DNA of 64,000 nt from positions 186,001-250,000 of the forward strand of contig NZ_CAMKWA010000001.1 of NCBI RefSeq assembly GCF_946476835.1, written 5' to 3'. Numbering within the stretch: the first letter of the stretch is position 1; each line of letters starts with the position of its first letter. A model generated the notes under the pieces. That model saw only the letters and a program-made list of their open reading frames with translations. It was not told the DNA's origin and searched no databases. A program made the position numbers and the translations under genes. The DNA comes from an uncultured Neokomagataea sp. GTDB taxonomy: Bacteria; Pseudomonadota; Alphaproteobacteria; Acetobacterales; Acetobacteraceae. Shown here one piece after another: positions 1 through 64,000 of this stretch.

Positions 1-1154
1 GGCGTGAGAGCGCGTAGGAGCGTTCCGTTGGCGTCATGCAATTCCAGTTGCCATTGCGCTCCGCGTTGTGCGGCCCAGAGGAAGCTTTGGTCTGGGATAT
101 TTGTATTTTTTGTAAGCACAACGGGGAGGGGCTGTCCGCCGCTCCCTTCCCATGGGGTCAGGTCCAGCCATGCTGTGTCGTGGTCGTGTAGGATATCGTG
201 TGTCTGGCCGGTTTGGGGGTTGATACTGATGAGGCGTTCGTCGGTCTGGGCGCGGTTGAGCAGGACGGCGAACAGGCCACCAGATTTATGCCAGACGATT
301 CGTGCGATGTAGGGCCATTCTGTGTGGTCCCAGTTGATCCAGTGTGTTTGTCCGCCTGTGGCAGAGATTAGGCCGAGGCGTGTTTTCGCGTTGGCAGTGC
401 CAGTGCGTGGGTAGCGGAATTCGACCGGTTTTTGCGACGGGTCTGCGAGGTTTGCGATGTAATGTTGTTCGACGCCTGAGGTGTCGGCCTCTTCATAAAG
501 CAGGCTGCTGTTATCTGGAGACCACCATGTGCCGTCGTCACGCTGTAGTTCTTCGGCAGCAGCAAATTCAGACAGGCCGTGGGTCAGGGTTTCGGTGCCG
601 CCTGTTGTGAGACGTGTCTGGGCACCGGTTTTTAGGTCGATTGTATACAAGTCGTCATCTTTGACGGCGGCGATATGGGTGCCGTCTGGGCTAAGACGCG
701 GGGCGATCCATGTGCCTTCGATGGGGGTTGTGGTGTTGGTCAGGAGGTCAATGCGGGTGAGGTGGCCAGCGGTTTCGGCGATAGCGGATTGGCTATCGGC
801 GGCGATTAGGAAGGATGTTGTGCCGCTTAAGGACTGTCGAGCGCGTTCACGGCGTGCACGTTCTTCGACGCTAAGATGTTCCGGGCTGGTGTTTGTTGTG
901 CCGAGAGGGCGAATGGCGTGGGTTGCGACGTCGTAAAGGTAAAGCTGCAATGTTGTGCTGCGCGGGCCGGAACGCAGAAAGAGGACGGATTTTCCGTCTG
1001 GGGTGAGGGTGGCGTTGGTAGGGCGGCCGAGTGAGAAACTGCGGGTGTTGGCGAGGTCTGCCATGCATGCCGCTGGGCTGGGGGGAGCTGCGAATGAGGG
1101 CGTTGAGGCGAAAAAGGCGGAAGTTGCGAGGAGAGTGGGTAGGAGGCGGGGCAT
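1..1154 (-). CDS. S9 family (DPP-IV-like) peptidase, N-terminal part, cut by window edge
   Basis: This ORF is missing from the ORF track because it runs off the left edge, but the minus strand reads without a stop from an ATG at 1154 to base 1 (about 384 residues). It begins with a signal peptide (MPRLLPTLLATSAFFASTPSFA) and continues as a beta-propeller with repeated 'SPDG' strand motifs (LTPDGKSVLF, LSPDGTHIAAV). The segment GLSEFAAAEELQRDDGTWWSPD is very close to the conserved stretch of the DPP-IV N-terminal domain. The catalytic alpha/beta-hydrolase domain lies outside the window. The protein is probably a periplasmic dipeptidyl peptidase. It is divergent from gyrA across a 203-bp gap. 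A weak AGGA lies about 11 nt before the ATG. Confidence 0.85.
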   Translation of the reverse strand, partial: MPRLLPTLLATSAFFASTPSFAAPPSPAACMADLANTRSFSLGRPTNATLTPDGKSVLFLRSGPRSTTLQLYLYDVATHAIRPLGTTNTSPEHLSVEERARRERARQSLSGTTSFLIAADSQSAIAETAGHLTRIDLLTNTTTPIEGTWIAPRLSPDGTHIAAVKDDDLYTIDLKTGAQTRLTTGGTETLTHGLSEFAAAEELQRDDGTWWSPDNSSLLYEEADTSGVEQHYIANLADPSQKPVEFRYPRTGTANAKTRLGLISATGGQTHWINWDHTEWPYIARIVWHKSGGLFAVLLNRAQTDERLISINPQTGQTHDILHDHDTAWLDLTPWEGSGGQPLPVVLTKNTNIPDQSFLWAAQRGAQWQLELHDANGTLLRALT

Positions 1155-1357
1155 GGTTGGGGTCCTGAAGAGGAAGGAGTGTGTTGGGGAGATCATGGCA
1201 AGTGGTTGGGTGTGGGGCAATCCGTCAGCTTTGTGGTTTTCATTCTGTTTGTTGTTGAGCTTTTTTATGTGCTTTCTCTTAATGATCGGGGGAGAGTAGC
1301 GTCTTGGCGTTGGTTGGAGTATATTGGTCTTCTGTTTTCTAGTGTGGTGGACCTGTC

Positions 1358-4189
1358 TTGACCGAGTTGAATGAGCCGACTGATCTTGTGCCTTCCGGCC
1401 GTCTTCCCGTGACGATTGAGGAGGAGATGCGCTCCTCCTATCTGGCCTATGCGATGTCGGTCATCGTCTCGCGTGCGTTGCCGGATGTTCGTGATGGTTT
1501 GAAGCCTGTTCATCGTCGTATTCTATACGCGATGCGCGAGAGTGGTTTTACGGCCGATAAGCCGTATCGTAAGTCGGCGCGTGCAGTCGGTGATGTGATG
1601 GGTAAATACCATCCGCACGGTGATAGCTCGATTTATGATGCCATGGTGCGTATGGCGCAGTCATGGTCCATGCGCGTTAAGCTGATTGACGGGCAGGGTA
1701 ACTTCGGTTCGGTCGATGGCGATAGCCCGGCTGCGATGCGTTATACGGAAGCGCGTCTGGCCAAAGCATCGTCCTTTCTGCTGGATGATATTGATCGTGG
1801 GACGGTTGATTTCCAACCGAACTATGATGAAAGCGAATATGAGCCGGGTGTTTTACCGGCGACGTTCCCTAATCTTCTGGTTAATGGTGCGTCTGGTATT
1901 GCCGTCGGTATGGCGACGAATATTCCGACGCATAACCCGACGGAAGTTATTGATGCCACGCTGGCAGTGATCGCTAATCCGGCCATTGAGCTGGATGAGT
2001 TGATGCAGGTTATCCCCGGTCCTGATTTCCCAACGGGTGGGATTATCATGGGCCGCAGCGGTATTCGTAAGGCGTTTGAAACGGGGCGTGGTTCTGTTCC
2101 GGTGCGGGCGCGTGCGGAAATTGAAGAAATCCGCAAGGACCGTCAGGCCATTGTGATCACCGAGATTCCATATCAGGTGAATAAGGCGACGCTGCAGGAA
2201 AAGATTGCTGATCTCGTCCGTGCGAAAGAAATCGAGGGCATCTCCGATATTCGTGACGAGTCTGATCGTTCCGGTATGCGGGTTGTGATTGAACTGAAGC
2301 GTGATGCAACGCCAGATGTGGTGTTGAATCAACTCTATCGTTTTACGCAGCTTCAGACGTCTTTCAGCGTAAACATGTTGGCGCTGGATGAGGGTAAGCC
2401 TCGCACAATGGGCCTGAAAGATGTTCTGGAGGCGTTTATTCGCTTCCGTGAGGACGTCATTCTGCGTCGTGCGCGCTTTGACTTGGATAAGGTGCGTGAC
2501 CGCGGGCATTTGCTGGTCGGCCTTGTCTTGGCTGTGGCCAATATTGATGAAGTGATTGCTCTCATTCGGAGTGCGCCGGACGCTGCGACAGCGCGTGCAT
2601 CTCTGATGGCACGTGAATGGGATGCAGGTGAAGTCGTACCTTTGCTTGAGCTGATCCATGATGAAGGCAATGTCGTTATTGACGGCAAGGTCCGTCTGAC
2701 GGAAGCGCAGGCACGTGGTATTTTGGAACTGCGCTTGCAGCGTTTGACTGGTCTTGAACGTGATAAAATTCAAGGCGAGTTGGGTGAAGTCGCCGTTAAG
2801 ATTGAAGATCTGCTCGATATTATTGGCAGTCACATCCGCCGTATGGAGGTGATGCGCAATGAACTTATGGCGGCGCGTGCTGAAATTGCCACGCCGCGTA
2901 TGAGTGAGATTTCGGATGCGTTGGGTGATCAGTCTGATGAAAGCTTGATTGAGCCGGGGCAGATGGTGGTGACCATTACCCGTGATGGCTTCATCAAGCG
3001 TACGCCTTTGGAAATGTTCCGTTCCCAGAATCGTGGTGGCCGTGGCCGTACGGCAGCTGGCCGTCGCGGTGATGATGTCATTGTACGCAGCTTTAATGCA
3101 CATACGCACCAATGGGTTCTGTTCTTCTCATCTGGTGGCAAAGCGTACCGTATGAAGGTCTGGCATTTGCCGGAGGCTTCACCGACGTCGAAGGGGCGTG
3201 CGCTTGTCAATCTGCTGCCGGAATTGGGAAGTGATGCGATTACGGCGGTTCTGCCGCTGCCGCAGGATGAAGAGCTGTGGGATGATCTGCACCTTGTCTT
3301 TGCGACGGCGAGCGGGAATGTCCGTCGTAACCGTCTGAGTGATTTCCGTAATATCCGTGCGTCTGGCTTGATTGCGATGAAGCTGGATGAAGGAGATTCT
3401 CTGATCGGTGTGGCGACATGTCGTGAGGGTCAGGATGTCTTCTTGGCGACGCGTAAGGCGCGTTGCATCCGCTTCCATATTACGGATGATGTGCTGCGTG
3501 TCTTTGCTGGGCGCGGTAGCTCTGGTGTGCGTGGTATTAAGCTTGCAGAGGGCGATGAGGTTATTTCGCTCTGTGTGCTGAACCATGTGGATGCAAGCGT
3601 TGAAGAACGTGCGGCATATCTGCGGATGGCGAATGCGAAGCGCCGTGCAGAAAATGTTGCTTTGGCAGAGGGCACAGAAGAAGACGTTGCATCTGCTGAT
3701 GATGAAGCTGTTGAAGTTACGGGTGATCTGACGCCAGAGCGTTTTGAAGAATTGGAAGCGCAGGAGGAAGTGCTTCTGACCGTGACCGATGGTGGTTTTG
3801 GTCGCCGTTCATCTGCTTATGATTACCGTGTTTCTGGTCGTGGTGGTTTGGGTATCACGAACATGACGTTCTCGGCGACGCGCCGTGGGACAGAAGTGGT
3901 TGGAACTTTGCCAACGCTCCCGGGGACCGATGTAATGTTGGTGACGGATACGGGGCGTTTGATCCGCCTGCCAGTGTCGCAAGTGCGTATTATGGCGCGC
4001 CAAGCGGCTGGTGTGACGTTGTTCCGCCTGAATGACCATGAGACGGTGATTTGTGTGTTCCCGGTTGTGGAAGATGACGGGGAAACGGGCGATGAGGCTG
4101 CTGTAGATGGTGCAGAGGTTAATGCAGCACCAGAAGTGCAAGCTGCACCGACACTCGAGGCCGGAGATTCATCTAGCGTCGGTGAATAA
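1358..4189 (+). CDS. gyrA: DNA gyrase subunit A
   Basis: GyrA is the breakage-reunion subunit of gyrase, which introduces negative supercoils. The 943-residue ORF carries the catalytic tyrosine in [11 protein letters not shown] (Tyr129). The quinolone-resistance region reads [10 protein letters not shown], with Ser90 and Asp94 at the positions of E. coli Ser83 and Asp87, the usual sensitive residues. The start is TTG: no in-frame ATG occurs before residue 24, which would cut the conserved N-terminus. The GyrA box, usually QRRGGRG, reads QNRGGRG near residue 556. The C-terminal beta-pinwheel holds an acidic insertion ([17 protein letters not shown]) and ends in an acidic and Ala-rich tail. coaD follows after 1 nt, so the two are probably co-transcribed. 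Confidence 0.97.
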
Positions 4190-4190
4190 T

Positions 4191-4700
4191 ATGGCCCTTA
4201 ACCCACGTATGGCGTTTTATCCGGGGACGTTTGACCCTGTGACGCATGGCCATATGGATATTATTGCTCGTGCGGCCCGCTTGTTTGACAAGCTGGTCGT
4301 GGGGGTAGGGGTTAATGGTGGGAAACAACCTCTTTTGACGCGTGCGGAGCGTTTAGCTTTGCTGCGTCAGGAGGTTTCAAAATTGCCGGAGGCGCCGCGG
4401 ATTACGGTGGTAGAGTTTGATACTCTGCTTGTGGATGCTGTGCGTGCCGTGGGCGCAGGTGCTGTTGTGCGTGGGCTACGCTCTGCTGGTGATTTTGATT
4501 TTGAATGTCAAATTTCGGGAGTGATGCGCCGCCTTGCTCCGGAGATAGAAATGGTTCTGTTGCTTTCTGCGGATGAGCACCGTGCAACGGCGAGCCGTAT
4601 TGTGAAGGAAATTGCTGGTTTAGGCGGTGATATTTCTTCCTTTGTGAGCGATGAAGTGGCGCGGGTTGTCTTGTCGAAAAGCCGTAGAGAGGCGACATAG
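4191..4700 (+). CDS. coaD: Phosphopantetheine adenylyltransferase
   Basis: CoaD catalyses the penultimate step of coenzyme A synthesis, joining ATP and 4'-phosphopantetheine. The nucleotidyltransferase motif YPGTFDPVTHGH sits at residues 10-21 and RGLRSAGDFDFECQI matches the family's substrate-binding helix. I chose the ATG at 4191, one base after the gyrA stop (169 aa, normal for the family). The longer ORF-track start at 4107 lies inside gyrA. A second ATG at 4209 (MAFYPGTF) would also give a functional protein and cannot be excluded. The SSFVSDEVA segment replaces the common SSTLVKEVA. Confidence 0.95.
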   Translation: MALNPRMAFYPGTFDPVTHGHMDIIARAARLFDKLVVGVGVNGGKQPLLTRAERLALLRQEVSKLPEAPRITVVEFDTLLVDAVRAVGAGAVVRGLRSAGDFDFECQISGVMRRLAPEIEMVLLLSADEHRATASRIVKEIAGLGGDISSFVSDEVARVVLSKSRREAT

Positions 4701-4733
4701 AGGGCCTAACCGGATTTCAGAAGGATTTCATGA

Positions 4734-5222
4734 ATGTCTGAGAACGCGACGATCCCAGCAGGTAACAAGCTGGTTTTTGAACTTAAGACGGGTAAGGTTG
4801 TCATTGAACTGCGCCCTGACCTGGCTCCGTTGGCTGTGGAGCGCTTGAAGCTTCTGGCGAGCGAAGGCTTTTATGATGGGGTGAAGTTCCACCGCGTTAT
4901 CGAAGGTTTCATGGCGCAGGGTGGTGACCCGACCGGCACGGGTACGGGTGGTAGCGAATACCCAGATCTTAAGGCTGAGTTCACGGATAAGGCGAAGTTT
5001 GAGCGTGGTACGTTGGGTATGGCCCGTACCATGGCGCCGCACACAGCGAACAGCCAGTTCTTCATTATGTTTGAGAACGTACCGTCACTGAATGGCCAGT
5101 ACACGATTGCGGGTCAGGTTGTGGAAGGTATGGAACTGGTTGATCAAATCAAGCGTGGTGCGGGTGCATCAGGCATGGTTAAAGACCCAGATTCCATTGT
5201 GAAAGCTTATGTTGAAGCCTGA
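4734..5222 (+). CDS. Cyclophilin-type peptidyl-prolyl cis-trans isomerase
   Basis: The 162-residue protein is a single cyclophilin domain. Visible family signatures are FHRVIEGFMAQGGDPTGTG, the LGMARTMAPHTANSQFFI segment with the usual QFFI core, and LNGQYTIAGQVVEGM. It accelerates folding steps limited by proline isomerisation. No signal peptide is present, so it is cytoplasmic (PpiB-like). An AAGGAT Shine-Dalgarno precedes the ATG. It lies 33 nt after coaD and is followed by a clear terminator, so it probably closes the gyrA-coaD-ppi unit. Confidence 0.93.
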   Translation: MSENATIPAGNKLVFELKTGKVVIELRPDLAPLAVERLKLLASEGFYDGVKFHRVIEGFMAQGGDPTGTGTGGSEYPDLKAEFTDKAKFERGTLGMARTMAPHTANSQFFIMFENVPSLNGQYTIAGQVVEGMELVDQIKRGAGASGMVKDPDSIVKAYVEA

Positions 5223-5250
5223 TTTTTCAGTGTTTTGATGGGGTTTTTGA

Positions 5251-5281
5251 AACCGGTAGGAGTGATCCTGCCGGTTTTTTT
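5251..5281 (+). terminator. Intrinsic terminator after the cyclophilin gene
   Basis: The stem AACCGGTAGGA / TCCTGCCGGTT (one mismatch) is followed by a run of T. It lies 28 nt after the stop codon. Confidence 0.9.
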
Positions 5282-5366
5282 GTACGTGAAATGATAAAAA
5301 AGTCCTCTTACTAGTTACATTATGCAATGATTTAGTATTGATTTGATGATTATAGGATTTTTTCAG

Positions 5367-6095
5367 ATGGAAAGCGCGTCTTTTGGTGTTTTTTCGTTTT
5401 TAAAACAAAGCTGGAGATTGCCGTATATCTTTCGGCGTGATGTTTTTTGGTGCCTTTTTGTTCTGCTTGGGGTCGATTTTGGCCTGTCTTTTGTTGGGCA
5501 TATGTTTTTAGAGGGGGGGTGGCATCGCTCGGCAGTGTTTATTAGAAATTATAATTTTTTGGATAGTATGTTTGATTGTCTTAAGGTTTATATATGCACT
5601 ATTATAATCAATAGAGCATTATTAACGAGGTGTTCAGGGTTGGATTTATTAAAAATTGATCGAGGGGTCTTATATTTTGTATTTTACTCAGTATTATGTA
5701 GTGTAGTACATTTTTACTTTGTCCGTATACTCGACAATCATGGTAAATTAATCCCAATAAAATATATTATGTTATTTTCAATTATGGTTATTTCTTATTT
5801 TGTATATAATTACGTTATGGCAGTAGCTATGGTGAAGTGGAGTATTTTTGATGGTTCGTTTTCTATTTTAAAGTCCAAAAAAATAATGGAAGGTCATTAT
5901 TTAAAATACACAGTTAATTTTATAATTATCATGATTGTTTTATCTGGGGTTATGTTTTTAATTAATAAGTTCATTTTATTTTTCGGTTTTGATAAATTAT
6001 CATTTTATATTTATGGTATTTCTTCAGCATACTTTCTTCTTTTGACATCATCATACAATGCATTTTTTGTTCGATATTTAGAAAATTCAAAATAA
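5367..6095 (+). CDS. AT-rich orphan polytopic membrane protein
   Basis: I do not recognise the family. The protein (242 aa from the ATG at 5367) has about five or six hydrophobic segments, for example DVFWCLFVLLGVDFGLSFVG, IKYIMLFSIMVISYFVYNYV and YTVNFIIIMIVLSGVMFLI, with little polar sequence between them. I prefer the ATG at 5367 because AGGA lies about 9 nt upstream; the track's start at 5343 is a TTG. The gene is visibly far richer in A/T than every neighbour, with many ATA and TTA codons, which suggests horizontal transfer. It stands alone between a terminator and a convergent gene. Confidence 0.7.
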   Translation: MESASFGVFSFLKQSWRLPYIFRRDVFWCLFVLLGVDFGLSFVGHMFLEGGWHRSAVFIRNYNFLDSMFDCLKVYICTIIINRALLTRCSGLDLLKIDRGVLYFVFYSVLCSVVHFYFVRILDNHGKLIPIKYIMLFSIMVISYFVYNYVMAVAMVKWSIFDGSFSILKSKKIMEGHYLKYTVNFIIIMIVLSGVMFLINKFILFFGFDKLSFYIYGISSAYFLLLTSSYNAFFVRYLENSK

Positions 6096-6112
6096 AGACA
6101 CAAGGTGAGTGC

Positions 6113-6445
6113 CTATGCGCGTAGGACACTCACCTTTGCGGCATCATGGGGGTAGGGCGTGCCGTATTGCGCTGCGTAGCGGGTGGCGAAGTCCTGCCGC
6201 TCTAGGCGTTCACAATAATCAAGGTAGCGCATCAAGGCGCGTTCTGCTCGTGGAGTGCGGCCGTATATACGTTTGTAGTGCTTCCAGAGCATGAGTGCAT
6301 TCACCGACCATGCGTCATAGACATGCTCTGCTAGCCTTTGGCGTATGGCAGGGGGAAGTTGGTCGAAGGCTTCCCATGCATCACCGTCGAAACGTTGCCA
6401 AATTTGGTCGCGGAAGGTGCGGTCGTTGAGGTCAGGTTTTGTCAT
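6113..6445 (-). CDS. Small conserved protein, possibly DUF6525-like
   Basis: The 110-residue product starts MTKPDLNDRTFRDQIWQRF. The core AFDQLPPAIRQRLAEHVYDAWSVNALMLWKH recalls DUF6525-type small alphaproteobacterial proteins (LPP..R..LA...W); this match is from memory and uncertain. The track's start at 6625 is wrong because it runs through tRNA-Lys. An in-frame ATG at 6478 (MIYHNLFSVTAM) is an alternative start; neither has a strong ribosome-binding site. No signal peptide or membrane segment is present. Function is unknown. Confidence 0.65.
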   Translation of the reverse strand: MTKPDLNDRTFRDQIWQRFDGDAWEAFDQLPPAIRQRLAEHVYDAWSVNALMLWKHYKRIYGRTPRAERALMRYLDYCERLERQDFATRYAAQYGTPYPHDAAKVSVLRA

Positions 6446-6556
6446 GGCAGTCACAGAAAATAAGTTATGATATATCATAACATTCAAGGCTTCCGTGGAG
6501 CAAGGCCGCGCTATTGCGCTGAAAATCGAAGGTTTTTTAATTTTTTTCCTCTTTGG

Positions 6557-6585
6557 TGTTGACCCGAAGGCTGATCCTTCGTAAA
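6557..6585 (+). promoter_or_regulatory. Probable promoter of tRNA-Lys
   Basis: TTGACC (6557-6562) and TAAACA (6580-6585) are separated by exactly 17 nt, and the mature tRNA begins 13 nt after the -10. The 17-nt spacer itself is a small inverted repeat, CGAAGG-CTGAT-CCTTCG. Confidence 0.55.
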
Positions 6586-6598
6586 CACCGCGCCAGAT

Positions 6599-6674
6599 GA
6601 ACCGGTAGCTCAGTTGGTAGAGCATTCGACTTTTAATCGAATGGTCCTGGGTTCGAGTCCCAGCCGGTTCACCA
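6599..6674 (+). tRNA. tRNA-Lys (TTT)
   Basis: A complete cloverleaf can be folded. The acceptor GAACCGG pairs with CCGGTTC, the D-arm is GCTC-AGTTGGTA-GAGC, the anticodon arm is TTCGA-CTTTTAA-TCGAA with anticodon TTT, and the T-arm is CTGGG-TTCGAGT-CCCAG. CCA is encoded. Confidence 0.97.
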
Positions 6675-6821
6675 CTCCTCCTTTTAAAAATATAGTCTGT
6701 TCTGGTAGCGCGTATCTTTGGGCGCGTTACAGAGTGATGCTGTTTTCAGCTTCTGTTTGGAAAAAACGTATCAAAAGCGTTAAAAGACGCTGAGACACGG
6801 ATATTTCAAAGGACACAAACA

Positions 6822-8063
6822 TTGCAGAAAAACCGGATGACCTTGTTCATTCTGATTGCCTTGGTGCTTGGCATCATCACGGGTGGGGTGATTCATAACA
6901 CGGTTGCAGATGCTGCCATGCGGCAAAGTTTCTCAGCGGATATCTCCATTGGATCGACCGTTTTTCTGCGTTTGATCAAAATGATTATCGCGCCGTTGGT
7001 GTTCTCCACCTTGGTTGCTGGTATTGGTCGTATGACGGATGCGAAAACGGTTGGCCGTATTGGTGGGAAAGCGATGCTCTGGTTTGTCGGGGCGTCTTTA
7101 TTCTCGCTGACATTGGGCATGGTGCTGGTCAATGTGATGCATCCGGGCGTTGGTCTGCACCAGGTCAATGCTATGCAGGCTACGCATCTGAGTGCGGGCG
7201 GTATGACGCTGGATAGTTTTATCCATCATCTCGTGCCGGATTCTGGCTTTAAGGCGATGGCCGATAATGAAATTCTTCAGGTTGTTGTTTTTGCTGTTTT
7301 CGTCGGTATTGCGTGTGCGTCTCAGCCAGAGAAGGGACGTTCTTTCGTAGAATGGACGGAGAGCCTCGCACACATCATTTTAAAGGTGACGAATTATGTG
7401 ATGCTGCTGGCTCCGCTCGCAGTTTTCTGTGCAGTGGCTGCGACGATCAGCACTAATGGTCTTGCGATTTTGCTGACCTATGGAAAGTTCATGGGTGAGT
7501 TCTACTTTGCCATGTTCTTGTTGTGGGTGTGTCTGATCGGGGTGGCGTTTTTGTGTTTAGGCAAGCCTGCTCTGCGGTTGGTGCGTCTGATGCGTGAACC
7601 GTTCTTGCTGGCATTTTCAACGGCGAGTTCTGAAGCTGCTTATCCGTTGATTTTGGAGCGCATTACGCAATTCCCTGTTTCGCGTAAGATTTCGTCTTTT
7701 GTGTTGCCGCTGGGGTATTCGTTTAATCTCGATGGCACGATGATGTACTGCACCTTTGCGAGCATCTTCATTGCGCAGGCTTATGATATTGTCCTGCCGT
7801 GGAGCACGCAAATTGTCATGCTGTTGACGCTTATGTTGACGAGTAAGGGCATGGCGGGGATTCCGCGTGCATCATCTGTTGTGATTGTAGCGACGCTGGG
7901 TCAGTTTAATATCCCGACTGAAGGTATCTTGTTAATTCTTGGCGTTGATACATTCCTTGATATGGGGCGTTCGGCCACCAATGTGATCGGGAACTCTCTG
8001 GCGACGGCTGTTGTTGGGAAGTGGGAAAACCTGCTTGTTCATGACGGTGAGGCTGCAGAGTGA
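6822..8063 (+). CDS. Dicarboxylate/amino acid:cation symporter (DAACS/SDF family)
   Basis: This 413-residue inner-membrane protein belongs to the GltP/DctA family, which imports glutamate, aspartate or C4-dicarboxylates with H+ or Na+. The substrate-site motif LGYSFNLDGTMMY and the C-terminal DMGRSATNVIGNSLATAVV correspond to the TM7 NxDGT and TM8 regions. GIPRASSVVI marks hairpin 2. The start is TTG at 6822, supported by AAAGGA 8 nt upstream; the next ATG (6837) is too far from it. The exact substrate cannot be read. The gene sits between two tRNA genes as a single transcription unit. Confidence 0.9.
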   Translation: MQKNRMTLFILIALVLGIITGGVIHNTVADAAMRQSFSADISIGSTVFLRLIKMIIAPLVFSTLVAGIGRMTDAKTVGRIGGKAMLWFVGASLFSLTLGMVLVNVMHPGVGLHQVNAMQATHLSAGGMTLDSFIHHLVPDSGFKAMADNEILQVVVFAVFVGIACASQPEKGRSFVEWTESLAHIILKVTNYVMLLAPLAVFCAVAATISTNGLAILLTYGKFMGEFYFAMFLLWVCLIGVAFLCLGKPALRLVRLMREPFLLAFSTASSEAAYPLILERITQFPVSRKISSFVLPLGYSFNLDGTMMYCTFASIFIAQAYDIVLPWSTQIVMLLTLMLTSKGMAGIPRASSVVIVATLGQFNIPTEGILLILGVDTFLDMGRSATNVIGNSLATAVVGKWENLLVHDGEAAE

Positions 8064-8129
8064 AGCCAGTCATGGGGCGGCATGTCGATAATGACATGTC
8101 GCTGCAATTCTCTTAAATTTTAAGGGAAA

Positions 8130-8204
8130 TGGTGCCGGGTGAGGGATTTGAACCCCCGACCTTCGGTTTACAAAACCGCTGCACTACCACTGTGCTAACC
8201 CGGC
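8130..8204 (-). tRNA. tRNA-Thr (TGT)
   Basis: On the minus strand, acceptor GCCGGGT pairs with ACCCGGC, the D-arm is GCAC-AGTGGTA-GTGC and the anticodon loop is TTTGTAA (anticodon TGT). The T-arm is GGGGG-TTCAAAT-CCCTC with one G-T wobble, and CCA is encoded. The top anticodon-stem pair (27-43) is G-A rather than Watson-Crick. Confidence 0.95.
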
Positions 8205-8272
8205 GACCTTGGGGCCGTTTTTCCATGTGTCGGCCTCAGGGTCAAGATGAAATTTACGATTTTGAGAAGAAT

Positions 8273-9418
8273 TTAGGCCTTATCTTCGAGGCTTTTGGCA
8301 ATGACCTGCGCTAAGGCGGTATAAGCTTGGGCAGCTTCACTCTCTGGTGTGGAGAGGGTGATAGGGGTTCCATCATCGCCGCTGCTGCGAATGGCGGCCA
8401 GTAGGGGGATTTCTCCTAGGAAAGGCACGCCAGCGCTCTCAGCTTCTGCGCGTGCACCGCCATGACCGAAGAGTTCTGTGCGGTGGTTGCAGTTTGGGCA
8501 GCAGAAATATGACATATTCTCGATGATGCCGAGAATGGGCGTTTCCATACGTTCGAACATAGCGATGCCGCGGCGGGCATCGAGCAAGGCAATATCTTGT
8601 GGGGTGGACACGATAACAGCACCACCCTTGGCTAGTTTTGGGCCGAGTTTTTGGGCGAGGGTGAGTTGTGCATCTCCGGTACCGGGCGGCATGTCGATGA
8701 CGAGAACATCAAGCTCACCCCATTCAACTTCTCCTAGGAACTGAGTCAGTGCTCCCATGACCATGGGGCCACGCCAGATCATGGCCTGTTTTTCGTCCAC
8801 CAAATAACCGATGGACATGCTTTTAATGCCCCATGCTTCGAGGGGGATGATGCGGCTGTCTCGGACTTCTGGGCGGGTGGAGTGACCGAGCATGCGGGGT
8901 AGTGAGGGGCCGTAGATGTCGGCATCCAGTAGGCCGGTTTTGAGGCCGGATTGTGCCAAGCTCACAGCGAGGTTAACTGCCGTTGTGGATTTTCCAACAC
9001 CGCCTTTACCAGATGCAACGGCGATAACGGCTTTTACGTCTGGGAGGATAGCGTGGGTTGGTTTGCCTTTGCCGAGGTTAAAGGGACGGTGGCCAGCATT
9101 CTTGGGTGGGGCCGCAGGTGGGGGGGGAGTTTTGCGGTGCGATGTCAGGGAGAGGGTGGCTCCAGATAAGCCGGGGAGGCGTGCGATGTCCGCTTCGATC
9201 TTCTGGCGAATGGGGGTAAGGCGCTCAGCATCGTCGCGTGAGGTGGAAAGCGCGATATGGGCATGGCCTTGCTGAATGGAAACCCCGTCTAAACGTGCGA
9301 ATGTGAGTATGTTTGAGTGCTCTCCATTCTGACGTTGCAAAAGATCGATGATGCGTTTTTCGGTCAGGTTATCAGGGTTGGAGGGGGATGATGAAGGGGG
9401 GAGGGTTTCGTCCGTCAT
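8273..9418 (-). CDS. Mrp/NBP35-type iron-sulfur cluster carrier ATPase
   Basis: The protein (381 aa from the ATG at 9418) has an N-terminal MIP18/DUF59-like domain (about residues 18-92), a Pro-rich linker (98-110), and a deviant Walker A ATPase domain with SGKGGVGKST at 136-145. The C-terminal FCCPNC motif would ligate the shared Fe-S cluster in a dimer. The family (ApbC/Mrp) carries Fe-S clusters to apoproteins in the cytoplasm. The track start at 9505 adds 29 unrelated residues and was not used. It is divergent from the HtrA gene over 113 bp. Confidence 0.92.
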   Translation of the reverse strand: MTDETLPPSSSPSNPDNLTEKRIIDLLQRQNGEHSNILTFARLDGVSIQQGHAHIALSTSRDDAERLTPIRQKIEADIARLPGLSGATLSLTSHRKTPPPPAAPPKNAGHRPFNLGKGKPTHAILPDVKAVIAVASGKGGVGKSTTAVNLAVSLAQSGLKTGLLDADIYGPSLPRMLGHSTRPEVRDSRIIPLEAWGIKSMSIGYLVDEKQAMIWRGPMVMGALTQFLGEVEWGELDVLVIDMPPGTGDAQLTLAQKLGPKLAKGGAVIVSTPQDIALLDARRGIAMFERMETPILGIIENMSYFCCPNCNHRTELFGHGGARAEAESAGVPFLGEIPLLAAIRSSGDDGTPITLSTPESEAAQAYTALAQVIAKSLEDKA

Positions 9419-9531
9419 GGCCGTTAATCTCAATATGCGCTTTTCGTGTGATGTTAGCCTAGCATAGAGAGAGTATGTCCGCATCTTGATGAGGTGTAGC
9501 GGCATTTGGCCTTATGCGTTAGCGTGTTGAT

Positions 9532-11061
9532 ATGACCCGAACTTGCTTCCGATCCTCCTTATTTGGTCTTACTGCATTAGCTCTGGGCGCGTCTGTTACG
9601 CCTGCTTTTGCAGATGCTGGGGCGGAGGTGCCTATTGAGGCACCGCGTACTCCGGCCAGTTTTGCTGATTTGGCAAATAGGCTTTTGCCGTCTGTGGTGA
9701 ATGTTTCGATTTCGGCGGTATTGAAGCCAGATCAGGATGAAGAGAAAGGGCCGGATGCGAGTCCGCCTGCGGGGCCGCAAGTGCCCAAAGGTGCGCCGGG
9801 TTCACCCCTCGATAAGTTTTTGCACGATTATACAAAGCGTAAGTCTGCGCCGAACCGGCCTCCGCGTCGGGTGCAGGGCTTAGGGTCTGGTTTTATCATT
9901 GATCCGTCTGGCATCATTGTGACCAACAATCATGTGGTTGAAGGGGCAGATCAGGTCGTTGTGACGCTGCATGACGGGACGGAAATGCCGGCCAAGATTG
10001 TTGGGCGGGATAGTCAGGAGGATTTGGCGGTCTTGTCCGTTAAGCCGGATCATCCGTTGCCGACGGTACCTTTGGGGCATAGTGATGCTGCCCGGATTGG
10101 TGACTGGGCGTTGGCTATTGGTAACCCCTTTGGGTTGAATGGTACGGTTACGGCCGGCATTATCTCGTCGCGTGGGCGTAATGTTGAGCATGGTTTGTAT
10201 GATGATTACATCCAGACTGATGCTGCGATTAACCGCGGAAATTCCGGTGGTCCTTTGTTTAATATGGCAGGGGAAGTGATCGGGATTAACACGCTGATTT
10301 ATGGCGGGTCAGGTGGTGGTTCTATCGGGCTTGGTTTTGCTATTCCGTCGGATGATGCGCGGGGTATTATTGAGCAATTGCGGCGCGATGGTCATGTGTC
10401 CCGGGGGTGGTTGGGTTTACGTTTTCAGGATGTGACGTTCGATATGGCGCAGGATCTCGATTTCCATGGCGCCGATGGTAAGGTTGGCCATGGGGCGATT
10501 GTCTCGCAGGTCGAACCGCATGGACCAGCTTTTGCGGCAGGTTTACAGATTGGCGATGTTATTATGCGTGTTGGTGCGCGTGATGTGACGGGCCAGACGA
10601 TGCCGCGTGTTGTGGCGGCTTATCCGCCCGGTACGAAACTGGCGCTGACCGTGTGGCGCAAAGGGACGGTACAGGCGTTAAGTATTACGCTCGGAAAGTC
10701 ACCAACTCCGCCGGATATGCCGCCTTCTGATACGCACCCGCCTGAGCACGCGAAAGAGGTTGTTGGGTTATTAGGTTTAGAAGTGAGCGCTATTAACGCA
10801 GAATTGCGGACGCAATATGCGCTTTCCGATGATCAGCGGGGCGTTCTTGTGGACCATGTGGATTCATCTGGTACGGCAGCATTACGCGGTATCTCTATTG
10901 GGAACGTGATTGTTCAAGTAGGGCAGGTTCAGGTGAACACGCCGGATGCTTTGGAGGCAGAATTGAACCGGGTGAAAGAACTGAAGAAGAACGAGGCGCT
11001 GCTTTTGGTGCAAGATGATGATGGGTTGCGTTGGGTTCCTGTGCCGCTTTCTACGAATTGA
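9532..11061 (+). CDS. Periplasmic HtrA/DegP-type serine protease
   Basis: The 509-residue protein has a signal peptide (cleavage near VTPAFA-DAG), a trypsin-like domain and two PDZ domains. The catalytic triad is visible: His134 in TNNHVVEGA, Asp164 in QEDLAVL and Ser238 in GNSGGPL. The first PDZ begins near SRGWLGLRFQDV and the second near VVGLLGLEVSAIN. A Pro/Asp-rich LA-loop region (residues 65-115) precedes the protease core. The family degrades or refolds misfolded envelope proteins. It is a single gene followed by a bidirectional terminator about 150 bp downstream. Confidence 0.94.
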   Translation: MTRTCFRSSLFGLTALALGASVTPAFADAGAEVPIEAPRTPASFADLANRLLPSVVNVSISAVLKPDQDEEKGPDASPPAGPQVPKGAPGSPLDKFLHDYTKRKSAPNRPPRRVQGLGSGFIIDPSGIIVTNNHVVEGADQVVVTLHDGTEMPAKIVGRDSQEDLAVLSVKPDHPLPTVPLGHSDAARIGDWALAIGNPFGLNGTVTAGIISSRGRNVEHGLYDDYIQTDAAINRGNSGGPLFNMAGEVIGINTLIYGGSGGGSIGLGFAIPSDDARGIIEQLRRDGHVSRGWLGLRFQDVTFDMAQDLDFHGADGKVGHGAIVSQVEPHGPAFAAGLQIGDVIMRVGARDVTGQTMPRVVAAYPPGTKLALTVWRKGTVQALSITLGKSPTPPDMPPSDTHPPEHAKEVVGLLGLEVSAINAELRTQYALSDDQRGVLVDHVDSSGTAALRGISIGNVIVQVGQVQVNTPDALEAELNRVKELKKNEALLLVQDDDGLRWVPVPLSTN

Positions 11062-11214
11062 GACTTTGCGGAGGGGGCTTCTTTTTGGAAGAAAAAGGCA
11101 GCAAAAAGATTTTTGATAGTTTTGGTGGTGAGCGTTTTCAGGGCGGGGCTTAGCCTCGCCGCATAGGCCAAAAGCATGCTCACATCGGAATAAATTAGGG
11201 TAAAGCGTTGGCTA

Positions 11215-11252
11215 TAAAAAAAGACCCGGGTGGTTGGCCCGGGTCTTTTTTT
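11215..11252. terminator. Bidirectional terminator between HtrA and TBDR genes
   Basis: The perfect stem GACCCGGG / CCCGGGTC is flanked by an A run on the left and a T run on the right, so it can end both the plus-strand HtrA transcript and the minus-strand TBDR transcript. A second strong hairpin (TCTCTCCGCA / TGCGGAGAGA, 11261-11288), lacking a T tract, lies between it and the TBDR stop. Confidence 0.88.
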
Positions 11253-11296
11253 TATGTGTGTCTCTCCGCACTGTGCTGTGCGGAGAGAGGGTATTT

Positions 11297-13762
11297 TTAG
11301 AAGCCTGCGCTAACTGATGCGATGGCTGAGAATGGTGCTGCGATAGCGTAGGTTGGTGTGCCAGCTTTGATGGTACGACCGTTGATACCTGTCGTTTGAA
11401 CAGCATTGCCTTGCAGGGACTTTACGAAACCAAGGTAAGCATGGTCCGTCAGGTTGCTGAAGTTTACCCGCAGGTTGGGCGCTTTGAGGAAACCGACATC
11501 TGCGAAGCGGTAGCCGATATTCGCATTCATCAGGACGTAGCCTCGGATGGACTGGTCATTCATGAATGTGGAGTACTGCTTGGATACGTACTTGACGTTA
11601 TATCCGCCGAACAGGTGACCATCATCATAATCGAGGTTGAAGGCAGCTTGGTAGCGCGGTGCTTCAGGAGCCACTTTGCCCTTGGTTGGCAGGTAGTCAG
11701 AACCACCGGTTGTGGACGCGCCAGCCAAGTTGCTACCCAAACGTGCATCCAGATATTCGAAGGAGACATAAGGACGCAGGTGGTAGAAAATTGGGCGTGT
11801 GCCGATTTCTGCATCAACGCCGTTAGATGTTTGGCCGCCACCGTTCAGGCTTGTTGTGAATGTGTTCAAGCACTGTGCATCCAAGCACTGTGTTTGGTTA
11901 AACAAGCGGTTGGTGAAGTCATAATGGAAGTACGTGATTGACCCCATAATGGTGTGGCCAGTGTAACGGTAGCCAGCTTCTTCTGAAATTGAGATTTCAG
12001 CATTCTGGTTAACGTTAGCACGGGTGGAGTAGCTGTTTGTTTTTGTGCTGTAGTTGCCTGAGTCGTACAGCGCAGCATTTGTTGGCATACGGAAGTTGGT
12101 TGCTGCTGAGACAAAGAATTGGTTCTCGGCGTCCAACTGGTAACGGATTGCCATGGTTGGCAGTGGTTGTTGCCAAGATTTGTTGATGTATGGGCCAGTG
12201 GATGTGTCTGGCAAGAAGTTGTGACCGTTACGCATGACGATGGCATATTTGAAGCCAGCGTCGATTGTTAGTTTGTTGTTCAGCAGGGACAGGGTGTCAC
12301 CGATGAACATGGTGTGGACGCGGGTTTGCGTCAGAGTATTACGGTACTGGTATGTTTGGCCATTAGACAGAACTGCATTTGGGCCAGCTGCCCAGATGTT
12401 CCAAGGGTTACCGTCCGCACCGATCCCTGTGTATGGAGAGGTTTGGCTTTGTTTGGAGTATTCGAACCAGTAGCCAACCATCAGGCGGTTTGCACCTGTT
12501 GTGAGTGTCAGCTTCGCGACGTTACCTGGGCGGTAGGTCGTGGAGGTTGAAGGGTTATACAGCAGGCCTGATGTTGTTTTACCATTCAGGGTAGCATTGA
12601 GCTTTTGTTTGCCCCACTGAACACCATTGAGGTTGGTGTTGTATGCGGACCCACCATTGCCGTCACCGTACCAGAAGTAAGGTGTTTCGGTGAGTGTGAG
12701 GTGGTCAGACAGGTGGAATGTGGAAGGGGCACTGGCATAAATGTTGGTGAATGGGTTTTGTTGCAGCTTGTAGTAAGATGCACCCTTGTCAGAAGCTGTT
12801 GGATCAAATGTTGAGTTTAGCTGCGTATTGCCGACAACATATTGATCTTTAATGCCGCGCCCGTACTTGCTCCAGCTTGAGAGGCTGGGGTTAACGTTCT
12901 TGTAGTTGTACAGGCGGTTGCCGATGATCGCGAGGGAGATACGGTTACCGTTGCCCCAGTCGTTCACGAATTTTGTTTCTGCGTGCAGCTTGCGGTTTGT
13001 GAAGTCCGTGTTGAAACGATCTTCAGAGGCGTAAGAGCCGGAGAAGTAGCCGCGTAGATTGGTGTTGCCAATCTTACCTGTGTCGAGACGTAGGAAGCCG
13101 CGCGTCGCGTTGTAAGACCCGTAGGACACATCGAAAGATCCGCCCTTCTTCATGGCAGGATCGACCATGTACATATCAACCACACCGCCGGTAGAGCTGA
13201 GGTGTGGGCTGTCCAGATCGGCTGAGCCTTGGGCCATGCTTACGGTACGTAGGTTTTCTGGGTCGGCGATTTCTTGTGAGTATACCGCATAGTTTCCGAT
13301 ATCGTTGATCGGGAACCCTTCAAGGGTGAAGCCAACTTGCGTTTGGTCCATGCCGCGTAAGCTCATGGAGCTGCCGGTCAAGCCCATTGCGTCCGTTGCG
13401 CTGACATTGGCGCCTGGGAGCAGCGAGATAAGCTGCATTGGGTCGCTGCCGGGGACTTGCTTGCTGATGAAGTCACGGGACACGGCGGAGACAGATTTTG
13501 CGCTGTCTTGCTTTGTCATCAGGCCGCCACCGACGGCATTGCGTGTGACACCATCGAAGTAGCGGTGCTGTGCGTGCACAGTCACGTGTTCTTCATTGTA
13601 GTCAGTGGGGGACGTATTGCCCATCATGGATGGAGCCATGATTTGGGTTGCTGCTTTGGCCGCAGGCTTCTTAACATCCGTATTGGATGTAGGAGCAGCG
13701 AAGGCAGGCAATGTCCCCAGTGCAATGAGGGCGGAGGTTGATAAAAGGCGTGTCAGGCGCAT
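11297..13762 (-). CDS. TonB-dependent outer-membrane receptor with PHO-box upstream
   Basis: The 821-residue protein has a signal peptide (LGTLPAFA-APT), an N-terminal extension, a plug domain (about residues 60-210, with MSLRGMDQTQVGFTLEGFPIND) and a beta-barrel. It ends in a C-terminal aromatic (SAGF), as outer-membrane barrels do. Such receptors import large or scarce ligands using TonB energy. The ligand cannot be read from sequence. The upstream gap carries several TGTCA half-sites in PhoB-like spacing, so a phosphate-containing ligand or phosphate-starvation control is a reasonable inference. No TonB or ExbBD gene lies in the window. It differs clearly from the two TBDRs at 46-51 kb. 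Confidence 0.92.
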   Translation of the reverse strand: MRLTRLLSTSALIALGTLPAFAAPTSNTDVKKPAAKAATQIMAPSMMGNTSPTDYNEEHVTVHAQHRYFDGVTRNAVGGGLMTKQDSAKSVSAVSRDFISKQVPGSDPMQLISLLPGANVSATDAMGLTGSSMSLRGMDQTQVGFTLEGFPINDIGNYAVYSQEIADPENLRTVSMAQGSADLDSPHLSSTGGVVDMYMVDPAMKKGGSFDVSYGSYNATRGFLRLDTGKIGNTNLRGYFSGSYASEDRFNTDFTNRKLHAETKFVNDWGNGNRISLAIIGNRLYNYKNVNPSLSSWSKYGRGIKDQYVVGNTQLNSTFDPTASDKGASYYKLQQNPFTNIYASAPSTFHLSDHLTLTETPYFWYGDGNGGSAYNTNLNGVQWGKQKLNATLNGKTTSGLLYNPSTSTTYRPGNVAKLTLTTGANRLMVGYWFEYSKQSQTSPYTGIGADGNPWNIWAAGPNAVLSNGQTYQYRNTLTQTRVHTMFIGDTLSLLNNKLTIDAGFKYAIVMRNGHNFLPDTSTGPYINKSWQQPLPTMAIRYQLDAENQFFVSAATNFRMPTNAALYDSGNYSTKTNSYSTRANVNQNAEISISEEAGYRYTGHTIMGSITYFHYDFTNRLFNQTQCLDAQCLNTFTTSLNGGGQTSNGVDAEIGTRPIFYHLRPYVSFEYLDARLGSNLAGASTTGGSDYLPTKGKVAPEAPRYQAAFNLDYDDGHLFGGYNVKYVSKQYSTFMNDQSIRGYVLMNANIGYRFADVGFLKAPNLRVNFSNLTDHAYLGFVKSLQGNAVQTTGINGRTIKAGTPTYAIAAPFSAIASVSAGF

Positions 13763-13937
13763 GAGCTAGCGTGATCTTTCTCGTTTCCGATTAGGAAGGT
13801 CGAGATGTCCGAAACCATGCTTTTTAATGTGGAGCAATACTTCTTGCGTTGACAAGAAATGACATCTTTTTTTCGTGATAAATCTGCCACGGATATTGTG
13901 GTTACGGGGTGTTTTTCCGCAGAAAGTGACAGTTTAT

Positions 13938-13955
13938 GTGACAGTAAGATGACAT
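13938..13955 (-). promoter_or_regulatory. PHO-box-like direct repeat upstream of TBDR
   Basis: On the minus strand the sequence ATGTCAT-CTTA-CTGTCAC matches the 7-4-7 PhoB box layout (CTGTCAT, 4 nt, CTGTCAY). A third repeat, CTGTCAC, follows 5 nt later at 13926-13932. Another pair, TGTCAT and TGTCAA with a 10-bp period, lies at 13850-13865. All five TGTCA units point toward the TBDR start, which lies about 175 bp downstream of the box. PhoB itself is not in the window, so binding is an inference. Confidence 0.55.
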
Positions 13956-13982
13956 GAAAGGGGAAAGTTTTTTGCCCCTATT

Positions 13983-14744
13983 TTAAGAGAGGTGAACCCT
14001 CAACGCTTCATCTTTTGCGTAGAGTGCGCGGATTCGGTGGGTTTGTTCTTGCGTCACTTGCAAGGTGTGAGCGTTTTTATTGAGATGAGGGATAGAACAT
14101 TTTTTTAATTGCGGGATATGCTGAGGCAGGTTGTTGATTTCTGCCATAGAGAAGAGTTTTGAGACGGCCAGCTTGCCCTGGCGGTTACACAAATACCAAT
14201 GTTGTGGACGGAAGATGTGATCGAGGGCGTAAGGGGAGGATGTATTCTCCACGAGGGCGATGGCATCATCTAGAGTGTGTAATGTGCGGTAGTGTGCATT
14301 GACAGATGGGTGCATAAGGACACGTTTCGTACCGCCACGACGTGCAAAAGACCAAGCTGATACAAAGCGTTCTACGGGATCACGCCAAATAGCAAAACTG
14401 GGCAGAATACGGACCATATCGGGTGCGACATGTTGGTAATAGCGAATGCTCTCATGCATCATGAGTCCGCCATAAAGCTGGTCACAAACAGAGGTGCCCC
14501 CGTTTTTCGGAACATGAATAAAGAGAACGCCGGATTTTAGAATGGTTTCGAGGCGGCGTGTGCGCTTCTGTCCGCAGGGTAAGGGAATTTTGAGGTCAGC
14601 GGCGCGTTCATGAATATCATTGAACTGCTGTACTCTAAAAATACCCCCTAATAGCCGGTGGGCCCAATCATCTTGGGTCGGGCAGGGGAGTGTTGGGGAA
14701 AGGGCGGCCGTATCTTGAAGGGTTAAAGTCGCATTTGAGTTCAT
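13983..14744 (-). CDS. Sulfotransferase family protein (PAPS-dependent type)
   Basis: The 253-residue protein has the two nucleotide-binding signatures of the sulfotransferase-2 type fold. FIHVPKNGGTSV (about residues 75-86) is the 5'-phosphosulfate loop and AIWRDPVERFVSAW (about 117-130) is the 3'-phosphate site. Members transfer sulfate from PAPS to carbohydrates. No signal peptide or membrane anchor is seen, so it would act in the cytoplasm, perhaps on a precursor of a surface glycan. It stands alone, transcribed toward the TBDR, and a 10-bp inverted repeat lies 34 bp upstream of its start. The acceptor is unknown. Confidence 0.75.
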   Translation of the reverse strand: MNSNATLTLQDTAALSPTLPCPTQDDWAHRLLGGIFRVQQFNDIHERAADLKIPLPCGQKRTRRLETILKSGVLFIHVPKNGGTSVCDQLYGGLMMHESIRYYQHVAPDMVRILPSFAIWRDPVERFVSAWSFARRGGTKRVLMHPSVNAHYRTLHTLDDAIALVENTSSPYALDHIFRPQHWYLCNRQGKLAVSKLFSMAEINNLPQHIPQLKKCSIPHLNKNAHTLQVTQEQTHRIRALYAKDEALRVHLS

Positions 14745-14777
14745 GATAAGCTTCTGGATGCCAATTCTATATTTGGT

Positions 14778-14811
14778 GTTATTCTCAAGTGTTTATGCAG
14801 ATGAGAATAAC
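14778..14811. promoter_or_regulatory. 10-bp perfect inverted repeat upstream of sulfotransferase gene
   Basis: GTTATTCTCA and TGAGAATAAC are separated by 14 nt. The repeat lies 34-67 bp before the sulfotransferase start and 56 bp after the preceding gene's stop. No T tract follows on the minus strand, so an operator is more likely than a terminator. The arms resemble half-sites of Fur-type boxes, but the spacing is not that of a classical Fur box. Confidence 0.4.
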
Positions 14812-14866
14812 ATAAAAAATATCTATTGTTGTAAAAAATAGAAACAGATTGAAACGTCTTCTTCTT

Positions 14867-15826
14867 TCATCGCTTCCCATACTGTCGTGCGAGCAGTGTG
14901 CAGGTAAAGAGTTGAATTTGATGGTAGATCATTAAAGGTAAAACGATAATTCCGACAGTAGATGCCGGGAAGATAACACTGGCCATTGGTACACCAGAGG
15001 CTAATGATTTTTTCGATCCGCAGAGTTGCAATGAAATTGAATTTTCGAGGGACATTTTGCGGCCCAAAAGGCGGGAGAGCATGAGGATGAATGTTAAAAG
15101 AATAAAATTAATGGCCGTGATTTCAACGAGGCGCATGATGGAGACGCGGTGCCAAATTCCTTCCGTCACAGCGGCGCTAAACGCGGTATAGACCACTAAA
15201 ACAATGGAGCCACGGTCGGTCATTGAAATCAGAAATTTGTGCTTCTTAACAATGGGGCCGAGCCATTTTTGAACAATTTGTCCCAAGAGGAAGGGGAGCA
15301 AGAGCTCTTTGCCAACGTCAAGAATAGCGTGAAGGGGAGAAGAACCACTATTATGGGCACTTCCCAACAGTAGGCCAGCGAGGATTGGTGTAAGAATAAT
15401 CCCAGCAATATTAGACATTGTTGCGGCACAAATTGATGCAGGGATGTTGCCGCGTGCGATAGATGTGAGTGCAATTGATGACTGCACGGTGGATGGCAAG
15501 CAGCATACGAAGAGAATGCCACTCCATAGTCCCTCTCCAATCAGCCCATCTGGGGAGAGTGTCGTAAAGAGGTGGTGTAGAGCGATTCCTAATAGAGGGA
15601 AGATGGCGAAGGTACAGAGTAGAACACTGCCTTGAAGGCGCCAGTCTCGTACGCTTTCCACAATGGCTTTTCGTTCCAGTTTAGCGCCCTGAAAGAAAAA
15701 CATGAGTGCAATCAGGGCTGTGACGGCATTTGAAAGCCAGAGGCTCAGAGTGCCATGACAAGGGAAAAACGACGCCAACACGACAGCGCCGATGAGAGCC
15801 ATGAGGAAAGGATCGAGACGTTTCAT
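14867..15826 (-). CDS. SBF-like (bile acid:sodium symporter superfamily) transporter
   Basis: The 319-residue protein has about nine or ten hydrophobic segments and the motif CCLPSTVQSSIALTSIARGN with a later LCGSKKSLASGVPMA. This pattern is typical of the SBF-like/YfeH group rather than of true bile-acid carriers. I use the ATG at 15826 (MKRLDPFLMALIG); the track start adds a short unconvincing extension. The group is presumed to move organic anions with sodium across the inner membrane; the substrate is unknown. Confidence 0.85.
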   Translation of the reverse strand: MKRLDPFLMALIGAVVLASFFPCHGTLSLWLSNAVTALIALMFFFQGAKLERKAIVESVRDWRLQGSVLLCTFAIFPLLGIALHHLFTTLSPDGLIGEGLWSGILFVCCLPSTVQSSIALTSIARGNIPASICAATMSNIAGIILTPILAGLLLGSAHNSGSSPLHAILDVGKELLLPFLLGQIVQKWLGPIVKKHKFLISMTDRGSIVLVVYTAFSAAVTEGIWHRVSIMRLVEITAINFILLTFILMLSRLLGRKMSLENSISLQLCGSKKSLASGVPMASVIFPASTVGIIVLPLMIYHQIQLFTCTLLARQYGKR

Positions 15827-15964
15827 GATCTGTATATGGGCGCAGTTTGTTCTAAGATGCAAATGACTGTTTTCGTTTTAATAAAGACAGAAAAAGGTTG
15901 TGCCCTTGTGCATTTGGGCTGACACTTATTGCTCACTTTGAAATCGGGGCGAGTGGGAGTGGTC

Positions 15965-17947
15965 ATGAGCGACGAGATGCGCGCAAAGAACGGTAGTGTA
16001 TCACCTGTAAACGACGCTGAGGGCTTTGTTTCTGGGCGGCGGCAGGCTCTAACGTCTTTGTTGGCAGCTGGTGCAGTTTTGGGGGCCGGCCGTGCGCGTG
16101 CCGCTGATGTTGTGAAGCCGCCTGCTGGGGCCATGTCTCCGCAGCGGGATCAGCCCAACAACTCTCATGCTGAACCTGCAAACCGGCCCGGAGGGGCTAG
16201 TCAGCCCGTCATTAAAACGCAGGCTGATTATTTTTATCGTCCGACCATTCATTACACGCCCTTAAATGGCTTTATGAATGACCCGAATGGTCTGATTTTT
16301 GATGGTGAACGTTACCATCTTTATTATCAATATGACCCGTTTGCACCGTATGCTGGGCGTGTTCATTGGGGGCATGCGACCAGTACTGATTTGTATACAT
16401 GGCAAGATGAGCCGATTGCCATTAATGAGACGGCCGCTGGAGAAGCGTATACGGGCTGCGTGGTGATGGACCGTGATAATGTATCGGGTTTGTTTCCTCC
16501 TAAGAAGCCCGAGGCTGCGCCTGGGAGTGCGGTAGGCGCTGTTTCGCCAGTGCCGACGGCTACGCAGGAAGCGGTAGCGGCTTTATCGCAGAAGCTGGGG
16601 AAGGATGCGACTGATGTGCCCTATGCGCCTGAAGCGATGCCTGCCTTAAAGCCGAATGCTGACCAGCCCTTTGGAACGTTATATGCGCCGGAGGCTGCAG
16701 GTACAGCCTCTACGGCACCGATACAGCCTAAGTTGCCACCGATGGCGGGTGGTTTGATTGCGCTTTATACGCGGGCGACGCCACAAAAGCAGTCTCAGTA
16801 CATTGCATGGAGCCCGGATGGGGGTAACCATTTCATTGATTATGATCAGAATCCGGTTTTGGATTTGGGGATGACTTCTTTCCGAGACCCAAAAGTGTTT
16901 TGGCATAAGGAAAGCCAGAAATGGGTCATGGTTGTTGCGAAGTCACGTGAGCATAAAATTGCATTTTTTGGGTCCATTGATCTGAAACATTGGATGCATT
17001 TGAGTGATTTCGGTCCCGCAGGCTTGTTTGGGGTTGATTATGAATGTCCGAATTTGATCGAAGTAGATGTTGAAGAGCCTGGCGCAGCGCGCCGTTGGGT
17101 TTTGTTTGTTTCGGTCAATCCAGGTGGGCCGCAAGGTGGATCTGTTACGCAGTATTTTATTGGGGATTTTGATGGTGAACGTTTCATCCCTGAAAATACG
17201 GTTATTGGCCTGACGGATTTCGCCAAAGATAGCTATGCGATGCAAGTTTATGATGACATGCCGGATAATAAGGCGGTTTATTTTGCGTGGTTTGGCAACT
17301 GGCAATATTGTGAAGAGGTACCGAACCGGAGTTGGCGTGGCTTAATGAGTTTGCCGCGGACTTTGAGTTTGCGTCGTGATGACATGAACTGGTTGCGTTT
17401 GGTGCAAAAACCTTATGGTGTTGAAGCGCTTCGTCTGCCTGATTTGCCGTTTAAACCGACGCGTATTCAGGCGCAAAGCGGTGTGCAAACCTCTTTGCCT
17501 GTCGCTCAGGCTTTTGAGTTGTCTCTGACTGTTACGGTTGATGAACGGTTAAATGCTCAACCCGATGGTGACCATGGGCGGGCGGGGCGTTTTGTTATTG
17601 TTTTATCGAATAGTCAGGGTGAGTCTTTATCGATTGGTTTTGACGCGTTCTCTGGGCAGCTATGGTTGGATCGAGGGAATCTCCATGGTTTCTCGCAGCC
17701 ATTCTTTACGGAGCGTTTTTCTACGCCGTTAGTCGCGAATAGCCGTCGTTTTGCATTACAAATTATCGTTGATGCTTGCGCGTTGGAAATTTATGCAAAT
17801 GATGGTTTGTCCGTCGGGACGGCATTGATTTATCCAGCGAATCCCCTGGAAACATTAACACTTGAAGCCACTAATGCAGGGGCAACGATTAACGATATTC
17901 GTTTGTGCCCTCTGCGTAAGACGATGGATCGGCCGACAGCAATGTAA
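15965..17947 (+). CDS. Exported GH32 fructan/sucrose hydrolase with an internal insertion
   Basis: The protein (660 aa from the ATG at 15965) belongs to glycoside hydrolase family 32 (levanase, inulinase, invertase). The nucleophile motif NDPNG is at residues 105-109 (Asp106), the RDP transition-state motif at 307-309, and the acid/base motif ECPN near 357. The C-terminal beta-sandwich (about 500-650) completes the family layout. The N-terminus SGRRQALTSLLAAGAVLGAG looks like a Tat signal, followed by a 40-residue low-complexity linker. Residues about 177-262, between blades 1 and 2 of the propeller, form a Pro/Ala-rich insertion not found in typical members. It would hydrolyse beta-fructosides outside the cytoplasm. 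An SD-like GGGAG lies 5 nt before the chosen ATG. Confidence 0.93.
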   Translation: MSDEMRAKNGSVSPVNDAEGFVSGRRQALTSLLAAGAVLGAGRARAADVVKPPAGAMSPQRDQPNNSHAEPANRPGGASQPVIKTQADYFYRPTIHYTPLNGFMNDPNGLIFDGERYHLYYQYDPFAPYAGRVHWGHATSTDLYTWQDEPIAINETAAGEAYTGCVVMDRDNVSGLFPPKKPEAAPGSAVGAVSPVPTATQEAVAALSQKLGKDATDVPYAPEAMPALKPNADQPFGTLYAPEAAGTASTAPIQPKLPPMAGGLIALYTRATPQKQSQYIAWSPDGGNHFIDYDQNPVLDLGMTSFRDPKVFWHKESQKWVMVVAKSREHKIAFFGSIDLKHWMHLSDFGPAGLFGVDYECPNLIEVDVEEPGAARRWVLFVSVNPGGPQGGSVTQYFIGDFDGERFIPENTVIGLTDFAKDSYAMQVYDDMPDNKAVYFAWFGNWQYCEEVPNRSWRGLMSLPRTLSLRRDDMNWLRLVQKPYGVEALRLPDLPFKPTRIQAQSGVQTSLPVAQAFELSLTVTVDERLNAQPDGDHGRAGRFVIVLSNSQGESLSIGFDAFSGQLWLDRGNLHGFSQPFFTERFSTPLVANSRRFALQIIVDACALEIYANDGLSVGTALIYPANPLETLTLEATNAGATINDIRLCPLRKTMDRPTAM

Positions 17948-17960
17948 TTTTTAGAAAGTG

Positions 17961-18001
17961 TTTACCTGTACGTGCTTTTTTAGGGGGGGCGTACAGGTAA
18001 A
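17961..18001. repeat. 12-bp perfect inverted repeat after the GH32 gene
   Basis: TTTACCTGTACG and CGTACAGGTAAA flank a 17-nt loop containing T6 and G7 runs. It begins 14 nt after the GH32 stop. There is no T tract after the stem, so it may be an atypical terminator, an RNA-stabilising hairpin or an operator for the downstream chemoreceptor gene. Confidence 0.6.
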
Positions 18002-18109
18002 TGACCGTTAATTTGGGTATTGTTGAAATAAAAACATAAATTGACATTTATTTTTATAATGTTTTGAATTAACGGAAGTAATGAAAATATATATTGTAGG
18101 TTGGGTGTC

Positions 18110-19954
18110 GTGTTGAGAAATATATTAATAAAAACAAAAATAGCTATGATTTCTTTTTCTTTGGCTATTGTTGCTTTGGTTGGTGGTTCTTTTTTATCTT
18201 ACAACGGCATAAGAACAGAGGAGAGTTATAGAAAGTTAGTTCAGGTTGATGACCCGGGAACGATTGAACTAACGAGAGCAACGGATAAAATTAATGCTCT
18301 TCTCTATGCAACACATCGTATGGTGGAGCAGGTTCATACTTCCAAGATTATAGAAACACGTACACGGTTTGATCGCGACATTGAGGGGATGGATGCTGTT
18401 TTAAGTGAGGCACGCCGTAAAGACCCGCAAATGGCTCAGACATTGGAATCTTTTAATAAGCGTTGGGTGGAATTGCGGCGGATGTTTCGGCAGGCAGCGG
18501 CAGCAGCGCAACAGGGTGATTCCGAGCAGGTTTTGGATAATTTGAGTTACTTGGACAATGCGGGTGTAAGCTTTGCTTTGGATATTGGTTCTGTTGCAAA
18601 TAAGAGAATTGATGCCGTAAATGTTAAGGCAGAAAATATAATGAATTCTGCTTCATTTTATATATATTTGTGTATGTCGATTGTATTTTTGTCGATTATA
18701 ATATTCTCCATTGTCGCTTACTATGTTGCTAATAAAGGAATTGTTATTCCCCTTCTGTCTGTTCGTGATCATATGCTGGCCTTGGCTCGCGGTGTTCTGA
18801 ATGAAGATATTGTACATAAAGAGCGTGGAGATGAAGTGGGGGCGATGGCAAAGGCTTTGCATATTATGCAAAACGCTCTGGTTCAGGCGCGGCGTTTAGA
18901 AGAAGAGCAAAGGCTTTTAGAGGAAAACGCCGCTCAAGAGCGCGAACTTGCGGCTGAACGTACCGCACGTGATGCCGCGTTTGAAAAACAAGCTATTGAT
19001 GCCATACGAAAAGGCCTGTCGGAAGCTGCGGAAGGGAATTTGACCTATCGTGTAGATACGGACTTCCCAGATCGTCTTTTGATCATGCGTGACGATTTTA
19101 ACAGTTCTTTCGTTAAATTAAGACAAACATTGACGGCTGTTCAATCTGGCATTGTCGTTATTAATTCTGGTGCGAGTGAAGTGGCGACGGCCTCAAGTGA
19201 TATTTCGCGTCGGATTGATCGGCAGGCTCAAAGCATTGAGCAATCATCCGTGGCGTTAGGGCGTGTTTCCGGAATGCTCCGTGATTCTGCGGATAGTGCT
19301 CAAAAAGTTGCAGAAGTGACGGATAAAGCGCGCGAATCAGCAAAACACTCAGCGCATAAAATGCAGGGTGCGGTTGAAGCGATGGGGCGTATTGAAGGGA
19401 GCTTCAAGGAGATTAGTCAGGTCATTGGGCTGATTGATGATATTGCGTTCCAGACCAACCTTTTGGCTTTGAATGCTGGTATTGAAGCGGCACGTGCGGG
19501 AGATGCAGGGAGTGGTTTTGCTGTTGTAGCGCGTGAAGTACGAACATTGGCGCTGCGCTCTGCAGAGAGTGCACGGCAGGTGAAGGAGCTTGTGTCGAAT
19601 TCGGGACATTTTGTGCAGGATGGTGTGGTGCAAGTGCACGATGCTGAAGGTGCTCTAGAGAACATTTTACGCCAAGTCGGTGAGATTAATCAGCATGTTG
19701 CAGAGATTGCCCATGCATCGTCTGGACAGTCGACCGCTGTTGAAGAAATTAATCTTGCAGTTGGTGAAATGACGCAAACAATCCAGCAAAATGCCGCCAT
19801 GTTGGAGCAAACAACGACGTCTATTGCGTCTTTGGATCAAGAAGCAATGCGGTTGAAAAAGCGTATTTCGCTTTTCAAATTGGACAATGAAGGCCACGTG
19901 CTTGATTATGTGGAAACGTATTCGTCCCCAGAAAAAGAGTTATGCTTGTCTTAA
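18110..19954 (+). CDS. Methyl-accepting chemotaxis protein
   Basis: The protein (about 614 aa) has TM1 near residues 10-30, a helical ligand-binding domain (about 32-185), and TM2 near 186-208. A HAMP domain with a coiled coil rich in Glu and Arg follows, then a second HAMP-like segment (about 295-345) and the cytoplasmic signalling hairpin. The hairpin tip reads DIAFQTNLLALNAGIEAARAG, the hallmark of the family. No C-terminal CheR-tethering pentapeptide is present. The start is not an ATG: GTG at 18110 is my choice, TTG at 18101 the track's. It neighbours sugar and oligomer uptake genes, but no che genes are nearby. Confidence 0.94.
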   Translation: MLRNILIKTKIAMISFSLAIVALVGGSFLSYNGIRTEESYRKLVQVDDPGTIELTRATDKINALLYATHRMVEQVHTSKIIETRTRFDRDIEGMDAVLSEARRKDPQMAQTLESFNKRWVELRRMFRQAAAAAQQGDSEQVLDNLSYLDNAGVSFALDIGSVANKRIDAVNVKAENIMNSASFYIYLCMSIVFLSIIIFSIVAYYVANKGIVIPLLSVRDHMLALARGVLNEDIVHKERGDEVGAMAKALHIMQNALVQARRLEEEQRLLEENAAQERELAAERTARDAAFEKQAIDAIRKGLSEAAEGNLTYRVDTDFPDRLLIMRDDFNSSFVKLRQTLTAVQSGIVVINSGASEVATASSDISRRIDRQAQSIEQSSVALGRVSGMLRDSADSAQKVAEVTDKARESAKHSAHKMQGAVEAMGRIEGSFKEISQVIGLIDDIAFQTNLLALNAGIEAARAGDAGSGFAVVAREVRTLALRSAESARQVKELVSNSGHFVQDGVVQVHDAEGALENILRQVGEINQHVAEIAHASSGQSTAVEEINLAVGEMTQTIQQNAAMLEQTTTSIASLDQEAMRLKKRISLFKLDNEGHVLDYVETYSSPEKELCLS

Positions 19955-20035
19955 AGCTAGGCTGTTTCTACGTTTCTTCTCATGGCGTTGGAATGTTAGA
20001 GATTAATGCTCTAATGTGGTGAGAAGGTAAGTGGT

Positions 20036-21010
20036 GTGCAGGGAAAACCATATCCGCGAGGTGTAGGCGGTGTGATGCGCCCGAACGTATGGTGTGCAGC
20101 GGGTGCATTGGTTTTCGTGGTTGTGGCGTCTTTGATGGCGCCTCTCTATGCGCATTTCTGTGGCGTTGATCCGTTTGATTCTAATATTGCTGGGGCCGTT
20201 TGGCGGGATGGCCGTGCTATTGATGTCATGCAGCCTAACGAAAATCCCTTACATCTTGGGTTGTCGCCTCTAGGTCCAGATTGGCGGTTAGGCGCGTATA
20301 TGTTGGGGGCGGATACGCAAGGCCGCGATGTGGCGGCACGCTTGCTTTACGGTGGTCGCAACTCTTTATTGATCGCGGGTGCGTCAGCCGTTGTCTGTTT
20401 GCTGGTGGCGGGTAGTGTGGCGCTGTGGGCAGGCTATAAGGGCGGGTGGAGTGATATTATCCTGTCACGGTGCATGGATATTTTATGGGCCATCCCCGTA
20501 TATTTGCTGGCAATTTCGTTATCGGTCGTGACGCTGGGGCATGGTTTGACCATTGGCCCTTTGCATATTGAAGCAGATAGTTTCCTTATTCCTATCATGA
20601 TTATTGCAATGGTGTATGTGCCCTATGCGGCGCGGTCGTTGCGGGCGCAGGTGCAGCGTTTGGCGCGGGCTGAGTTTGTGCTGGCAGCGCGTGGCTCTGG
20701 CGCATCGGATATGCGTATTATTGTGCGGGAAATTTTACCGAATTTATGGCCATCGTTTTTAGTGCTGGCGCCTTTAGTTATGGCATTATGTTTGATGGCA
20801 GAGTCGGCCTTGTCCTTTTTGTCTCTTGGGGTTCAAGCGCCAGCGGCATCTTGGGGTACGATTATCTTGGATGGTGAGGGGCTTTTATATACGCGCCCGC
20901 TGGTAGCGATTGCGCCGGGTCTTTTGATTGCTATTACGGTTTTATCTTTGAATGTGTTGGGTGGTGCTGTGCAGTCGGCTTTAGAGGCGTCGGAGCACGA
21001 TCGGACATGA
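20036..21010 (+). CDS. ABC transporter permease, DppC/OppC type
   Basis: This 324-residue inner-membrane permease has an N-terminal TM, the LGADTQGRDVAARLLYGGRNSL segment typical of OppC/DppC, five further TM segments and the EAA loop ARGSGASDMRIIVREILPN that docks the ATPases. The GTG start at 20036 is supported by AGAAGG 7 nt upstream. It is the first gene of a four-gene operon in which each gene overlaps the next by 4-8 nt. The order C-B-D-F differs from the usual A-B-C-D-F and no substrate-binding protein gene is included. Confidence 0.9.
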   Translation: MQGKPYPRGVGGVMRPNVWCAAGALVFVVVASLMAPLYAHFCGVDPFDSNIAGAVWRDGRAIDVMQPNENPLHLGLSPLGPDWRLGAYMLGADTQGRDVAARLLYGGRNSLLIAGASAVVCLLVAGSVALWAGYKGGWSDIILSRCMDILWAIPVYLLAISLSVVTLGHGLTIGPLHIEADSFLIPIMIIAMVYVPYAARSLRAQVQRLARAEFVLAARGSGASDMRIIVREILPNLWPSFLVLAPLVMALCLMAESALSFLSLGVQAPAASWGTIILDGEGLLYTRPLVAIAPGLLIAITVLSLNVLGGAVQSALEASEHDRT

Positions 21011-21990
21011 TGTTGCGTGCTGTATTTTCGCGTTTAGGGCAGATGGCGTTTGTCTTGTTCGGGATTTCTGTCTTGGTGTTTGCAATTTTCTTTGCGACAC
21101 CCGGCGCGGATCCGACGGCACGTATTGCCGGGCGAGGTGCGAGCCCAGATGTTGTGGCGCGTGTGCGCGCAGAGTACGGCTTTGATCGTTCTTTGCCAGT
21201 GCAATATGCCACGATGATGAAAAAGCTTTTTGTGACTCGTGATCTGACATCTTACGTCAATCATGGGCAGCGGGTTGTACCTGAAGTCTTGCAAGCTGCG
21301 CCTGTCACCGGGTCATTAGTGTTGTTCGCCGCCTTGCTTTGGGTGGGTGGGGCTTTGGTCTTTGGGTTGATCGCGGCAATATGTGTGGGGCGGTGGCCTG
21401 ACCGGGTGGTCATGACCTTGGGGTTAGTGGGGTTATCCATGCCGGTTTTCTGGTTGGGGGAAACGGTTAATCTTCTGACGCAAAGCCGTTGGCATGACAG
21501 CATTGTGTTTCGTTGGGTGCCTCCACTGGGGTACACGTCATTTCATGACAGTCCTTGGGGCTGGGCGCGTGCTTTATTATTGCCTGCATTGACGTTGGCC
21601 GTGTCGTTCATTGGGTTTTATGCTCGGGTTTTAAGGAACGATCTTCTGGCGTCTATGCGGGATGATTCAGTAAGGACCGCGCGGGCGAAAGGGGTGGGGC
21701 CTATCGCGCTTTGGACCCGATATGGTTTGCGTTTGTCTTGGACGGGGCTTGTATCTTTGTTCGGGCTTGATTTTGCCCAATTATTGGGTGGTGGCGCTCT
21801 CTTGGTTGAAGTGGTGTTTGCGCTGCCTGGTGTTGGGCGTTTGACGTATCAGGCTTTGGCGACGTTAGATCTGCCATTAATTATGGCTACAGTGATGTAT
21901 TCGGCGTTTTTTGTTGTCCTGACGAATGCAGTTGTAGACGGGATTTACGTATTGCTGGACCCAAGGCTGCGGGGTTCGCGTTATGGGTGA
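21007..21990 (+). CDS. ABC transporter permease, DppB/OppB type
   Basis: The 327-residue partner permease starts with an ATGA overlap with the preceding gene. The N-terminal TM is followed by TPGADPTARIAGRGASPD, corresponding to the OppB 'PGDP' region. The EAA loop is TARAKGVGPIALWTRYGLR, and VEVVFALPGVGRLTYQALATLDLP is a near-consensus DppB segment. With the preceding permease it would form the membrane channel of a peptide- or oligosaccharide-type importer. Confidence 0.92.
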   Translation: MMLRAVFSRLGQMAFVLFGISVLVFAIFFATPGADPTARIAGRGASPDVVARVRAEYGFDRSLPVQYATMMKKLFVTRDLTSYVNHGQRVVPEVLQAAPVTGSLVLFAALLWVGGALVFGLIAAICVGRWPDRVVMTLGLVGLSMPVFWLGETVNLLTQSRWHDSIVFRWVPPLGYTSFHDSPWGWARALLLPALTLAVSFIGFYARVLRNDLLASMRDDSVRTARAKGVGPIALWTRYGLRLSWTGLVSLFGLDFAQLLGGGALLVEVVFALPGVGRLTYQALATLDLPLIMATVMYSAFFVVLTNAVVDGIYVLLDPRLRGSRYG

Positions 21991-22951
21991 TGAACCGCTT
22001 CTCTCTGTCGATAATATGCGCTTAACGCTCCGTAATGGTGTGCGTTTATTGGATGGAGTGTCTCTATCAGTGCGGCGTGGTGAAGCGCTGGGCGTGGTGG
22101 GTGAGTCCGGATCCGGTAAAAGTTTGACGGCGCTCAGCATCTTACGTCTCGTGCCTGATGTGGTGATGGAAGGAAGCTTACGTCTGAATGGTGTGGAACT
22201 CACGACGTTGTCTGAGCGTGCTTTGCGGCGTGTCCGTGGGCGTAAGGCTGCGATGGTGTTTCAAGATCCAATGACAGCATTTTTCCCGGTACGATCTGTC
22301 GGGGAGCAAATTGTAGAGCAAATTCGTTTGCACCGAAAAATACGCTTTCGTGCGGCGTGGGATGAAGCTGTGGCTCTTTTGGCGCGTATGGGGGTGCCAG
22401 ATGCCGATGGTGCTGCGAGGCGCTATCCGCATCAGCTTTCTGGTGGTTTGCGCCAACGCGCGATGATTGCGATGGCGCTGTCGTGTACCCCGGATCTTTT
22501 GATTGCAGATGAACCGACGACGGCTTTGGATGTGACCGTTCAAGCGCAAATTTTACGATTATTTCAAGAGATCCGGTCGCGTGGGTCTGGGCTGATGATT
22601 ATTACGCATGATGTAGGGGTTGTGGCGCAAACCTGTACGCGTGTGGCTGTGATGTATGCAGGGGTTGTTGTCGAAGAAGGGCCGACAGAAGCTGTCTTGA
22701 ATAGGCCCTTGCACCCATACACACAGGCTCTGATTGCTGCGGTTCCTCCTTTGGAGGGGGATAGGCCGGAGCGCTTGCAGAGTTTGTCTGGGACGCCGCC
22801 CAATCCAGCGTCTCGTCCGGCAGGATGTGTTTTTGCGCCGCGCTGTATGTATGTGAGCGACGCGTGCCACAAGCGTCCTATTTTGAATGTTGGGATTACG
22901 GGGCGGAAAGTGGCGTGTATTTTGTATGATGGGGCGGAGGCGTTGGATTGA
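21983..22951 (+). CDS. ABC transporter ATP-binding protein, DppD/OppD type
   Basis: The 322-residue ATPase has Walker A GESGSGKS, the signature LSGGLRQR, Walker [13 protein letters not shown] and the switch histidine in MIITHDVG. The C-terminal oligopeptide-family extension holds the Cys-rich motif [15 protein letters not shown], a possible Fe-S ligand set known in DppD-type proteins. It overlaps the upstream permease by 8 nt and the next gene by 4 nt. Confidence 0.94.
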
Positions 22952-23901
22952 TGCAGAACAGCTCATCATCGGATCATCCTCTTTTGGAGGTAAAGAATCT
23001 TCATCGTCGTTACCCTGTGGGGAGGGGGCGTGTTCTGCATGCGGTTGCGGGTGTGTCTTTAACGGTCGCGCATGGTGAGGCTCTTGCTTTGGTCGGTGAA
23101 TCAGGGTGTGGGAAATCAACACTGGGGCGTTTGTTGATCGCTTTAGATCAGCCTGATGAAGGGGAGGTGCGATTCGATGGCCATGTGATTAGTGGCCGTT
23201 CGGAGCGTGCATTGAGAGCGATGAGACCGCGTATGCAAATGGTCTTTCAAGATTCGTTATCGAGTTTTAACCCGCGGCGGTGCGTAGGGGATGCGCTATT
23301 AGAGCCTTTAAAGATTCATCGTCGCTCTTATGACCCCGGTACTCTAGAGCGATTATTGGCGCAGGTGGGGTTGCCGGCCGATGTTATCGGGCGTTTTCCA
23401 AAGACATTTTCAGGTGGACAAAGACAACGGTTAAATATTGCGCGCGCTTTGGTGTTACAGCCGGACTTATTGGTGGCCGATGAGCCTGTTTCGGCTTTGG
23501 ATGTTTCATTGCAGGCGCAAATCATTAATTTATTCCATGAGTTGCGATCTCGCTTAGGATTGGCCTGTGTTTTTATTTCACATGATCTCTCCGTTGTCCG
23601 GCAGATGGCAGATCGTGTCGCGGTGATGTATCTGGGGCGTATTGTTGAGGTTGGGGAGACGCTGTCTCTCATGAAACATCCTGCGCATCCCTATAGCCGG
23701 GCATTATTGGATGCGATTCCGCGTTTGAATCAGCCTTTGCCGGATGCTTTGCAGGGGGATGTGCCGAGTCCGGTAGATGTGCCGTCTGGGTGTCCTTTCC
23801 ACACGCGGTGCCCGGTTGTGCAGCCGCGTTGTGGGCAGGAGCGCCCAATGCTGCGGTCGGTTGGATCGGGGCGTGAAGTGGCATGTCACTACCCTGTGTA
23901 G
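22948..23901 (+). CDS. ABC transporter ATP-binding protein, DppF/OppF type
   Basis: The 317-residue second ATPase has Walker A GESGCGKS, signature FSGGQRQR, Walker B LLVADEPVSALD and the C-terminal GCPFHTRC motif. It pairs with the preceding ATPase as a heterodimer driving the two permeases. It is the last gene of the ABC operon; the GH144-like gene starts 118 bp later on the same strand with no obvious terminator between, so read-through is possible. Confidence 0.94.
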   Translation: MMQNSSSSDHPLLEVKNLHRRYPVGRGRVLHAVAGVSLTVAHGEALALVGESGCGKSTLGRLLIALDQPDEGEVRFDGHVISGRSERALRAMRPRMQMVFQDSLSSFNPRRCVGDALLEPLKIHRRSYDPGTLERLLAQVGLPADVIGRFPKTFSGGQRQRLNIARALVLQPDLLVADEPVSALDVSLQAQIINLFHELRSRLGLACVFISHDLSVVRQMADRVAVMYLGRIVEVGETLSLMKHPAHPYSRALLDAIPRLNQPLPDALQGDVPSPVDVPSGCPFHTRCPVVQPRCGQERPMLRSVGSGREVACHYPV

Positions 23902-24019
23902 GTGCTATCTTAATTGTGAACGACGGTAGAGTGCGGTCTTTCGTGACTGTTACAAGTTGAGGCTTGCGCTAATGAAGGGAGCGTTCTTGTGTGTTGTGCG
24001 TTTCTGTTCAGAGGTGTTC

Positions 24020-25468
24020 ATGCTTGATGTCCGTTTAATTGCTTCGGTGAAATCAACTGCGCGTTGGGTACGGAATATGACGGCGCTGGCGGGCGTGGCT
24101 GTCATGGCCGTTTCGTCTCTGTCGTCCGTTGCGGTGGCTGATGATATAACACCGGCCGTGGCACCGCAGGATGTCGCTTTTGCACAGGACCTAGAGTACC
24201 GGACGTTTCATTGGTTTTGGGATAATGCAAACCCCAAGAACGGGCTTGTGCCAGATCGGGCACCTCTGCCGAATGGTGCAGCAAGTATTGCAAGTGTTGG
24301 CTTCGGTTTGACGGCGTACGGTATTGGGGCAGAGCGCGGGTATATTGCGCGGGATGCAGCAGTGGCGCGCACTTTGGTGACGTTACGTTTTCTAAGTTCT
24401 TTGCCGCAGAACGGTAATGTGTCTGGCAGTGCCGGGTATCATGGTTTTTTCTACCATTTTCTGGACCCCAATACGGGTTTGCGCGTGGCAGATTGGTCCG
24501 AGTTGTCCAGTATTGATACGGCGCTCTTTATGTCGGGCGTTCTGTTTGCTCAGTCTTACTATAACCGTGACACGTCGGATGAGAGTGAGATTCGTTCTTT
24601 GGCAGAAGCACTGTATCGCCGGGTCGACTGGGCGTGGATGCGCGATGGTGGTCAGTGGTTACGAATGGGGTGGTACCCGCCGGGCACGTTCATTGTCACG
24701 CCGTGGCAGGGATACAATGAAGGTTTGATTCTGTATCTGCTTTCTTTAGCCTCCCCGACATCTCCTCTGCCGCCGACTCTATGGGATCAATGGACGCAAA
24801 GTTTTGCAGGGCAATGGACGAGCTTTGAGGGCAAGACTTTTTTGAATTTTGCACCGCTCTTTGGGCATCAATATAGTGAAGCTTGGTTAGATCTGCGTGG
24901 TATTCAGGATGCATTTTCGCGGGCACACCACACAGATTACTTTCAAAACAGTCGTGCAGCTACTTATGTACAGCGCGATTATGCTGTGCGTAATCCGGGG
25001 AAATGGGTTGGTTATGGTTCGGATGTGTGGGGCCTGACGGCGTGTGATGGGCCGGGAGAGGCGCGTCAGGCTACTCAAGGGCAAGACCGTCATTATTTGG
25101 CGTATAGTGCGCGTGGAGCGGGTGCAGATTATATTTTGGATGATGGGACGATTGCGCCGACGGCAGCGGGTGGGTCTGTTGCGTTTGCGCCGGAGATTGT
25201 TCTGCCGACTTTGCATGCAATGTATGAGCGCTATGGAAGCCGCATTTATGATCAGTATGGCTTCAAAGATTCCTTTAATTTGACCTTTAATGACCAAGGG
25301 CATTTTTGGGTTGATGGGCAACAGTTGGGTATTGATCAGGGGCCCATTTTACTCATGCTGGAGAACTGGCGCAGTGGTTTTGTGTGGCAGGTCATGCGTC
25401 AAAACAGTCACATTCGTGATGGTTTGACGCGTGCTGGGTTTACGGGTGGTTGGTTAACCGCGCCTTGA
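24020..25468 (+). CDS. Exported glucoamylase-fold hydrolase (PF10091, GH144-like)
   Basis: The protein (482 aa from the ATG at 24020, with GAGG upstream) carries a signal peptide ending near SSVAVA-DD and one (alpha/alpha)6-barrel domain. It matches the PF10091 'glycoamylase' family, which contains GH144 endo-beta-1,2-glucanases. Recognisable pieces are YRTFHWFWDNANPKNGLVPDR at the N-terminus, SSIDTALFMSGVLFA, and WQGYNEGLILYLLSLA. It probably cleaves a glucan in the periplasm; assignment to beta-1,2-glucan is family-level inference. The track's earlier start at 23957 adds a second hydrophobic stretch and is less likely. Confidence 0.85.
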   Translation: MLDVRLIASVKSTARWVRNMTALAGVAVMAVSSLSSVAVADDITPAVAPQDVAFAQDLEYRTFHWFWDNANPKNGLVPDRAPLPNGAASIASVGFGLTAYGIGAERGYIARDAAVARTLVTLRFLSSLPQNGNVSGSAGYHGFFYHFLDPNTGLRVADWSELSSIDTALFMSGVLFAQSYYNRDTSDESEIRSLAEALYRRVDWAWMRDGGQWLRMGWYPPGTFIVTPWQGYNEGLILYLLSLASPTSPLPPTLWDQWTQSFAGQWTSFEGKTFLNFAPLFGHQYSEAWLDLRGIQDAFSRAHHTDYFQNSRAATYVQRDYAVRNPGKWVGYGSDVWGLTACDGPGEARQATQGQDRHYLAYSARGAGADYILDDGTIAPTAAGGSVAFAPEIVLPTLHAMYERYGSRIYDQYGFKDSFNLTFNDQGHFWVDGQQLGIDQGPILLMLENWRSGFVWQVMRQNSHIRDGLTRAGFTGGWLTAP

Positions 25469-25469
25469 T

Positions 25470-25709
25470 TTAGTGTGTGGTCGGGGCGGAACGGAACAAC
25501 GCCCATTCTTCGTGGACAGAGCCATCGGGTAGGTGGCAGTACCCCACTTGCCCCTGGGCTTCGGTACGAATTTCAGATCGTCCTCCGATCTTTACGCAAT
25601 AGACAGAAGCAGGGTTTGCCATCGTCATGGCAGGCGCTTTCTCTGAGGATTTTTTGGCAGGGGAGCAGGCTGCGAAAAGAAGGGTGAGGAATAAGATGCT
25701 GATACGCAT
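25470..25709 (-). CDS. DUF333 putative lipoprotein
   Basis: The 79-residue product has a lipoprotein signal (MRISILFLTLLFAAC) with the lipidated Cys at residue 15. It is followed by a DUF333 domain, NPASVYCVKIGGRSEIRTE...GYCHLPDGS...EEWALFR, with the two conserved cysteines. The function of DUF333 is unknown. The ATG at 25709 has AAGAG upstream; the track start adds a sequence before the lipobox. It is convergent with the GH144-like gene, their stops 1 nt apart. Confidence 0.88.
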   Translation of the reverse strand: MRISILFLTLLFAACSPAKKSSEKAPAMTMANPASVYCVKIGGRSEIRTEAQGQVGYCHLPDGSVHEEWALFRSAPTTH

Positions 25710-25868
25710 GGCGAAGCTCTTGGCGAATGTTGGGAGGTAGGAAGATAGGCCACTCAAGTGTTTCTGTCTAATGAAGAGAGCTAGGGGGCTTTTGGGCTAT
25801 CATTGTGTTTTGGGGCATCATGGCGGATGATAAGGCTGTGAATAGTCATCTTAATGAGAGGACAGATT

Positions 25869-26042
25869 ATGCGTTTTCTATTGGCTCTTTTGTTGCCTTG
25901 GCTGCAGTTTTTCACCATTGGCCGCCCAATTAGTGGCTTGATTTGTTTGGTGTTGCAGATCACGGTCATTGGCTGGGTTCCGGCCGCGATTTGGTCTGTT
26001 TATGCGCTGACGGAATATCGTGCAGAACAGCGTAACCGTTAA
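25869..26042 (+). CDS. YqaE/Pmp3-type small membrane protein
   Basis: The 57-residue protein has two hydrophobic helices and reads MRFLLALLLPWLQFFTIGRP, then LQITVIGWVPAAIWSVYAL, matching the Pmp3/YqaE family of small stress-linked membrane proteins. AGAGGA lies 7 nt before the ATG at 25869. It is a single-gene unit with its own terminator. Confidence 0.82.
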   Translation: MRFLLALLLPWLQFFTIGRPISGLICLVLQITVIGWVPAAIWSVYALTEYRAEQRNR

Positions 26043-26060
26043 AATTATGCGTTTAAGAGT

Positions 26061-26091
26061 ACCCGGATAAGGCGACTATCCGGGTGTTTTT
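26061..26091 (+). terminator. Intrinsic terminator after the Pmp3-like gene
   Basis: The stem ACCCGGATA / TATCCGGGT has a 7-nt loop and is followed by GTTTTT. It starts 18 nt after the stop. Confidence 0.88.
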
Positions 26092-26235
26092 AAGGTTTCT
26101 AATTGAGATTAATTATTATTTGTGATATGGGCTGCGCGTTCAATCAATTATTGCCGCGGCTAATAAGGTTTTTAGGAACGTGACAAAAGACGCGATAAAG
26201 TGGGTCTGGTCTCCGTTTTTCTGGAGAGGATGAGA

Positions 26236-26547
26236 ATGCCTCTTTCAATAATGTTGGTAGGGCTGAGCAGTTTTTTTGCACTGTTATCGGCTCTTTTTTT
26301 GTACCTTTCATCTTCAGCGCAAACATTATTACGCAAGCCCTTGCCACGCAAAATAGGGTGGGGAGTGGCTGGATTTTTATGGGTGATGAGTTGGGGGACT
26401 TTGTGGCGTTCTTTCTCGTTTCCAGCCGCGTTTAGTATGGCTTTTCTGATGTTGATGTTGGGTTGTATCCTTGTGGCCTTTTTGAGTGGTTTGCTGTTGG
26501 CGGTGAACGCTATGCGCCCTTGTCAGTCTTCACATCGTGATGCGTGA
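26236..26547 (+). CDS. Small membrane protein, first gene of PepSY operon (DUF3325-like)
   Basis: The 103-residue protein has three or four hydrophobic segments (LVGLSSFFALLSALFLYL; GVAGFLWVMSW; LMLMLGCILVAFLSGLLLAV). Size, topology and position before a second small membrane protein and a PepSY-TM protein fit the DUF3325 component of iron-uptake-associated operons; the assignment is by context. The ATG at 26236 has GAGAGG 6 nt upstream. It overlaps the next gene by 8 nt. Confidence 0.7.
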   Translation: MPLSIMLVGLSSFFALLSALFLYLSSSAQTLLRKPLPRKIGWGVAGFLWVMSWGTLWRSFSFPAAFSMAFLMLMLGCILVAFLSGLLLAVNAMRPCQSSHRDA

Positions 26548-26884
26548 TTCCCGGCGACATAAACGGGGTGGACAAGACCCTGATGCGCTCTTGAAACAAT
26601 GGTTGAGTAAAGTCGTGACGGGTTTGCTTCTGGGGGCTCCTTTAAGTTTTGGCGTCTTGGGAGATTTGGGTCTGCTTTTGCAGGTTTCGGCGCAGTTGGA
26701 TCAAGCGGAAGCCTTGTTGCTGCGCTGGGTGCCGGGTGTCGTGTGGGTGGCGGCTGTGTGTGTATCCTTGACGTGCCGTTCTGGCTTGCGGGCGTTAGGC
26801 GTTATGGTGATGGGGAACATACTCGTCTGGGGGGGGTACGGCCTTTTGTATGTGCTCTGCGTTGCTGGGTGGGTGGCATTATAA
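26540..26884 (+). CDS. Small membrane protein, second gene of PepSY operon (DUF3649-like)
   Basis: The 114-residue protein has a basic N-terminus (MRDSRRHKRGG) and three hydrophobic segments ending in VMVMGNILVWGGYGLLYVLCVAGW. It lies in translational overlap with genes on both sides (8 nt and one base, TAATG). Context suggests the DUF3649-type subunit often found beside PepSY-TM proteins; sequence alone does not prove it. Confidence 0.65.
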   Translation: MRDSRRHKRGGQDPDALLKQWLSKVVTGLLLGAPLSFGVLGDLGLLLQVSAQLDQAEALLLRWVPGVVWVAAVCVSLTCRSGLRALGVMVMGNILVWGGYGLLYVLCVAGWVAL

Positions 26885-28446
26885 TGCGTAAGCCAGAAAT
26901 TGTGGCGTTGTATCGTCGTGTACACAGTTGGGTAGGTATTTTGGCCGGGCTGTTTTTGTTTATTGGTTTTTATGCTGGTACGCTGACCCAGTTTGAGGAA
27001 CCTTTGCAAAGCTGGGCTGCCTCTTCACAGGGGCTGCCGGAACCCGTGCCGTTTAGTCGTTTGGGGGAGTTGCGAGACAAAGCATTGGCGGAAAACCCTA
27101 GGGCGCGTGCAGGTTTTACGCTCCATTTGGCTCCAGAAGGTGCAAATCCTTCAAGTATGAGTTGGGTGTTGCAGCAGGACCGTGACCGTGGTCCCGGCTT
27201 GACCGTTTATGCGGGTTTGGATGCACAGGGGCGCGTGGTGTTGGCGCAGCGTGTGCCGCCGCAGGGCGCTCGTTTTTTGAATATGTTGCATCAGCGGATT
27301 GGTTTGCCCTTGAACCGTGCTTGGGGCCGCCCAGTTATGGGTATTATTGCTTTTCTGTATGCCATGGCGTTGGTGTCCGGTGTGGTGGTGATGCTTCCGT
27401 CGGTCGTGCGGGCGCTGTTTAATATGCGTTTAGGGCAAGGGGCGCGGCGGGCATGGTTTGATCTGCATACGTTGTTGGGTGTGTTTTCATTGCCCTTCCA
27501 TATTATGATTGCGGTCACAGCATTAGGTTTTGCTTTCGTTGAGCCGTTAGGCATGGCGGAGCGTGCGCTGTTTGTGCCGGTTGTTAAGGTGATGCCAAGC
27601 ACTAAAAAGAATGTGTCGCCGGTGCATGATATGAAGGCGTTACAGCACGAGAAAACTTTTTTAGAGCCTGATGTTCTCGTCGCGCATCTCAAAGAGGAAG
27701 TGCCTAGTTTTACACCAAAAGATTTGGATTATTTCCCGCGGCAGGGTGGTTTTCGTGTCATGGCTGTTGGGCCTGATTCAACAACCGTTACCCGCATTGC
27801 CCGAGGGGGCGTTGCTCTAGTGGACCCGTATGATGGTCGTCTCGTTGGGGTGAAAGATTTGCCCTATCACCAGAGCACATCGTTTCTTGCTGCTGCTGCG
27901 ATCGGCGGTTTCCATTTTGGGCGTTTTGGTGGCTGGCTTGGTCATGTTGGTATGGCGTTGATGAGCGCAGTCGGCAGCTTTCTTTTTTATTCAGGGAATG
28001 CGCTTTGGCTGGCATCGCGTCGGCGCAAGGATCGTGCAGCGGGATATGCGGCAGACCGCTTTGGAACACGTTTACTGTCTGTTTTAAGCGCAGGGGTGAT
28101 ATTTGGGTGTATGGCCGGTGTTTCAGCGGTTTTGGTGGCAATGCTGGTGATGCCACATGCAGAATATTATGCCGTATGCGAGCGCGTATTCTACGTTGTA
28201 TTCTTTGCATGTTTGTTGGTTGCCTCTTGTCTGGGAGGCGAGCGTGCAACGCCATGGTTGATGCGTGTTGTGGCGGGTATCACGTTAGTGCTTCCGCTTG
28301 TGGATGGTTGGCGCCATTGGCAACAAGGGGATGTCGAGTGTTTTGCGCTGTGTTTGGATATGGCGGCTCTTCTGTTGGGAGTGTGGTTGCTGAGAGTATC
28401 GTGCGGGCGCGGCATGGTGCGGTTGATGCGTGACCCAGCCGTTTAA
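26884..28446 (+). CDS. PepSY-associated TM helix domain protein
   Basis: The 520-residue protein begins with the PepSY-TM hallmark LYRRVHSWVGILAGLFLFIGFYAG. It has a large periplasmic part (about residues 45-140), then IGLPLNRAWGRPVMGIIAFLYAM and FDLHTLLGVFSLPFHIMIAVTAL, which carry conserved helices and histidines. A second periplasmic PepSY-like region and four C-terminal TMs follow. Related proteins are linked to siderophore or iron reduction at the inner membrane. The true start is the ATG at 26884; the track's 26743 start overlaps the previous gene in another frame. Confidence 0.88.
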   Translation: MRKPEIVALYRRVHSWVGILAGLFLFIGFYAGTLTQFEEPLQSWAASSQGLPEPVPFSRLGELRDKALAENPRARAGFTLHLAPEGANPSSMSWVLQQDRDRGPGLTVYAGLDAQGRVVLAQRVPPQGARFLNMLHQRIGLPLNRAWGRPVMGIIAFLYAMALVSGVVVMLPSVVRALFNMRLGQGARRAWFDLHTLLGVFSLPFHIMIAVTALGFAFVEPLGMAERALFVPVVKVMPSTKKNVSPVHDMKALQHEKTFLEPDVLVAHLKEEVPSFTPKDLDYFPRQGGFRVMAVGPDSTTVTRIARGGVALVDPYDGRLVGVKDLPYHQSTSFLAAAAIGGFHFGRFGGWLGHVGMALMSAVGSFLFYSGNALWLASRRRKDRAAGYAADRFGTRLLSVLSAGVIFGCMAGVSAVLVAMLVMPHAEYYAVCERVFYVVFFACLLVASCLGGERATPWLMRVVAGITLVLPLVDGWRHWQQGDVECFALCLDMAALLLGVWLLRVSCGRGMVRLMRDPAV

Positions 28447-28623
28447 CTCATCGCAGGGTTTGACCAGCCAGTCTTTTCTATGACTGTTCCTGTGGTGCTG
28501 CTTTGGCGGTGATAGTATTGAGCTAGCCTTAAGGGGCGAAACGTTATGCCAGATGTTGGATCCCGCTCTCCTTAGAACGTGCAGCTAGGCTGTGGTGTTG
28601 CTATCGAGCTTGGGAGAGAGGGC

Positions 28624-29430
28624 TTAAGAACAGCGTAAGGCTTTTTCAGCCAAATGGTTGGCGGGGCGTAATGGGAAAAAGCGCGTGTAGGCTTCGCCGA
28701 TATGACCGTGTTTCATGAACGTTTGGCCATCTAATTGTGCGGCAATTTTGACGAAGCGATCACTGTCCATAATGGGAAGTGAAATGGGCACCCACTGGCG
28801 CTGCCCGTTGATGAGCATGGGAGCGCCGTCTTGAAGGCGAGGGGCGTTTGGTGCTGCACGGCGTTCTGCAAGGTGCAACGCTGTGCATGTCTCCCAACCG
28901 CAGCCGATCATAAGAATGAGCCCGTCTTTATCTTCTAGTCGTGCCAAGGGAGATTCGCAGCCGAGGGGGTCTTCTAAAGGTTGGTGATGTAAAAGCTCTG
29001 TAGCGTTTGGCCCGCGTGCAGAGAGAGACAAGAGTGGGTGGTCGCTACGTTGTGTTCCGGGCCAATGCCGGAAGGCTTCGGGGACGGCTCCGCAACCATA
29101 TGTTGGGGTGAGAGACGGATCATAAGGTGGTTGAGACGCGCGGATTGTAGCCCACCAGCTTTGTGGGACAGGTGGGTTGCTCCAATGTTGTGGGTCACTC
29201 AGGCTAGGGGACTGAGCAGGCATCATGAGTGTGCCGTTGGGGCCGAGAACGGCCAGTAGCGCGTTGATCATGCTCTGTGCACCACCACAGACCCAACCGA
29301 TACGGCTAAGGGCCGTATGAACCAGGATGGTCATGCCTGGCTGTACTCCTAGTCGCGTCAAATCATGCTGAAGGCGCGCCTGTGTAATGGGGCCATTGGT
29401 TGAGCGCGCTATGGCTGCTACCTCGGTCAT
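28624..29430 (-). CDS. AAC(3)-family N-acetyltransferase-like protein
   Basis: The 268-residue protein matches the aminoglycoside 3-N-acetyltransferase fold. ILVHTALSRIGWVCGGAQSM and LGPNGTLMMPA form the N-terminal part. HPLLSLSARGP, LGCESPLARL and ALHLAERR carry the conserved His and acyl-CoA site. Many chromosomal members do not give resistance, and the natural substrate is unknown. It lies 9 nt after queF on the same strand, so the two are probably co-transcribed. The ATG at 29430 gives the normal family length. Confidence 0.85.
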   Translation of the reverse strand: MTEVAAIARSTNGPITQARLQHDLTRLGVQPGMTILVHTALSRIGWVCGGAQSMINALLAVLGPNGTLMMPAQSPSLSDPQHWSNPPVPQSWWATIRASQPPYDPSLTPTYGCGAVPEAFRHWPGTQRSDHPLLSLSARGPNATELLHHQPLEDPLGCESPLARLEDKDGLILMIGCGWETCTALHLAERRAAPNAPRLQDGAPMLINGQRQWVPISLPIMDSDRFVKIAAQLDGQTFMKHGHIGEAYTRFFPLRPANHLAEKALRCS

Positions 29431-29439
29431 AAGCGAAGC

Positions 29440-29919
29440 TTAGCCGCGGCCGCGATAACCAGGAACATCTTGTGCAGGAATCCAGACACCTTCTGGAGCG
29501 GTGCCAGTCTGCCAGAAAACGTCAATGGGAATGCCGCCGCGAGGATACCAGTACGCACCGATTCTAAGCCATTCGGGGTCGAGAAGTTCGACAAGCCGTT
29601 CTGCAATGCTAACCGAACAATCTTCATGGAAAGCACCATGATTGCGGAAGCTGGTAAGATAAAGCTTAAGAGATTTGCTTTCAACGATCCAGTCACGTGG
29701 AATGTAGTCAATGACAATATGTGCGAAGTCAGGCTGGCCAGTGACGGGGCAGAGGGATGTAAACTCAGGTGCGGTAAACCGAATGACGTATTGGCGCCCT
29801 TTATGTGGTGCGGGAACACGCTCCAGCACGGCTTCTTCAGGGGAAGATGCAGGAACAGCATGCTGTCCTAACTGACTAAGAGCATCGGTGCCGGGAGCAG
29901 ATGGGCCAGGGTGAGGCAT
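29440..29919 (-). CDS. queF: NADPH-dependent 7-cyano-7-deazaguanine reductase
   Basis: QueF reduces preQ0 to preQ1 in queuosine synthesis, using NADPH. The 159-residue protein is the short, unimodular type. The thioimide-forming cysteine is Cys57 in [13 protein letters not shown] with Asp64 downstream. The QueF motif appears as [21 protein letters not shown]. The ATG at 29919 is backed by GAAGGAAA about 7 nt upstream; the track start at 30204 overlaps typA and is wrong. Transcription is divergent from typA. Confidence 0.95.
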
Positions 29920-30099
29920 AGAGTTTTCCTTCGAGTGTAAACTACATAAAAGCGGATTTTCTGCGTATGTGAAGCAGCTTTTGCGATGGCTCAAGTGGCG
30001 TCGTATATGAAAAGACGACGACAGCATTTGCAAATTGTCAGGATTCAGTGCAGAAGATCGCGGAATTTGATCTTTGTAAGCCTCTTTCTGGAAGACCGT

Positions 30100-31920
30100 A
30101 TGGAACTCCGTAATATCGCCATTATCGCGCACGTTGATCATGGCAAGACCACGCTGGTCGACCAGCTCCTCAAGCAATCCGGCTCGTTCCGTGACAATCA
30201 GCATGTTGCTGATCGTGCGATGGACAGCAACGATTTGGAACGTGAGCGTGGTATTACCATTCTCGCAAAATGTACGTCTGTTGTCTGGAACAACTCACGT
30301 ATCAACATTATTGATACACCGGGCCACGCCGATTTCGGCGGTGAGGTTGAGCGTATTTTGAGCATGGTGGATGGCGCGATCATCCTCGTCGATGCTGCTG
30401 AAGGTGCATTGCCACAGACGAAGTTCGTTCTGGGTAAGGCGCTGGCACGCGGCATACGCCCAATCGTTGTGGTGAACAAGATTGACCGTGGCGATGCGCG
30501 CCCTGATGAAGTGCATGAAGAGATCTTCGATCTGTTCGCGGCATTGGGTGCGGATGAAAACCAACTCGATTTCCCGATGCTGTACGCATCTGGCCGTCAA
30601 GGTTGGGCGGATCTCGAAATTGACGGTCCGCGCAAAGATCTGTCTCCGTTGTTTGACCTCGTGCTGCGCCATGTGCCAACGCCGGGCCTGGACAAGGACG
30701 CGCCGTTCGGCATGGTGTCCACCATTCTGGAAAGCGACAACTTCCTTGGCCGCATCCTGACGGGGCGTATCGAGCAGGGCCGTGCGAAGGTGAACATGCC
30801 TGTCCGCGTTCTGCGTCGCGATGGTACGATTGTGGAAACGGGCCGCTTGACCAAGCTGCTGTCTTTCCGTGGTCTGGACCGCGTGCCAGTTGAAGAAGCA
30901 GAAGCAGGTGACATTGTCGCTGTTGCTGGTCTGTCTGAAGCAACCATTCCGGACACGATTGCTGACCCAACGGTTGAAGCACCGCTGCCTTCAACGCCTG
31001 TTGATCCACCAACCCTGTCCATGACGTTCCGTATTAACGATGGTCCGTTGGGTGGCCGTGAAGGTAAGAAGGTAACGTCTCGCCAGATTCGTGACCGTCT
31101 CTTCAAGGAAACCGAAGGCAACGTTGCTATTAAGGTAACGGATAGCCCGGAAAGTGAAGCATTTGAAGTTGCTGGTCGTGGCGAACTTCAGCTTGGCGTT
31201 CTGATTGAAACGATGCGTCGTGAAGGCTTCGAGCTGACGATCGGTCGTCCGCGCGTGCTGTTCCGTGAAAACCCAGAAACGGGTGAGCGCGAAGAGCCGT
31301 TCGAAGAAGTTCTGGTTGACGTTGACGAGCCATACTCTGGTGTTGTCGTTGAAAAGATGTCCCTGCGTAAGGGCGTGATGCAGGATATGCGTCCGTCTGG
31401 TGGTGGTAAGGTCCGTCTGACGTTCCTGATCCCGTCACGTGGTTTGATTGGTTATCACGGTGAATTCCTGACGGATACGCGTGGTACGGGCCTGATGAAC
31501 CGTCTGTTCGATGGTTACCATCCGTATGTTGGTACGATTGAAGGCCGTCGTAACGGTTCCTTGATCTCGGCTGAAGATGGTACGACGACGCAATACGCAC
31601 TGTTCTCTCTGCAAGACCGCGGTACGCTGTTCGTTGATGCGGGTGAGAAGATTTATCAGGGCATGATCTTGGGTGAGCACTCACGCGAGAATGACCTTGA
31701 TATTAACGCAGTTCGTGAAAAGAAGCTGACCAATATGCGTGCATCCGGCAAGGATGAAGCGCTGCTTCTGACGCCGCCGCGTAAGATGAGCCTTGAGCAA
31801 GCAATTGCATACATCGAGGACGATGAGCTGGTTGAAGTGACACCGTCTGCAGTTCGTATTCGTAAGCGTTACCTTGATCCGCATGAGCGTAAGCGCGCAT
31901 CGCGTTCTAAGGAAGCGTAA
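30100..31920 (+). CDS. typA: Ribosome-associated GTPase TypA/BipA
   Basis: TypA is a translational GTPase involved in 50S assembly and stress adaptation. The 606-residue protein starts [19 protein letters not shown] with the G1 loop, then [12 protein letters not shown] (switch I), [14 protein letters not shown] (G3) and [12 protein letters not shown] (G4). Elongation-factor domains II, III and V and the unique C-terminal domain ([34 protein letters not shown]) follow. I use the ATG at 30100, with GGAAG upstream; the longer track start does not fit the family. Confidence 0.97.
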
Positions 31921-31946
31921 GAGCGTTTTGCTAAGCGTTTTGAAGG

Positions 31947-31978
31947 GCCGGCTGACATTGTGTCAGCCGGCTTTTTTT
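31947..31978 (+). terminator. Intrinsic terminator of typA
   Basis: The perfect stem GCCGGCTGACA / TGTCAGCCGGC has a 3-nt loop and is followed by seven T residues. The TGTCA inside belongs to the stem and is not a regulator site. Confidence 0.95.
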
Positions 31979-32186
31979 ATGGAGGCGTTGAAAGGTAACG
32001 GAATGTGTCATAATTGAGGCGTATTCACGAATACCTGCCCTATTGACTTGAAATTTCTAAAAGTTAATGCGCGACTATCGGAAAATGTAGTGATAGGCTT
32101 CAATCAAGGTCGAGATTTGAGGGGCGATTTCTTCGTTCTTTTAGGTCCTGATCCAGTGATTATTTCTATATGGAGCTTGGTTTCCC

Positions 32187-32447
32187 ATGCGTCTGTTCAA
32201 TGTTTCTCTGATCGCTGCCGCTTCTGCTCTGGCTCTGACAGTTGCATCTCCTGTATTCGCTGCTGACCCAGCAACGACGGCTGCGGCACCTGCTGCTGCT
32301 CCGGCAGCACCTGCTGCTCCAGCTGCAACAGACGCTGCGCCTGCAGCAGCTGACGCGGCGGCACCTGCTGCTGACGATAAGGGTGCTGCTAAGCATCATC
32401 ACAAGCACAAGCACCATAAGGGTCACAAGAAGGCTGCTTCCAAGTAA
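32187..32447 (+). CDS. Small exported Ala/Pro-rich protein with His/Lys-rich tail
   Basis: The 86-residue ORF has a clear signal peptide (cleavage near SPVFA-ADP), a 40-residue Ala/Pro-rich middle with a few Asp, and a tail dominated by His and Lys (KHHHKHKHHKGHKK). I know no exact family. Composition recalls the E. coli acid-shock protein Asr, and a metal- or proton-buffering role in the periplasm is an inference. It is a single-gene unit, with an upstream gap of 208 bp after the typA terminator and two hairpins after the stop. Confidence 0.75.
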   Translation: MRLFNVSLIAAASALALTVASPVFAADPATTAAAPAAAPAAPAAPAATDAAPAAADAAAPAADDKGAAKHHHKHKHHKGHKKAASK

Positions 32448-32491
32448 AATTGGAAGAACCGTCTGAAGGGTTCTTCTTACGGTGTCTTTGA

Positions 32492-32524
32492 TAAAAAGGG
32501 TTGGCTTTGCCAGCCCTTTTTTAT
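32492..32524. terminator. Bidirectional terminator after the Ala/His-rich gene
   Basis: AAAAAGGGTTGGC / GCCAGCCCTTTTTT forms a stem with a 3-nt loop. Its T run overlaps the stop codon of the convergent endonuclease/phosphatase-fold gene. A smaller hairpin (GAAGAACC / GGTTCTTC) lies at about 32453-32476. Confidence 0.85.
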
Positions 32525-33432
32525 TGCGTAGAAGGCGCGTCAGGCATGTCTAGAGTAATAGAAACCGGGCAGTGGTCTGAAAGGCCTGTGGGGCTCGTAT
32601 CATGCTGGTAGGTTAAGACTCGTAGGCTTTGAGGGATAAGCCATTGGCGCGCAGTGTTACCAAGCAGAATATGATCAATAAAGGATTCACCCTGCCAGCA
32701 GGGGCTAGCGAAACCGGCTGTGGTGAGACTGAGGGGGGCAATCGTGTTCATGTGCTGCATGAGTGGATCGCTGGGAGTTAATCTGCGATTGAAGTCTCCC
32801 AAAATAGCATAGGGTATGTCTTCATCTTGTCGCTCGGCGATCCAGTTTTCTAGAGTGGTGAATTGTTGATATAGAGTCGGGCAGGAATGTTGTTTTTGGC
32901 TCAGCGGTTGGTCCCAGCAGCCAGTTTTGAGATGTACGACCAGCAAGCGCAGTGTTTGAGGGCCGTCAGACAGTGTGACATCAAGCCCGCTGCGTAGATG
33001 ATGGAGCGCTGTTGGCGGAGTATTGTCGAGTTCTTGCACAGGTGGGTTGACGGAAACAGAGAGCGATTTACGGATAGCGAGCCCTGTTTTTTGAATGACG
33101 TTGTCTTGGCTAAAGATAAATTGGTATTTTTGCGGGTCGAAAATACGTGAGGCTGCTTTTACGTTTTCGACTTCTTGGAAAGCAATAATGTCTGCATTGA
33201 GGTGGTCAGCATAGGCATGAAGCCGTAGGAAATCATTCTGTGTGCGGCTGGGAACGTCTGGAGGAAGAGCCGCGTCTCCGCTCTGCCTGAGAGTTAGCCA
33301 GTCGAGATTCCATGTGCTGAGTTTTAGACGGTGTGCGTTTGCTGTTGTGGTAGAGAAAAAAAGTGCTGCCGTGAGGCAGCACTTTGTCCAAAAGCGGGTA
33401 GAGAGCTTAGGCGCCAAGGTCAGAAAGGACAT
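32521..33432 (-). CDS. Exported endonuclease/exonuclease/phosphatase-fold protein
   Basis: The 303-residue product (ATG at 33432) has a signal peptide (LTAALFFSTTTANA) and an EEP/DNase I-like domain. Family motifs are STWNLDWL, FQEVENV (metal-binding Glu), LLVVHLKTGC, ILGDFNRR (catalytic Asp/Asn) and GLSDHCPVSI (catalytic Asp-His). Members cut nucleic acids or phosphoesters; this one would act outside the cytoplasm. Its first 26 nt overlap the end of the carbonic anhydrase gene. The carbonic anhydrase terminator lies inside its signal-peptide codons (residues about 16-26). A longer start at 33465 is possible. Confidence 0.85.
   Translation of the reverse strand: MSFLTLAPKLSTRFWTKCCLTAALFFSTTTANAHRLKLSTWNLDWLTLRQSGDAALPPDVPSRTQNDFLRLHAYADHLNADIIAFQEVENVKAASRIFDPQKYQFIFSQDNVIQKTGLAIRKSLSVSVNPPVQELDNTPPTALHHLRSGLDVTLSDGPQTLRLLVVHLKTGCWDQPLSQKQHSCPTLYQQFTTLENWIAERQDEDIPYAILGDFNRRLTPSDPLMQHMNTIAPLSLTTAGFASPCWQGESFIDHILLGNTARQWLIPQSLRVLTYQHDTSPTGLSDHCPVSITLDMPDAPSTQ
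33356..33385 (-). terminator. Intrinsic terminator of the carbonic anhydrase gene, inside the next CDS
   Basis: Read on the minus strand, AAAGTGCTGCC-TCAC-GGCAGCACTTT is followed by T7 in all. It begins 22 nt after the carbonic anhydrase stop and lies within the signal-peptide codons of the next ORF. Confidence 0.85.
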
Positions 33433-34072
33433 CCGATACGGAGCGTGCGGTCCGGGTTTGTTCATCCAAAACGGCGATTTGCCCTTTGGGAATATCGTAG
33501 TACCAACCTTGTAAGGTGATCTCTTTTTGAGCGAGTGCGCGTGCCACAGCAGGGTGAGTGCGTAGATGCGCCAGCTGCAATAGCACGTTATTTTCCGTCA
33601 GTTCACGGATTTGCGCGGGGCCAGCATCTTCTGCCTTAAGGTCCCCTAGGGTTGCGCGGGCAGCTTCACCATTGCGCATCCAACTGCGGACGGTGGGAAG
33701 GCCATCCAGTTTTGGGTCATTCAGGTTCATCAACGCACCCATGGCACCACAGTTGGAGTGTCCGCAGATGATGATGTTTTTGACCTTGAGAACGGCCACA
33801 GCATATTCGATGGCTGAAGAAACACCGCCAAGCATTTCACCGTAGGCTGGGACAATATTGCCAACGTTACGGACGATGAAGAGCTCACCTGGCTGGGTTT
33901 GGGTGATCAGGCTGGGGCTGATTCGGCTGTCTGCACAGGTGATGAACAGCGTAGAAGGCGCTTGGCTGTTTGCGAGGCTTTCAAACAGTTCTGCACTTTC
34001 TGGGTAAACATCGTTTTGGAAGGTTTTAACGCCTTCAAGCAGCTTAGAAAGTGTATCGCGACCGCAATCCAT
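33407..34072 (-). CDS. Beta-class carbonic anhydrase
   Basis: The enzyme interconverts CO2 and bicarbonate in the cytoplasm. The 221-residue protein shows the zinc ligands Cys46 (ITCADSR, with the Asp48/Arg50 dyad), His105 and Cys108 (ICGHSNCGAMGA). GGTGGAGA lies about 7 nt upstream of the ATG. It lies downstream of alaS on the same strand, separated by two hairpins, and probably has its own promoter. Confidence 0.95.
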   Translation of the reverse strand: MDCGRDTLSKLLEGVKTFQNDVYPESAELFESLANSQAPSTLFITCADSRISPSLITQTQPGELFIVRNVGNIVPAYGEMLGGVSSAIEYAVAVLKVKNIIICGHSNCGAMGALMNLNDPKLDGLPTVRSWMRNGEAARATLGDLKAEDAGPAQIRELTENNVLLQLAHLRTHPAVARALAQKEITLQGWYYDIPKGQIAVLDEQTRTARSVSDVLSDLGA

Positions 34073-34150
34073 GGTGTGTCTCCACCTAATGAGAGGATGG
34101 CCAAAGAGCGAACCCGAAGGGGGTAGGTTCGATAAAAGAAAATTTATTTA

Positions 34151-34185
34151 TTCCTTCGGAATGGCACAAGCCGCTTCCGAAGGAA
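34151..34185. repeat. 11-bp perfect inverted repeat between alaS and the carbonic anhydrase gene
   Basis: TTCCTTCGGAA and TTCCGAAGGAA flank a 13-nt loop, 36 bp after the alaS stop. A second, smaller hairpin (CGAACC / GGTTCG) lies at about 34110-34131. On the minus strand the larger stem is followed only by AT-rich sequence, so it is a possible weak terminator of alaS. Confidence 0.6.
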
Positions 34186-34220
34186 CTTACTCTTTGTTGC
34201 AATGCCTCGAATGATGACCT

Positions 34221-36857
34221 TTACCCTTCGAGGGTTTTTCTCAGCATAGCAAAAACTGCATCGGAGTCAGCATTTGGGCCACCAGCTTGTGCCATATCTG
34301 GCCGACCGCCGCCGCCTTTTCCCCCCATAAGGGCAGAAGCCTCACGTACTAATGTGACGGCGTTAAAGCGCTCGGACAGGTCCTTGGTCACGGCGATTAC
34401 GATGCTACCGCGCCCATCTGCCGCAGACATTAGAGCCACGATGCCAGAGCCGATTTGTTTGGTGATCTCTTCGGCTAAGCTTTTCAGCTCTTTGGGGCTG
34501 ACATCGCCAAGGTTGCGTGCGCTGAGAGTGATGCCATTGATGGTTTCATTAGACTCGGCAGCTCCACCCGTTGCGAGGCGGCGCTGTAGGTCTGAAATTT
34601 GGTTGTTCAGCGCTTTACGCTCTTCCAGCAGGGCGGCAACGCGTGCAGTTGCATCGCTGACGGGTACCTTGAGAAGGTCAGCAATATCTTTCAGGCGTGT
34701 TTCTGTTTCCAGCGCCAGCTTTTCTGCTGCGAGGCCACAAACGGCTTCGATACGGCGTACGCCAGCAGAAACGCCAGTTTCTGAAATAATACGGAACGTG
34801 CCGATTTCACCCAGGCGTTGGACGTGTGTACCGCCACAGAGTTCGATAGAATAAGCGTGACGGGCATCGTCGCCCTGGCCCATGGAGACAACGCGGACTT
34901 CATCGCCATATTTTTCACCGAAAAGCGCCATAGCGCCTTCGGCGACGGCCTGTTCTTGCGTCATGAGGCGGGTTTCAACAGGCGCATTTTCACGAATGCG
35001 CTCGTTGACTTCGGCCTCAACGGCAAGAAGCTCCTCTTGTGTTAGGGGGCGTGGCTGGCTGATGTCGAAACGTAGGCGTTCAGGGGCGTTTAAGCTGCCT
35101 TTTTGTGTGACGTGATTACCAACCTGACGGCGTAGGGCCTCATGCAGCAAATGTGTTGCAGAGTGATGGCCACGAATAGCTGTACGGCGTGTATGGTCTA
35201 GCTCTGCATGGACCGCCATACCTGGTTTTGCGGTGCCTTCAACGACGCGGCCATAATGGACAAGAAGATCTCCATTACGTTTTTGCGTATCGGTGATTTC
35301 GATGGTGAGACCCGATGCGGTGAGTGTGCCATGATCCCCAACCTGACCGCCGCTTTCACCATAAAACGGTGTTTGGTTGAGGAGGAATGCAACAGTCTCA
35401 TCGGAAGCAGGTGCTTCCGCGAGTTCATCGGAGCCTTTGTAAATGGCTTGGATTTCGGCGTCAGCTTTTTCGGATGTGTAACCAAGGAATTCGCTCGCGC
35501 CGTGCTTATCACGTGCGTCAAACCAAATGGTTTCTGCCGCTGCGTCACCTGAGCCTGTCCATGCAGCGCGTGCACGTGCACGTTGCTCGGACATAGCGGC
35601 TTCAAAGCCTTGCTCGTCAACGGTACGATTTTGCTCACGCAATGCGTCTTGTGTCAGATCCAGTGGGAAGCCGAATGTGTCGTACAAACGGAAGGCGACG
35701 TTACCTGGAAGGGCTTCTTTCTCACCAAGGCGAGATACTTCATCGGAGAGAAGCGTCAGGCCGCGTTCCAGAAGGGCGGTGAAGCGTTCTTCTTCGCCCT
35801 TCATGGTTTCAGCGATAAGAGCTTGGTGTTGAACCAATTCGGGGTAGGCGGCGCCCATTTGACGAATCAGAGCGGGGAGGAGGCGATAGAAAACCGGCTC
35901 TTTTGCGCCCATCATGTGTAGGTGGCGCATGGCTCGGCGCATGATACGGCGCAGAACATAGCCACGGCCATCTTTAGAAGGCAGCACGCCGTCAGCAATG
36001 AGGAATGCTGTTGAGCGCAGGTGATCTGCGACGACACGGTGGCTAGATTTGAAGGGGCCATCAGGATCTTGATGCAGCGCATCAGCCGAAGCTTCGATGA
36101 GTGCGCGCATTGTATCGGTGTCGTAGTTGTCGCGTTTGCCTTGGAGAATCGCGGCAAATCGTTCCAAGCCCATACCTGTATCAATGGAAGGACGTGGAAG
36201 TGGGTTACGAACACCAGCAGGTTCTTCGAAGAACTGCATGAACACGAGGTTCCAGATTTCGACGAAGCGATCGCCATCTTCGTCAGGGCTGCCTGGAGGG
36301 CCGCCGAAAACGCTTTCTCCATGGTCAAAGAAAATTTCGGAACATGGGCCGCACGGCCCTGTATCACCCATACGCCAGAAATTATCAGCTGTGCCGATAC
36401 GGATGATTTTATCGTCGCTCAGACCGGTGATCTTGCGCCATAGGCCAGCGGCTTCTTCATCGTCTGCATAGACAGTGGCCAGAAGCTTTTCTTTGGGTAG
36501 GTTAAAGCCCTTAGTGAGCAGATTCCATGCAAATTCAATGGCATCAGCTTTGAAGTAGTCACCAAAGCTGAAATTGCCCATCATTTCAAAGAAAGTGTGG
36601 TGACGTGCTGTGTACCCGACATTGTCGAGGTCATTATGCTTACCGCCTGCGCGCACGACTTTTTGTGCTGAGGTTGCACGTTTGTAAGAGCGTGTTTCCT
36701 GACCTGTGAACAGGTTCTTGAATGGCACCATGCCCGCATTCGTAAACAGAAGCGTTGGATCGTTCTGCGGCACGAGAGGGGCCGAAGGAACGATGCGGTG
36801 GCCATGGGAGGCAAAATACTCAAGGAAAGCTGAGCGGATATCGTTTGTACTGGTCAT
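34221..36857 (-). CDS. alaS: Alanyl-tRNA synthetase
   Basis: AlaS charges tRNA-Ala and clears mischarged Ser/Gly. The 878-residue protein has the class II catalytic domain (start [41 protein letters not shown]). The editing domain carries the zinc-site motifs [15 protein letters not shown] and ELCGGTHV. The C-Ala domain is Gly-rich near [18 protein letters not shown]. The ATG at 36857 is used; the track start is a TTG four codons earlier. Length is normal. Confidence 0.97.
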
Positions 36858-36949
36858 GAGCGCGCGCAATTCCGAAAAAACGGCAAGAAAATGTCTGTTT
36901 CTCCTAGACGATTGTGACGCTCTTGGAAATGCGTACCGTACAGGTGTGT

Positions 36950-37435
36950 CTAAGAGAGTTTGGAGAATGTGGCGGGTTGGTGTGCGTCTTGATCCGTTTG
37001 GGGATGGGTGGCTTTTTGTGTGGAGCTATAAAAAACGAGTCGTTTTGAGAGATTGAAGTTCGCTATCATGCCGCAAGCCGCGCCGATTGCGAGGGCAATC
37101 GCGGGGTGGTGTCGTGTGATCGGCCATACTGCGTACAGACTAAATACCGCGCCACGATTAAATAAAAACCCGATGCTGTTTGCGGCGAGGAAACGTAACC
37201 ATTGTACGATCAGCGACTGCTGTGTGGAGGTTTCCCGGAATGTCCAAAGGCGGTTGAGCAGCCAGTTCCCGCTTGCGGCGATAAAATAGGCGCAAAGTGT
37301 AGCAAGCGTGAGCTTGAGAAGGGGGCGTAGGAGCGTGACGCTGGCACAATCAACGAGAAGGCCAAGGCTACCTACAGCGCCGAAACGTAGAAATTGCTGA
37401 CAATAGAGCGGAATACGAATGGAAAACCGAGCCAC
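36950..37435 (-). CDS. GtrA family membrane protein
   Basis: The 161-residue protein has four TM segments and the GtrA signature [19 protein letters not shown] at its start and [11 protein letters not shown] near the end. GtrA proteins are thought to flip polyprenyl-linked sugars for surface glycan decoration. A 25-residue polar tail ([11 protein letters not shown]) follows. No glycosyltransferase gene is adjacent. Confidence 0.85.
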
Positions 37436-37535
37436 GAGGCAATCCCATGCAGGAAAAATCTCTGCTTTTTAAGCAGGTTTATGGAAACCCCCGAAGGGCA
37501 TTCATAAAGGTTTTATATGTGTGGTGCTTAGAAAC

Positions 37536-37562
37536 AGAAAAGGCGCCCCGAAGGACGCCTTA
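37536..37562 (-). terminator. Intrinsic terminator of the OmpA-like gene
   Basis: On the minus strand AAGGCGTCC-TTCG-GGGCGCCTT forms a UUCG-type hairpin with one wobble, followed by TTCTGTTTC. It lies 60 nt after the stop. Confidence 0.8.
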
Positions 37563-37621
37563 ACGTGGAACCGACACCGGAACCGAGGTTCCGGCGCGAT
37601 ACGCGTGGCTTTCGCCCTGAA

Positions 37622-38761
37622 TTACTTCAGGATGATTTCTACGCGACGGTTCTGAGGCTCACGAGTGTTTGGACCCGTTGGAACCAGTGGGTTCTGCTCA
37701 CCGAAGCCGTGGATGTCGATAGCAGCAGCAGGAACGCCATCACGAACCAGCTCAGCCTTAACAGCGTCTGCACGGCGGATGGAGAGGCCCATGTTGTACT
37801 TCTGGCCAGCTGCGCCTGGGCGAGCTGCGGAGTTATCGGTGTAGCCGTTAACTTCGATGCGCGTTGTTTGAACGTGCGTAGAAGCTTGAGCAGCCGTAGC
37901 AACGATCTCACGAGCGCGGCCCGTCAGGTCAGCCTTATCCCAGTCGAAGAATACCAGGTATGTACGAGCTGGCTGAGGCGCAGGCGGTACAACAACTGGT
38001 GCTGGCGGCGGAGGAGGAGGAGCCGTATCGAACGCATAACGCAGGCCCAGGATGAACTGGTGCGAGAAGCGTGGGTCGAAGTTCAGGTTGCCCGTGTGGC
38101 GGCCCGTCGTGTTGTACGACGTTGAGCTGAAGGAACCGTTTGCGAACTGTTGACCAACGAAACGGTATTCCGTCGTCAGAGCCAGGCCTGGTACGCTTGG
38201 GATGTCGTAAGCTGCACCAACGATGCCCTGATACGCGAAGCTGCCGTTTGTGCCGCCGATGCGGTTAACTGCGCCGTTCGTGTAGGACGTCGTTGTGGGG
38301 TTCAGGTGCTGCCACAGGTAACCTGCACCGACACCAACATATGGCGTTACTGGTGAGTTCAGGCCGAACTGAGACAGGTCAATGTCATACAGGACGTTGA
38401 CGAAACCGCCGTAAGACTGGTCAGAACCGGACGTTGAGCCTGGAGCTGCCGTGAAGTTGCGGTGGTTCAGCTGAGAGTAGTTGTATACACCCTCGATTTC
38501 GGCGCGCAGGCCGTTACCGAAGCCGTAACCTACTGAGCCGAAGCCCGTGAAACCGTCTTTATGACGGAAAGCGGAATTGGTGCTGCCATTGTAGGAAGAG
38601 CCATCAGCTTGCGTCGTTGGTGAGAACGAGCCGTGCTGTGTCTGAACCAAGTTGTAGCCGCCGCCGAGATCGACGTATGGGCCGGTGATCGTGCTTGCCA
38701 TAGCGAGCGACGGTGCCGCCACCATCGATGTCATGGCAAGGAGTGCCGTGCGGAGACGCAT
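37622..38761 (-). CDS. OmpA-family outer-membrane protein
   Basis: The 379-residue protein has a signal peptide (APSLAMA-STI), an N-terminal eight-strand beta-barrel (about 25-245, with YVDLGGGYN and FILGLRYAF strands) and a Pro-rich hinge (PPPPPPAPVVVPPAPQP). The C-terminal OmpA domain binds peptidoglycan through TRIEVNGYTDNS and NMGLSIRRADAVK. It tethers the outer membrane to the wall. The gene is monocistronic, with a 331-bp upstream gap and its own terminator. Confidence 0.95.
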   Translation of the reverse strand: MRLRTALLAMTSMVAAPSLAMASTITGPYVDLGGGYNLVQTQHGSFSPTTQADGSSYNGSTNSAFRHKDGFTGFGSVGYGFGNGLRAEIEGVYNYSQLNHRNFTAAPGSTSGSDQSYGGFVNVLYDIDLSQFGLNSPVTPYVGVGAGYLWQHLNPTTTSYTNGAVNRIGGTNGSFAYQGIVGAAYDIPSVPGLALTTEYRFVGQQFANGSFSSTSYNTTGRHTGNLNFDPRFSHQFILGLRYAFDTAPPPPPPAPVVVPPAPQPARTYLVFFDWDKADLTGRAREIVATAAQASTHVQTTRIEVNGYTDNSAARPGAAGQKYNMGLSIRRADAVKAELVRDGVPAAAIDIHGFGEQNPLVPTGPNTREPQNRRVEIILK

Positions 38762-39092
38762 GTTTTCGTCCTCTTTCGTGACTTAACGTTCGAGCAGCCA
38801 GTCCATCAGTTTCCTGTCTTAGACTAACTGACCCAGCGCGATGCATAAGTGCATATAGATCCGTAAGTTCCCCTTCACCAAGTGATCTAGGGTGGTTCCG
38901 GCGCTATAGGAGTGGAGGTTGTGTGTTTTTAGTCACAGTTTGTTCCGACTCCAACACAATATAATTGCGCTGCGTATTTTGCCTTAGCTTAATAGGGCAG
39001 ATAGCACCATACTTTAATTTTTTATGATCAGATAAAAATATTAATAAAAATCAATACCTTCTCTAATCTTAGTGCGGGTCAATAAAGAGGTA
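38762..39092. other. 331-bp non-coding stretch between aroKB and the OmpA-like gene
   Basis: No ORF here looks real. The right half (38990-39070) is AT-rich, with runs such as AATATTAATAAAAAT, and probably contains the OmpA-like gene's promoter region. An imperfect hairpin (AATACC... / ...GGTATT, about 39057-39098) followed by ATTTTTATT on the minus strand may end aroKB transcription. The left part would be a long 5' leader, as is common for ompA genes. Confidence 0.4.
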
Positions 39093-40802
39093 TTATGGGG
39101 TGCACCCTTCATCTTCCAGAAGGGTTTTGACCTGTTCGAGCGGAACGTCACAATTTGTAAATGCTTTGCCAATTCCTCGTAATAAAATAAACGCAATTTT
39201 GCCATTTTTCATTTTCTTGTCGCGCATCATATTATTGACGAGCGTTGTGGCAGAAAAATTATTGCTCAATGTGTGAATACTCATGGGCATATTAAGGGCT
39301 TGTAGATGAGTATCTAAGCGTTCTAGGTCGCTCTCTTTAGCGTAACCAAGTTGTACGGAAAGGCGCATGGCTAAATGGAGGCCAATAGAAACGGCCTCTC
39401 CATGAAGAAGGCGGCCGTTATAGCCCATTTCTGCTTCGAGAGCGTGACCAAAAGTGTGACCTAGATTGAGCAATGCGCGCCCGTTTTGAGCTGCGATTTC
39501 TCGTTCATCTTGAGCGACTACTTTGGCTTTAAAAGCGCAGGCGCGTTTGACAGCTTCAGCTAATGCGAAAGGGTTGCCGTCTAAAACGTGGGCGCCGTTT
39601 GCTTCACACCACGCAAAGAGTTCGGGGTCACCGATCAGGCCGGCTTTTACGATTTCAGCATAGCCGGCAACACGTTCACGGCGCGGTAAGGTAGCGAGGA
39701 CAGAGCTATCTGCCAGAACGGAAACTGGTTGGTGGAATGCGCCAATGAGATTTTTACCAGAAGGAGAGTTAATGCCGGTTTTGCCGCCAACTGAGCTATC
39801 CACCTGCGAAAGGAGTGTTGTGGGGATTTGTACAAAAGGAAGGCCACGCAGGGCGGTCGCGGCAACAAATCCAGCCAAATCGCCAACAACGCCACCTCCT
39901 AAAGCAACAATGGTGGTGTGGCGTTCGATTCCCAGCGCAAGTACGCGGGACATCAGATCACTATAGCGTGAAAGGGATTTACTCCCCTCTCCTTGTGGAA
40001 CGCGGAGCGTATCAAAACGAATCTCTGTCTCGGCTAGAGCTGTCTCGAGTCGTGTCAGGTGCAGTGTGGCTACATGCTCATCTGTAATAATGACGACGCG
40101 TTTTTGAGGAAGAATCGGTGCTAACCAGCGCCCCGCACGGTCGATTAAATCTTTACCAATGAGAACATCATAAGCGTGGTTTTGAAGGGCAACATGCACT
40201 TTCTCTGGTGGTTGCCATGTTGAGAGAGCTTCATGCAGTTTTTCGACGCCCTGTTCCACCGTTTCATCTCCACAATCTACAATAAGGTCAGCTTCCGCAT
40301 AAATGGGATGCCGTTGTTCAGCTAAGCTGCTGAGAATGTCGTGCGGGTTGCCTGTCGCGAGAAGGGGGCGACCGTGGCGGCCATGGACACGTTTTAAAAG
40401 GACCGGGATAGGCGCGCGTAACCATACGGAGAGACCGCGTTGGCGGATTCGGCTGCGCGTTTCCTTGTTCATCCATGCCCCGCCGCCCGTGGCTAAAACG
40501 CAGGGTGCACCATCAAGGAGGCGTGTAATGACGCGTCGTTCGCCATTACGAAAAAAAGCTTCGCCATGGCGTTCAAAAATTTCTGTAATGCTACAGCCTG
40601 CGGCACGTTCAATCTCGGCATCGGCATCGACAAAGCGACGGCCGAGAAGCTGAGCGAGGCGGCGGCCGATGGTCGTTTTTCCAACACCCATCATACCGAT
40701 CAAAACGATGGTGCGTTGTGGAATGCGGTGCATCGTGGAAGCAGGTAGCGTCAATGAGGCGGGATGAAGGTAAGAAGACGATGATGACATGCTGCGTTGC
40801 AT
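39093..40802 (-). CDS. aroKB: Fused shikimate kinase / 3-dehydroquinate synthase
   Basis: The 569-residue protein joins two shikimate-pathway enzymes. Residues about 28-190 are shikimate kinase, with P-loop GMMGVGKTT (36-44), FRNGERRVI and LATGGGAW. Residues about 200-569 are dehydroquinate synthase, with NAD-binding ALGGGVVGDLAGFVAAT, SSVGGKTGIN, and metal ligands in GHTFGHALEAE. The two genes are often adjacent; fusion brings steps 2 and 5 of the pathway onto one chain. Start choice is uncertain: ATG at 40802 or 40790, neither with a strong ribosome-binding site. Confidence 0.95.
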   Translation of the reverse strand: MQRSMSSSSSYLHPASLTLPASTMHRIPQRTIVLIGMMGVGKTTIGRRLAQLLGRRFVDADAEIERAAGCSITEIFERHGEAFFRNGERRVITRLLDGAPCVLATGGGAWMNKETRSRIRQRGLSVWLRAPIPVLLKRVHGRHGRPLLATGNPHDILSSLAEQRHPIYAEADLIVDCGDETVEQGVEKLHEALSTWQPPEKVHVALQNHAYDVLIGKDLIDRAGRWLAPILPQKRVVIITDEHVATLHLTRLETALAETEIRFDTLRVPQGEGSKSLSRYSDLMSRVLALGIERHTTIVALGGGVVGDLAGFVAATALRGLPFVQIPTTLLSQVDSSVGGKTGINSPSGKNLIGAFHQPVSVLADSSVLATLPRRERVAGYAEIVKAGLIGDPELFAWCEANGAHVLDGNPFALAEAVKRACAFKAKVVAQDEREIAAQNGRALLNLGHTFGHALEAEMGYNGRLLHGEAVSIGLHLAMRLSVQLGYAKESDLERLDTHLQALNMPMSIHTLSNNFSATTLVNNMMRDKKMKNGKIAFILLRGIGKAFTNCDVPLEQVKTLLEDEGCTP

Positions 40803-40853
40803 AGCATAGGAAGGGCAAGTCGTCCCCTCTGTACTGCTGAGAGTACTCTAAAT

Positions 40854-41207
40854 ATGCCCGGTTTTGACCGTTCTTCCCGCCTGCCGTTGATTGCGGGCAT
40901 TGCTTTCCTGGCTGTGGTTGTCATCGGTGGTGGTGGTTTCTTGCGCCTAGGGTTTGATCAGAGTGCACCGGCACAGAGCAATGTGCATAAAGTTTTGCCA
41001 GTTTCAGCATTTGTTGTGAAAGAGTCGGGGACGCCTTTGCCGTCTTTGGCGCCTGTTCCTTCTGTCAGTGGTGTTCCGATGGTTGCTGTACCGGTGCCTA
41101 TGGGGGCGAATCCGGCTAACGCTGCTCCTGCTATGGGGCCATCCACGCCGTTACCGACTTTGCCTGCGCCGAAAGCCTTACCGGGCCAAGGTGCTGTTGC
41201 TCATTAA
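40854..41207 (+). CDS. Membrane-anchored Pro/Ala-rich protein of unknown function
   Basis: The 117-residue protein starts MPGFDRSSRLPLIAGIAFLAVVVIGGGGF with one TM helix near residues 11-30. The rest, rich in Pro, Ala and Val, contains repeats like PLPSLAPVPS and PLPTLPAPK, and would lie in the periplasm. I do not recognise a family. It is divergent from aroKB and its stop is 16 nt before xerD, so it may be co-transcribed with xerD. Confidence 0.7.
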   Translation: MPGFDRSSRLPLIAGIAFLAVVVIGGGGFLRLGFDQSAPAQSNVHKVLPVSAFVVKESGTPLPSLAPVPSVSGVPMVAVPVPMGANPANAAPAMGPSTPLPTLPAPKALPGQGAVAH

Positions 41208-41223
41208 GTGATGAAACGCTGCG

Positions 41224-42120
41224 GTGTCTGATGATCGGTACATAGACGCGTTTTTGGAAATGCTGGCCTCAGAGCGTGGGGCAGCGAAATTGACGCGCGT
41301 AGCCTATGCGGCAGATTTGACAGATGCTGCAGGATTTGTGGCTCCTTCTCGGTTGGAGGAGGCGACGGCTTCAGATATTGCAGCGTATTTGGCTTCTTTA
41401 TCGAAGCAAAAATTGTCCGCCCGGACTTCGGCGCGTCGGTTGTCGTGTTTGCGGCAGTATTATCGTTTCTTAATGCTCGAATCCGTGCGGGAAGATGATC
41501 CGACAGCGCGGCAAATTGCTCCTAAAGTGTCAGCGACCTTGCCAAGGCCATTGGCCGAAGATGAGATTCGGCGGCTTTTAGAATACGGTACCATTGGTCA
41601 TGATGATGAGCGCCGTGATCTTGTTTCGCGTGCAGCCTTAGAGCTTTTATATACGACAGGGCTTCGTATTTCGGAGCTTTTAGCGTTGCCGGCAACGTGT
41701 GTGCAGGCAAAAGGGCCGATGCTGTTGGTACGCGGTAAGGGGGGGCGTGAGCGGCTCGTGCCTTTATCGCAAGCGGCGCGTGATGCGGCTGATGCGTTGG
41801 TGCATTATGACCGAGGGCTAGGAAGTCTTTATTTGTTTCCGGGGCGGAACCCTGCGAAGCCGTTGACACGGCAGGGTTTTGATAAAATTTTATATGCTTG
41901 CGCTATGAAGGCCGAGATTGATCCAGAGCGTGTCAGCCCGCATGTTTTGCGGCATTCTTTTGCGAGCCACCTTTTGGCACGCGGTGCGGATTTACGTGCG
42001 TTACAGATGCTTTTGGGTCATGCAGATATCGCGACGACTCAAATCTACACGCAAGTGATGGCAGAACGCTTGCGCCAATTGGTCACGACCCATCACCCGT
42101 TAGCGGCTGTAACATCGTAA
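41224..42120 (+). CDS. xerD: Site-specific tyrosine recombinase XerD
   Basis: XerD and XerC resolve chromosome dimers at dif. The 298-residue protein has the N-terminal SAM-like DNA-binding domain (RLSCLRQYYRFL) and the catalytic domain. All catalytic residues are visible: Arg in TTGLRISELL, Lys in RGKGGRERLVPL, His/Arg in HVLRHSFASHLL, His in LLGHADI and Tyr in TTQIYTQV. The start is GTG at 41224. XerD rather than XerC is chosen from overall flavour and is less sure. accA follows 49 bp later. Confidence 0.9.
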   Translation: MSDDRYIDAFLEMLASERGAAKLTRVAYAADLTDAAGFVAPSRLEEATASDIAAYLASLSKQKLSARTSARRLSCLRQYYRFLMLESVREDDPTARQIAPKVSATLPRPLAEDEIRRLLEYGTIGHDDERRDLVSRAALELLYTTGLRISELLALPATCVQAKGPMLLVRGKGGRERLVPLSQAARDAADALVHYDRGLGSLYLFPGRNPAKPLTRQGFDKILYACAMKAEIDPERVSPHVLRHSFASHLLARGADLRALQMLLGHADIATTQIYTQVMAERLRQLVTTHHPLAAVTS

Positions 42121-42169
42121 GACGCTTTGGGGCTGTTTTCTGGGGCGTCTCCGTGCTATCGGGCAAGCT

Positions 42170-43153
42170 ATGCGCCAATTCCTAGATTTCGAGAAATCGG
42201 TTGCCGAGCTGGAGACCAAAATTGACGAGCTTCGTCAAATGGGCAGCGAAGAGCCGAATGCGGGTGCCAGCAATGCTGGCGGTATCGACATTGCGGACGA
42301 GATTGCTCGTCTGTCTGACAAGGCAGAGAAGCAACTTCGGACGACGTATAGCAAGCTGACGCCACTGCAAAAAGTGCAGGTGGCTCGGCACGCTCAACGT
42401 CCGAAAACGCTGGACTATGTTCGCTTGTTGACCACAGATTTCACGCCGCTTGCGGGTGATCGCGCTTTCGCAAATGACGAGGCCATGATTGGTGGTCTGG
42501 CGCGTTTCCGTGGTCAGCCAGTGGTTGTGGTTGGTACGGAGCGTGGGCACGATACGGAAACGCGCTTGAAGCACAATTTCGGCATGGCGCGCCCTGAAGG
42601 GTACCGTAAGGCACAGCGTCTGGTGGAAATGGCAGGGCGTTTTGGCCTGCCGATTCTGAGCTTCATTGATACAGCAGGGGCGTGGCCTGGTATCGATGCG
42701 GAAGAACGTGGCCAGGCTCAAGCCATTGCCCGCTCTATTGACGTGTGTTTGCAAGCGCCTGTGCCGTTGATTGCTGTTGTCATCGGTGAAGGTGGTTCTG
42801 GTGGTGCGATTGCTATTGGCGCGGGTGATCGCGTTATGATGCTTGAGCACTCGATTTATTCTGTAATTTCGCCAGAAGCTGCCGCGTCGATTCTATGGCG
42901 TGACCCGAAATTGGCACCTTCTGCGGCTGAAGCGTTGAAGCTGACGGCACAGGATCTGAAAAAGCTGGGCTTGATTGACCGTATTGTGACAGAGCCAGTT
43001 GGTGGTGCACAGCGTGCGCCAGAAGATGCTGTGCAGGCTGTTGGTGATGCCATTGCTGAAGAACTGGTGGAACTGACGGCGTTGACCAGTGCGGCACTGC
43101 TGCAAAAGCGGCGTGATAAGTTCTTAGCCATGACGCGTGGTGCGTTGAATTAA
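42170..43153 (+). CDS. accA: Acetyl-CoA carboxylase carboxyltransferase subunit alpha
   Basis: AccA with AccD transfers the carboxyl group from biotin to acetyl-CoA, committing carbon to fatty acid synthesis. The 327-residue protein begins FLDFEKSVAELETKIDELR. It contains RGHDTETRLKHNFGMARPEGYRKA, IDTAGAWPGIDAEERGQ and the oxyanion-hole region GEGGSGGAIAIGAGD, followed by SVISPEAAASILWRD. Length and motifs are typical. Confidence 0.97.
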   Translation: MRQFLDFEKSVAELETKIDELRQMGSEEPNAGASNAGGIDIADEIARLSDKAEKQLRTTYSKLTPLQKVQVARHAQRPKTLDYVRLLTTDFTPLAGDRAFANDEAMIGGLARFRGQPVVVVGTERGHDTETRLKHNFGMARPEGYRKAQRLVEMAGRFGLPILSFIDTAGAWPGIDAEERGQAQAIARSIDVCLQAPVPLIAVVIGEGGSGGAIAIGAGDRVMMLEHSIYSVISPEAAASILWRDPKLAPSAAEALKLTAQDLKKLGLIDRIVTEPVGGAQRAPEDAVQAVGDAIAEELVELTALTSAALLQKRRDKFLAMTRGALN

Positions 43154-43324
43154 TTCAGTGGTTTGGCGTTGGGGGTGGCCTAGAATTAGGTCACCTCTAG
43201 GCCGTTTTTGTGTTCTGTCTGTTCAGTGCAGCATTAGCATTTATACTCTCAGTGTCTTTTCCCTTCATATTTCTCTTAAAAATAAAAGAAATCCGGCCTG
43301 TTAGGTTGTGATGATTGTGAGCAG

Positions 43325-44092
43325 TTAGGGTTCGCCTTCCTGTGGGGTTTGCCCTTGCGCGATGATGAGGTCATGCAGTGCTTGTGCTGCGTTTTTAACC
43401 TGCTCTGCATGGTACCCTTTGACGATGAGTGCGACGCCTTTTCCGTTTTTGGGGTGATCGTAGGGGTATGAACCGATATCTAGCTGTGGAAAATGCTCTT
43501 GAATGGCTGTTAGGCCAGCGGCGAGGTCTCCTTCACGTAAGCCATTTGCGTGCCACCCTGTCATGCTGAGTGCTGTGCCTTGCGGTAGGGTGGGAATCAG
43601 TTCTTCGATCATAGCTGTGAAGATTTTAGGGACACCCGCCATGACGTGTACGTTACCAATGGTAAAGCCGGGTGCGACAGAGACAGGGTTAGCGATAGGG
43701 GTGGCCCCTTCAGGCAGATAAGCCATACGTTGCCGGGCTGGGTTAAAACGTTCTGTTCCAAAATGTTTTTCAAGAGCGGAAAAGCTGGGCAGGTGCTTTA
43801 CGAGCGAAACGTTGAAGGCTTGGGCGATGCAGGCTGCGGTGATGTCGTCATGTGTTGGGCCAATGCCGCCGCTGGTGAAGACAAAGTCAAAACTCTCCCG
43901 GCATGTCGTGACGGTTTTTATAATATGGTCTTCGATATCGGGGATAATCCGCACTTCTAATAGGCGAATACCATGCTGGTTAAGGGCAAGTGCTAACGTG
44001 CGCGTATTGGCATCTTGTGTGCGGCCAGAAAGAATTTCGTTGCCGATAATCAGAAGGCAGGCCGTTTTTGGTGACGGGATATTTTGAAGCAT
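43325..44092 (-). CDS. CinA-type molybdopterin-binding domain protein
   Basis: The protein (255 aa from the ATG at 44092) is a MoaB/Mog-fold domain of the CinA N-terminal type. It shows LLIIGNEILSGRTQDANT, FDFVFTSGGIGPTHDDIT, VAPGFTIGNVHVMAGVPKIF and the later IGSYPY region. Two-domain CinA also has a C-terminal nicotinamide-nucleotide deamidase; this protein lacks it. Related stand-alone proteins hydrolyse ADP-ribose or CoA-like pyrophosphates in some species, but the role here is uncertain. It is divergent from the SMP-30 gene over 73 bp. Confidence 0.88.
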   Translation of the reverse strand: MLQNIPSPKTACLLIIGNEILSGRTQDANTRTLALALNQHGIRLLEVRIIPDIEDHIIKTVTTCRESFDFVFTSGGIGPTHDDITAACIAQAFNVSLVKHLPSFSALEKHFGTERFNPARQRMAYLPEGATPIANPVSVAPGFTIGNVHVMAGVPKIFTAMIEELIPTLPQGTALSMTGWHANGLREGDLAAGLTAIQEHFPQLDIGSYPYDHPKNGKGVALIVKGYHAEQVKNAAQALHDLIIAQGQTPQEGEP

Positions 44093-44165
44093 GGTCTGAT
44101 GCCTGTTAGGGTGCATTGAGAGTGTGTACTCTTCTACTCTATTCCATTCTTTGGACAGGATTGCC

Positions 44166-45053
44166 ATGACCACGTTGAAGCATCACGACCCAATTTGTGT
44201 TTACGATATCCGTGCGACTTTGGCTGAAGGCCCTGTTTGGAGCGCGGCTGAAAATGCTTTGTATTTCGTTGATATTGTAGAAGAAAAAGTACACCGTTTT
44301 GTGCCTGCTACGGGTGAGCGTACGGTGTGGACTGCGCCCGACCGGATTGGGTTTTTATTGCCGGTCGAAGGTGGCACGTTCTTAGCGGGCTTGCGTGATG
44401 GTTTGCACCGTTTCGACCCGAAAACAGGTGGATTTTCGGTGGATACCGTGGTCGAGCCAGAGCATCCGGGAAATCGTTTGAATGATGGCTGTGTGGATGC
44501 GAAGGGCCGTATTTGGTTTGGCACCATGGATAACGGGGAAACACATCCGACGGGTTCGATTTATCGCGTTCTGCGTGGTGAAAAAGGCCTAGAAGTGACT
44601 CATCATGATGAGGGTTACACGGTTTCAAACGGTCCGACTGTCTCACCATGCGGTAAAGTTTTGTATGTGTGTGATAGCCCTGAGCAGCGCATCTATGCTT
44701 TCGATGTGGATGAAGCCGGTGAACTGTCGAATGAGCGCGTTTTTGCCACGTTGACGGAGGGTTATCCGGACGGGATCGTGACGGATAGCGAAGGGACAGT
44801 TTGGTCTGGCGTGTGGGGCGGCAGCAAAATTCTCCGCTTTCTGCCAGATGGTACGCAGCTTGAGCCAATTGCTATGCCAGTTTCGAACGTCACGAAAATT
44901 ACGTTTGGTGGTGATGACCTGCGGACTGTGTACGTGACGACAGCGCGCAAGGGCCTGTCCGAAGAAGCATTGGCGCGTGAGGAGCAGGCGGGTTCAATCT
45001 ATGCGTTCCGCACGGATGTGCCGGGTTTGGCGCAGCGTCAGTTCGCTCTGTGA
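44166..45053 (+). CDS. SMP-30/gluconolactonase-type sugar lactonase
   Basis: The 295-residue six-blade propeller matches the SMP-30/LRE family. Metal ligands are seen as the Glu in LAEGPVWSA, the Asn in SNGPTVSP and the Asp in GYPDGIVTDSEG. NRLNDGCVDAKGRIWFGTMD is a classic family segment. It probably hydrolyses an aldonolactone in the cytoplasm, a fitting role in a sugar-oxidising bacterium. AGGA precedes the ATG at 44166; the longer track start was not used. Confidence 0.9.
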   Translation: MTTLKHHDPICVYDIRATLAEGPVWSAAENALYFVDIVEEKVHRFVPATGERTVWTAPDRIGFLLPVEGGTFLAGLRDGLHRFDPKTGGFSVDTVVEPEHPGNRLNDGCVDAKGRIWFGTMDNGETHPTGSIYRVLRGEKGLEVTHHDEGYTVSNGPTVSPCGKVLYVCDSPEQRIYAFDVDEAGELSNERVFATLTEGYPDGIVTDSEGTVWSGVWGGSKILRFLPDGTQLEPIAMPVSNVTKITFGGDDLRTVYVTTARKGLSEEALAREEQAGSIYAFRTDVPGLAQRQFAL

Positions 45054-45072
45054 GTGTATTGGGGTGAGAGCA

Positions 45073-46095
45073 TCACCCCAATAATTCCCGCAGTAGGGGG
45101 ATTAAAGGGACGTCAGGGTCTGGCATGGGATAGGTGTGCAGATCTTTTGCATCGACCCATGCCAGTTCTTGGCCTTCTTTGCCGCAAGGTTGTCCACGCC
45201 AGCGCCGGACCACATAGAGTGGCATGAGTAAGTGTCGGGCGCCGACATCTGCGCTGACAAAAGTAAAGGGAGAGAGGCAGGCCCCTTTGAGGTCTATGCC
45301 GAGTTCCTCTTCCATTTCTCGAATGAGGGCACGTTCTGGCGATTCGTCTGATTCTACTTTCCCGCCGGGGAACTCCCATAAACCTGCGAGGGGTTTGCCC
45401 TCGGGGCGGCGTGCGAGCAAAATTTGTCCATCTTGGTTGATGAGAGCTGCGGCTACGACGAGTAAGGTGCGGGTTTTGGTGGGTGGAGGTGGTGTCGGCA
45501 CCGGTGGTACTGGGCTGACCGGGGTGTCAATCTGTGCCGTATCCGCGGGCAAAGGTGCTTCTGGCGTTGGCATAGTGGTTTCGGTGCGTTCAAAAAGGGT
45601 GATGGGACATTCTTGCCCGCGTGAGACGAAGCGACGTGTGGACTGACCAATTTCTTGGAAGCCATTTTTGCGTAAAACGGCAGCCGATGCTGGATTATCC
45701 ACGCTGACATCAGCGGTCATGCGCTTGAGTTTAAGGACAGTGAAAGCCCATTCGGTGACGCGCTGTGTGGCGCGTGTGGTGATGCCTTGTCCCCATAAGG
45801 TGGGGCTAATCCAGTAGCCTAACGTTGCGGTGTGTTGAGGCTTTGTGACGGTCACCCCGATGACACCAAGGAGAGTTCCTGCTCGTGTAATAGCAAAATG
45901 ATAAGCTGCACCACTTTGACTATCGGCAATGACGCTGGCGATCCATTTATCCGCTAGGTCTCGTGGATAAGGAAAAGGAAGGCGACTGAGCATGCGCACC
46001 ACGCTCCAGTCATTGATTAAGCGGTGTACGGCCGGAGCATCCTGTAATGAAAGCGGGCGTAAGATGAGATCGTCGATCAGGAGTTCCGGTGTCAT
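45073..46095 (-). CDS. Fused GNAT acetyltransferase and Nudix (MutT-like) hydrolase
   Basis: The 340-residue protein joins two domains. Residues 1-170 are a RimJ/RimL-type GNAT domain (LILRPLSLQDAPAVHRLIND; LGYWISPTLWGQGITTRA acetyl-CoA loop; VDNPASAAVLRKNGF). A linker of about 35 residues rich in Pro and Thr (PVSPVPPVPTPPPP) follows. Residues about 207-340 are a Nudix domain with a perfect Nudix box at 245-267 (G-x5-E-x7-REMEEELGI) and GLWEFPGGKVE, as in 8-oxo-dGTP hydrolases. The Nudix half suggests nucleotide-pool cleaning; the acetyl acceptor is unknown. It is convergent with the SMP-30 gene, with a 19-bp gap. Confidence 0.92.
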   Translation of the reverse strand: MTPELLIDDLILRPLSLQDAPAVHRLINDWSVVRMLSRLPFPYPRDLADKWIASVIADSQSGAAYHFAITRAGTLLGVIGVTVTKPQHTATLGYWISPTLWGQGITTRATQRVTEWAFTVLKLKRMTADVSVDNPASAAVLRKNGFQEIGQSTRRFVSRGQECPITLFERTETTMPTPEAPLPADTAQIDTPVSPVPPVPTPPPPTKTRTLLVVAAALINQDGQILLARRPEGKPLAGLWEFPGGKVESDESPERALIREMEEELGIDLKGACLSPFTFVSADVGARHLLMPLYVVRRWRGQPCGKEGQELAWVDAKDLHTYPMPDPDVPLIPLLRELLG

Positions 46096-46398
46096 GTGTC
46101 TCGTAGCATCAGGAGGAGTGAGCAGAGGCTGAGTAAACGATGCAGTTACCTTATCCCGTCAGGATAACAGGCAAATCTTTCATTCTGAAAGTTTTATATG
46201 CGGTATGGTGTGTGTTATAATGGCAACGTGAGACTTTAAAACAACAATCGGTGCATGTCATTGAAATGTCATTCGTTTTAATGACGGGTTTCGCCTCAAA
46301 TTAGGAACCGTAAAAGGGGCCGCCCTCTTTTGGTTCGAAGCCTTGATAGTGCAGGGCAACTTTACTTGGAAATATGTGATCAGGAGCCCGGAAAAAAC
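46096..46398 (+). other. 303-bp regulatory gap upstream of the tandem TBDRs
   Basis: No credible ORF lies here. From left to right I see an extended -10-like TGTTATAAT at 46213-46221, a PHO-box-like repeat at 46255-46272 and a strong hairpin at 46305-46336 (GAACC-gt-AAAAGGGG / CCTCTTTT-GGTTC). A ribosome-binding region (GGAAAAAAC) precedes the GTG at 46399. If transcription starts near 46228, the leader is about 170 nt. Confidence 0.5.
46255..46272 (+). promoter_or_regulatory. PHO-box-like direct repeat upstream of the tandem TBDRs
   Basis: ATGTCAT-TGAA-ATGTCAT is an exact 7-nt direct repeat with an 11-bp period, matching the PhoB box layout with one mismatch per half-site (A for C at position 1). 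It points toward the TBDR at 46399, 126 bp downstream. No good -10 lies 10 bp after it, so its mode of action is unclear. Confidence 0.55.
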
Positions 46399-48795
46399 GT
46401 GCGATTGAAACAGTGTCTTTTGTCTTCCGTTGCGTTGTTGGCGATGCCGTGTGTGGCTTCTGCTGCGGTGAAGCAGAATGTTGCTCATAAAGCGGGTCAT
46501 CAAGCCGTTCCTGTTCATGCGTCTAAGCCCGTTAATACGGTGGAAAACGCACATACAGTGGTGCGCCATGCGCATGCATTGAATGCAACGAGTGAAGAGA
46601 GCGTTTCAGTCGTCGGGCGGACACGTACGGGGCAGGACGCAGAGCAATCTGTCTCTAAGGCTGTGATGCGCCAATTTGTGCCGGGGACGAGCCCATACCG
46701 GATGTTGAGCCGTGACGCGGGTGTGAATTTCACCTCCACGGATCCATTCGGCATCGATAGTTTTGGTGCGAATCTTTATGTGCGTGGGTTCTTCATGAAC
46801 CAAATGGGTGTGACGGTTGATGGCGTTCCATTGAACGATCAGACCTATCAGTCGGTGAATGGATTGAGCCTCGCTTCGGCGATTATCCCAGACGATATGC
46901 AGTCTTTGCGTATGTCTCAGGGGGCGGGGTCTGTTGAGTTGCCTTCCACCAATACGCTGGGCGGCACGGTTCAGGTGACGTCGAGTGATCCGAGTGATCG
47001 GCGCGGTGGAAAGATCAGCCAGTCTTTCGGGAGCTATGATTCGTACCGCACTTATGTCCGGCTGGATTCGGGTAAGCTGAATTCGAGCGGGACCAAGTTC
47101 TTCACGTCCTATGCGCGTACGGATGAAGGTATGTGGATGGGGGGTGGTAAAGATCAGTTTATGCAGCAGGTTGATGCTAAGTTGGTGCAGCCGATTGGTG
47201 CACAAAGCCGTGTGTCTGCCTTCTTCAACTGGTCGGGCCTGACGCAGTGGAATTATCCGGACACATCGGTTGGCATTTTGCAGCAAGATGGCTGGCGGAC
47301 GCCAAACCTGTATCCGAATTATGCTCTGGCTTATAATATCGCGAATGGCGGAGCCGTTCCGGCGGGTTATGCTGGTGTGCCGGGTATTCCGGGCTCACAG
47401 ATTGCGCGTTATGATGGCGGGCAAGCAGAGACCAATTATATGGGCGGTCTGCATTTTGACTTGGCTTTATCTGATGCGTTGACGTGGAACACAACGCTCT
47501 ACGGTCATAGCCAGACAGGTTATTATAGCTACACGGATAATACGACACCGTCTCCGGGAACGGGTGCACCGCTCTCTGAAATTGTATGGCAGAATCGTCA
47601 AGAGCGTTATGGCTTGGACACGTCATTGCGTTACCGGATTGGCCGTCATACGCTGGAAGGTGGCGTGTGGTATGAGAATAATAACCAAGCTGCGGGGCTG
47701 TTCAGTTATAATGAACCTGCTTTAGGGCAAGGAACGCCATTGCAGGCTGTTGGCCCATATGATGTTTATGGCCCCGCTTTTCAGCAGGGTTATGGGTTCC
47801 AGTGGAACACCAATGTGGTGCAAACCCATTTGCAGGATAGTATTCGCCTAGCGCAGGGTCTTGTTCTTCATGCGGGCTTTAAGTCCATGGTAGCGACGAC
47901 ATCTGGTGGGGCTAATTATAATAATCAGAGCTATACGGACGCTACGGCATTGCCCAATGGGTCATTGACGGCTTCTGACGCGTTCTTGCCACATGTGAAC
48001 TTGGATTGGCATGTGAACCGTCATCATGAGTTTTATGTCGATGTGGCCGAGAATATGCGGGCGTATGAGGTGTCCGCTTATGGTGTGGCTAATTCGGTTT
48101 ACTCGGTACAGGATCAAGATACGTTTTTGGCGCAACGTAAGGACCTGAAGCCTTCTAAGGCTTGGGTTTATTTGGGTGGCTATCGCTATACGTCTTCATT
48201 CCTGCAGGCGAATGCGACGGTGTATCATGCGAAGCTGTTGCATCCGGTTTTGGCTGCAGCTGTGGGGTCTTTAACGAACCCTATTTCGCAAGTGATTGAT
48301 TTTGGTAAGGTATCCATGACCGGTGCAACCGGTGATGTAGCGTTAACGCCACTGCCGGGGCTGACGATTGATAATAATATTTCCTACAATAAAGGAACTT
48401 ATGATCGGGATGTTCAGACCACGGGTGGCTACTACGCGTTAGCAGGTAAGAAGATCGTTAATTATCCGGCATGGATGTACAAGGCTTCGGTTTCTTATGC
48501 TTGGCATGGAGCAATGGCGCATTTTGATGCGAATTATCTGGGCCGACGCTATTATAGCTTTATGAATGATACGTCCATTGGGGGGTATTGGCTGGCGAAT
48601 GCTGGTTTGGATTATCGCTTTGGCAATGTGAGTGTGCTGCGTGATGTAACAGCAAGCTTTAACGTTTATAACCTGTTTAACACCAAGTACATCGCAACGA
48701 TGGGTGAGAATGATAACCCTGCAACAGGTGATTATCAGTCGATGGAACGTGGTGCTGTACGTCAGTTTTACGGTACGATCAGCGCTGGTTTTTAA
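46399..48795 (+). CDS. TonB-dependent outer-membrane receptor (first of tandem pair)
   Basis: I place the start at the GTG 46399, giving 798 residues and a clean signal peptide (LSSVALLAMPCVASA); the track start at 46330 has a poor N-terminus. The plug carries LYVRGFFMNQMGVTVDGVPL and MSQGAGSVELPSTNTLGG, and the barrel ends in FYGTISAGF. The ligand is unknown. It is clearly paralogous to the next gene (shared SQGAG, TLGG, SSDP and MRAY motifs in register). A PHO-box-like repeat lies upstream. Confidence 0.92.
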   Translation: MRLKQCLLSSVALLAMPCVASAAVKQNVAHKAGHQAVPVHASKPVNTVENAHTVVRHAHALNATSEESVSVVGRTRTGQDAEQSVSKAVMRQFVPGTSPYRMLSRDAGVNFTSTDPFGIDSFGANLYVRGFFMNQMGVTVDGVPLNDQTYQSVNGLSLASAIIPDDMQSLRMSQGAGSVELPSTNTLGGTVQVTSSDPSDRRGGKISQSFGSYDSYRTYVRLDSGKLNSSGTKFFTSYARTDEGMWMGGGKDQFMQQVDAKLVQPIGAQSRVSAFFNWSGLTQWNYPDTSVGILQQDGWRTPNLYPNYALAYNIANGGAVPAGYAGVPGIPGSQIARYDGGQAETNYMGGLHFDLALSDALTWNTTLYGHSQTGYYSYTDNTTPSPGTGAPLSEIVWQNRQERYGLDTSLRYRIGRHTLEGGVWYENNNQAAGLFSYNEPALGQGTPLQAVGPYDVYGPAFQQGYGFQWNTNVVQTHLQDSIRLAQGLVLHAGFKSMVATTSGGANYNNQSYTDATALPNGSLTASDAFLPHVNLDWHVNRHHEFYVDVAENMRAYEVSAYGVANSVYSVQDQDTFLAQRKDLKPSKAWVYLGGYRYTSSFLQANATVYHAKLLHPVLAAAVGSLTNPISQVIDFGKVSMTGATGDVALTPLPGLTIDNNISYNKGTYDRDVQTTGGYYALAGKKIVNYPAWMYKASVSYAWHGAMAHFDANYLGRRYYSFMNDTSIGGYWLANAGLDYRFGNVSVLRDVTASFNVYNLFNTKYIATMGENDNPATGDYQSMERGAVRQFYGTISAGF

Positions 48796-48822
48796 GTCCA
48801 GCATAAAACTGTATGGGTCAGA

Positions 48823-48852
48823 AAGGGCACAGCTTGGCTGTGCCCTTTTTGT
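48823..48852 (+). terminator. Intrinsic terminator between the tandem TBDRs
   Basis: AAGGGCACAGC / GCTGTGCCCTT with a 3-nt loop is followed by TTTGTTTTT. It lies 28 nt after the first TBDR stop, so the second gene probably has its own promoter. Confidence 0.92.
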
Positions 48853-49032
48853 TTTTATATTGTAAAAAGATCAAAACGTGACATATATGAAACGAAATAG
48901 GGCTTTCGTTACAAACTTTGTGTAAAGAGAGCTTGTATAACGCTTATTTTAATGTAATTTAAAATTAATCGTATAGATGTGGGTGAATTTATTTTCACCG
49001 AAAATTATTAGTTAAATTAAGCGGATGTGATC

Positions 49033-51441
49033 ATGAGACTGCGCCTTCTTCTTTCAACTGTGGCGGCTGGAGCTGTTTTGACGGGTTTCTCGTATGCGGA
49101 AGCTGCGCCGCATACGGGGGGGAAAACCAAATCGACGCAAACCGTTGGTGTGAAGAAAATGAGTGCTCCTGCGGTGCATGTGCGGAAATCCGCGCCTCAT
49201 GTTGCTTCAGGAAATGAAACGCTGACTGTGAGCGTGCGGCGCATTGCATCGCATAATGCGGTGGAAGTGGTTTCTCGCCAGACAATGGATCATTTCGTTG
49301 CGGGTACGAGCCCGGTGTCGATTTTGGCGCAAACGACACCGGGGGCATTGTTTACATCGGATGATGCCTTTGGTCTCGATACCGTGGCGAATACATTGTA
49401 CGTCCGTGGTTTTAACCAGACCCAACTTGGTGCGACGTTGGATGGTATTCCAATGGGTGGACAAGGTTTTCATAACTGGAATGGTCTTGGCGTTGATCAG
49501 GCTGAAATTCAGGAGAATATCTCCAGTTTAACCCTCTCTCAGGGAGCCGGCGCATTGGACACGCCATCGGCTCAGACATTGGGGGGGGCCATGACGTTTG
49601 CGAGCAGTGATCCGACGGATCATGCTGGAGGACGGTTAAGCCAGCTCTTCGGGAGTAACCATGGTTTCCGTACGTTTGCGCGTGTGGATAGTGGTATTTT
49701 GAACCAGACGGGTACGAAGTTTTATGCTTCTTTTGCACGGACGGCTCAGGATTTATGGAAGGGCTACGGAGATCAATCTGAACTCCAAGCGAATGCAAAA
49801 ATTGTTCAGCCTGTTGGTGAGCACGGTAAAATTACGGCTATTTTTGATTATTCAAATTTTGCCCAGTACAATTACCTCTCAGTCACCAAGAATATGTGGC
49901 AACGCCTAGGGCAGGACAGCATTTATCTGAAGCCAAATTACGCGTTGGCAAAGCAGTATGCGTATTATGCGCAAAATGGCGGTGTTCCTGCGAATTATGC
50001 TGGTGTTTTATCCAATGATGAAATCAGCGATTTTGCTTATGACGGCACCCAAATTCAGCGGAATTACCTCTCCGCATTGACCGGTGATTTTGAACTGGCT
50101 CCCGGTATTACGTCGAAAACCATTGCGTATGCACATATTTCTAATGGTGATTATGCGGGGACAAATTCGTCTTTAACATCACCAGATTCTCAGGTGCCTA
50201 TGGTGCTTGAAGTGGGGCACCCTGATACCCGCCGTCTTGGTGTGGTGCAGAGTTTTGATATTCAGGCGGGTCGTCGTAACGATATTAAAACGGGTGTTTG
50301 GTACGAGAATAATCGCTTCCAATACCCCATGATGATGTATCAAGATGGTGTTAATTACCCACATGCATCGTTGTCAGATTTTACAAATGGGACAACGTGG
50401 TGGCGTGATGCTTTTAACACCAATACGTTCCAGTTTTATCTGCAAGATACATACAAGGTCTTGAAAAACCTGACCGTTACGGCGGGATTCCGTTCTTTGG
50501 TGCAAAGCACACATGGGGGCACGAAAGAAGATAATTCGAGTTCGTTGTCGGATTGGGGAGTCTATTATAGCCATCCCGTTAATGGGGCTTTGACTGCGGC
50601 AAATGCCTTTCTGCCGCATGTGAATGTAGATTATCGCTTTCTTGAGCATCACGAGATTTACGTCGATATTGCTGAGAATATGCGGGCCTATGATTATGGA
50701 GCGCAGTCTTCGAGTGGGAGTGCGTGGTCTCATATTGGTACGAGTAAGGTTAGCGCACAGAGTGTGTTTGATGCGAGTAAGTCTGTTTTACGCCCTGAGC
50801 GGACGTGGAATTATGTGATTGGTTATCGTTTTAACAGCCAGTATTTCTCTGGAAGTGTTGATTATTACCATACAGATTATTTCAATCGTTTAGCGGCGAT
50901 TTCCAGTGGGCCGGTAAATAACACGTATAATGCGTATCTGAATGTTGGGCGTGAAAGTGTGAATGGAGCGGACGTTCTAGGCACTATTCGTCCGCTCCCA
51001 GGTCTGGCGATTACGAATAGTTTTAGTTGGAATGACGCGCGTTATCAGCAGGATAGCTTGCCTTATGCTGGAAGCACGATCAGTATTAAGGGTAAGCAGC
51101 AGGTTTATTATCCCAAGTATATGTATAAGGCCGATGTGACTTATACGTGGAAAAAAGCGACCGTGAACTTCAATACGAACTATGTTGGGTCACGTTATAT
51201 GACCTACACAAATGATGAGAAGATTCCGGCGTATTGGTCTTCAACGCTGACGGCGAGCTACGATTTTGGTCGTATTGGATTTGCTGAAAACATGAAGGCG
51301 ACTTTTGGCGTAACGAATCTGTTCAACCAGAATTATATTGGCGGCGTATACGGCGCTGCGGCTGTCTCTGGTGATGATAATGCTAATCTGTTCGTGGCAG
51401 CACCGCGTCAGTATTTTGGCAGTGTTGCGGCGCAGTTCTAA
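49033..51441 (+). CDS. TonB-dependent outer-membrane receptor (second of tandem pair)
   Basis: The 802-residue protein (ATG at 49033) has a signal peptide ending near FSYAEA-APH, a plug (LYVRGFNQTQLGATLDGIPMGG; LSQGAGALDTPSAQTLGG) and a barrel ending in YFGSVAAQF. It aligns over its whole length with the preceding receptor, so the two arose by duplication and then diverged considerably. A strong hairpin (TTTCCGGCCC / GGGCCGGAAA, 51461-51487) follows the stop. The 237-bp upstream gap is AT-rich, with only an isolated GTGACAT half-site. Confidence 0.92.
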   Translation: MRLRLLLSTVAAGAVLTGFSYAEAAPHTGGKTKSTQTVGVKKMSAPAVHVRKSAPHVASGNETLTVSVRRIASHNAVEVVSRQTMDHFVAGTSPVSILAQTTPGALFTSDDAFGLDTVANTLYVRGFNQTQLGATLDGIPMGGQGFHNWNGLGVDQAEIQENISSLTLSQGAGALDTPSAQTLGGAMTFASSDPTDHAGGRLSQLFGSNHGFRTFARVDSGILNQTGTKFYASFARTAQDLWKGYGDQSELQANAKIVQPVGEHGKITAIFDYSNFAQYNYLSVTKNMWQRLGQDSIYLKPNYALAKQYAYYAQNGGVPANYAGVLSNDEISDFAYDGTQIQRNYLSALTGDFELAPGITSKTIAYAHISNGDYAGTNSSLTSPDSQVPMVLEVGHPDTRRLGVVQSFDIQAGRRNDIKTGVWYENNRFQYPMMMYQDGVNYPHASLSDFTNGTTWWRDAFNTNTFQFYLQDTYKVLKNLTVTAGFRSLVQSTHGGTKEDNSSSLSDWGVYYSHPVNGALTAANAFLPHVNVDYRFLEHHEIYVDIAENMRAYDYGAQSSSGSAWSHIGTSKVSAQSVFDASKSVLRPERTWNYVIGYRFNSQYFSGSVDYYHTDYFNRLAAISSGPVNNTYNAYLNVGRESVNGADVLGTIRPLPGLAITNSFSWNDARYQQDSLPYAGSTISIKGKQQVYYPKYMYKADVTYTWKKATVNFNTNYVGSRYMTYTNDEKIPAYWSSTLTASYDFGRIGFAENMKATFGVTNLFNQNYIGGVYGAAAVSGDDNANLFVAAPRQYFGSVAAQF

Positions 51442-51460
51442 GGTTTCTATCGATGATATC

Positions 51461-51487
51461 TTTCCGGCCCATTGTTGGGGCCGGAAA
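51461..51487 (+). terminator. Hairpin after the second tandem TBDR (possible terminator)
   Basis: CTTTCCGGCCC / GGGCCGGAAAG forms an almost perfect stem starting 19 nt after the stop. No T run follows, so it may act in RNA stability or as a weak terminator. Confidence 0.5.
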
Positions 51488-51540
51488 GTGTAAGGTTATG
51501 TGCGGTCTGCCTCGTTTCATTGGGGGAGGCGGTGCGTCCG

Positions 51541-52401
51541 TTAAGCGGATAATTCTGCCGAAAGATTATCAATAAATTGAGCAGCGACGCGTCCTGAGCG
51601 GCTGCCGCGTGCCATCGCCCATTGAAGTGCGCGGCGCCGTAGTTCTTCACTGTCGATGGGGAGCTGTCGGTCTGTAGCGTAGGCGTTGACGATGGCGAGG
51701 TAGTCGTCTTGCGTGGCACCATAGAGGCCAATCCATAAACCGAAGCGGTCAGAAAGGGAGACTTTTTCTTCAATGGCCTCTGATGGATTGATGGCGCTGC
51801 CGGTCTCATTTTCGATCATGTCGCGTGGCATGAGGTGCCGTCGGTTGGAGGTCGCATAAAGCAGGACGTTGTCAGGGCGACCGGCGACGCCACCGTCTAG
51901 GACGGATTTGAGCGATTTATAATCGGCGTCTTGGCTCTCAAAAGAAAGATCATCGCAGAATAAAATACACCGGCGGGGCGTTTGGCGCAGAAGTGCGAGG
52001 AGGCGCGGGAGTGAGGCTAAGGCATCACGTGGGATTTCGATCAGTGCGAGTGGCGCTTCGCCGCGTTCACGCTGCTCAGTATTAATGGCCGTTAGGGCGG
52101 CTTTTACAAGGGATGATTTCCCCATGCCGCGCGCGCCCCAGAGCATGACGTTATTGGCAGGAAAACCGCGCGCAAAATGACGTGTATTGGCCAGAACGGG
52201 AGCAATTTGCCGGTCAAGGCCGCGCAGTAGCTGCAGGGGAACGCCAGAAGGTTTTGTAATTGGGTGAAGGCTTTCGGTTGCGCCGTCCCAATAATGTACA
52301 TCGGCTTTGTCCAAAGCGTCGGCACGAGCGGGTTTGGGGGCCATGCGCTCAAGGCTATCGGCGATACGGGTCAGGGCAGTGAGGAGGGCGGGGTCGGTCA
52401 T
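51541..52401 (-). CDS. DUF815 AAA-type ATPase
   Basis: The 286-residue cytoplasmic protein is a P-loop ATPase of the DUF815 family. NNVMLWGARGMGKSSLVKA (Walker A), CILFCDDLSFE (Walker B), YATSNRRHL (sensor 1), SDRFGLWIG and RSGRVAAQF are typical. Its role is unknown, though many alphaproteobacteria keep it next to yajC, as here. It is divergent from yajC with 92 bp between. Confidence 0.92.
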   Translation of the reverse strand: MTDPALLTALTRIADSLERMAPKPARADALDKADVHYWDGATESLHPITKPSGVPLQLLRGLDRQIAPVLANTRHFARGFPANNVMLWGARGMGKSSLVKAALTAINTEQRERGEAPLALIEIPRDALASLPRLLALLRQTPRRCILFCDDLSFESQDADYKSLKSVLDGGVAGRPDNVLLYATSNRRHLMPRDMIENETGSAINPSEAIEEKVSLSDRFGLWIGLYGATQDDYLAIVNAYATDRQLPIDSEELRRRALQWAMARGSRSGRVAAQFIDNLSAELSA

Positions 52402-52493
52402 GGTAAAGCTTTATTCAACAGAGTGCAGCGCTTGACGCGCGGTCCCGGAACGATATGGTCCCTGCACGCTTCACTCAAGATGGAACTTTGATC

Positions 52494-52790
52494 ATGCAAA
52501 ATGTGTTTGCTAACCCACAATTTATTCAATTCGCCCCGATGGTTCTGATTTTCGTGGTGATGTATTTTCTTCTGATCCGTCCGCAGCAAGCGCGTCAGCG
52601 TAAGCTGAAAGAAGAGCAAAATAGCCTGCGCCGTGGTGACCGTATTGTGACGGCAGGTGGTGTGATCGGTGTTGTTCAGGCGACGCGTGAAGGCAGCGAT
52701 GAAGTTGATGTAGAGATCGCTCAAGGTGTGCGGGTTAAGATTGTACGCAGCACCATCACGACGGTTCTGTCACGCGAACAAAAGGCTTAA
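52494..52790 (+). CDS. yajC: Preprotein translocase subunit YajC
   Basis: The 98-residue protein has one TM helix (FAPMVLIFVVMYFLLIRPQQ) and the YajC signature RPQQARQRKLKEEQNSLRRGDRIVTAGGVIG. It is an accessory subunit of the Sec holotranslocon. The ATG at 52494 is used. Usually secD and secF follow; here a terminator and the convergent sodB follow, so secDF must be elsewhere. Confidence 0.95.
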   Translation: MQNVFANPQFIQFAPMVLIFVVMYFLLIRPQQARQRKLKEEQNSLRRGDRIVTAGGVIGVVQATREGSDEVDVEIAQGVRVKIVRSTITTVLSREQKA

Positions 52791-52822
52791 TGTCTGGCGT
52801 TTTGTTAGAAGACGCTTAGGTA

Positions 52823-52860
52823 CAAAAAAAGCTCCGCAGAATAGTCTGCGGAGCTTTTTT
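52823..52860. terminator. Bidirectional terminator between yajC and sodB
   Basis: The perfect stem AAAAGCTCCGCAGA / TCTGCGGAGCTTTT with a 4-nt loop is flanked by A and T runs, so it serves both convergent genes. Confidence 0.95.
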
Positions 52861-52876
52861 GTGTGTAAACCGCAGA

Positions 52877-53485
52877 TTAAGCGGATTTCAGCACAGCTTC
52901 TGCGTATTCGTAATTCGCCAGCTTATCGAGGTAGTTCGATACGTAATCTGGACGACGGTTACGGAAGTCGAGGTAGTAAGCGTGCTCCCAGACGTCGAGG
53001 CCCAGAAGAGTTTTGCCCTGGCCTTCAGCCAGTGGGTTGCTGCCATTTGGGGTCTTGGTGACGATGAGTTTGCCTTCGCCATTCAGAACCAACCATGCCC
53101 AGCCTGAGCCGAACTGCGTGGTTGCTGCTTGTTTGAAGGCTGCTTTGAAGGCGTCAACTGAACCGAAATCTTCGGCCAGCTTGCTTTCCAGAGCTGTTGG
53201 GATCTTGCCGCCAGCGGGTGACAGATTCTGCCAGAACAGAATGTGGTTCCAGTGTTGGCCCGCATTGTTGAAAATCGGCGCCATGTCAGCAGAATCGTGC
53301 GAGAGAACAATGATTTCCTCGAGCGATTTGCCTGCGAGTTCTTCATTCTTTTCAACGAAGCCATTCAGGGCTGTGACATAGGCCTGATGATGCTTGCCGT
53401 GGTGCAGTTCCAGGGTTTCCTGGCACATGCCAGCGTCAGCAAGTGCGTTGGCGGCGTAAGGTAGGGAAGGAAGTTCGAAAGCCAT
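52877..53485 (-). CDS. sodB: Superoxide dismutase (Fe/Mn type)
   Basis: The enzyme converts superoxide to peroxide and oxygen in the cytoplasm. The 202-residue protein shows metal ligands in LHHGKHHQAY, HWNHILFW and DVWEHAYYLD. The pattern AGQHWNHILFWQNL, with the active-site Gln in the first half, is the Fe-type arrangement. AAGGAG lies 9 nt before the ATG at 53485. The track start at 53581 overlaps the neighbour and is wrong. Confidence 0.95.
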   Translation of the reverse strand: MAFELPSLPYAANALADAGMCQETLELHHGKHHQAYVTALNGFVEKNEELAGKSLEEIIVLSHDSADMAPIFNNAGQHWNHILFWQNLSPAGGKIPTALESKLAEDFGSVDAFKAAFKQAATTQFGSGWAWLVLNGEGKLIVTKTPNGSNPLAEGQGKTLLGLDVWEHAYYLDFRNRRPDYVSNYLDKLANYEYAEAVLKSA

Positions 53486-53577
53486 GATATGTGCTCCTTG
53501 AGGAAAAGGAAGGGGCATTAAAAGCGTGTCGGCCCGCATGGTACAGTGCGTATAGCGAACCGTCATGCTCACCGATG

Positions 53578-54450
53578 TCACTTATGCGCGATGTTTGCAA
53601 CGCTACGTTCCATCGCGCCGATCAGTGCAGCGTAATCTTCATCTGCATGGTTATTGTTGCTGAGGGCAAGGGCTTGGTCAGCGACAGCCATGGCAGGCAT
53701 GAAAGCGCCGGCCTTTCGGCCAGCCTCCATGAGGAGGCCCATGTCTTTGGACATGAGGCGTGTGGGAAATTGGGATGGGAAACTCTTATTCTCTGCCATT
53801 GTCAGCTTGCGCTTATGGTGCGGACTGATGACGGCGAGGTTTTGGAGTGTTTCAAAAAGGACGTGCCGTTCAATTCCTGCAGAAAGGCCATAGCTGACCC
53901 CCTCAGAAATGACGTTGAGCGTTGCGCCCATAATCCCATTTACGACGAGTTTGAGGCGCGCAGCACTGCCGGCATGGCCTGCATGAATGGTGATTTTGCC
54001 AATGACATCTAGAATGGGACGTGCACGCTCAACGGTTGCAGTTGTCCCGCCGACAAGCATGATGAGCTCGCCTTTTTCAGCTTCTGGTGTGCTGCCTGAC
54101 ATGGGGGCGTCGAGCAGTGCGAAGCCATGGTCATGTGCGAGTTTGGCAAGTGCATCTGCTTGATCTGGGGAGACTGTTGATGTGTCGAGCACGAGTTTGT
54201 CTGGGGTCAACCCTGCGAGAAGCCCATTTTCGCCATGCAGGGAGGCTTGTTCTGCTGCGTCATTTGGTACGCAAAGAATGATAACGTCAGCTTGTTCAGC
54301 GATGGCGCGTGGCGAGGGGAGGGCTGTTGCGCCGGCGATACGGCCTGAGGGGGTGTAGGCTAGGACCGTATAGCCCGCTTTTTGAAGGTTTTTGCCCATA
54401 GGTTGCGCCATGGCGCCGTAGCCAATGAAACCAATTGTTGGATTGGGCAT
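53578..54450 (-). CDS. NAD(P)-dependent beta-hydroxyacid dehydrogenase family oxidoreductase
   Basis: The 290-residue protein belongs to the 3-hydroxyisobutyrate/tartronate semialdehyde dehydrogenase family. Rossmann motif GFIGYGAMAQPMGKNL is at the N-terminus. LLDAPMSGSTPEAEKGEL is the substrate-binding motif, and the catalytic lysine is in KLVVNGIMGATLN. The C-terminal helical domain contains KDMGLLMEAG. AGAGG lies 8 nt before the ATG at 54450. The precise substrate (for example succinic, glyoxylic or tartronic semialdehyde) cannot be read. Confidence 0.9.
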   Translation of the reverse strand: MPNPTIGFIGYGAMAQPMGKNLQKAGYTVLAYTPSGRIAGATALPSPRAIAEQADVIILCVPNDAAEQASLHGENGLLAGLTPDKLVLDTSTVSPDQADALAKLAHDHGFALLDAPMSGSTPEAEKGELIMLVGGTTATVERARPILDVIGKITIHAGHAGSAARLKLVVNGIMGATLNVISEGVSYGLSAGIERHVLFETLQNLAVISPHHKRKLTMAENKSFPSQFPTRLMSKDMGLLMEAGRKAGAFMPAMAVADQALALSNNNHADEDYAALIGAMERSVANIAHK

Positions 54451-54588
54451 GCAAAAAACCTCTTTAGGCCGTGAGTGTAGCAGCCCTGCATGATGAAGGG
54501 CTAACTGCATATTTGTTCTCTAAGCTTCAATGGGAATGGGGGGAGGAATATTTTTTATTTTGTATCGAAGGTGTGAGCCATAATTTTT

Positions 54589-55140
54589 TTAAGCATGCAG
54601 CGCGAGGGCGTGTTCCATATCTGGCAAGAGGGCATCGAGCGCTGCGGTCATTCGTGTGAAGTGGTTACGGTGTTTTTTGACGGTGGGAGCGGGGAGATGC
54701 GCGACTAGTAGTCCGTCCGGTAGGCGCGTAATTGCGTTGGGGTGAAAGGTCTGTCGATTGAGCGTAATACCGCAGGCATCCATCAGGGTAATATGGGCAC
54801 TGACGCCGATGGCAATGACCAGTTGTAGGCCGTGCAGAGTTCTGAGTTCGTGCTGTAACGTTTGTTTGGCAGCATTTAAGCGGTCTGGTTGAGCGATTGT
54901 GGCTTGGATGGCGGCGCTTGCTTGGGAGAAGCAGGCATAAGGGCGAAAGTCATCGCCATTTTGTGTGGAGAAGCGCAGGCCGCGTGCTTCGAAAATATCT
55001 TTTAGGCAGGCCCGGGAAAGGGTCTGATCAACATGCACGATGAGTATTGAAGGAGGGGAGAGGGAGGTAGAAGGAGGGCTCCCTTCCGAAGGAGCCAAAA
55101 AAGAAGAATGGATAGTTTCGGAAGGGAACGCAAAGGTCAT
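54589..55140 (-). CDS. Putative uracil-DNA glycosylase-fold protein (divergent)
   Basis: The 183-residue protein has no certain family. The C-terminal half (LRTLHGLQLVIAIGVSAHITL, then TRLPDGLLVAHLPAPTVKKHRNHFT) resembles the central beta-strand and the 'HPS' leucine-loop region of UDG superfamily enzymes, with HLPAPT in place of the usual HPSP. The N-terminus (LIVHVDQTLSRACLKDIF) is not diagnostic. A catalytic function is unproved. It overlaps the end of the NYN gene by 4 nt (ATGA), so the two are translationally coupled. Confidence 0.55.
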   Translation of the reverse strand: MTFAFPSETIHSSFLAPSEGSPPSTSLSPPSILIVHVDQTLSRACLKDIFEARGLRFSTQNGDDFRPYACFSQASAAIQATIAQPDRLNAAKQTLQHELRTLHGLQLVIAIGVSAHITLMDACGITLNRQTFHPNAITRLPDGLLVAHLPAPTVKKHRNHFTRMTAALDALLPDMEHALALHA

Positions 55141-55739
55141 GTCGGGAGAGTTTCGTCGCTATTAATATCGGCAGGATGACGAATTGGGGCCTGACGTGGG
55201 CGCGGTTCTGCGCTGCGTCGTGTGAATTCTGGAGCAATTTCGGCTAATTCGATGAAACGATCGGCTTGGCGGCGCAGGTCATCGCTGATCATCGGAGGGG
55301 TGGAGCGCGTTGAAGAAATCACAGAAACGCGGACACCGCGGGATTGTACGGCCTCAACCGCACGGCGCAGGTCCGCATCCCCGCTAATAATGACAGCGTG
55401 GTCCAGATTAGGCGCTTGTTCCAGAAGATCTACGGCCAGTTCGACATCCATATTGCCTTTAATACGGCGTCTTCCTGAATGATCCGTAAACTCGCGTGCG
55501 GTTTTTAGTACTAAATGGAAGCCGTTATAGGCAAGCCAGTCGGTTAATGGGCGTAGAGGAGAATATTCGTCAGTGTCTGGGATGGCAGCGTAATAGTAAG
55601 CACGACGGAACAGGCTGCGTTTTTCGAAAAGATCGCGCAGGCTACGGAAGTCAACGTCGAAGCCTAGGTTCTTTGCGGCATGATAGAGGCTAGCGCCGTC
55701 AATGAAGAGGGCTGTGCGTTCTGCTGGTTTTAAAAACAT
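55137..55739 (-). CDS. NYN domain (LabA-like) putative ribonuclease
   Basis: The protein (200 aa from the ATG at 55739) has a PIN-like NYN domain with the expected acidic residues: Asp14 in ALFIDGASLYHAA, Asp in KGNMDVELAVDLL and Asp in VIISGDADLRRAVEAV. LabA/NYN proteins are thought to be metal-dependent ribonucleases. The C-terminal 45 residues are polar and Arg/Pro-rich. It heads a two-gene unit with the downstream UDG-fold gene. The track start at 55751 is a TTG. Confidence 0.88.
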   Translation of the reverse strand: MFLKPAERTALFIDGASLYHAAKNLGFDVDFRSLRDLFEKRSLFRRAYYYAAIPDTDEYSPLRPLTDWLAYNGFHLVLKTAREFTDHSGRRRIKGNMDVELAVDLLEQAPNLDHAVIISGDADLRRAVEAVQSRGVRVSVISSTRSTPPMISDDLRRQADRFIELAEIAPEFTRRSAEPRPRQAPIRHPADINSDETLPT

Positions 55740-55922
55740 GATTTTAGACAATCCATTTTGTACTGAGAATGTGGGCTCATATTCGCCGCTTGCGGCAGAA
55801 TCGTGACAATGCGGTTAAAATAAGTGTCCAACTTTCTGAACGTTGCGTGTTTGAGGAAAGTTGCACGGTGTCGGTGTAAAGTAGTATTTCATTCTGTGGG
55901 ATGTGGGCTATCTCGCACCGGA

Positions 55923-55951
55923 TTGCAACGCTGTGGCCATTATGTTATACG
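55923..55951 (+). promoter_or_regulatory. Possible promoter of rpoZ
   Basis: TTGCAA (55923-55928) and TATACG (55946-55951) are spaced by 17 nt, 53 nt before the rpoZ ATG, in a 265-bp gap otherwise without features. Confidence 0.45.
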
Positions 55952-56004
55952 CTGAATCTTCCAAAGTTGTATATTAATTATTTCGACCCGAAGGGGACAG
56001 CCTC

Positions 56005-56385
56005 ATGGCGCGCGTAACCGTAGAAGACTGCATCGAGAAGGTGCCTAACCGATTCGATTTGGTTTTGTTGGCCGCACAACGTGCGCGTGGTTTGTCACGC
56101 GGCGAAGAAATGCACGTTGATCGTGATAACGATAAAAACCCAGTGGTAGCCCTGCGTGAAATTGCGGAAGACAAGGTTGAATTGTCCACACTGCAAGATC
56201 GTATTGTTCGCTCACTGGCGCGTGCACCGGATCCAGAGCCTGTTGATGAAGAAGTGATGGACATCATCCCTACGGATCAAAATATTTTTGGTCTTCAAGA
56301 TGTGTCTTCAGAAGAAGAGCAGGCGCATATGTCTTCTGATAGCGCAGCTGTTGAGGCAGAGCTTGGTGGTCGCGGGCGCTTCTAA
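56005..56385 (+). CDS. rpoZ: RNA polymerase omega subunit
   Basis: Omega helps assemble RNA polymerase and forms part of a ppGpp site. The 126-residue protein begins [28 protein letters not shown], the canonical N-terminus, and [12 protein letters not shown]. The tail after residue 70 is acidic ([17 protein letters not shown]), as in alphaproteobacteria. AAGGGG precedes the ATG. It is directly upstream of rel, 41 bp apart. Confidence 0.96.
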
Positions 56386-56426
56386 GTCTTTGTTATCGTA
56401 TGTTCATGGGTGAGGGGTGAGACGTA

Positions 56427-58754
56427 ATGGCTGACACTCCTCCCTCAGTGAAAGAAAAAAAAGCAGGTCGTCCACCGCGTGAGGAGAAGACTCCCGGTGG
56501 TGCTTGTGGTGACTTTAAGCCGCCGATTGATGGCGTCATTCGTCGTATTGTGGCGTATGATGCAGGTGCGGATATTGCACGTGTTGAGGCCGCTTATGAT
56601 GTGGCGGCTGATGCGCATGACGGGCAGCGCCGTGATAATGGCGATGCATATATTACTCACCCCATTGCTGTTGCGAATATTCTGGCCGGTTTTCGGATGG
56701 ATATTACGTCCATCATGGTTGGTTTGCTGCATGATACGGTAGAAGATACGGGTGTATCGTGCCGTTCTTTGCAGGAGCAGTTTGGGGAAGATGTGGCGTC
56801 TCTTGTTGATGGCGTCACGAAGCTTACACGGCTAGAGCTACAATCAGACCGCACCAAACAGGCGGAGAATTTCCGTAAGCTTGTGCTTGCGATGTCACGC
56901 GATATTCGTGTGTTGATTGTGAAGCTGGCAGATCGTCTGCACAATATGCGGACGTTGCATTACGTGCAGCGGCTGGATCGTCGGCAGCGTATTTCACGCG
57001 AAACGATGGATATTTATGCGCCACTGGCTGAGCGCATCGGTATGGATCGTGTTAAGACGGAACTGCAAAATCTAGCTTTTGCCCAACTTGAGCCAGAAGC
57101 TGATGCGACAATCCGTGCACGCTTGAATTTTTTGCGTGGTCAGGGAGCGGATGTTGTTGAGCATGTACGCCGTGAGCTGATTGCCTTGTGTCGTGAAGCG
57201 GGTATTGAGCAGGTTGATGTGTCGGGGCGGGAAAAGTCCCCTCATTCGATTTGGGCTAAGATGCAGCGCCGTAATGTGGCGTTTGAACAGCTCTCGGATA
57301 TTATGGCGTTTCGTATTGTCGTGCCAACGCGAGATGCATGTTATATGGCACTGGGCGCGATACACGGCGCTTTTCCGGTGATTGCTGGGCGCTTTAAGGA
57401 TTATATTTCTACTCCGAAAGCAAACGGGTATCAAAGTTTGCACACAGGGGTGACGCTCCGGCATCCGCGCAATCAAAAAATCGAAGTGCAAATCCGTACG
57501 CCGCAAATGCATGATTTGGCGGAAAATGGTGTTGCCTCGCATTGGGCATATAAAGAAGACGCGACTCCTAGTGAGCGGGAAGCAGCGGCGCTTTCCTCTG
57601 CTTTTGGCGCGCATACGCGGAAACTGCGTTGGGTTCAGGATCTTTTGGAGATCTTGGAAGATAGTCAGGCGCCAGATGAGTTTCTCGAAAACACAAAGTT
57701 AGAACTCTATCAGGATCAGGTCTTTTGCTTCACCCCTAAGGGGCAATTGATTTCGCTCCCTAGCGGCGCGACGCCGATTGACTTTGCTTATGCTGTGCAT
57801 AGCCAAGTGGGGGACCGTTGTGTTGGTGCGAAGGTGAATGGGCGTTTGATGCCCTTACGCCATGAGCTCCAAAACGGGGATCAGGTTGAGATTATGACGG
57901 CGCGTGGTGGCACGCCATCACCGTCATGGGAGCGTTTTGTAGTTACGGGCAAGGCGCGTGCGCGTATTCGGCGCTTTATTGCAGCGCAGCAGCGCCAGAT
58001 TAATCTTGATAATGGTCGTGCCAGTATTGCAAAGGCCTTCCGTCAGGAAGGTGTGGATGGTTCTGAAAAGGTTCTGGAGAGCCTGTTAAAAGACCTTCGC
58101 TATGCTTCGGTTGAAGATTTGAGTGTTGCCGTTGGGCAGGGTCAAATTGGGCCGAAAGATGTTGTGAATGCGGCTTACCCAGAGTTGCGTCAGACGGCGC
58201 GTGCGCCGCGCATGGTGCCGGGTCTTTCACCGCGTTTTGGGCAGACGTTGACGGCGCCGCAAAGTGGCGCGCGGTCTGCTCAGGTCTCGTCGGGTAATAT
58301 TGTGACCGGGGTTGGGCGCGGCATTGCGGTCAGCTTTGCTGGGTGTTGCCGTCCGCTCCCGGGCGATCAGATTGTTGGTATTATTGCGCAGAGTAAGGGT
58401 ATTTCGATACACCGTAAGAGCTGCCGAAACTTGTCGAGCTATGTGGATACGCCTGAGCGTTTCCTCGATGTTGATTGGGATTACGATGCGCTCGGCAGCC
58501 GCAAGGACGCGGCACCGCATACGGCGCGTTTGTCCGTTGTGGCAACCAATGAGCCGACTATTCTTGCGACTTTGACCAATGTGGCTGCCAAGCATGCAGG
58601 GAGCGTGGTGAATTTGCGTATTGTGAATCGTCAGCTCGATTTCATGGAAGTTTTGGTGGATTTGGAAGTGCGCGATTTGAGGCACTTATCGTCTTTGATT
58701 GCTGCATTCCGCACCGCCGTGGGTGTCATGCAGGTTGAGCGGGCGAAAGCGTAA
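56427..58754 (+). CDS. Bifunctional (p)ppGpp synthetase/hydrolase (Rel/SpoT)
   Basis: The 775-residue protein makes and degrades the stringent-response alarmone. The HD hydrolase domain is intact (AYITHPIAVANIL; GLLHDTVEDT). The synthetase domain has DYISTPKANGYQSLHTGV and VEVQIRT-like IEVQIRTPQMHDLAENG. The TGS domain (FTPKGQLISLPSGATPIDFAYAVH), the zinc-finger/helical region (VSFAGCCRPLPGDQIVG) and a C-terminal ACT domain follow. It appears to be the only Rel protein in the window. A 20-residue basic N-terminal extension precedes the HD domain. Confidence 0.95.
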   Translation: MADTPPSVKEKKAGRPPREEKTPGGACGDFKPPIDGVIRRIVAYDAGADIARVEAAYDVAADAHDGQRRDNGDAYITHPIAVANILAGFRMDITSIMVGLLHDTVEDTGVSCRSLQEQFGEDVASLVDGVTKLTRLELQSDRTKQAENFRKLVLAMSRDIRVLIVKLADRLHNMRTLHYVQRLDRRQRISRETMDIYAPLAERIGMDRVKTELQNLAFAQLEPEADATIRARLNFLRGQGADVVEHVRRELIALCREAGIEQVDVSGREKSPHSIWAKMQRRNVAFEQLSDIMAFRIVVPTRDACYMALGAIHGAFPVIAGRFKDYISTPKANGYQSLHTGVTLRHPRNQKIEVQIRTPQMHDLAENGVASHWAYKEDATPSEREAAALSSAFGAHTRKLRWVQDLLEILEDSQAPDEFLENTKLELYQDQVFCFTPKGQLISLPSGATPIDFAYAVHSQVGDRCVGAKVNGRLMPLRHELQNGDQVEIMTARGGTPSPSWERFVVTGKARARIRRFIAAQQRQINLDNGRASIAKAFRQEGVDGSEKVLESLLKDLRYASVEDLSVAVGQGQIGPKDVVNAAYPELRQTARAPRMVPGLSPRFGQTLTAPQSGARSAQVSSGNIVTGVGRGIAVSFAGCCRPLPGDQIVGIIAQSKGISIHRKSCRNLSSYVDTPERFLDVDWDYDALGSRKDAAPHTARLSVVATNEPTILATLTNVAAKHAGSVVNLRIVNRQLDFMEVLVDLEVRDLRHLSSLIAAFRTAVGVMQVERAKA

Positions 58755-58765
58755 GGCATTACAAC

Positions 58766-59170
58766 GTGATTGTGGGTATTGGCACAGATCTGTGCATGAT
58801 CGAGCGGATCGAAACCGCGATTACGCGTTTTGGTGATCGTTTTGTAGAACGCGTGTTTACTGAAGCTGAGCGTAAACATGCGGATCGTTTGTCTGGTGCG
58901 GCGCGTATGGGAAGTTATGCAAAGCGTTGGGCGGCGAAAGAGGCGTGCGTGAAGGCGCTTGGTACGGGTTTTGCACAAGGTGTGAGTTTTCAAGATATAG
59001 GCGTGGTGAATAGTGCTGCGGGAGCGCCGGAGTTGGTGCTCTCTGGTGGGGCTGAGCGCGCGTTGCAGTGTTTGGTACCGCAGGGGCAGAGGGCGCAATT
59101 GTTTGTGAGTTTGAGCGACGATGCGCCTTTTGCTTTGGCGCAGGTTTTGATTCAGGCTGTGCCATATTGA
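58766..59170 (+). CDS. acpS: Holo-[acyl-carrier-protein] synthase
   Basis: AcpS attaches 4'-phosphopantetheine to acyl carrier protein. The 134-residue protein has the metal-binding motif VGIGTDLCMIERIE at the N-terminus and RWAAKEACVKALGTGF, the conserved KEA-Lys motif. The GTG start lies 11 nt after the rel stop. It is part of the rpoZ-rel-acpS-lepB-rnc-era cluster. Confidence 0.95.
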   Translation: MIVGIGTDLCMIERIETAITRFGDRFVERVFTEAERKHADRLSGAARMGSYAKRWAAKEACVKALGTGFAQGVSFQDIGVVNSAAGAPELVLSGGAERALQCLVPQGQRAQLFVSLSDDAPFALAQVLIQAVPY

Positions 59171-59177
59171 TGCCCTT

Positions 59178-60059
59178 ATGGGAGAGCATTGGCCTAAAAT
59201 GCCAAGCTGGGCTATGAGCAAGAGCATGATACAGAAGGAAGCGCCGGTGTTAGGGACGCAAAAGACAGCTGAGCAAGCCGGCAACGCGCCGAGCAAGCCG
59301 CAAGATCAAGAGAGTTGGTGGGATCATCTGCGCTGGTTTGCGTCGATGTTGCTGGTCTTTGCTGTGCTGCGTACGCTTCTTGCTGCGCCTTATGAAGTGC
59401 CGTCTGGTTCGATGATCCCGACATTGCAGGTTGGGGATTTCGTTCTGGCGACGAAATTCAATTATGGTTATTCGCGCTTTTCATTGCCGTTTGGCCCGAA
59501 CCTGTTTGACGGACGTATTTTGGGCTCAGAGCCGCATCGTGGTGATATTGCGGTCTTCCGTTATACGCATGATACGTCCATCGACTATGTGAAGCGTATT
59601 GTCGGTTTGCCGGGCGATCATATTCAGATGATTGACGGCAAGCTGTACCTTAATGGCCTTGAGGTTCCACGTAAGGATCTTGGGCATTATGAGGTTGTGG
59701 ATGAGCGTGGCCGTTTGTTGAGTGGTGAACGGTATCGGGAAGAGCTGCCAGGTAGTGGTGGTCGTCCGCCTGTGTCGCATGATATTCTGAAGCTGAATGA
59801 TGATGGCTTTGCGAATAATACACCGGAATATGTTGTGCCTGCAGGGACGTTCTTTGCAATGGGGGATGACCGGGACGATAGTGCGGATAGTCGTTTCCAA
59901 GGTGATGGTCCGGATGATCTGGGTTTTGTCCCTATGCAGAATCTCGTTGGCCGTACGCCTGTTGTGATGTTCTCGATTGATTTGCGCCATCCGTGGTGGG
60001 AAATTTGGTACTGGCCTGTGGAAATCCGCTGGGGCCGCATTTTGCATTTGCTGCACTGA
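59178..60059 (+). CDS. lepB: Signal peptidase I
   Basis: LepB cleaves signal peptides at the outer face of the inner membrane. The catalytic serine is in PYEVPSGSMIPTLQVGD and the general-base lysine in DYVKRIVGLPGDHI. GDDRDDSADSR is the conserved box E. One TM helix (FASMLLVFAVLRTLLAA) is preceded by about 50 polar residues. The start is uncertain: 59178 is the first ATG after acpS, but 59214 (MSKSMIQKE) would also fit, and neither has a clear ribosome-binding site. Confidence 0.93.
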   Translation: MGEHWPKMPSWAMSKSMIQKEAPVLGTQKTAEQAGNAPSKPQDQESWWDHLRWFASMLLVFAVLRTLLAAPYEVPSGSMIPTLQVGDFVLATKFNYGYSRFSLPFGPNLFDGRILGSEPHRGDIAVFRYTHDTSIDYVKRIVGLPGDHIQMIDGKLYLNGLEVPRKDLGHYEVVDERGRLLSGERYREELPGSGGRPPVSHDILKLNDDGFANNTPEYVVPAGTFFAMGDDRDDSADSRFQGDGPDDLGFVPMQNLVGRTPVVMFSIDLRHPWWEIWYWPVEIRWGRILHLLH

Positions 60060-60799
60060 TGACGTTATCTCTCTCTCTTGAACAAGCCATTGAGGCTATG
60101 GAACAGGCTCTTGGCCATAGCTTTCAAGAACAGGGCTTTCTGGTCGAGGCTTTGACGCATCGCTCGGCCGTGAGTGGGCGTGAGGCAAAGCGCGGCCGCC
60201 GTTCTGGGCGTAGTAAGGGTGCTGGCTCGAATGAGCGTTTAGAGTTCATTGGTGACCGTGTGCTGGGCTTGCTGATGGCAGAGTGGCTGTTTGAACGTTA
60301 CCCGGATGAGCAGGAGGGGGCTCTGGGGCCGCGTCATGCGCATTTGGTATCGCGTCCAGTCTTGGCCGAGATTGCAGATCAGGTGGGGCTTTCAGCGGCA
60401 CTGCGTATTTCTCCGCATGAAGAAGAGGCGGGTATCCGCCGTTTGTCCAGTATTCGTGCCGATGCGATGGAAGCCTTGTTGGGCGCGCTGTACTTGGATG
60501 CAGGGCTAGACCCGGCACGTCGTGTGGTGCGTGAGCGTTGGGCTGGGCGGATTGATAGCGATGCCCGCCCGCATAAAGAGCCGAAAACGCGTTTGCAGGA
60601 ATATTTGCTTGCGCGTGCACAGCCTCTTCCAGTGTATGATATTTTGGCTGCTGAAGGCCCCTCTCATGCACCTGTGTTCCGCGTGGCGGTGACAGCATGT
60701 GGGCAGACGGGTATGGGGCAAGCAGGTTCAAAACGCCAAGCGGAAAGCATGGCGGCAAGTGATTTATTGGCCCGTTTAGGGCAAAACAAAGCATCCTAA
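60059..60799 (+). CDS. rnc: Ribonuclease III
   Basis: RNase III cuts double-stranded RNA, including rRNA precursors. The 246-residue protein has the signature NERLEFIGDRVLGLL, the second acidic site in DAMEALLGALYLDAG, and a C-terminal double-stranded RNA-binding domain (KTRLQEYLLARAQPLPVYD; SKRQAESMAASDLLARL). A basic insertion (GREAKRGRRSGRSKGAG) precedes the signature. The ATG overlaps the lepB stop (TGATG); the longer track start lies inside lepB. Confidence 0.95.
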   Translation: MTLSLSLEQAIEAMEQALGHSFQEQGFLVEALTHRSAVSGREAKRGRRSGRSKGAGSNERLEFIGDRVLGLLMAEWLFERYPDEQEGALGPRHAHLVSRPVLAEIADQVGLSAALRISPHEEEAGIRRLSSIRADAMEALLGALYLDAGLDPARRVVRERWAGRIDSDARPHKEPKTRLQEYLLARAQPLPVYDILAAEGPSHAPVFRVAVTACGQTGMGQAGSKRQAESMAASDLLARLGQNKAS

Positions 60800-60816
60800 G
60801 GGTGAAGGAAAAGAGT

Positions 60817-61704
60817 ATGACGACGCGCTGCGGTTTTGTGGCACTTGTTGGGGCGCCGAATGCGGGGAAATCAACCCTGTTGAACCGCATTGCTGGTGCA
60901 AAACTGTCCATTGTAAGCCCGAAAGCACAGACGACGCGTTTTCGGACGTTGGGCATTGTGATGCATGAAGAGGCTCAGGTGATCTTGGTGGATCTGCCAG
61001 GGATCTTTAAGCCGCGCCGTCGTCTGGACCGGGCGATGGTGAATGCCGCGTGGTCTGGCTCACAGGACGCGGATATGACGTTGCTTTTGGTGGACGCCAA
61101 GAGCGGTCTGCGTGACGATGTCCGTGAGATTATTGGTAAGCTGGCCGAAGCAAAAAGCAAAGTTTGGCTGGTTCTGAATAAAATTGATCTGCTGTCCCCG
61201 GACGCATTATTGCCGCTGACGAAAGAGATCAGCGAGCTTATTACCGTTGAGCATGTTTTCATGCTGAGTGCGCGTAAGGGTAATGGTGTGGATGATTTGA
61301 TGGGGCGTTTGTCTCAAGCGCTGCCAGAAGGGCCGTATCTGTACCCGGAAGATGATTTGACGGATTTGCCAGACCGTCTGTTGGCGGCTGAACTGGTGCG
61401 TGAGCAGATCTTTATGCAGACGCATGAAGAAATTCCGTATCAAGCAACGGTTGAAACAGAGAGCTTCAAGGATCGCCCGGATGGGTCGGTTCGGGTTGAA
61501 GTCACGATTTATGTGTCTCGCCCGGGCCATAAGGCGATTCTCATTGGTGAAGGTGGGAATAAGATTAAGTCCATCGGTGCGCGTGCGCGTGTTGAGCTAC
61601 AAGAGCTTCTGGAGCGGCAGTGCCATTTGTTCCTGAACGTCAAAGAGCGTGCCGGATGGGATGAGGAAAAAGCGCGTTTGCGTGCCATCGGCCTTGAAGA
61701 TTAA
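60817..61704 (+). CDS. era: GTPase Era
   Basis: Era binds 16S rRNA and helps 30S maturation. The 295-residue protein has G1 GAPNAGKST, the switch QTTRFRTLGI, G3 DLPGIFKP and G4 NKID. The KH domain carries LIGEGGNKIKSIGARAR. I use the ATG at 60817, with GAAGGAAAAG upstream; the track start is a GTG five codons earlier. It lies 17 nt after rnc. Confidence 0.96.
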   Translation: MTTRCGFVALVGAPNAGKSTLLNRIAGAKLSIVSPKAQTTRFRTLGIVMHEEAQVILVDLPGIFKPRRRLDRAMVNAAWSGSQDADMTLLLVDAKSGLRDDVREIIGKLAEAKSKVWLVLNKIDLLSPDALLPLTKEISELITVEHVFMLSARKGNGVDDLMGRLSQALPEGPYLYPEDDLTDLPDRLLAAELVREQIFMQTHEEIPYQATVETESFKDRPDGSVRVEVTIYVSRPGHKAILIGEGGNKIKSIGARARVELQELLERQCHLFLNVKERAGWDEEKARLRAIGLED

Positions 61705-61712
61705 GGGATGAA

Positions 61713-61750
61713 GGCGTGGAAAGTGTGGGACTTTGCTTGTTCCACACGCC
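61713..61750 (+). other. Hairpin between era and pyrH
   Basis: GGCGTGGAA and TTCCACACGCC can pair with a 2-nt bulge around an 18-nt loop. No T tract follows. It may be a weak terminator of era or a leader hairpin of pyrH. Confidence 0.35.
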
Positions 61751-61803
61751 CTGCGTCTGTATGAGAAGCAAAAACACGATATCCGCCTGTGAGGAGCCCC
61801 GCC

Positions 61804-62541
61804 ATGAGCGATGAGACAGAGAAAACCCCCGCCTATAAGCGTGTGCTTCTAAAAGTATCAGGTGAAGCATTAATGGGGGATGGTCCCTCAGGTGTTGATC
61901 CCGATATGGTGGACATGGTTGCCGCAGATATTGCTGATGTTGCAGCATCTGGTGTGCAGGTGTCTCTCGTCGTTGGTGGTGGCAATATCTTCCGCGGCTT
62001 GGCTGCTGCTGCGAAGGGCATGGACCGTGCGCAGGGTGACTATGCTGGGATGCTGGCGACGGTCATTAACGCATTGATGCTACAAAATGCGTTAGAGCGT
62101 CGTGGCGTTGAAACGCGCGTTATGACGGCGATTCAAATGGCATCTATTGCTGAGCCTTATATTCGCCGCCGCGCTGTTCGTCATATGGAGAAGGGCCGCG
62201 TTGTAATTTTCGCAGCGGGTACGGGTAACCCGTTCTTCACGACGGATACGGCTGCGGCTCTGCGTGCGAATGAGATGGAGTGTGATGCTCTGTTGAAGGG
62301 GACGCAGGTTGATGGCGTGTACTCGGCTGATCCGCGTCGTAACCCGGATGCTGAGCGCTACACGCAGTTGACGTATATGGACGTGCTGTCACGTGATTTG
62401 AACGTGATGGATGCCGCAGCGATTAGCTTGGCACGTGAGAACCGTTTGCCAATTATCGTGTTCAATATGCATGCGCCGGGTGCTTTTGGTGCTGTGATGC
62501 GGGGGGAAGGTCGCTTTACCCGTATTATTGAAGCGAGCTAA
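61804..62541 (+). CDS. pyrH: Uridylate kinase
   Basis: PyrH phosphorylates UMP to UDP. The 245-residue protein shows [24 protein letters not shown] and [20 protein letters not shown], all hallmark segments, and [21 protein letters not shown] lies 7 nt before the ATG at 61804; the track start is a GTG. rpsB and tsf, often just upstream in alphaproteobacteria, are not here. Confidence 0.97.
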
Positions 62542-62577
62542 TCCGGCTTTATCATATTCTCTAGACTGTTAGTTTTA

Positions 62578-62597
62578 CATTTCGCTCGTACGAAATG
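62578..62597 (+). repeat. 7-bp inverted repeat in the frr leader
   Basis: CATTTCG and CGAAATG flank a 6-nt loop, 23 nt before the frr start and just upstream of its GAAAGGAA Shine-Dalgarno region. Confidence 0.4.
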
Positions 62598-62620
62598 CGT
62601 TGCATTGAAAGGAACCGCTC

Positions 62621-63187
62621 ATGTCTGCTGATCTTAAGGATCTTCTGGATGATCTGACCCGCCGCATGGACGGTGCTATGGACAGCTTCCGCCGTGACCT
62701 ATCCGGTCTGCGTTCAGGCCGTGCAAGCCCGAACCTTTTGGAGCCGGTTCGTGTTGAAGCTTATGGCTCAGAAGTTCCACTGTCTCAGGTGGGTTCGATT
62801 GCTGTGCCAGAAGCACGTATGCTGACGGTGTCAGTTTGGGATCGTACGGTTGTTGGCGCTGTTGAGCGCGCCATCCGTGATGCTGGTCTGGGCCTGAATC
62901 CAGCAGCTGATGGTCAAACCATCCGTGTGCCCATCCCGATGCTAACGGAAGAGCGCCGTAACGAACTGGCACGTGCGGCTGGCCGTTATGCTGAAAATGG
63001 CAAGATTGCTATTCGTAACGTCCGTCGTGACGGTATGGAGCAGGCTAAGGCGCTCGAGAAGAAGAGCGAAATCAGCCAAGATGATCAAAAGACGTGGACG
63101 GATGCAATCCAGAAGCTGACGGATCAATACGTGAAGAAGGCTGATGAAATGCTTGCGGATAAAGAACGCGAGATCAAGCAGGTCTGA
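62621..63187 (+). CDS. frr: Ribosome recycling factor
   Basis: RRF splits post-termination ribosomes with EF-G. The 188-residue protein contains FRRDLSGLRSGRASPNLLEPVRVEAYGS, LTEERRNELARAAGRYAENGKIAIRNVRRD and the C-terminal helix TDQYVKKADEMLADKEREI. GAAAGGAA precedes the ATG. It lies 79 nt after pyrH in the usual pyrH-frr-uppS-cdsA order. Confidence 0.97.
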   Translation: MSADLKDLLDDLTRRMDGAMDSFRRDLSGLRSGRASPNLLEPVRVEAYGSEVPLSQVGSIAVPEARMLTVSVWDRTVVGAVERAIRDAGLGLNPAADGQTIRVPIPMLTEERRNELARAAGRYAENGKIAIRNVRRDGMEQAKALEKKSEISQDDQKTWTDAIQKLTDQYVKKADEMLADKEREIKQV

Positions 63188-63195
63188 TTTCAAAC

Positions 63196-63963
63196 TTGTC
63201 TTCTGGTTCATCCCCGTTTTCTCAGGATTGTTACACCGCGCTTGACGAGGGTGGTGTAACGGTGCCGCCGCAGCATATGGCCATCATCATGGATGGTAAT
63301 GGGCGGTGGGCGCAGGCGCGTGGGCTGCCTGTGGTAGCTGGGCACCGTAAAGGTGCTGAGGCTGTGCAGCGTAGTGTGAAGCTCGCGATCCGGGAGGGGG
63401 TGCGCTATTTGACCCTCTATGCGTTTTCATCTGAAAATTGGCGGCGCCCTGCGGCTGAGATTGGTGACTTAACCTCGCTGCTGCGGTTTTATTTGCGCCA
63501 TAAGTTGGATGAGTTGGACGCGCAGGGTGTCCGTTTGCGTGTCATTGGAGAGCCGGAGCGGTTTGAAGGTGCGTTGTATGATGAGTTGTTGCGTGCAGAA
63601 AAGCGTACACTCAACAATGACCGTCTGACGCTCACGTTGGCGCTATCATATGGTGGCCGTGCGGATATTGTGCGTACAGCACAGCGTTTGGCACAGTCGG
63701 TCGCGCAGGGGGACATAGTTCCTGAGGCGATTGATGAAGCATGTTTTGAGCGTAGTCTTCAAACAGGTGATATGCCGCCGCCGGATATGCTGATTCGGAC
63801 GAGTGGTGAGCGGCGACTTTCCAACTTTTTGTTGTGGGAAAGTGCGTATGCGGAGCTCGTCTTCTTAGATGTATTGTGGCCGGATTTCGGGGAAGAGGAT
63901 TTCCTTGAGGCATTGAACATTTATGCAGGCCGTCAGAGGCGGTTTGGTGGGCGTCCAGCATGA
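63196..63963 (+). CDS. uppS: Undecaprenyl diphosphate synthase
   Basis: UppS makes the C55 lipid carrier for peptidoglycan. The 255-residue ORF has the catalytic motif HMAIIMDGNGRWAQARGLP, the GHRKGAEAV segment, TLYAFSSENWRRP and PDMLIRTSGERRLSNFLLWE. The start is uncertain: the track's TTG at 63196 has only a distant AGG, and a GTG or the ATG at 63277 further in would leave the motif but shorten the N-terminus. It overlaps cdsA by 4 nt. Confidence 0.95.
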   Translation: MSSGSSPFSQDCYTALDEGGVTVPPQHMAIIMDGNGRWAQARGLPVVAGHRKGAEAVQRSVKLAIREGVRYLTLYAFSSENWRRPAAEIGDLTSLLRFYLRHKLDELDAQGVRLRVIGEPERFEGALYDELLRAEKRTLNNDRLTLTLALSYGGRADIVRTAQRLAQSVAQGDIVPEAIDEACFERSLQTGDMPPPDMLIRTSGERRLSNFLLWESAYAELVFLDVLWPDFGEEDFLEALNIYAGRQRRFGGRPA

Positions 63964-64000
63964 GCAGTGGAACACGTTGGGCAGATCTACGTCTGCGTTT
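63960..64000 (+). CDS. cdsA: Phosphatidate cytidylyltransferase, N-terminal fragment at window edge
   Basis: An ATG overlapping the uppS stop (ATGA) opens a frame reading MSSGTRWADLRLR to the window end. The WADLRLR start and the position after uppS fit CdsA, which makes CDP-diacylglycerol. Only 13 codons are visible, so the call rests mainly on gene order. Confidence 0.6.
   Translation, partial: MSSGTRWADLRLR

Follow-up and report, generated by a model that had tools for sequence, protein, structure and literature searches.

The question raised by this locus is whether five TGTCA units lying in front of a gene for a TonB-dependent receptor (TBDR) form a switch that places the receptor under phosphate-starvation control, as the initial annotation of this DNA had proposed. 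A PHO box is made of two 7-nt direct repeats of the CTGTCAT type with 4-nt spacers, giving an 11-nt unit, and phosphorylated PhoB (PhoB~P) binds to such units in tandem, bringing in RNA polymerase (PMC4415409). The window, that is the whole stretch of 64,000 nucleotides analysed (C1:186001-250000), belongs to a Neokomagataea genome of 2.44 Mb in 33 contigs, and its relevant features are given in Table 1. The TGTCA units are found on the minus strand at 13850, 13860, 13927, 13939 and 13950, all five in the same orientation and within about 106 bp as first described. They are contained in the 220-bp gap that separates the stop of the sulfotransferase-like gene (13983) from the ATG of the TBDR (13762), and all of them do point to this receptor. 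The spacings between consecutive units are 10, 67, 12 and 11 bp. Read toward the TBDR, a distal group (ATGTCAT-CTTA-CTGTCAC-ATAAA-CTGTCAC) precedes a proximal one (ATGTCAT-TTC-TTGTCAA); the distal spacings of 12 and 11 bp account for the three units that had been noticed at 11-12 bp, and the 7-4-7 arrangement attributed to one pair is exact at 13938-13955.

Table 1. Position of the genes and of the observed or predicted sites in the window
Feature	Position	Strand	Remarks
TBDR, 821 aa, predicted controlled gene	11297..13762	-	Pfam PF00593 2.2e-26, PF07715 1.8e-12
Proximal direct repeat ATGTCAT-TTC-TTGTCAA, 10-bp period	13849..13865	-	no standard PHO box
Third distal unit CTGTCAC, 12 bp from the second	13926..13932	-	possible extra half-site
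Distal predicted PHO box ATGTCAT-CTTA-CTGTCAC, 7-4-7, 11-bp period	13938..13955	-	16.05 bits, matrix rank 1
Sulfotransferase-2-like gene upstream of the TBDR	13983..14744	- (strand of the TBDR)	PF03567 9.1e-6
Second predicted PHO box ATGTCAT-TGAA-ATGTCAT, before another TBDR	46255..46272	+	13.76 bits, window rank 2
TBDR following the second predicted PHO box	46399..48795	+	start 46399 proposed; ORF caller begins at TTG 46330

The pentamer TGTCA is not rare, with 100 occurrences in the window. As 122.8 would be expected there is no overall enrichment, and the clustering is therefore local. Dinucleotide shuffles of the window never returned a five-unit cluster (0/300, the largest having 4 units) and neither did shuffles of the intergenic gap (0/2000), in agreement with the earlier statement that such phasing is unlikely by chance. 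A fortuitous grouping of a frequent pentamer that regulates nothing would be in keeping with the frequency of TGTCA and with the fall of the cluster size from 5 to 4, 3 and 2 in relatives. Nevertheless this explanation is highly improbable given the shuffle tests, the first rank of the distal pair under an independently trained matrix and the conservation of its position in orthologues, both of which are described below. The pattern TGTCAN{5,7}TGTCA by itself is unspecific, since it has 17 matches in the genome, many of them within coding sequence.

The PHO matrix was derived from 26 distinct 18-mers taken from pstS promoters and divergent porin promoters in relatives of the same genus, pstS being taken from this genome (contig C9) as well as from the relatives, and TBDR sequences were excluded from the training in order to avoid circularity. 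Across the GTDB genus, the pstS promoters of 25 genomes read TGTCA(T/C)(G/A)AAA(C/G)TATCA(T/C) with an 11-bp period, and the divergent porin-like gene has 11-bp TGTCAT-type repeats in most of the 25. The initial annotation had suggested scoring with a PhoB matrix; run over the window with this independent one, the check placed ATGTCATCTTACTGTCAC (13938-13955) first among 127,966 positions, with 16.05 bits. The genome as a whole was covered by pattern searches, and selected stretches of it, some 380 kb counted with their overlaps, were scanned with the matrix; in these a score of more than 16 bits was reached only at pstS, at phospholipase C and at 13938-13955. Moreover, only three of the 43 TBDR upstream regions of this genome exceed 10 bits, and one of these (C8) was given little weight because it falls within the upstream coding sequence. 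The distal pair has the 7-4-7 layout, the 11-nt period and the CTGTCAT-like halves of a PHO box, and it agrees with the boxes of undisputed Pho genes of the same lineage. It is situated far from the ATG of the TBDR, some 175-193 bp away, and a clear -10 could not be established. The third distal unit is degraded in relatives (CTATCTC in N. anthophila and CTCCCTA in N. thailandica).

The proximal pair departs from the 11-bp period, having a period of 10 bp, a score of -13.45 bits in the 11-bp register and rank 30 in the 7-3-7 register. A single PHO array comprising all five units was consequently rejected on the grounds of that spacing and score. The five units are heterogeneous, only the 11-bp pair matching the organism's own PHO box, and to call all five PhoB-like is an overstatement, as the proximal pair is no standard PHO box.

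The genome has the means for such a control, PhoB/PhoR and Pst both being encoded: contig C1 carries pstCAB-phoU-phoB-phoR intact, and contig C9 has pstS together with the divergent porin-like gene. The phoB gene is the best match to TIGR02154 with 288.7 bits, slightly under the curated 296.2. The phospholipase C gene lies away from TBDR 13762, and a predicted PHO box of 17.1 bits (C5:41985-42001; L197 2936, minus strand) stands between it and a divergent gene that by inspection looks like a PiT-type phosphate permease. No strong box was found upstream of the S1/P1 nuclease and PAP2 genes of this genome. The second best site of the window precedes another TBDR, and its GTGTCATTGAAACATCAT-type box is kept upstream of the orthologues in 14 of 15 genomes; judged from these sequences, the receptor at 46399 seems a cleaner case than TBDR 13762 and is named here as a candidate for the same regulon. 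Elsewhere in the genome (L117, C17:8001-28000) genes for a pair of PstS-like binding proteins and for two TBDRs are clustered with an OmpR-type regulator gene and a sensor-like gene; this group has no strong PHO boxes and adjoins what is by inspection a KdpDE-like pair.

TBDR 13762 shares 92% identity with a receptor of Neokomagataea anthophila. The N-terminal parts of the TBDRs from the genera compared gave TBDR 13762 as their best match among 43 of the TBDRs of this genome, and for this reason these receptors are probably its orthologues. The distal box keeps its position, -190 to -193, in three Neokomagataea and in Gluconobacter clades A and B, where the clade B version is TGTCTTCCAAATGTCAC. 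It is weak (4.4-5.4 bits) in some members of clade A, and at locus L071 the best-scoring site is found elsewhere. In Asaia, boxes of the TCGTCATCAAACTTTCAT type stand at -101 to -104 at six loci, the Zymomonas orthologue has tandem boxes of 13.9 and 11.6 bits at -101, and the first gene of the Zymomonas cluster is preceded by a box of 14.4 bits. In A. musti and A. fallax the boxes are at -185 and -178, respectively. No convincing box was found before the orthologues of Gluconobacter paralogue clade C, of Gluconacetobacter or of the A. tropicalis group, in the last of these despite phospholipase/nuclease neighbours. Conservation before orthologous receptors, which had been put forward as a check, was therefore seen in Neokomagataea, most Gluconobacter (clades A and B), Asaia, Zymomonas and A. 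musti/A. fallax, and did not extend to the three groups just mentioned. TBDR 13762 very probably carries a real and conserved phosphate-starvation switch in the form of this predicted PHO box.

The proximal repeat has its own pattern of conservation. Its first half is kept in Neokomagataea and Gluconobacter, paralogue clade C included, and its second half is variable, being TGTGA in several clade A species. A similar 10-bp repeat, TGTCATATTTTGTCA, occurs before another TBDR on contig C3 (L121 8698-8712). The sites could thus belong to another regulator of the OmpR/PhoB family, acting mainly at the proximal pair, in which case the TBDR would serve another nutrient or a stress response. About 12 full-length regulators of this type are encoded in the genome, the proximal element persists even in the clade C orthologues that have no distal box, and a 10-bp repeat also stands before the TBDR on C3. 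However, the distal box fits the matrix of the pst regulon with its 11-bp period and the orthologues adjoin phosphorus-scavenging enzymes, and we regard this explanation as improbable.

Dual control is also to be considered, with PhoB using the distal box while the proximal repeat serves a second regulator or a basal promoter, phosphate being only one of two inputs. This is compatible with control by PhoB and overlaps with it. In Neokomagataea and Gluconobacter some 80 bp separate the two blocks, each of which is conserved on its own, and the proximal repeat sits where Asaia and Zymomonas carry their PHO box, so that it may be a diverged PHO box. The variable second half of the repeat argues against this reading, and dual control seems to us possible but rather doubtful.

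What the receptor transports is suggested by the surroundings of its orthologues. In Zymomonas a calcineurin-like phosphoesterase, a PAP2 phosphatase, the TBDR orthologue and an S1/P1 nuclease follow each other in this order on the same strand. The TBDR of A. tropicalis, A. indonesiensis, A. cibinongensis, A. senegalensis and A. farinalis has a divergent S1/P1 nuclease gene on one side and a phospholipase C gene on the other. The neighbour is phospholipase C in A. orientalis; for A. musti and A. fallax it is an S1/P1 nuclease. No phosphate genes were found among the neighbours of TBDR 13762 in its own genome. The guess of a phosphate-ester substrate made in the initial annotation gains support from the phospholipase C, S1/P1 nuclease, PAP2 and calcineurin-like phosphatase genes beside the orthologues.

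The structure of the protein is less specific as to substrate. Both the plug (PF07715) and the outer-membrane beta-barrel (PF00593) are above the Pfam cut-off, and the model and the fold search agree with them. The AlphaFold2 model (mean pLDDT 83.0, pTM 0.84) is to all appearances that of an ordinary TBDR. Its nearest solved fold is PqqU/YncD (9c4o, TM 0.85 by target, 15% identity), and further fold matches include many siderophore receptors at about 15% identity. Single-sequence searching found no relative in the PDB, and a profile search gave weak matches to siderophore and heme receptors; in view of these results the assignment of a substrate by homology was dropped. As modelled, the fold points to no organophosphate substrate and the match to PqqU fixes no substrate. 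The genome, of only 2.44 Mb, yields 46 matches to TonB-dependent receptors.

The fold and profile matches could be taken to indicate a PhoB-induced importer of iron, of a metal complex or of a cofactor such as PQQ, needed indirectly in phosphate starvation. Such an importer would share its regulation with a phosphorus-scavenging receptor and differ in substrate. PqqU as the best fold, the many siderophore receptors (all at about 15% identity) and the siderophore and heme profiles are consistent with it. Against it stands the repeated linkage of the orthologues to phospholipase C, nuclease and phosphatases, and we consider it on the whole unlikely.

We therefore favour, with considerable confidence, the explanation that 13938-13955 is a PHO box and that TBDR 13762 is a PhoB-activated, phosphorus-scavenging receptor. 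When phosphate is scarce PhoR would phosphorylate PhoB, and PhoB~P would bind 13938-13955 as a tandem dimer and recruit RNA polymerase, with the result that the monocistronic TBDR gene would be transcribed on phosphate starvation. Using energy supplied through TonB, the receptor would then take a phosphorus-containing nutrient through the outer membrane, probably organophosphates set free where phospholipase C, nuclease or phosphatases act outside the cell. We infer PhoB binding, the induction of the TBDR and the direction of regulation from the DNA sequence, and the substrate only from the neighbours of the orthologues. The family is likely to help in scavenging phosphorus because the orthologues adjoin phospholipase and nuclease genes. 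More tentatively, and with slightly more reason for doubt than for belief, the orthologous family of acetic acid bacteria and Zymomonas may be a dedicated organophosphorus receptor, an alphaproteobacterial counterpart of the phosphate utilisation systems of Bacteroidetes. Together with phospholipase C, S1/P1 nuclease and phosphatases it would make up one module under PhoB, whose genes lie close together in Acetobacter and Zymomonas but are scattered and co-regulated through PHO boxes in Neokomagataea and Gluconobacter.

The arrangement resembles the PhoB regulon of E. coli and alphaproteobacteria in having a box before a nutrient-acquisition gene, and phoB-phoR and pst in the genome. It differs from a standard PHO box in the additional TGTCA units nearby that do not follow the 11-bp period, in the great distance upstream and in being a predicted site. 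In Caulobacter crescentus PhoB controls various TBDRs that are thought to import alternative phosphate donors (PMC11208175). The likeness is one of regulon membership, TBDRs being part of an alphaproteobacterial PhoB regulon, although control was demonstrated there by transcriptomics whereas for TBDR 13762 it is predicted from sequence. In Flavobacterium, PusCD and the Pi-responsive TBDTs of low phosphate are found beside phosphodiesterases, phosphatases or phytase (PMC8115612). These are SusCD-type complexes of Bacteroidetes with a SusD lipoprotein, whereas the present TBDRs are single, and the linkage of the present family to phosphorus enzymes exists in Acetobacter and Zymomonas but not in the genome studied here. 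PqqU/YncD, FecA and FhuA share the plug-and-barrel fold with TBDR 13762; for PqqU/YncD and the siderophore TBDRs the identity is about 15% and the likeness is of fold only.

PhoB control of TBDRs and phosphate-responsive TBDTs beside phosphatases are thus already known kinds. In the open-licence literature searched we found neither a report of phosphate regulation of these receptors, of the family or of its enzyme linkage in acetic acid bacteria, nor a link between this receptor family and a PHO-box switch. Iron receptor would be the default annotation for most TBDRs of acetic acid bacteria, and the conserved PHO box together with the phosphorus-enzyme neighbours suggests for all orthologues of this family a function that can be tested. 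The finding is also relevant to phosphate control in Gluconobacter used industrially, in which disruption of phoB and disruption of a TBDR gene, which may differ from 13762, each altered bioleaching (PMC12041372).

The leader of the TBDR presents some further features. A hairpin in it is strong in some Gluconobacter (z -4.99 in G. cerinus, L028). A conserved RNA structure of the 5'UTR was rejected, as consensus pairs are absent across 15 sequences and there is no Rfam match. The block CGAGAAAGA, immediately 5' of the TBDR ATG (13763-13830, minus strand), is invariant in all 16 aligned sequences (16/16).
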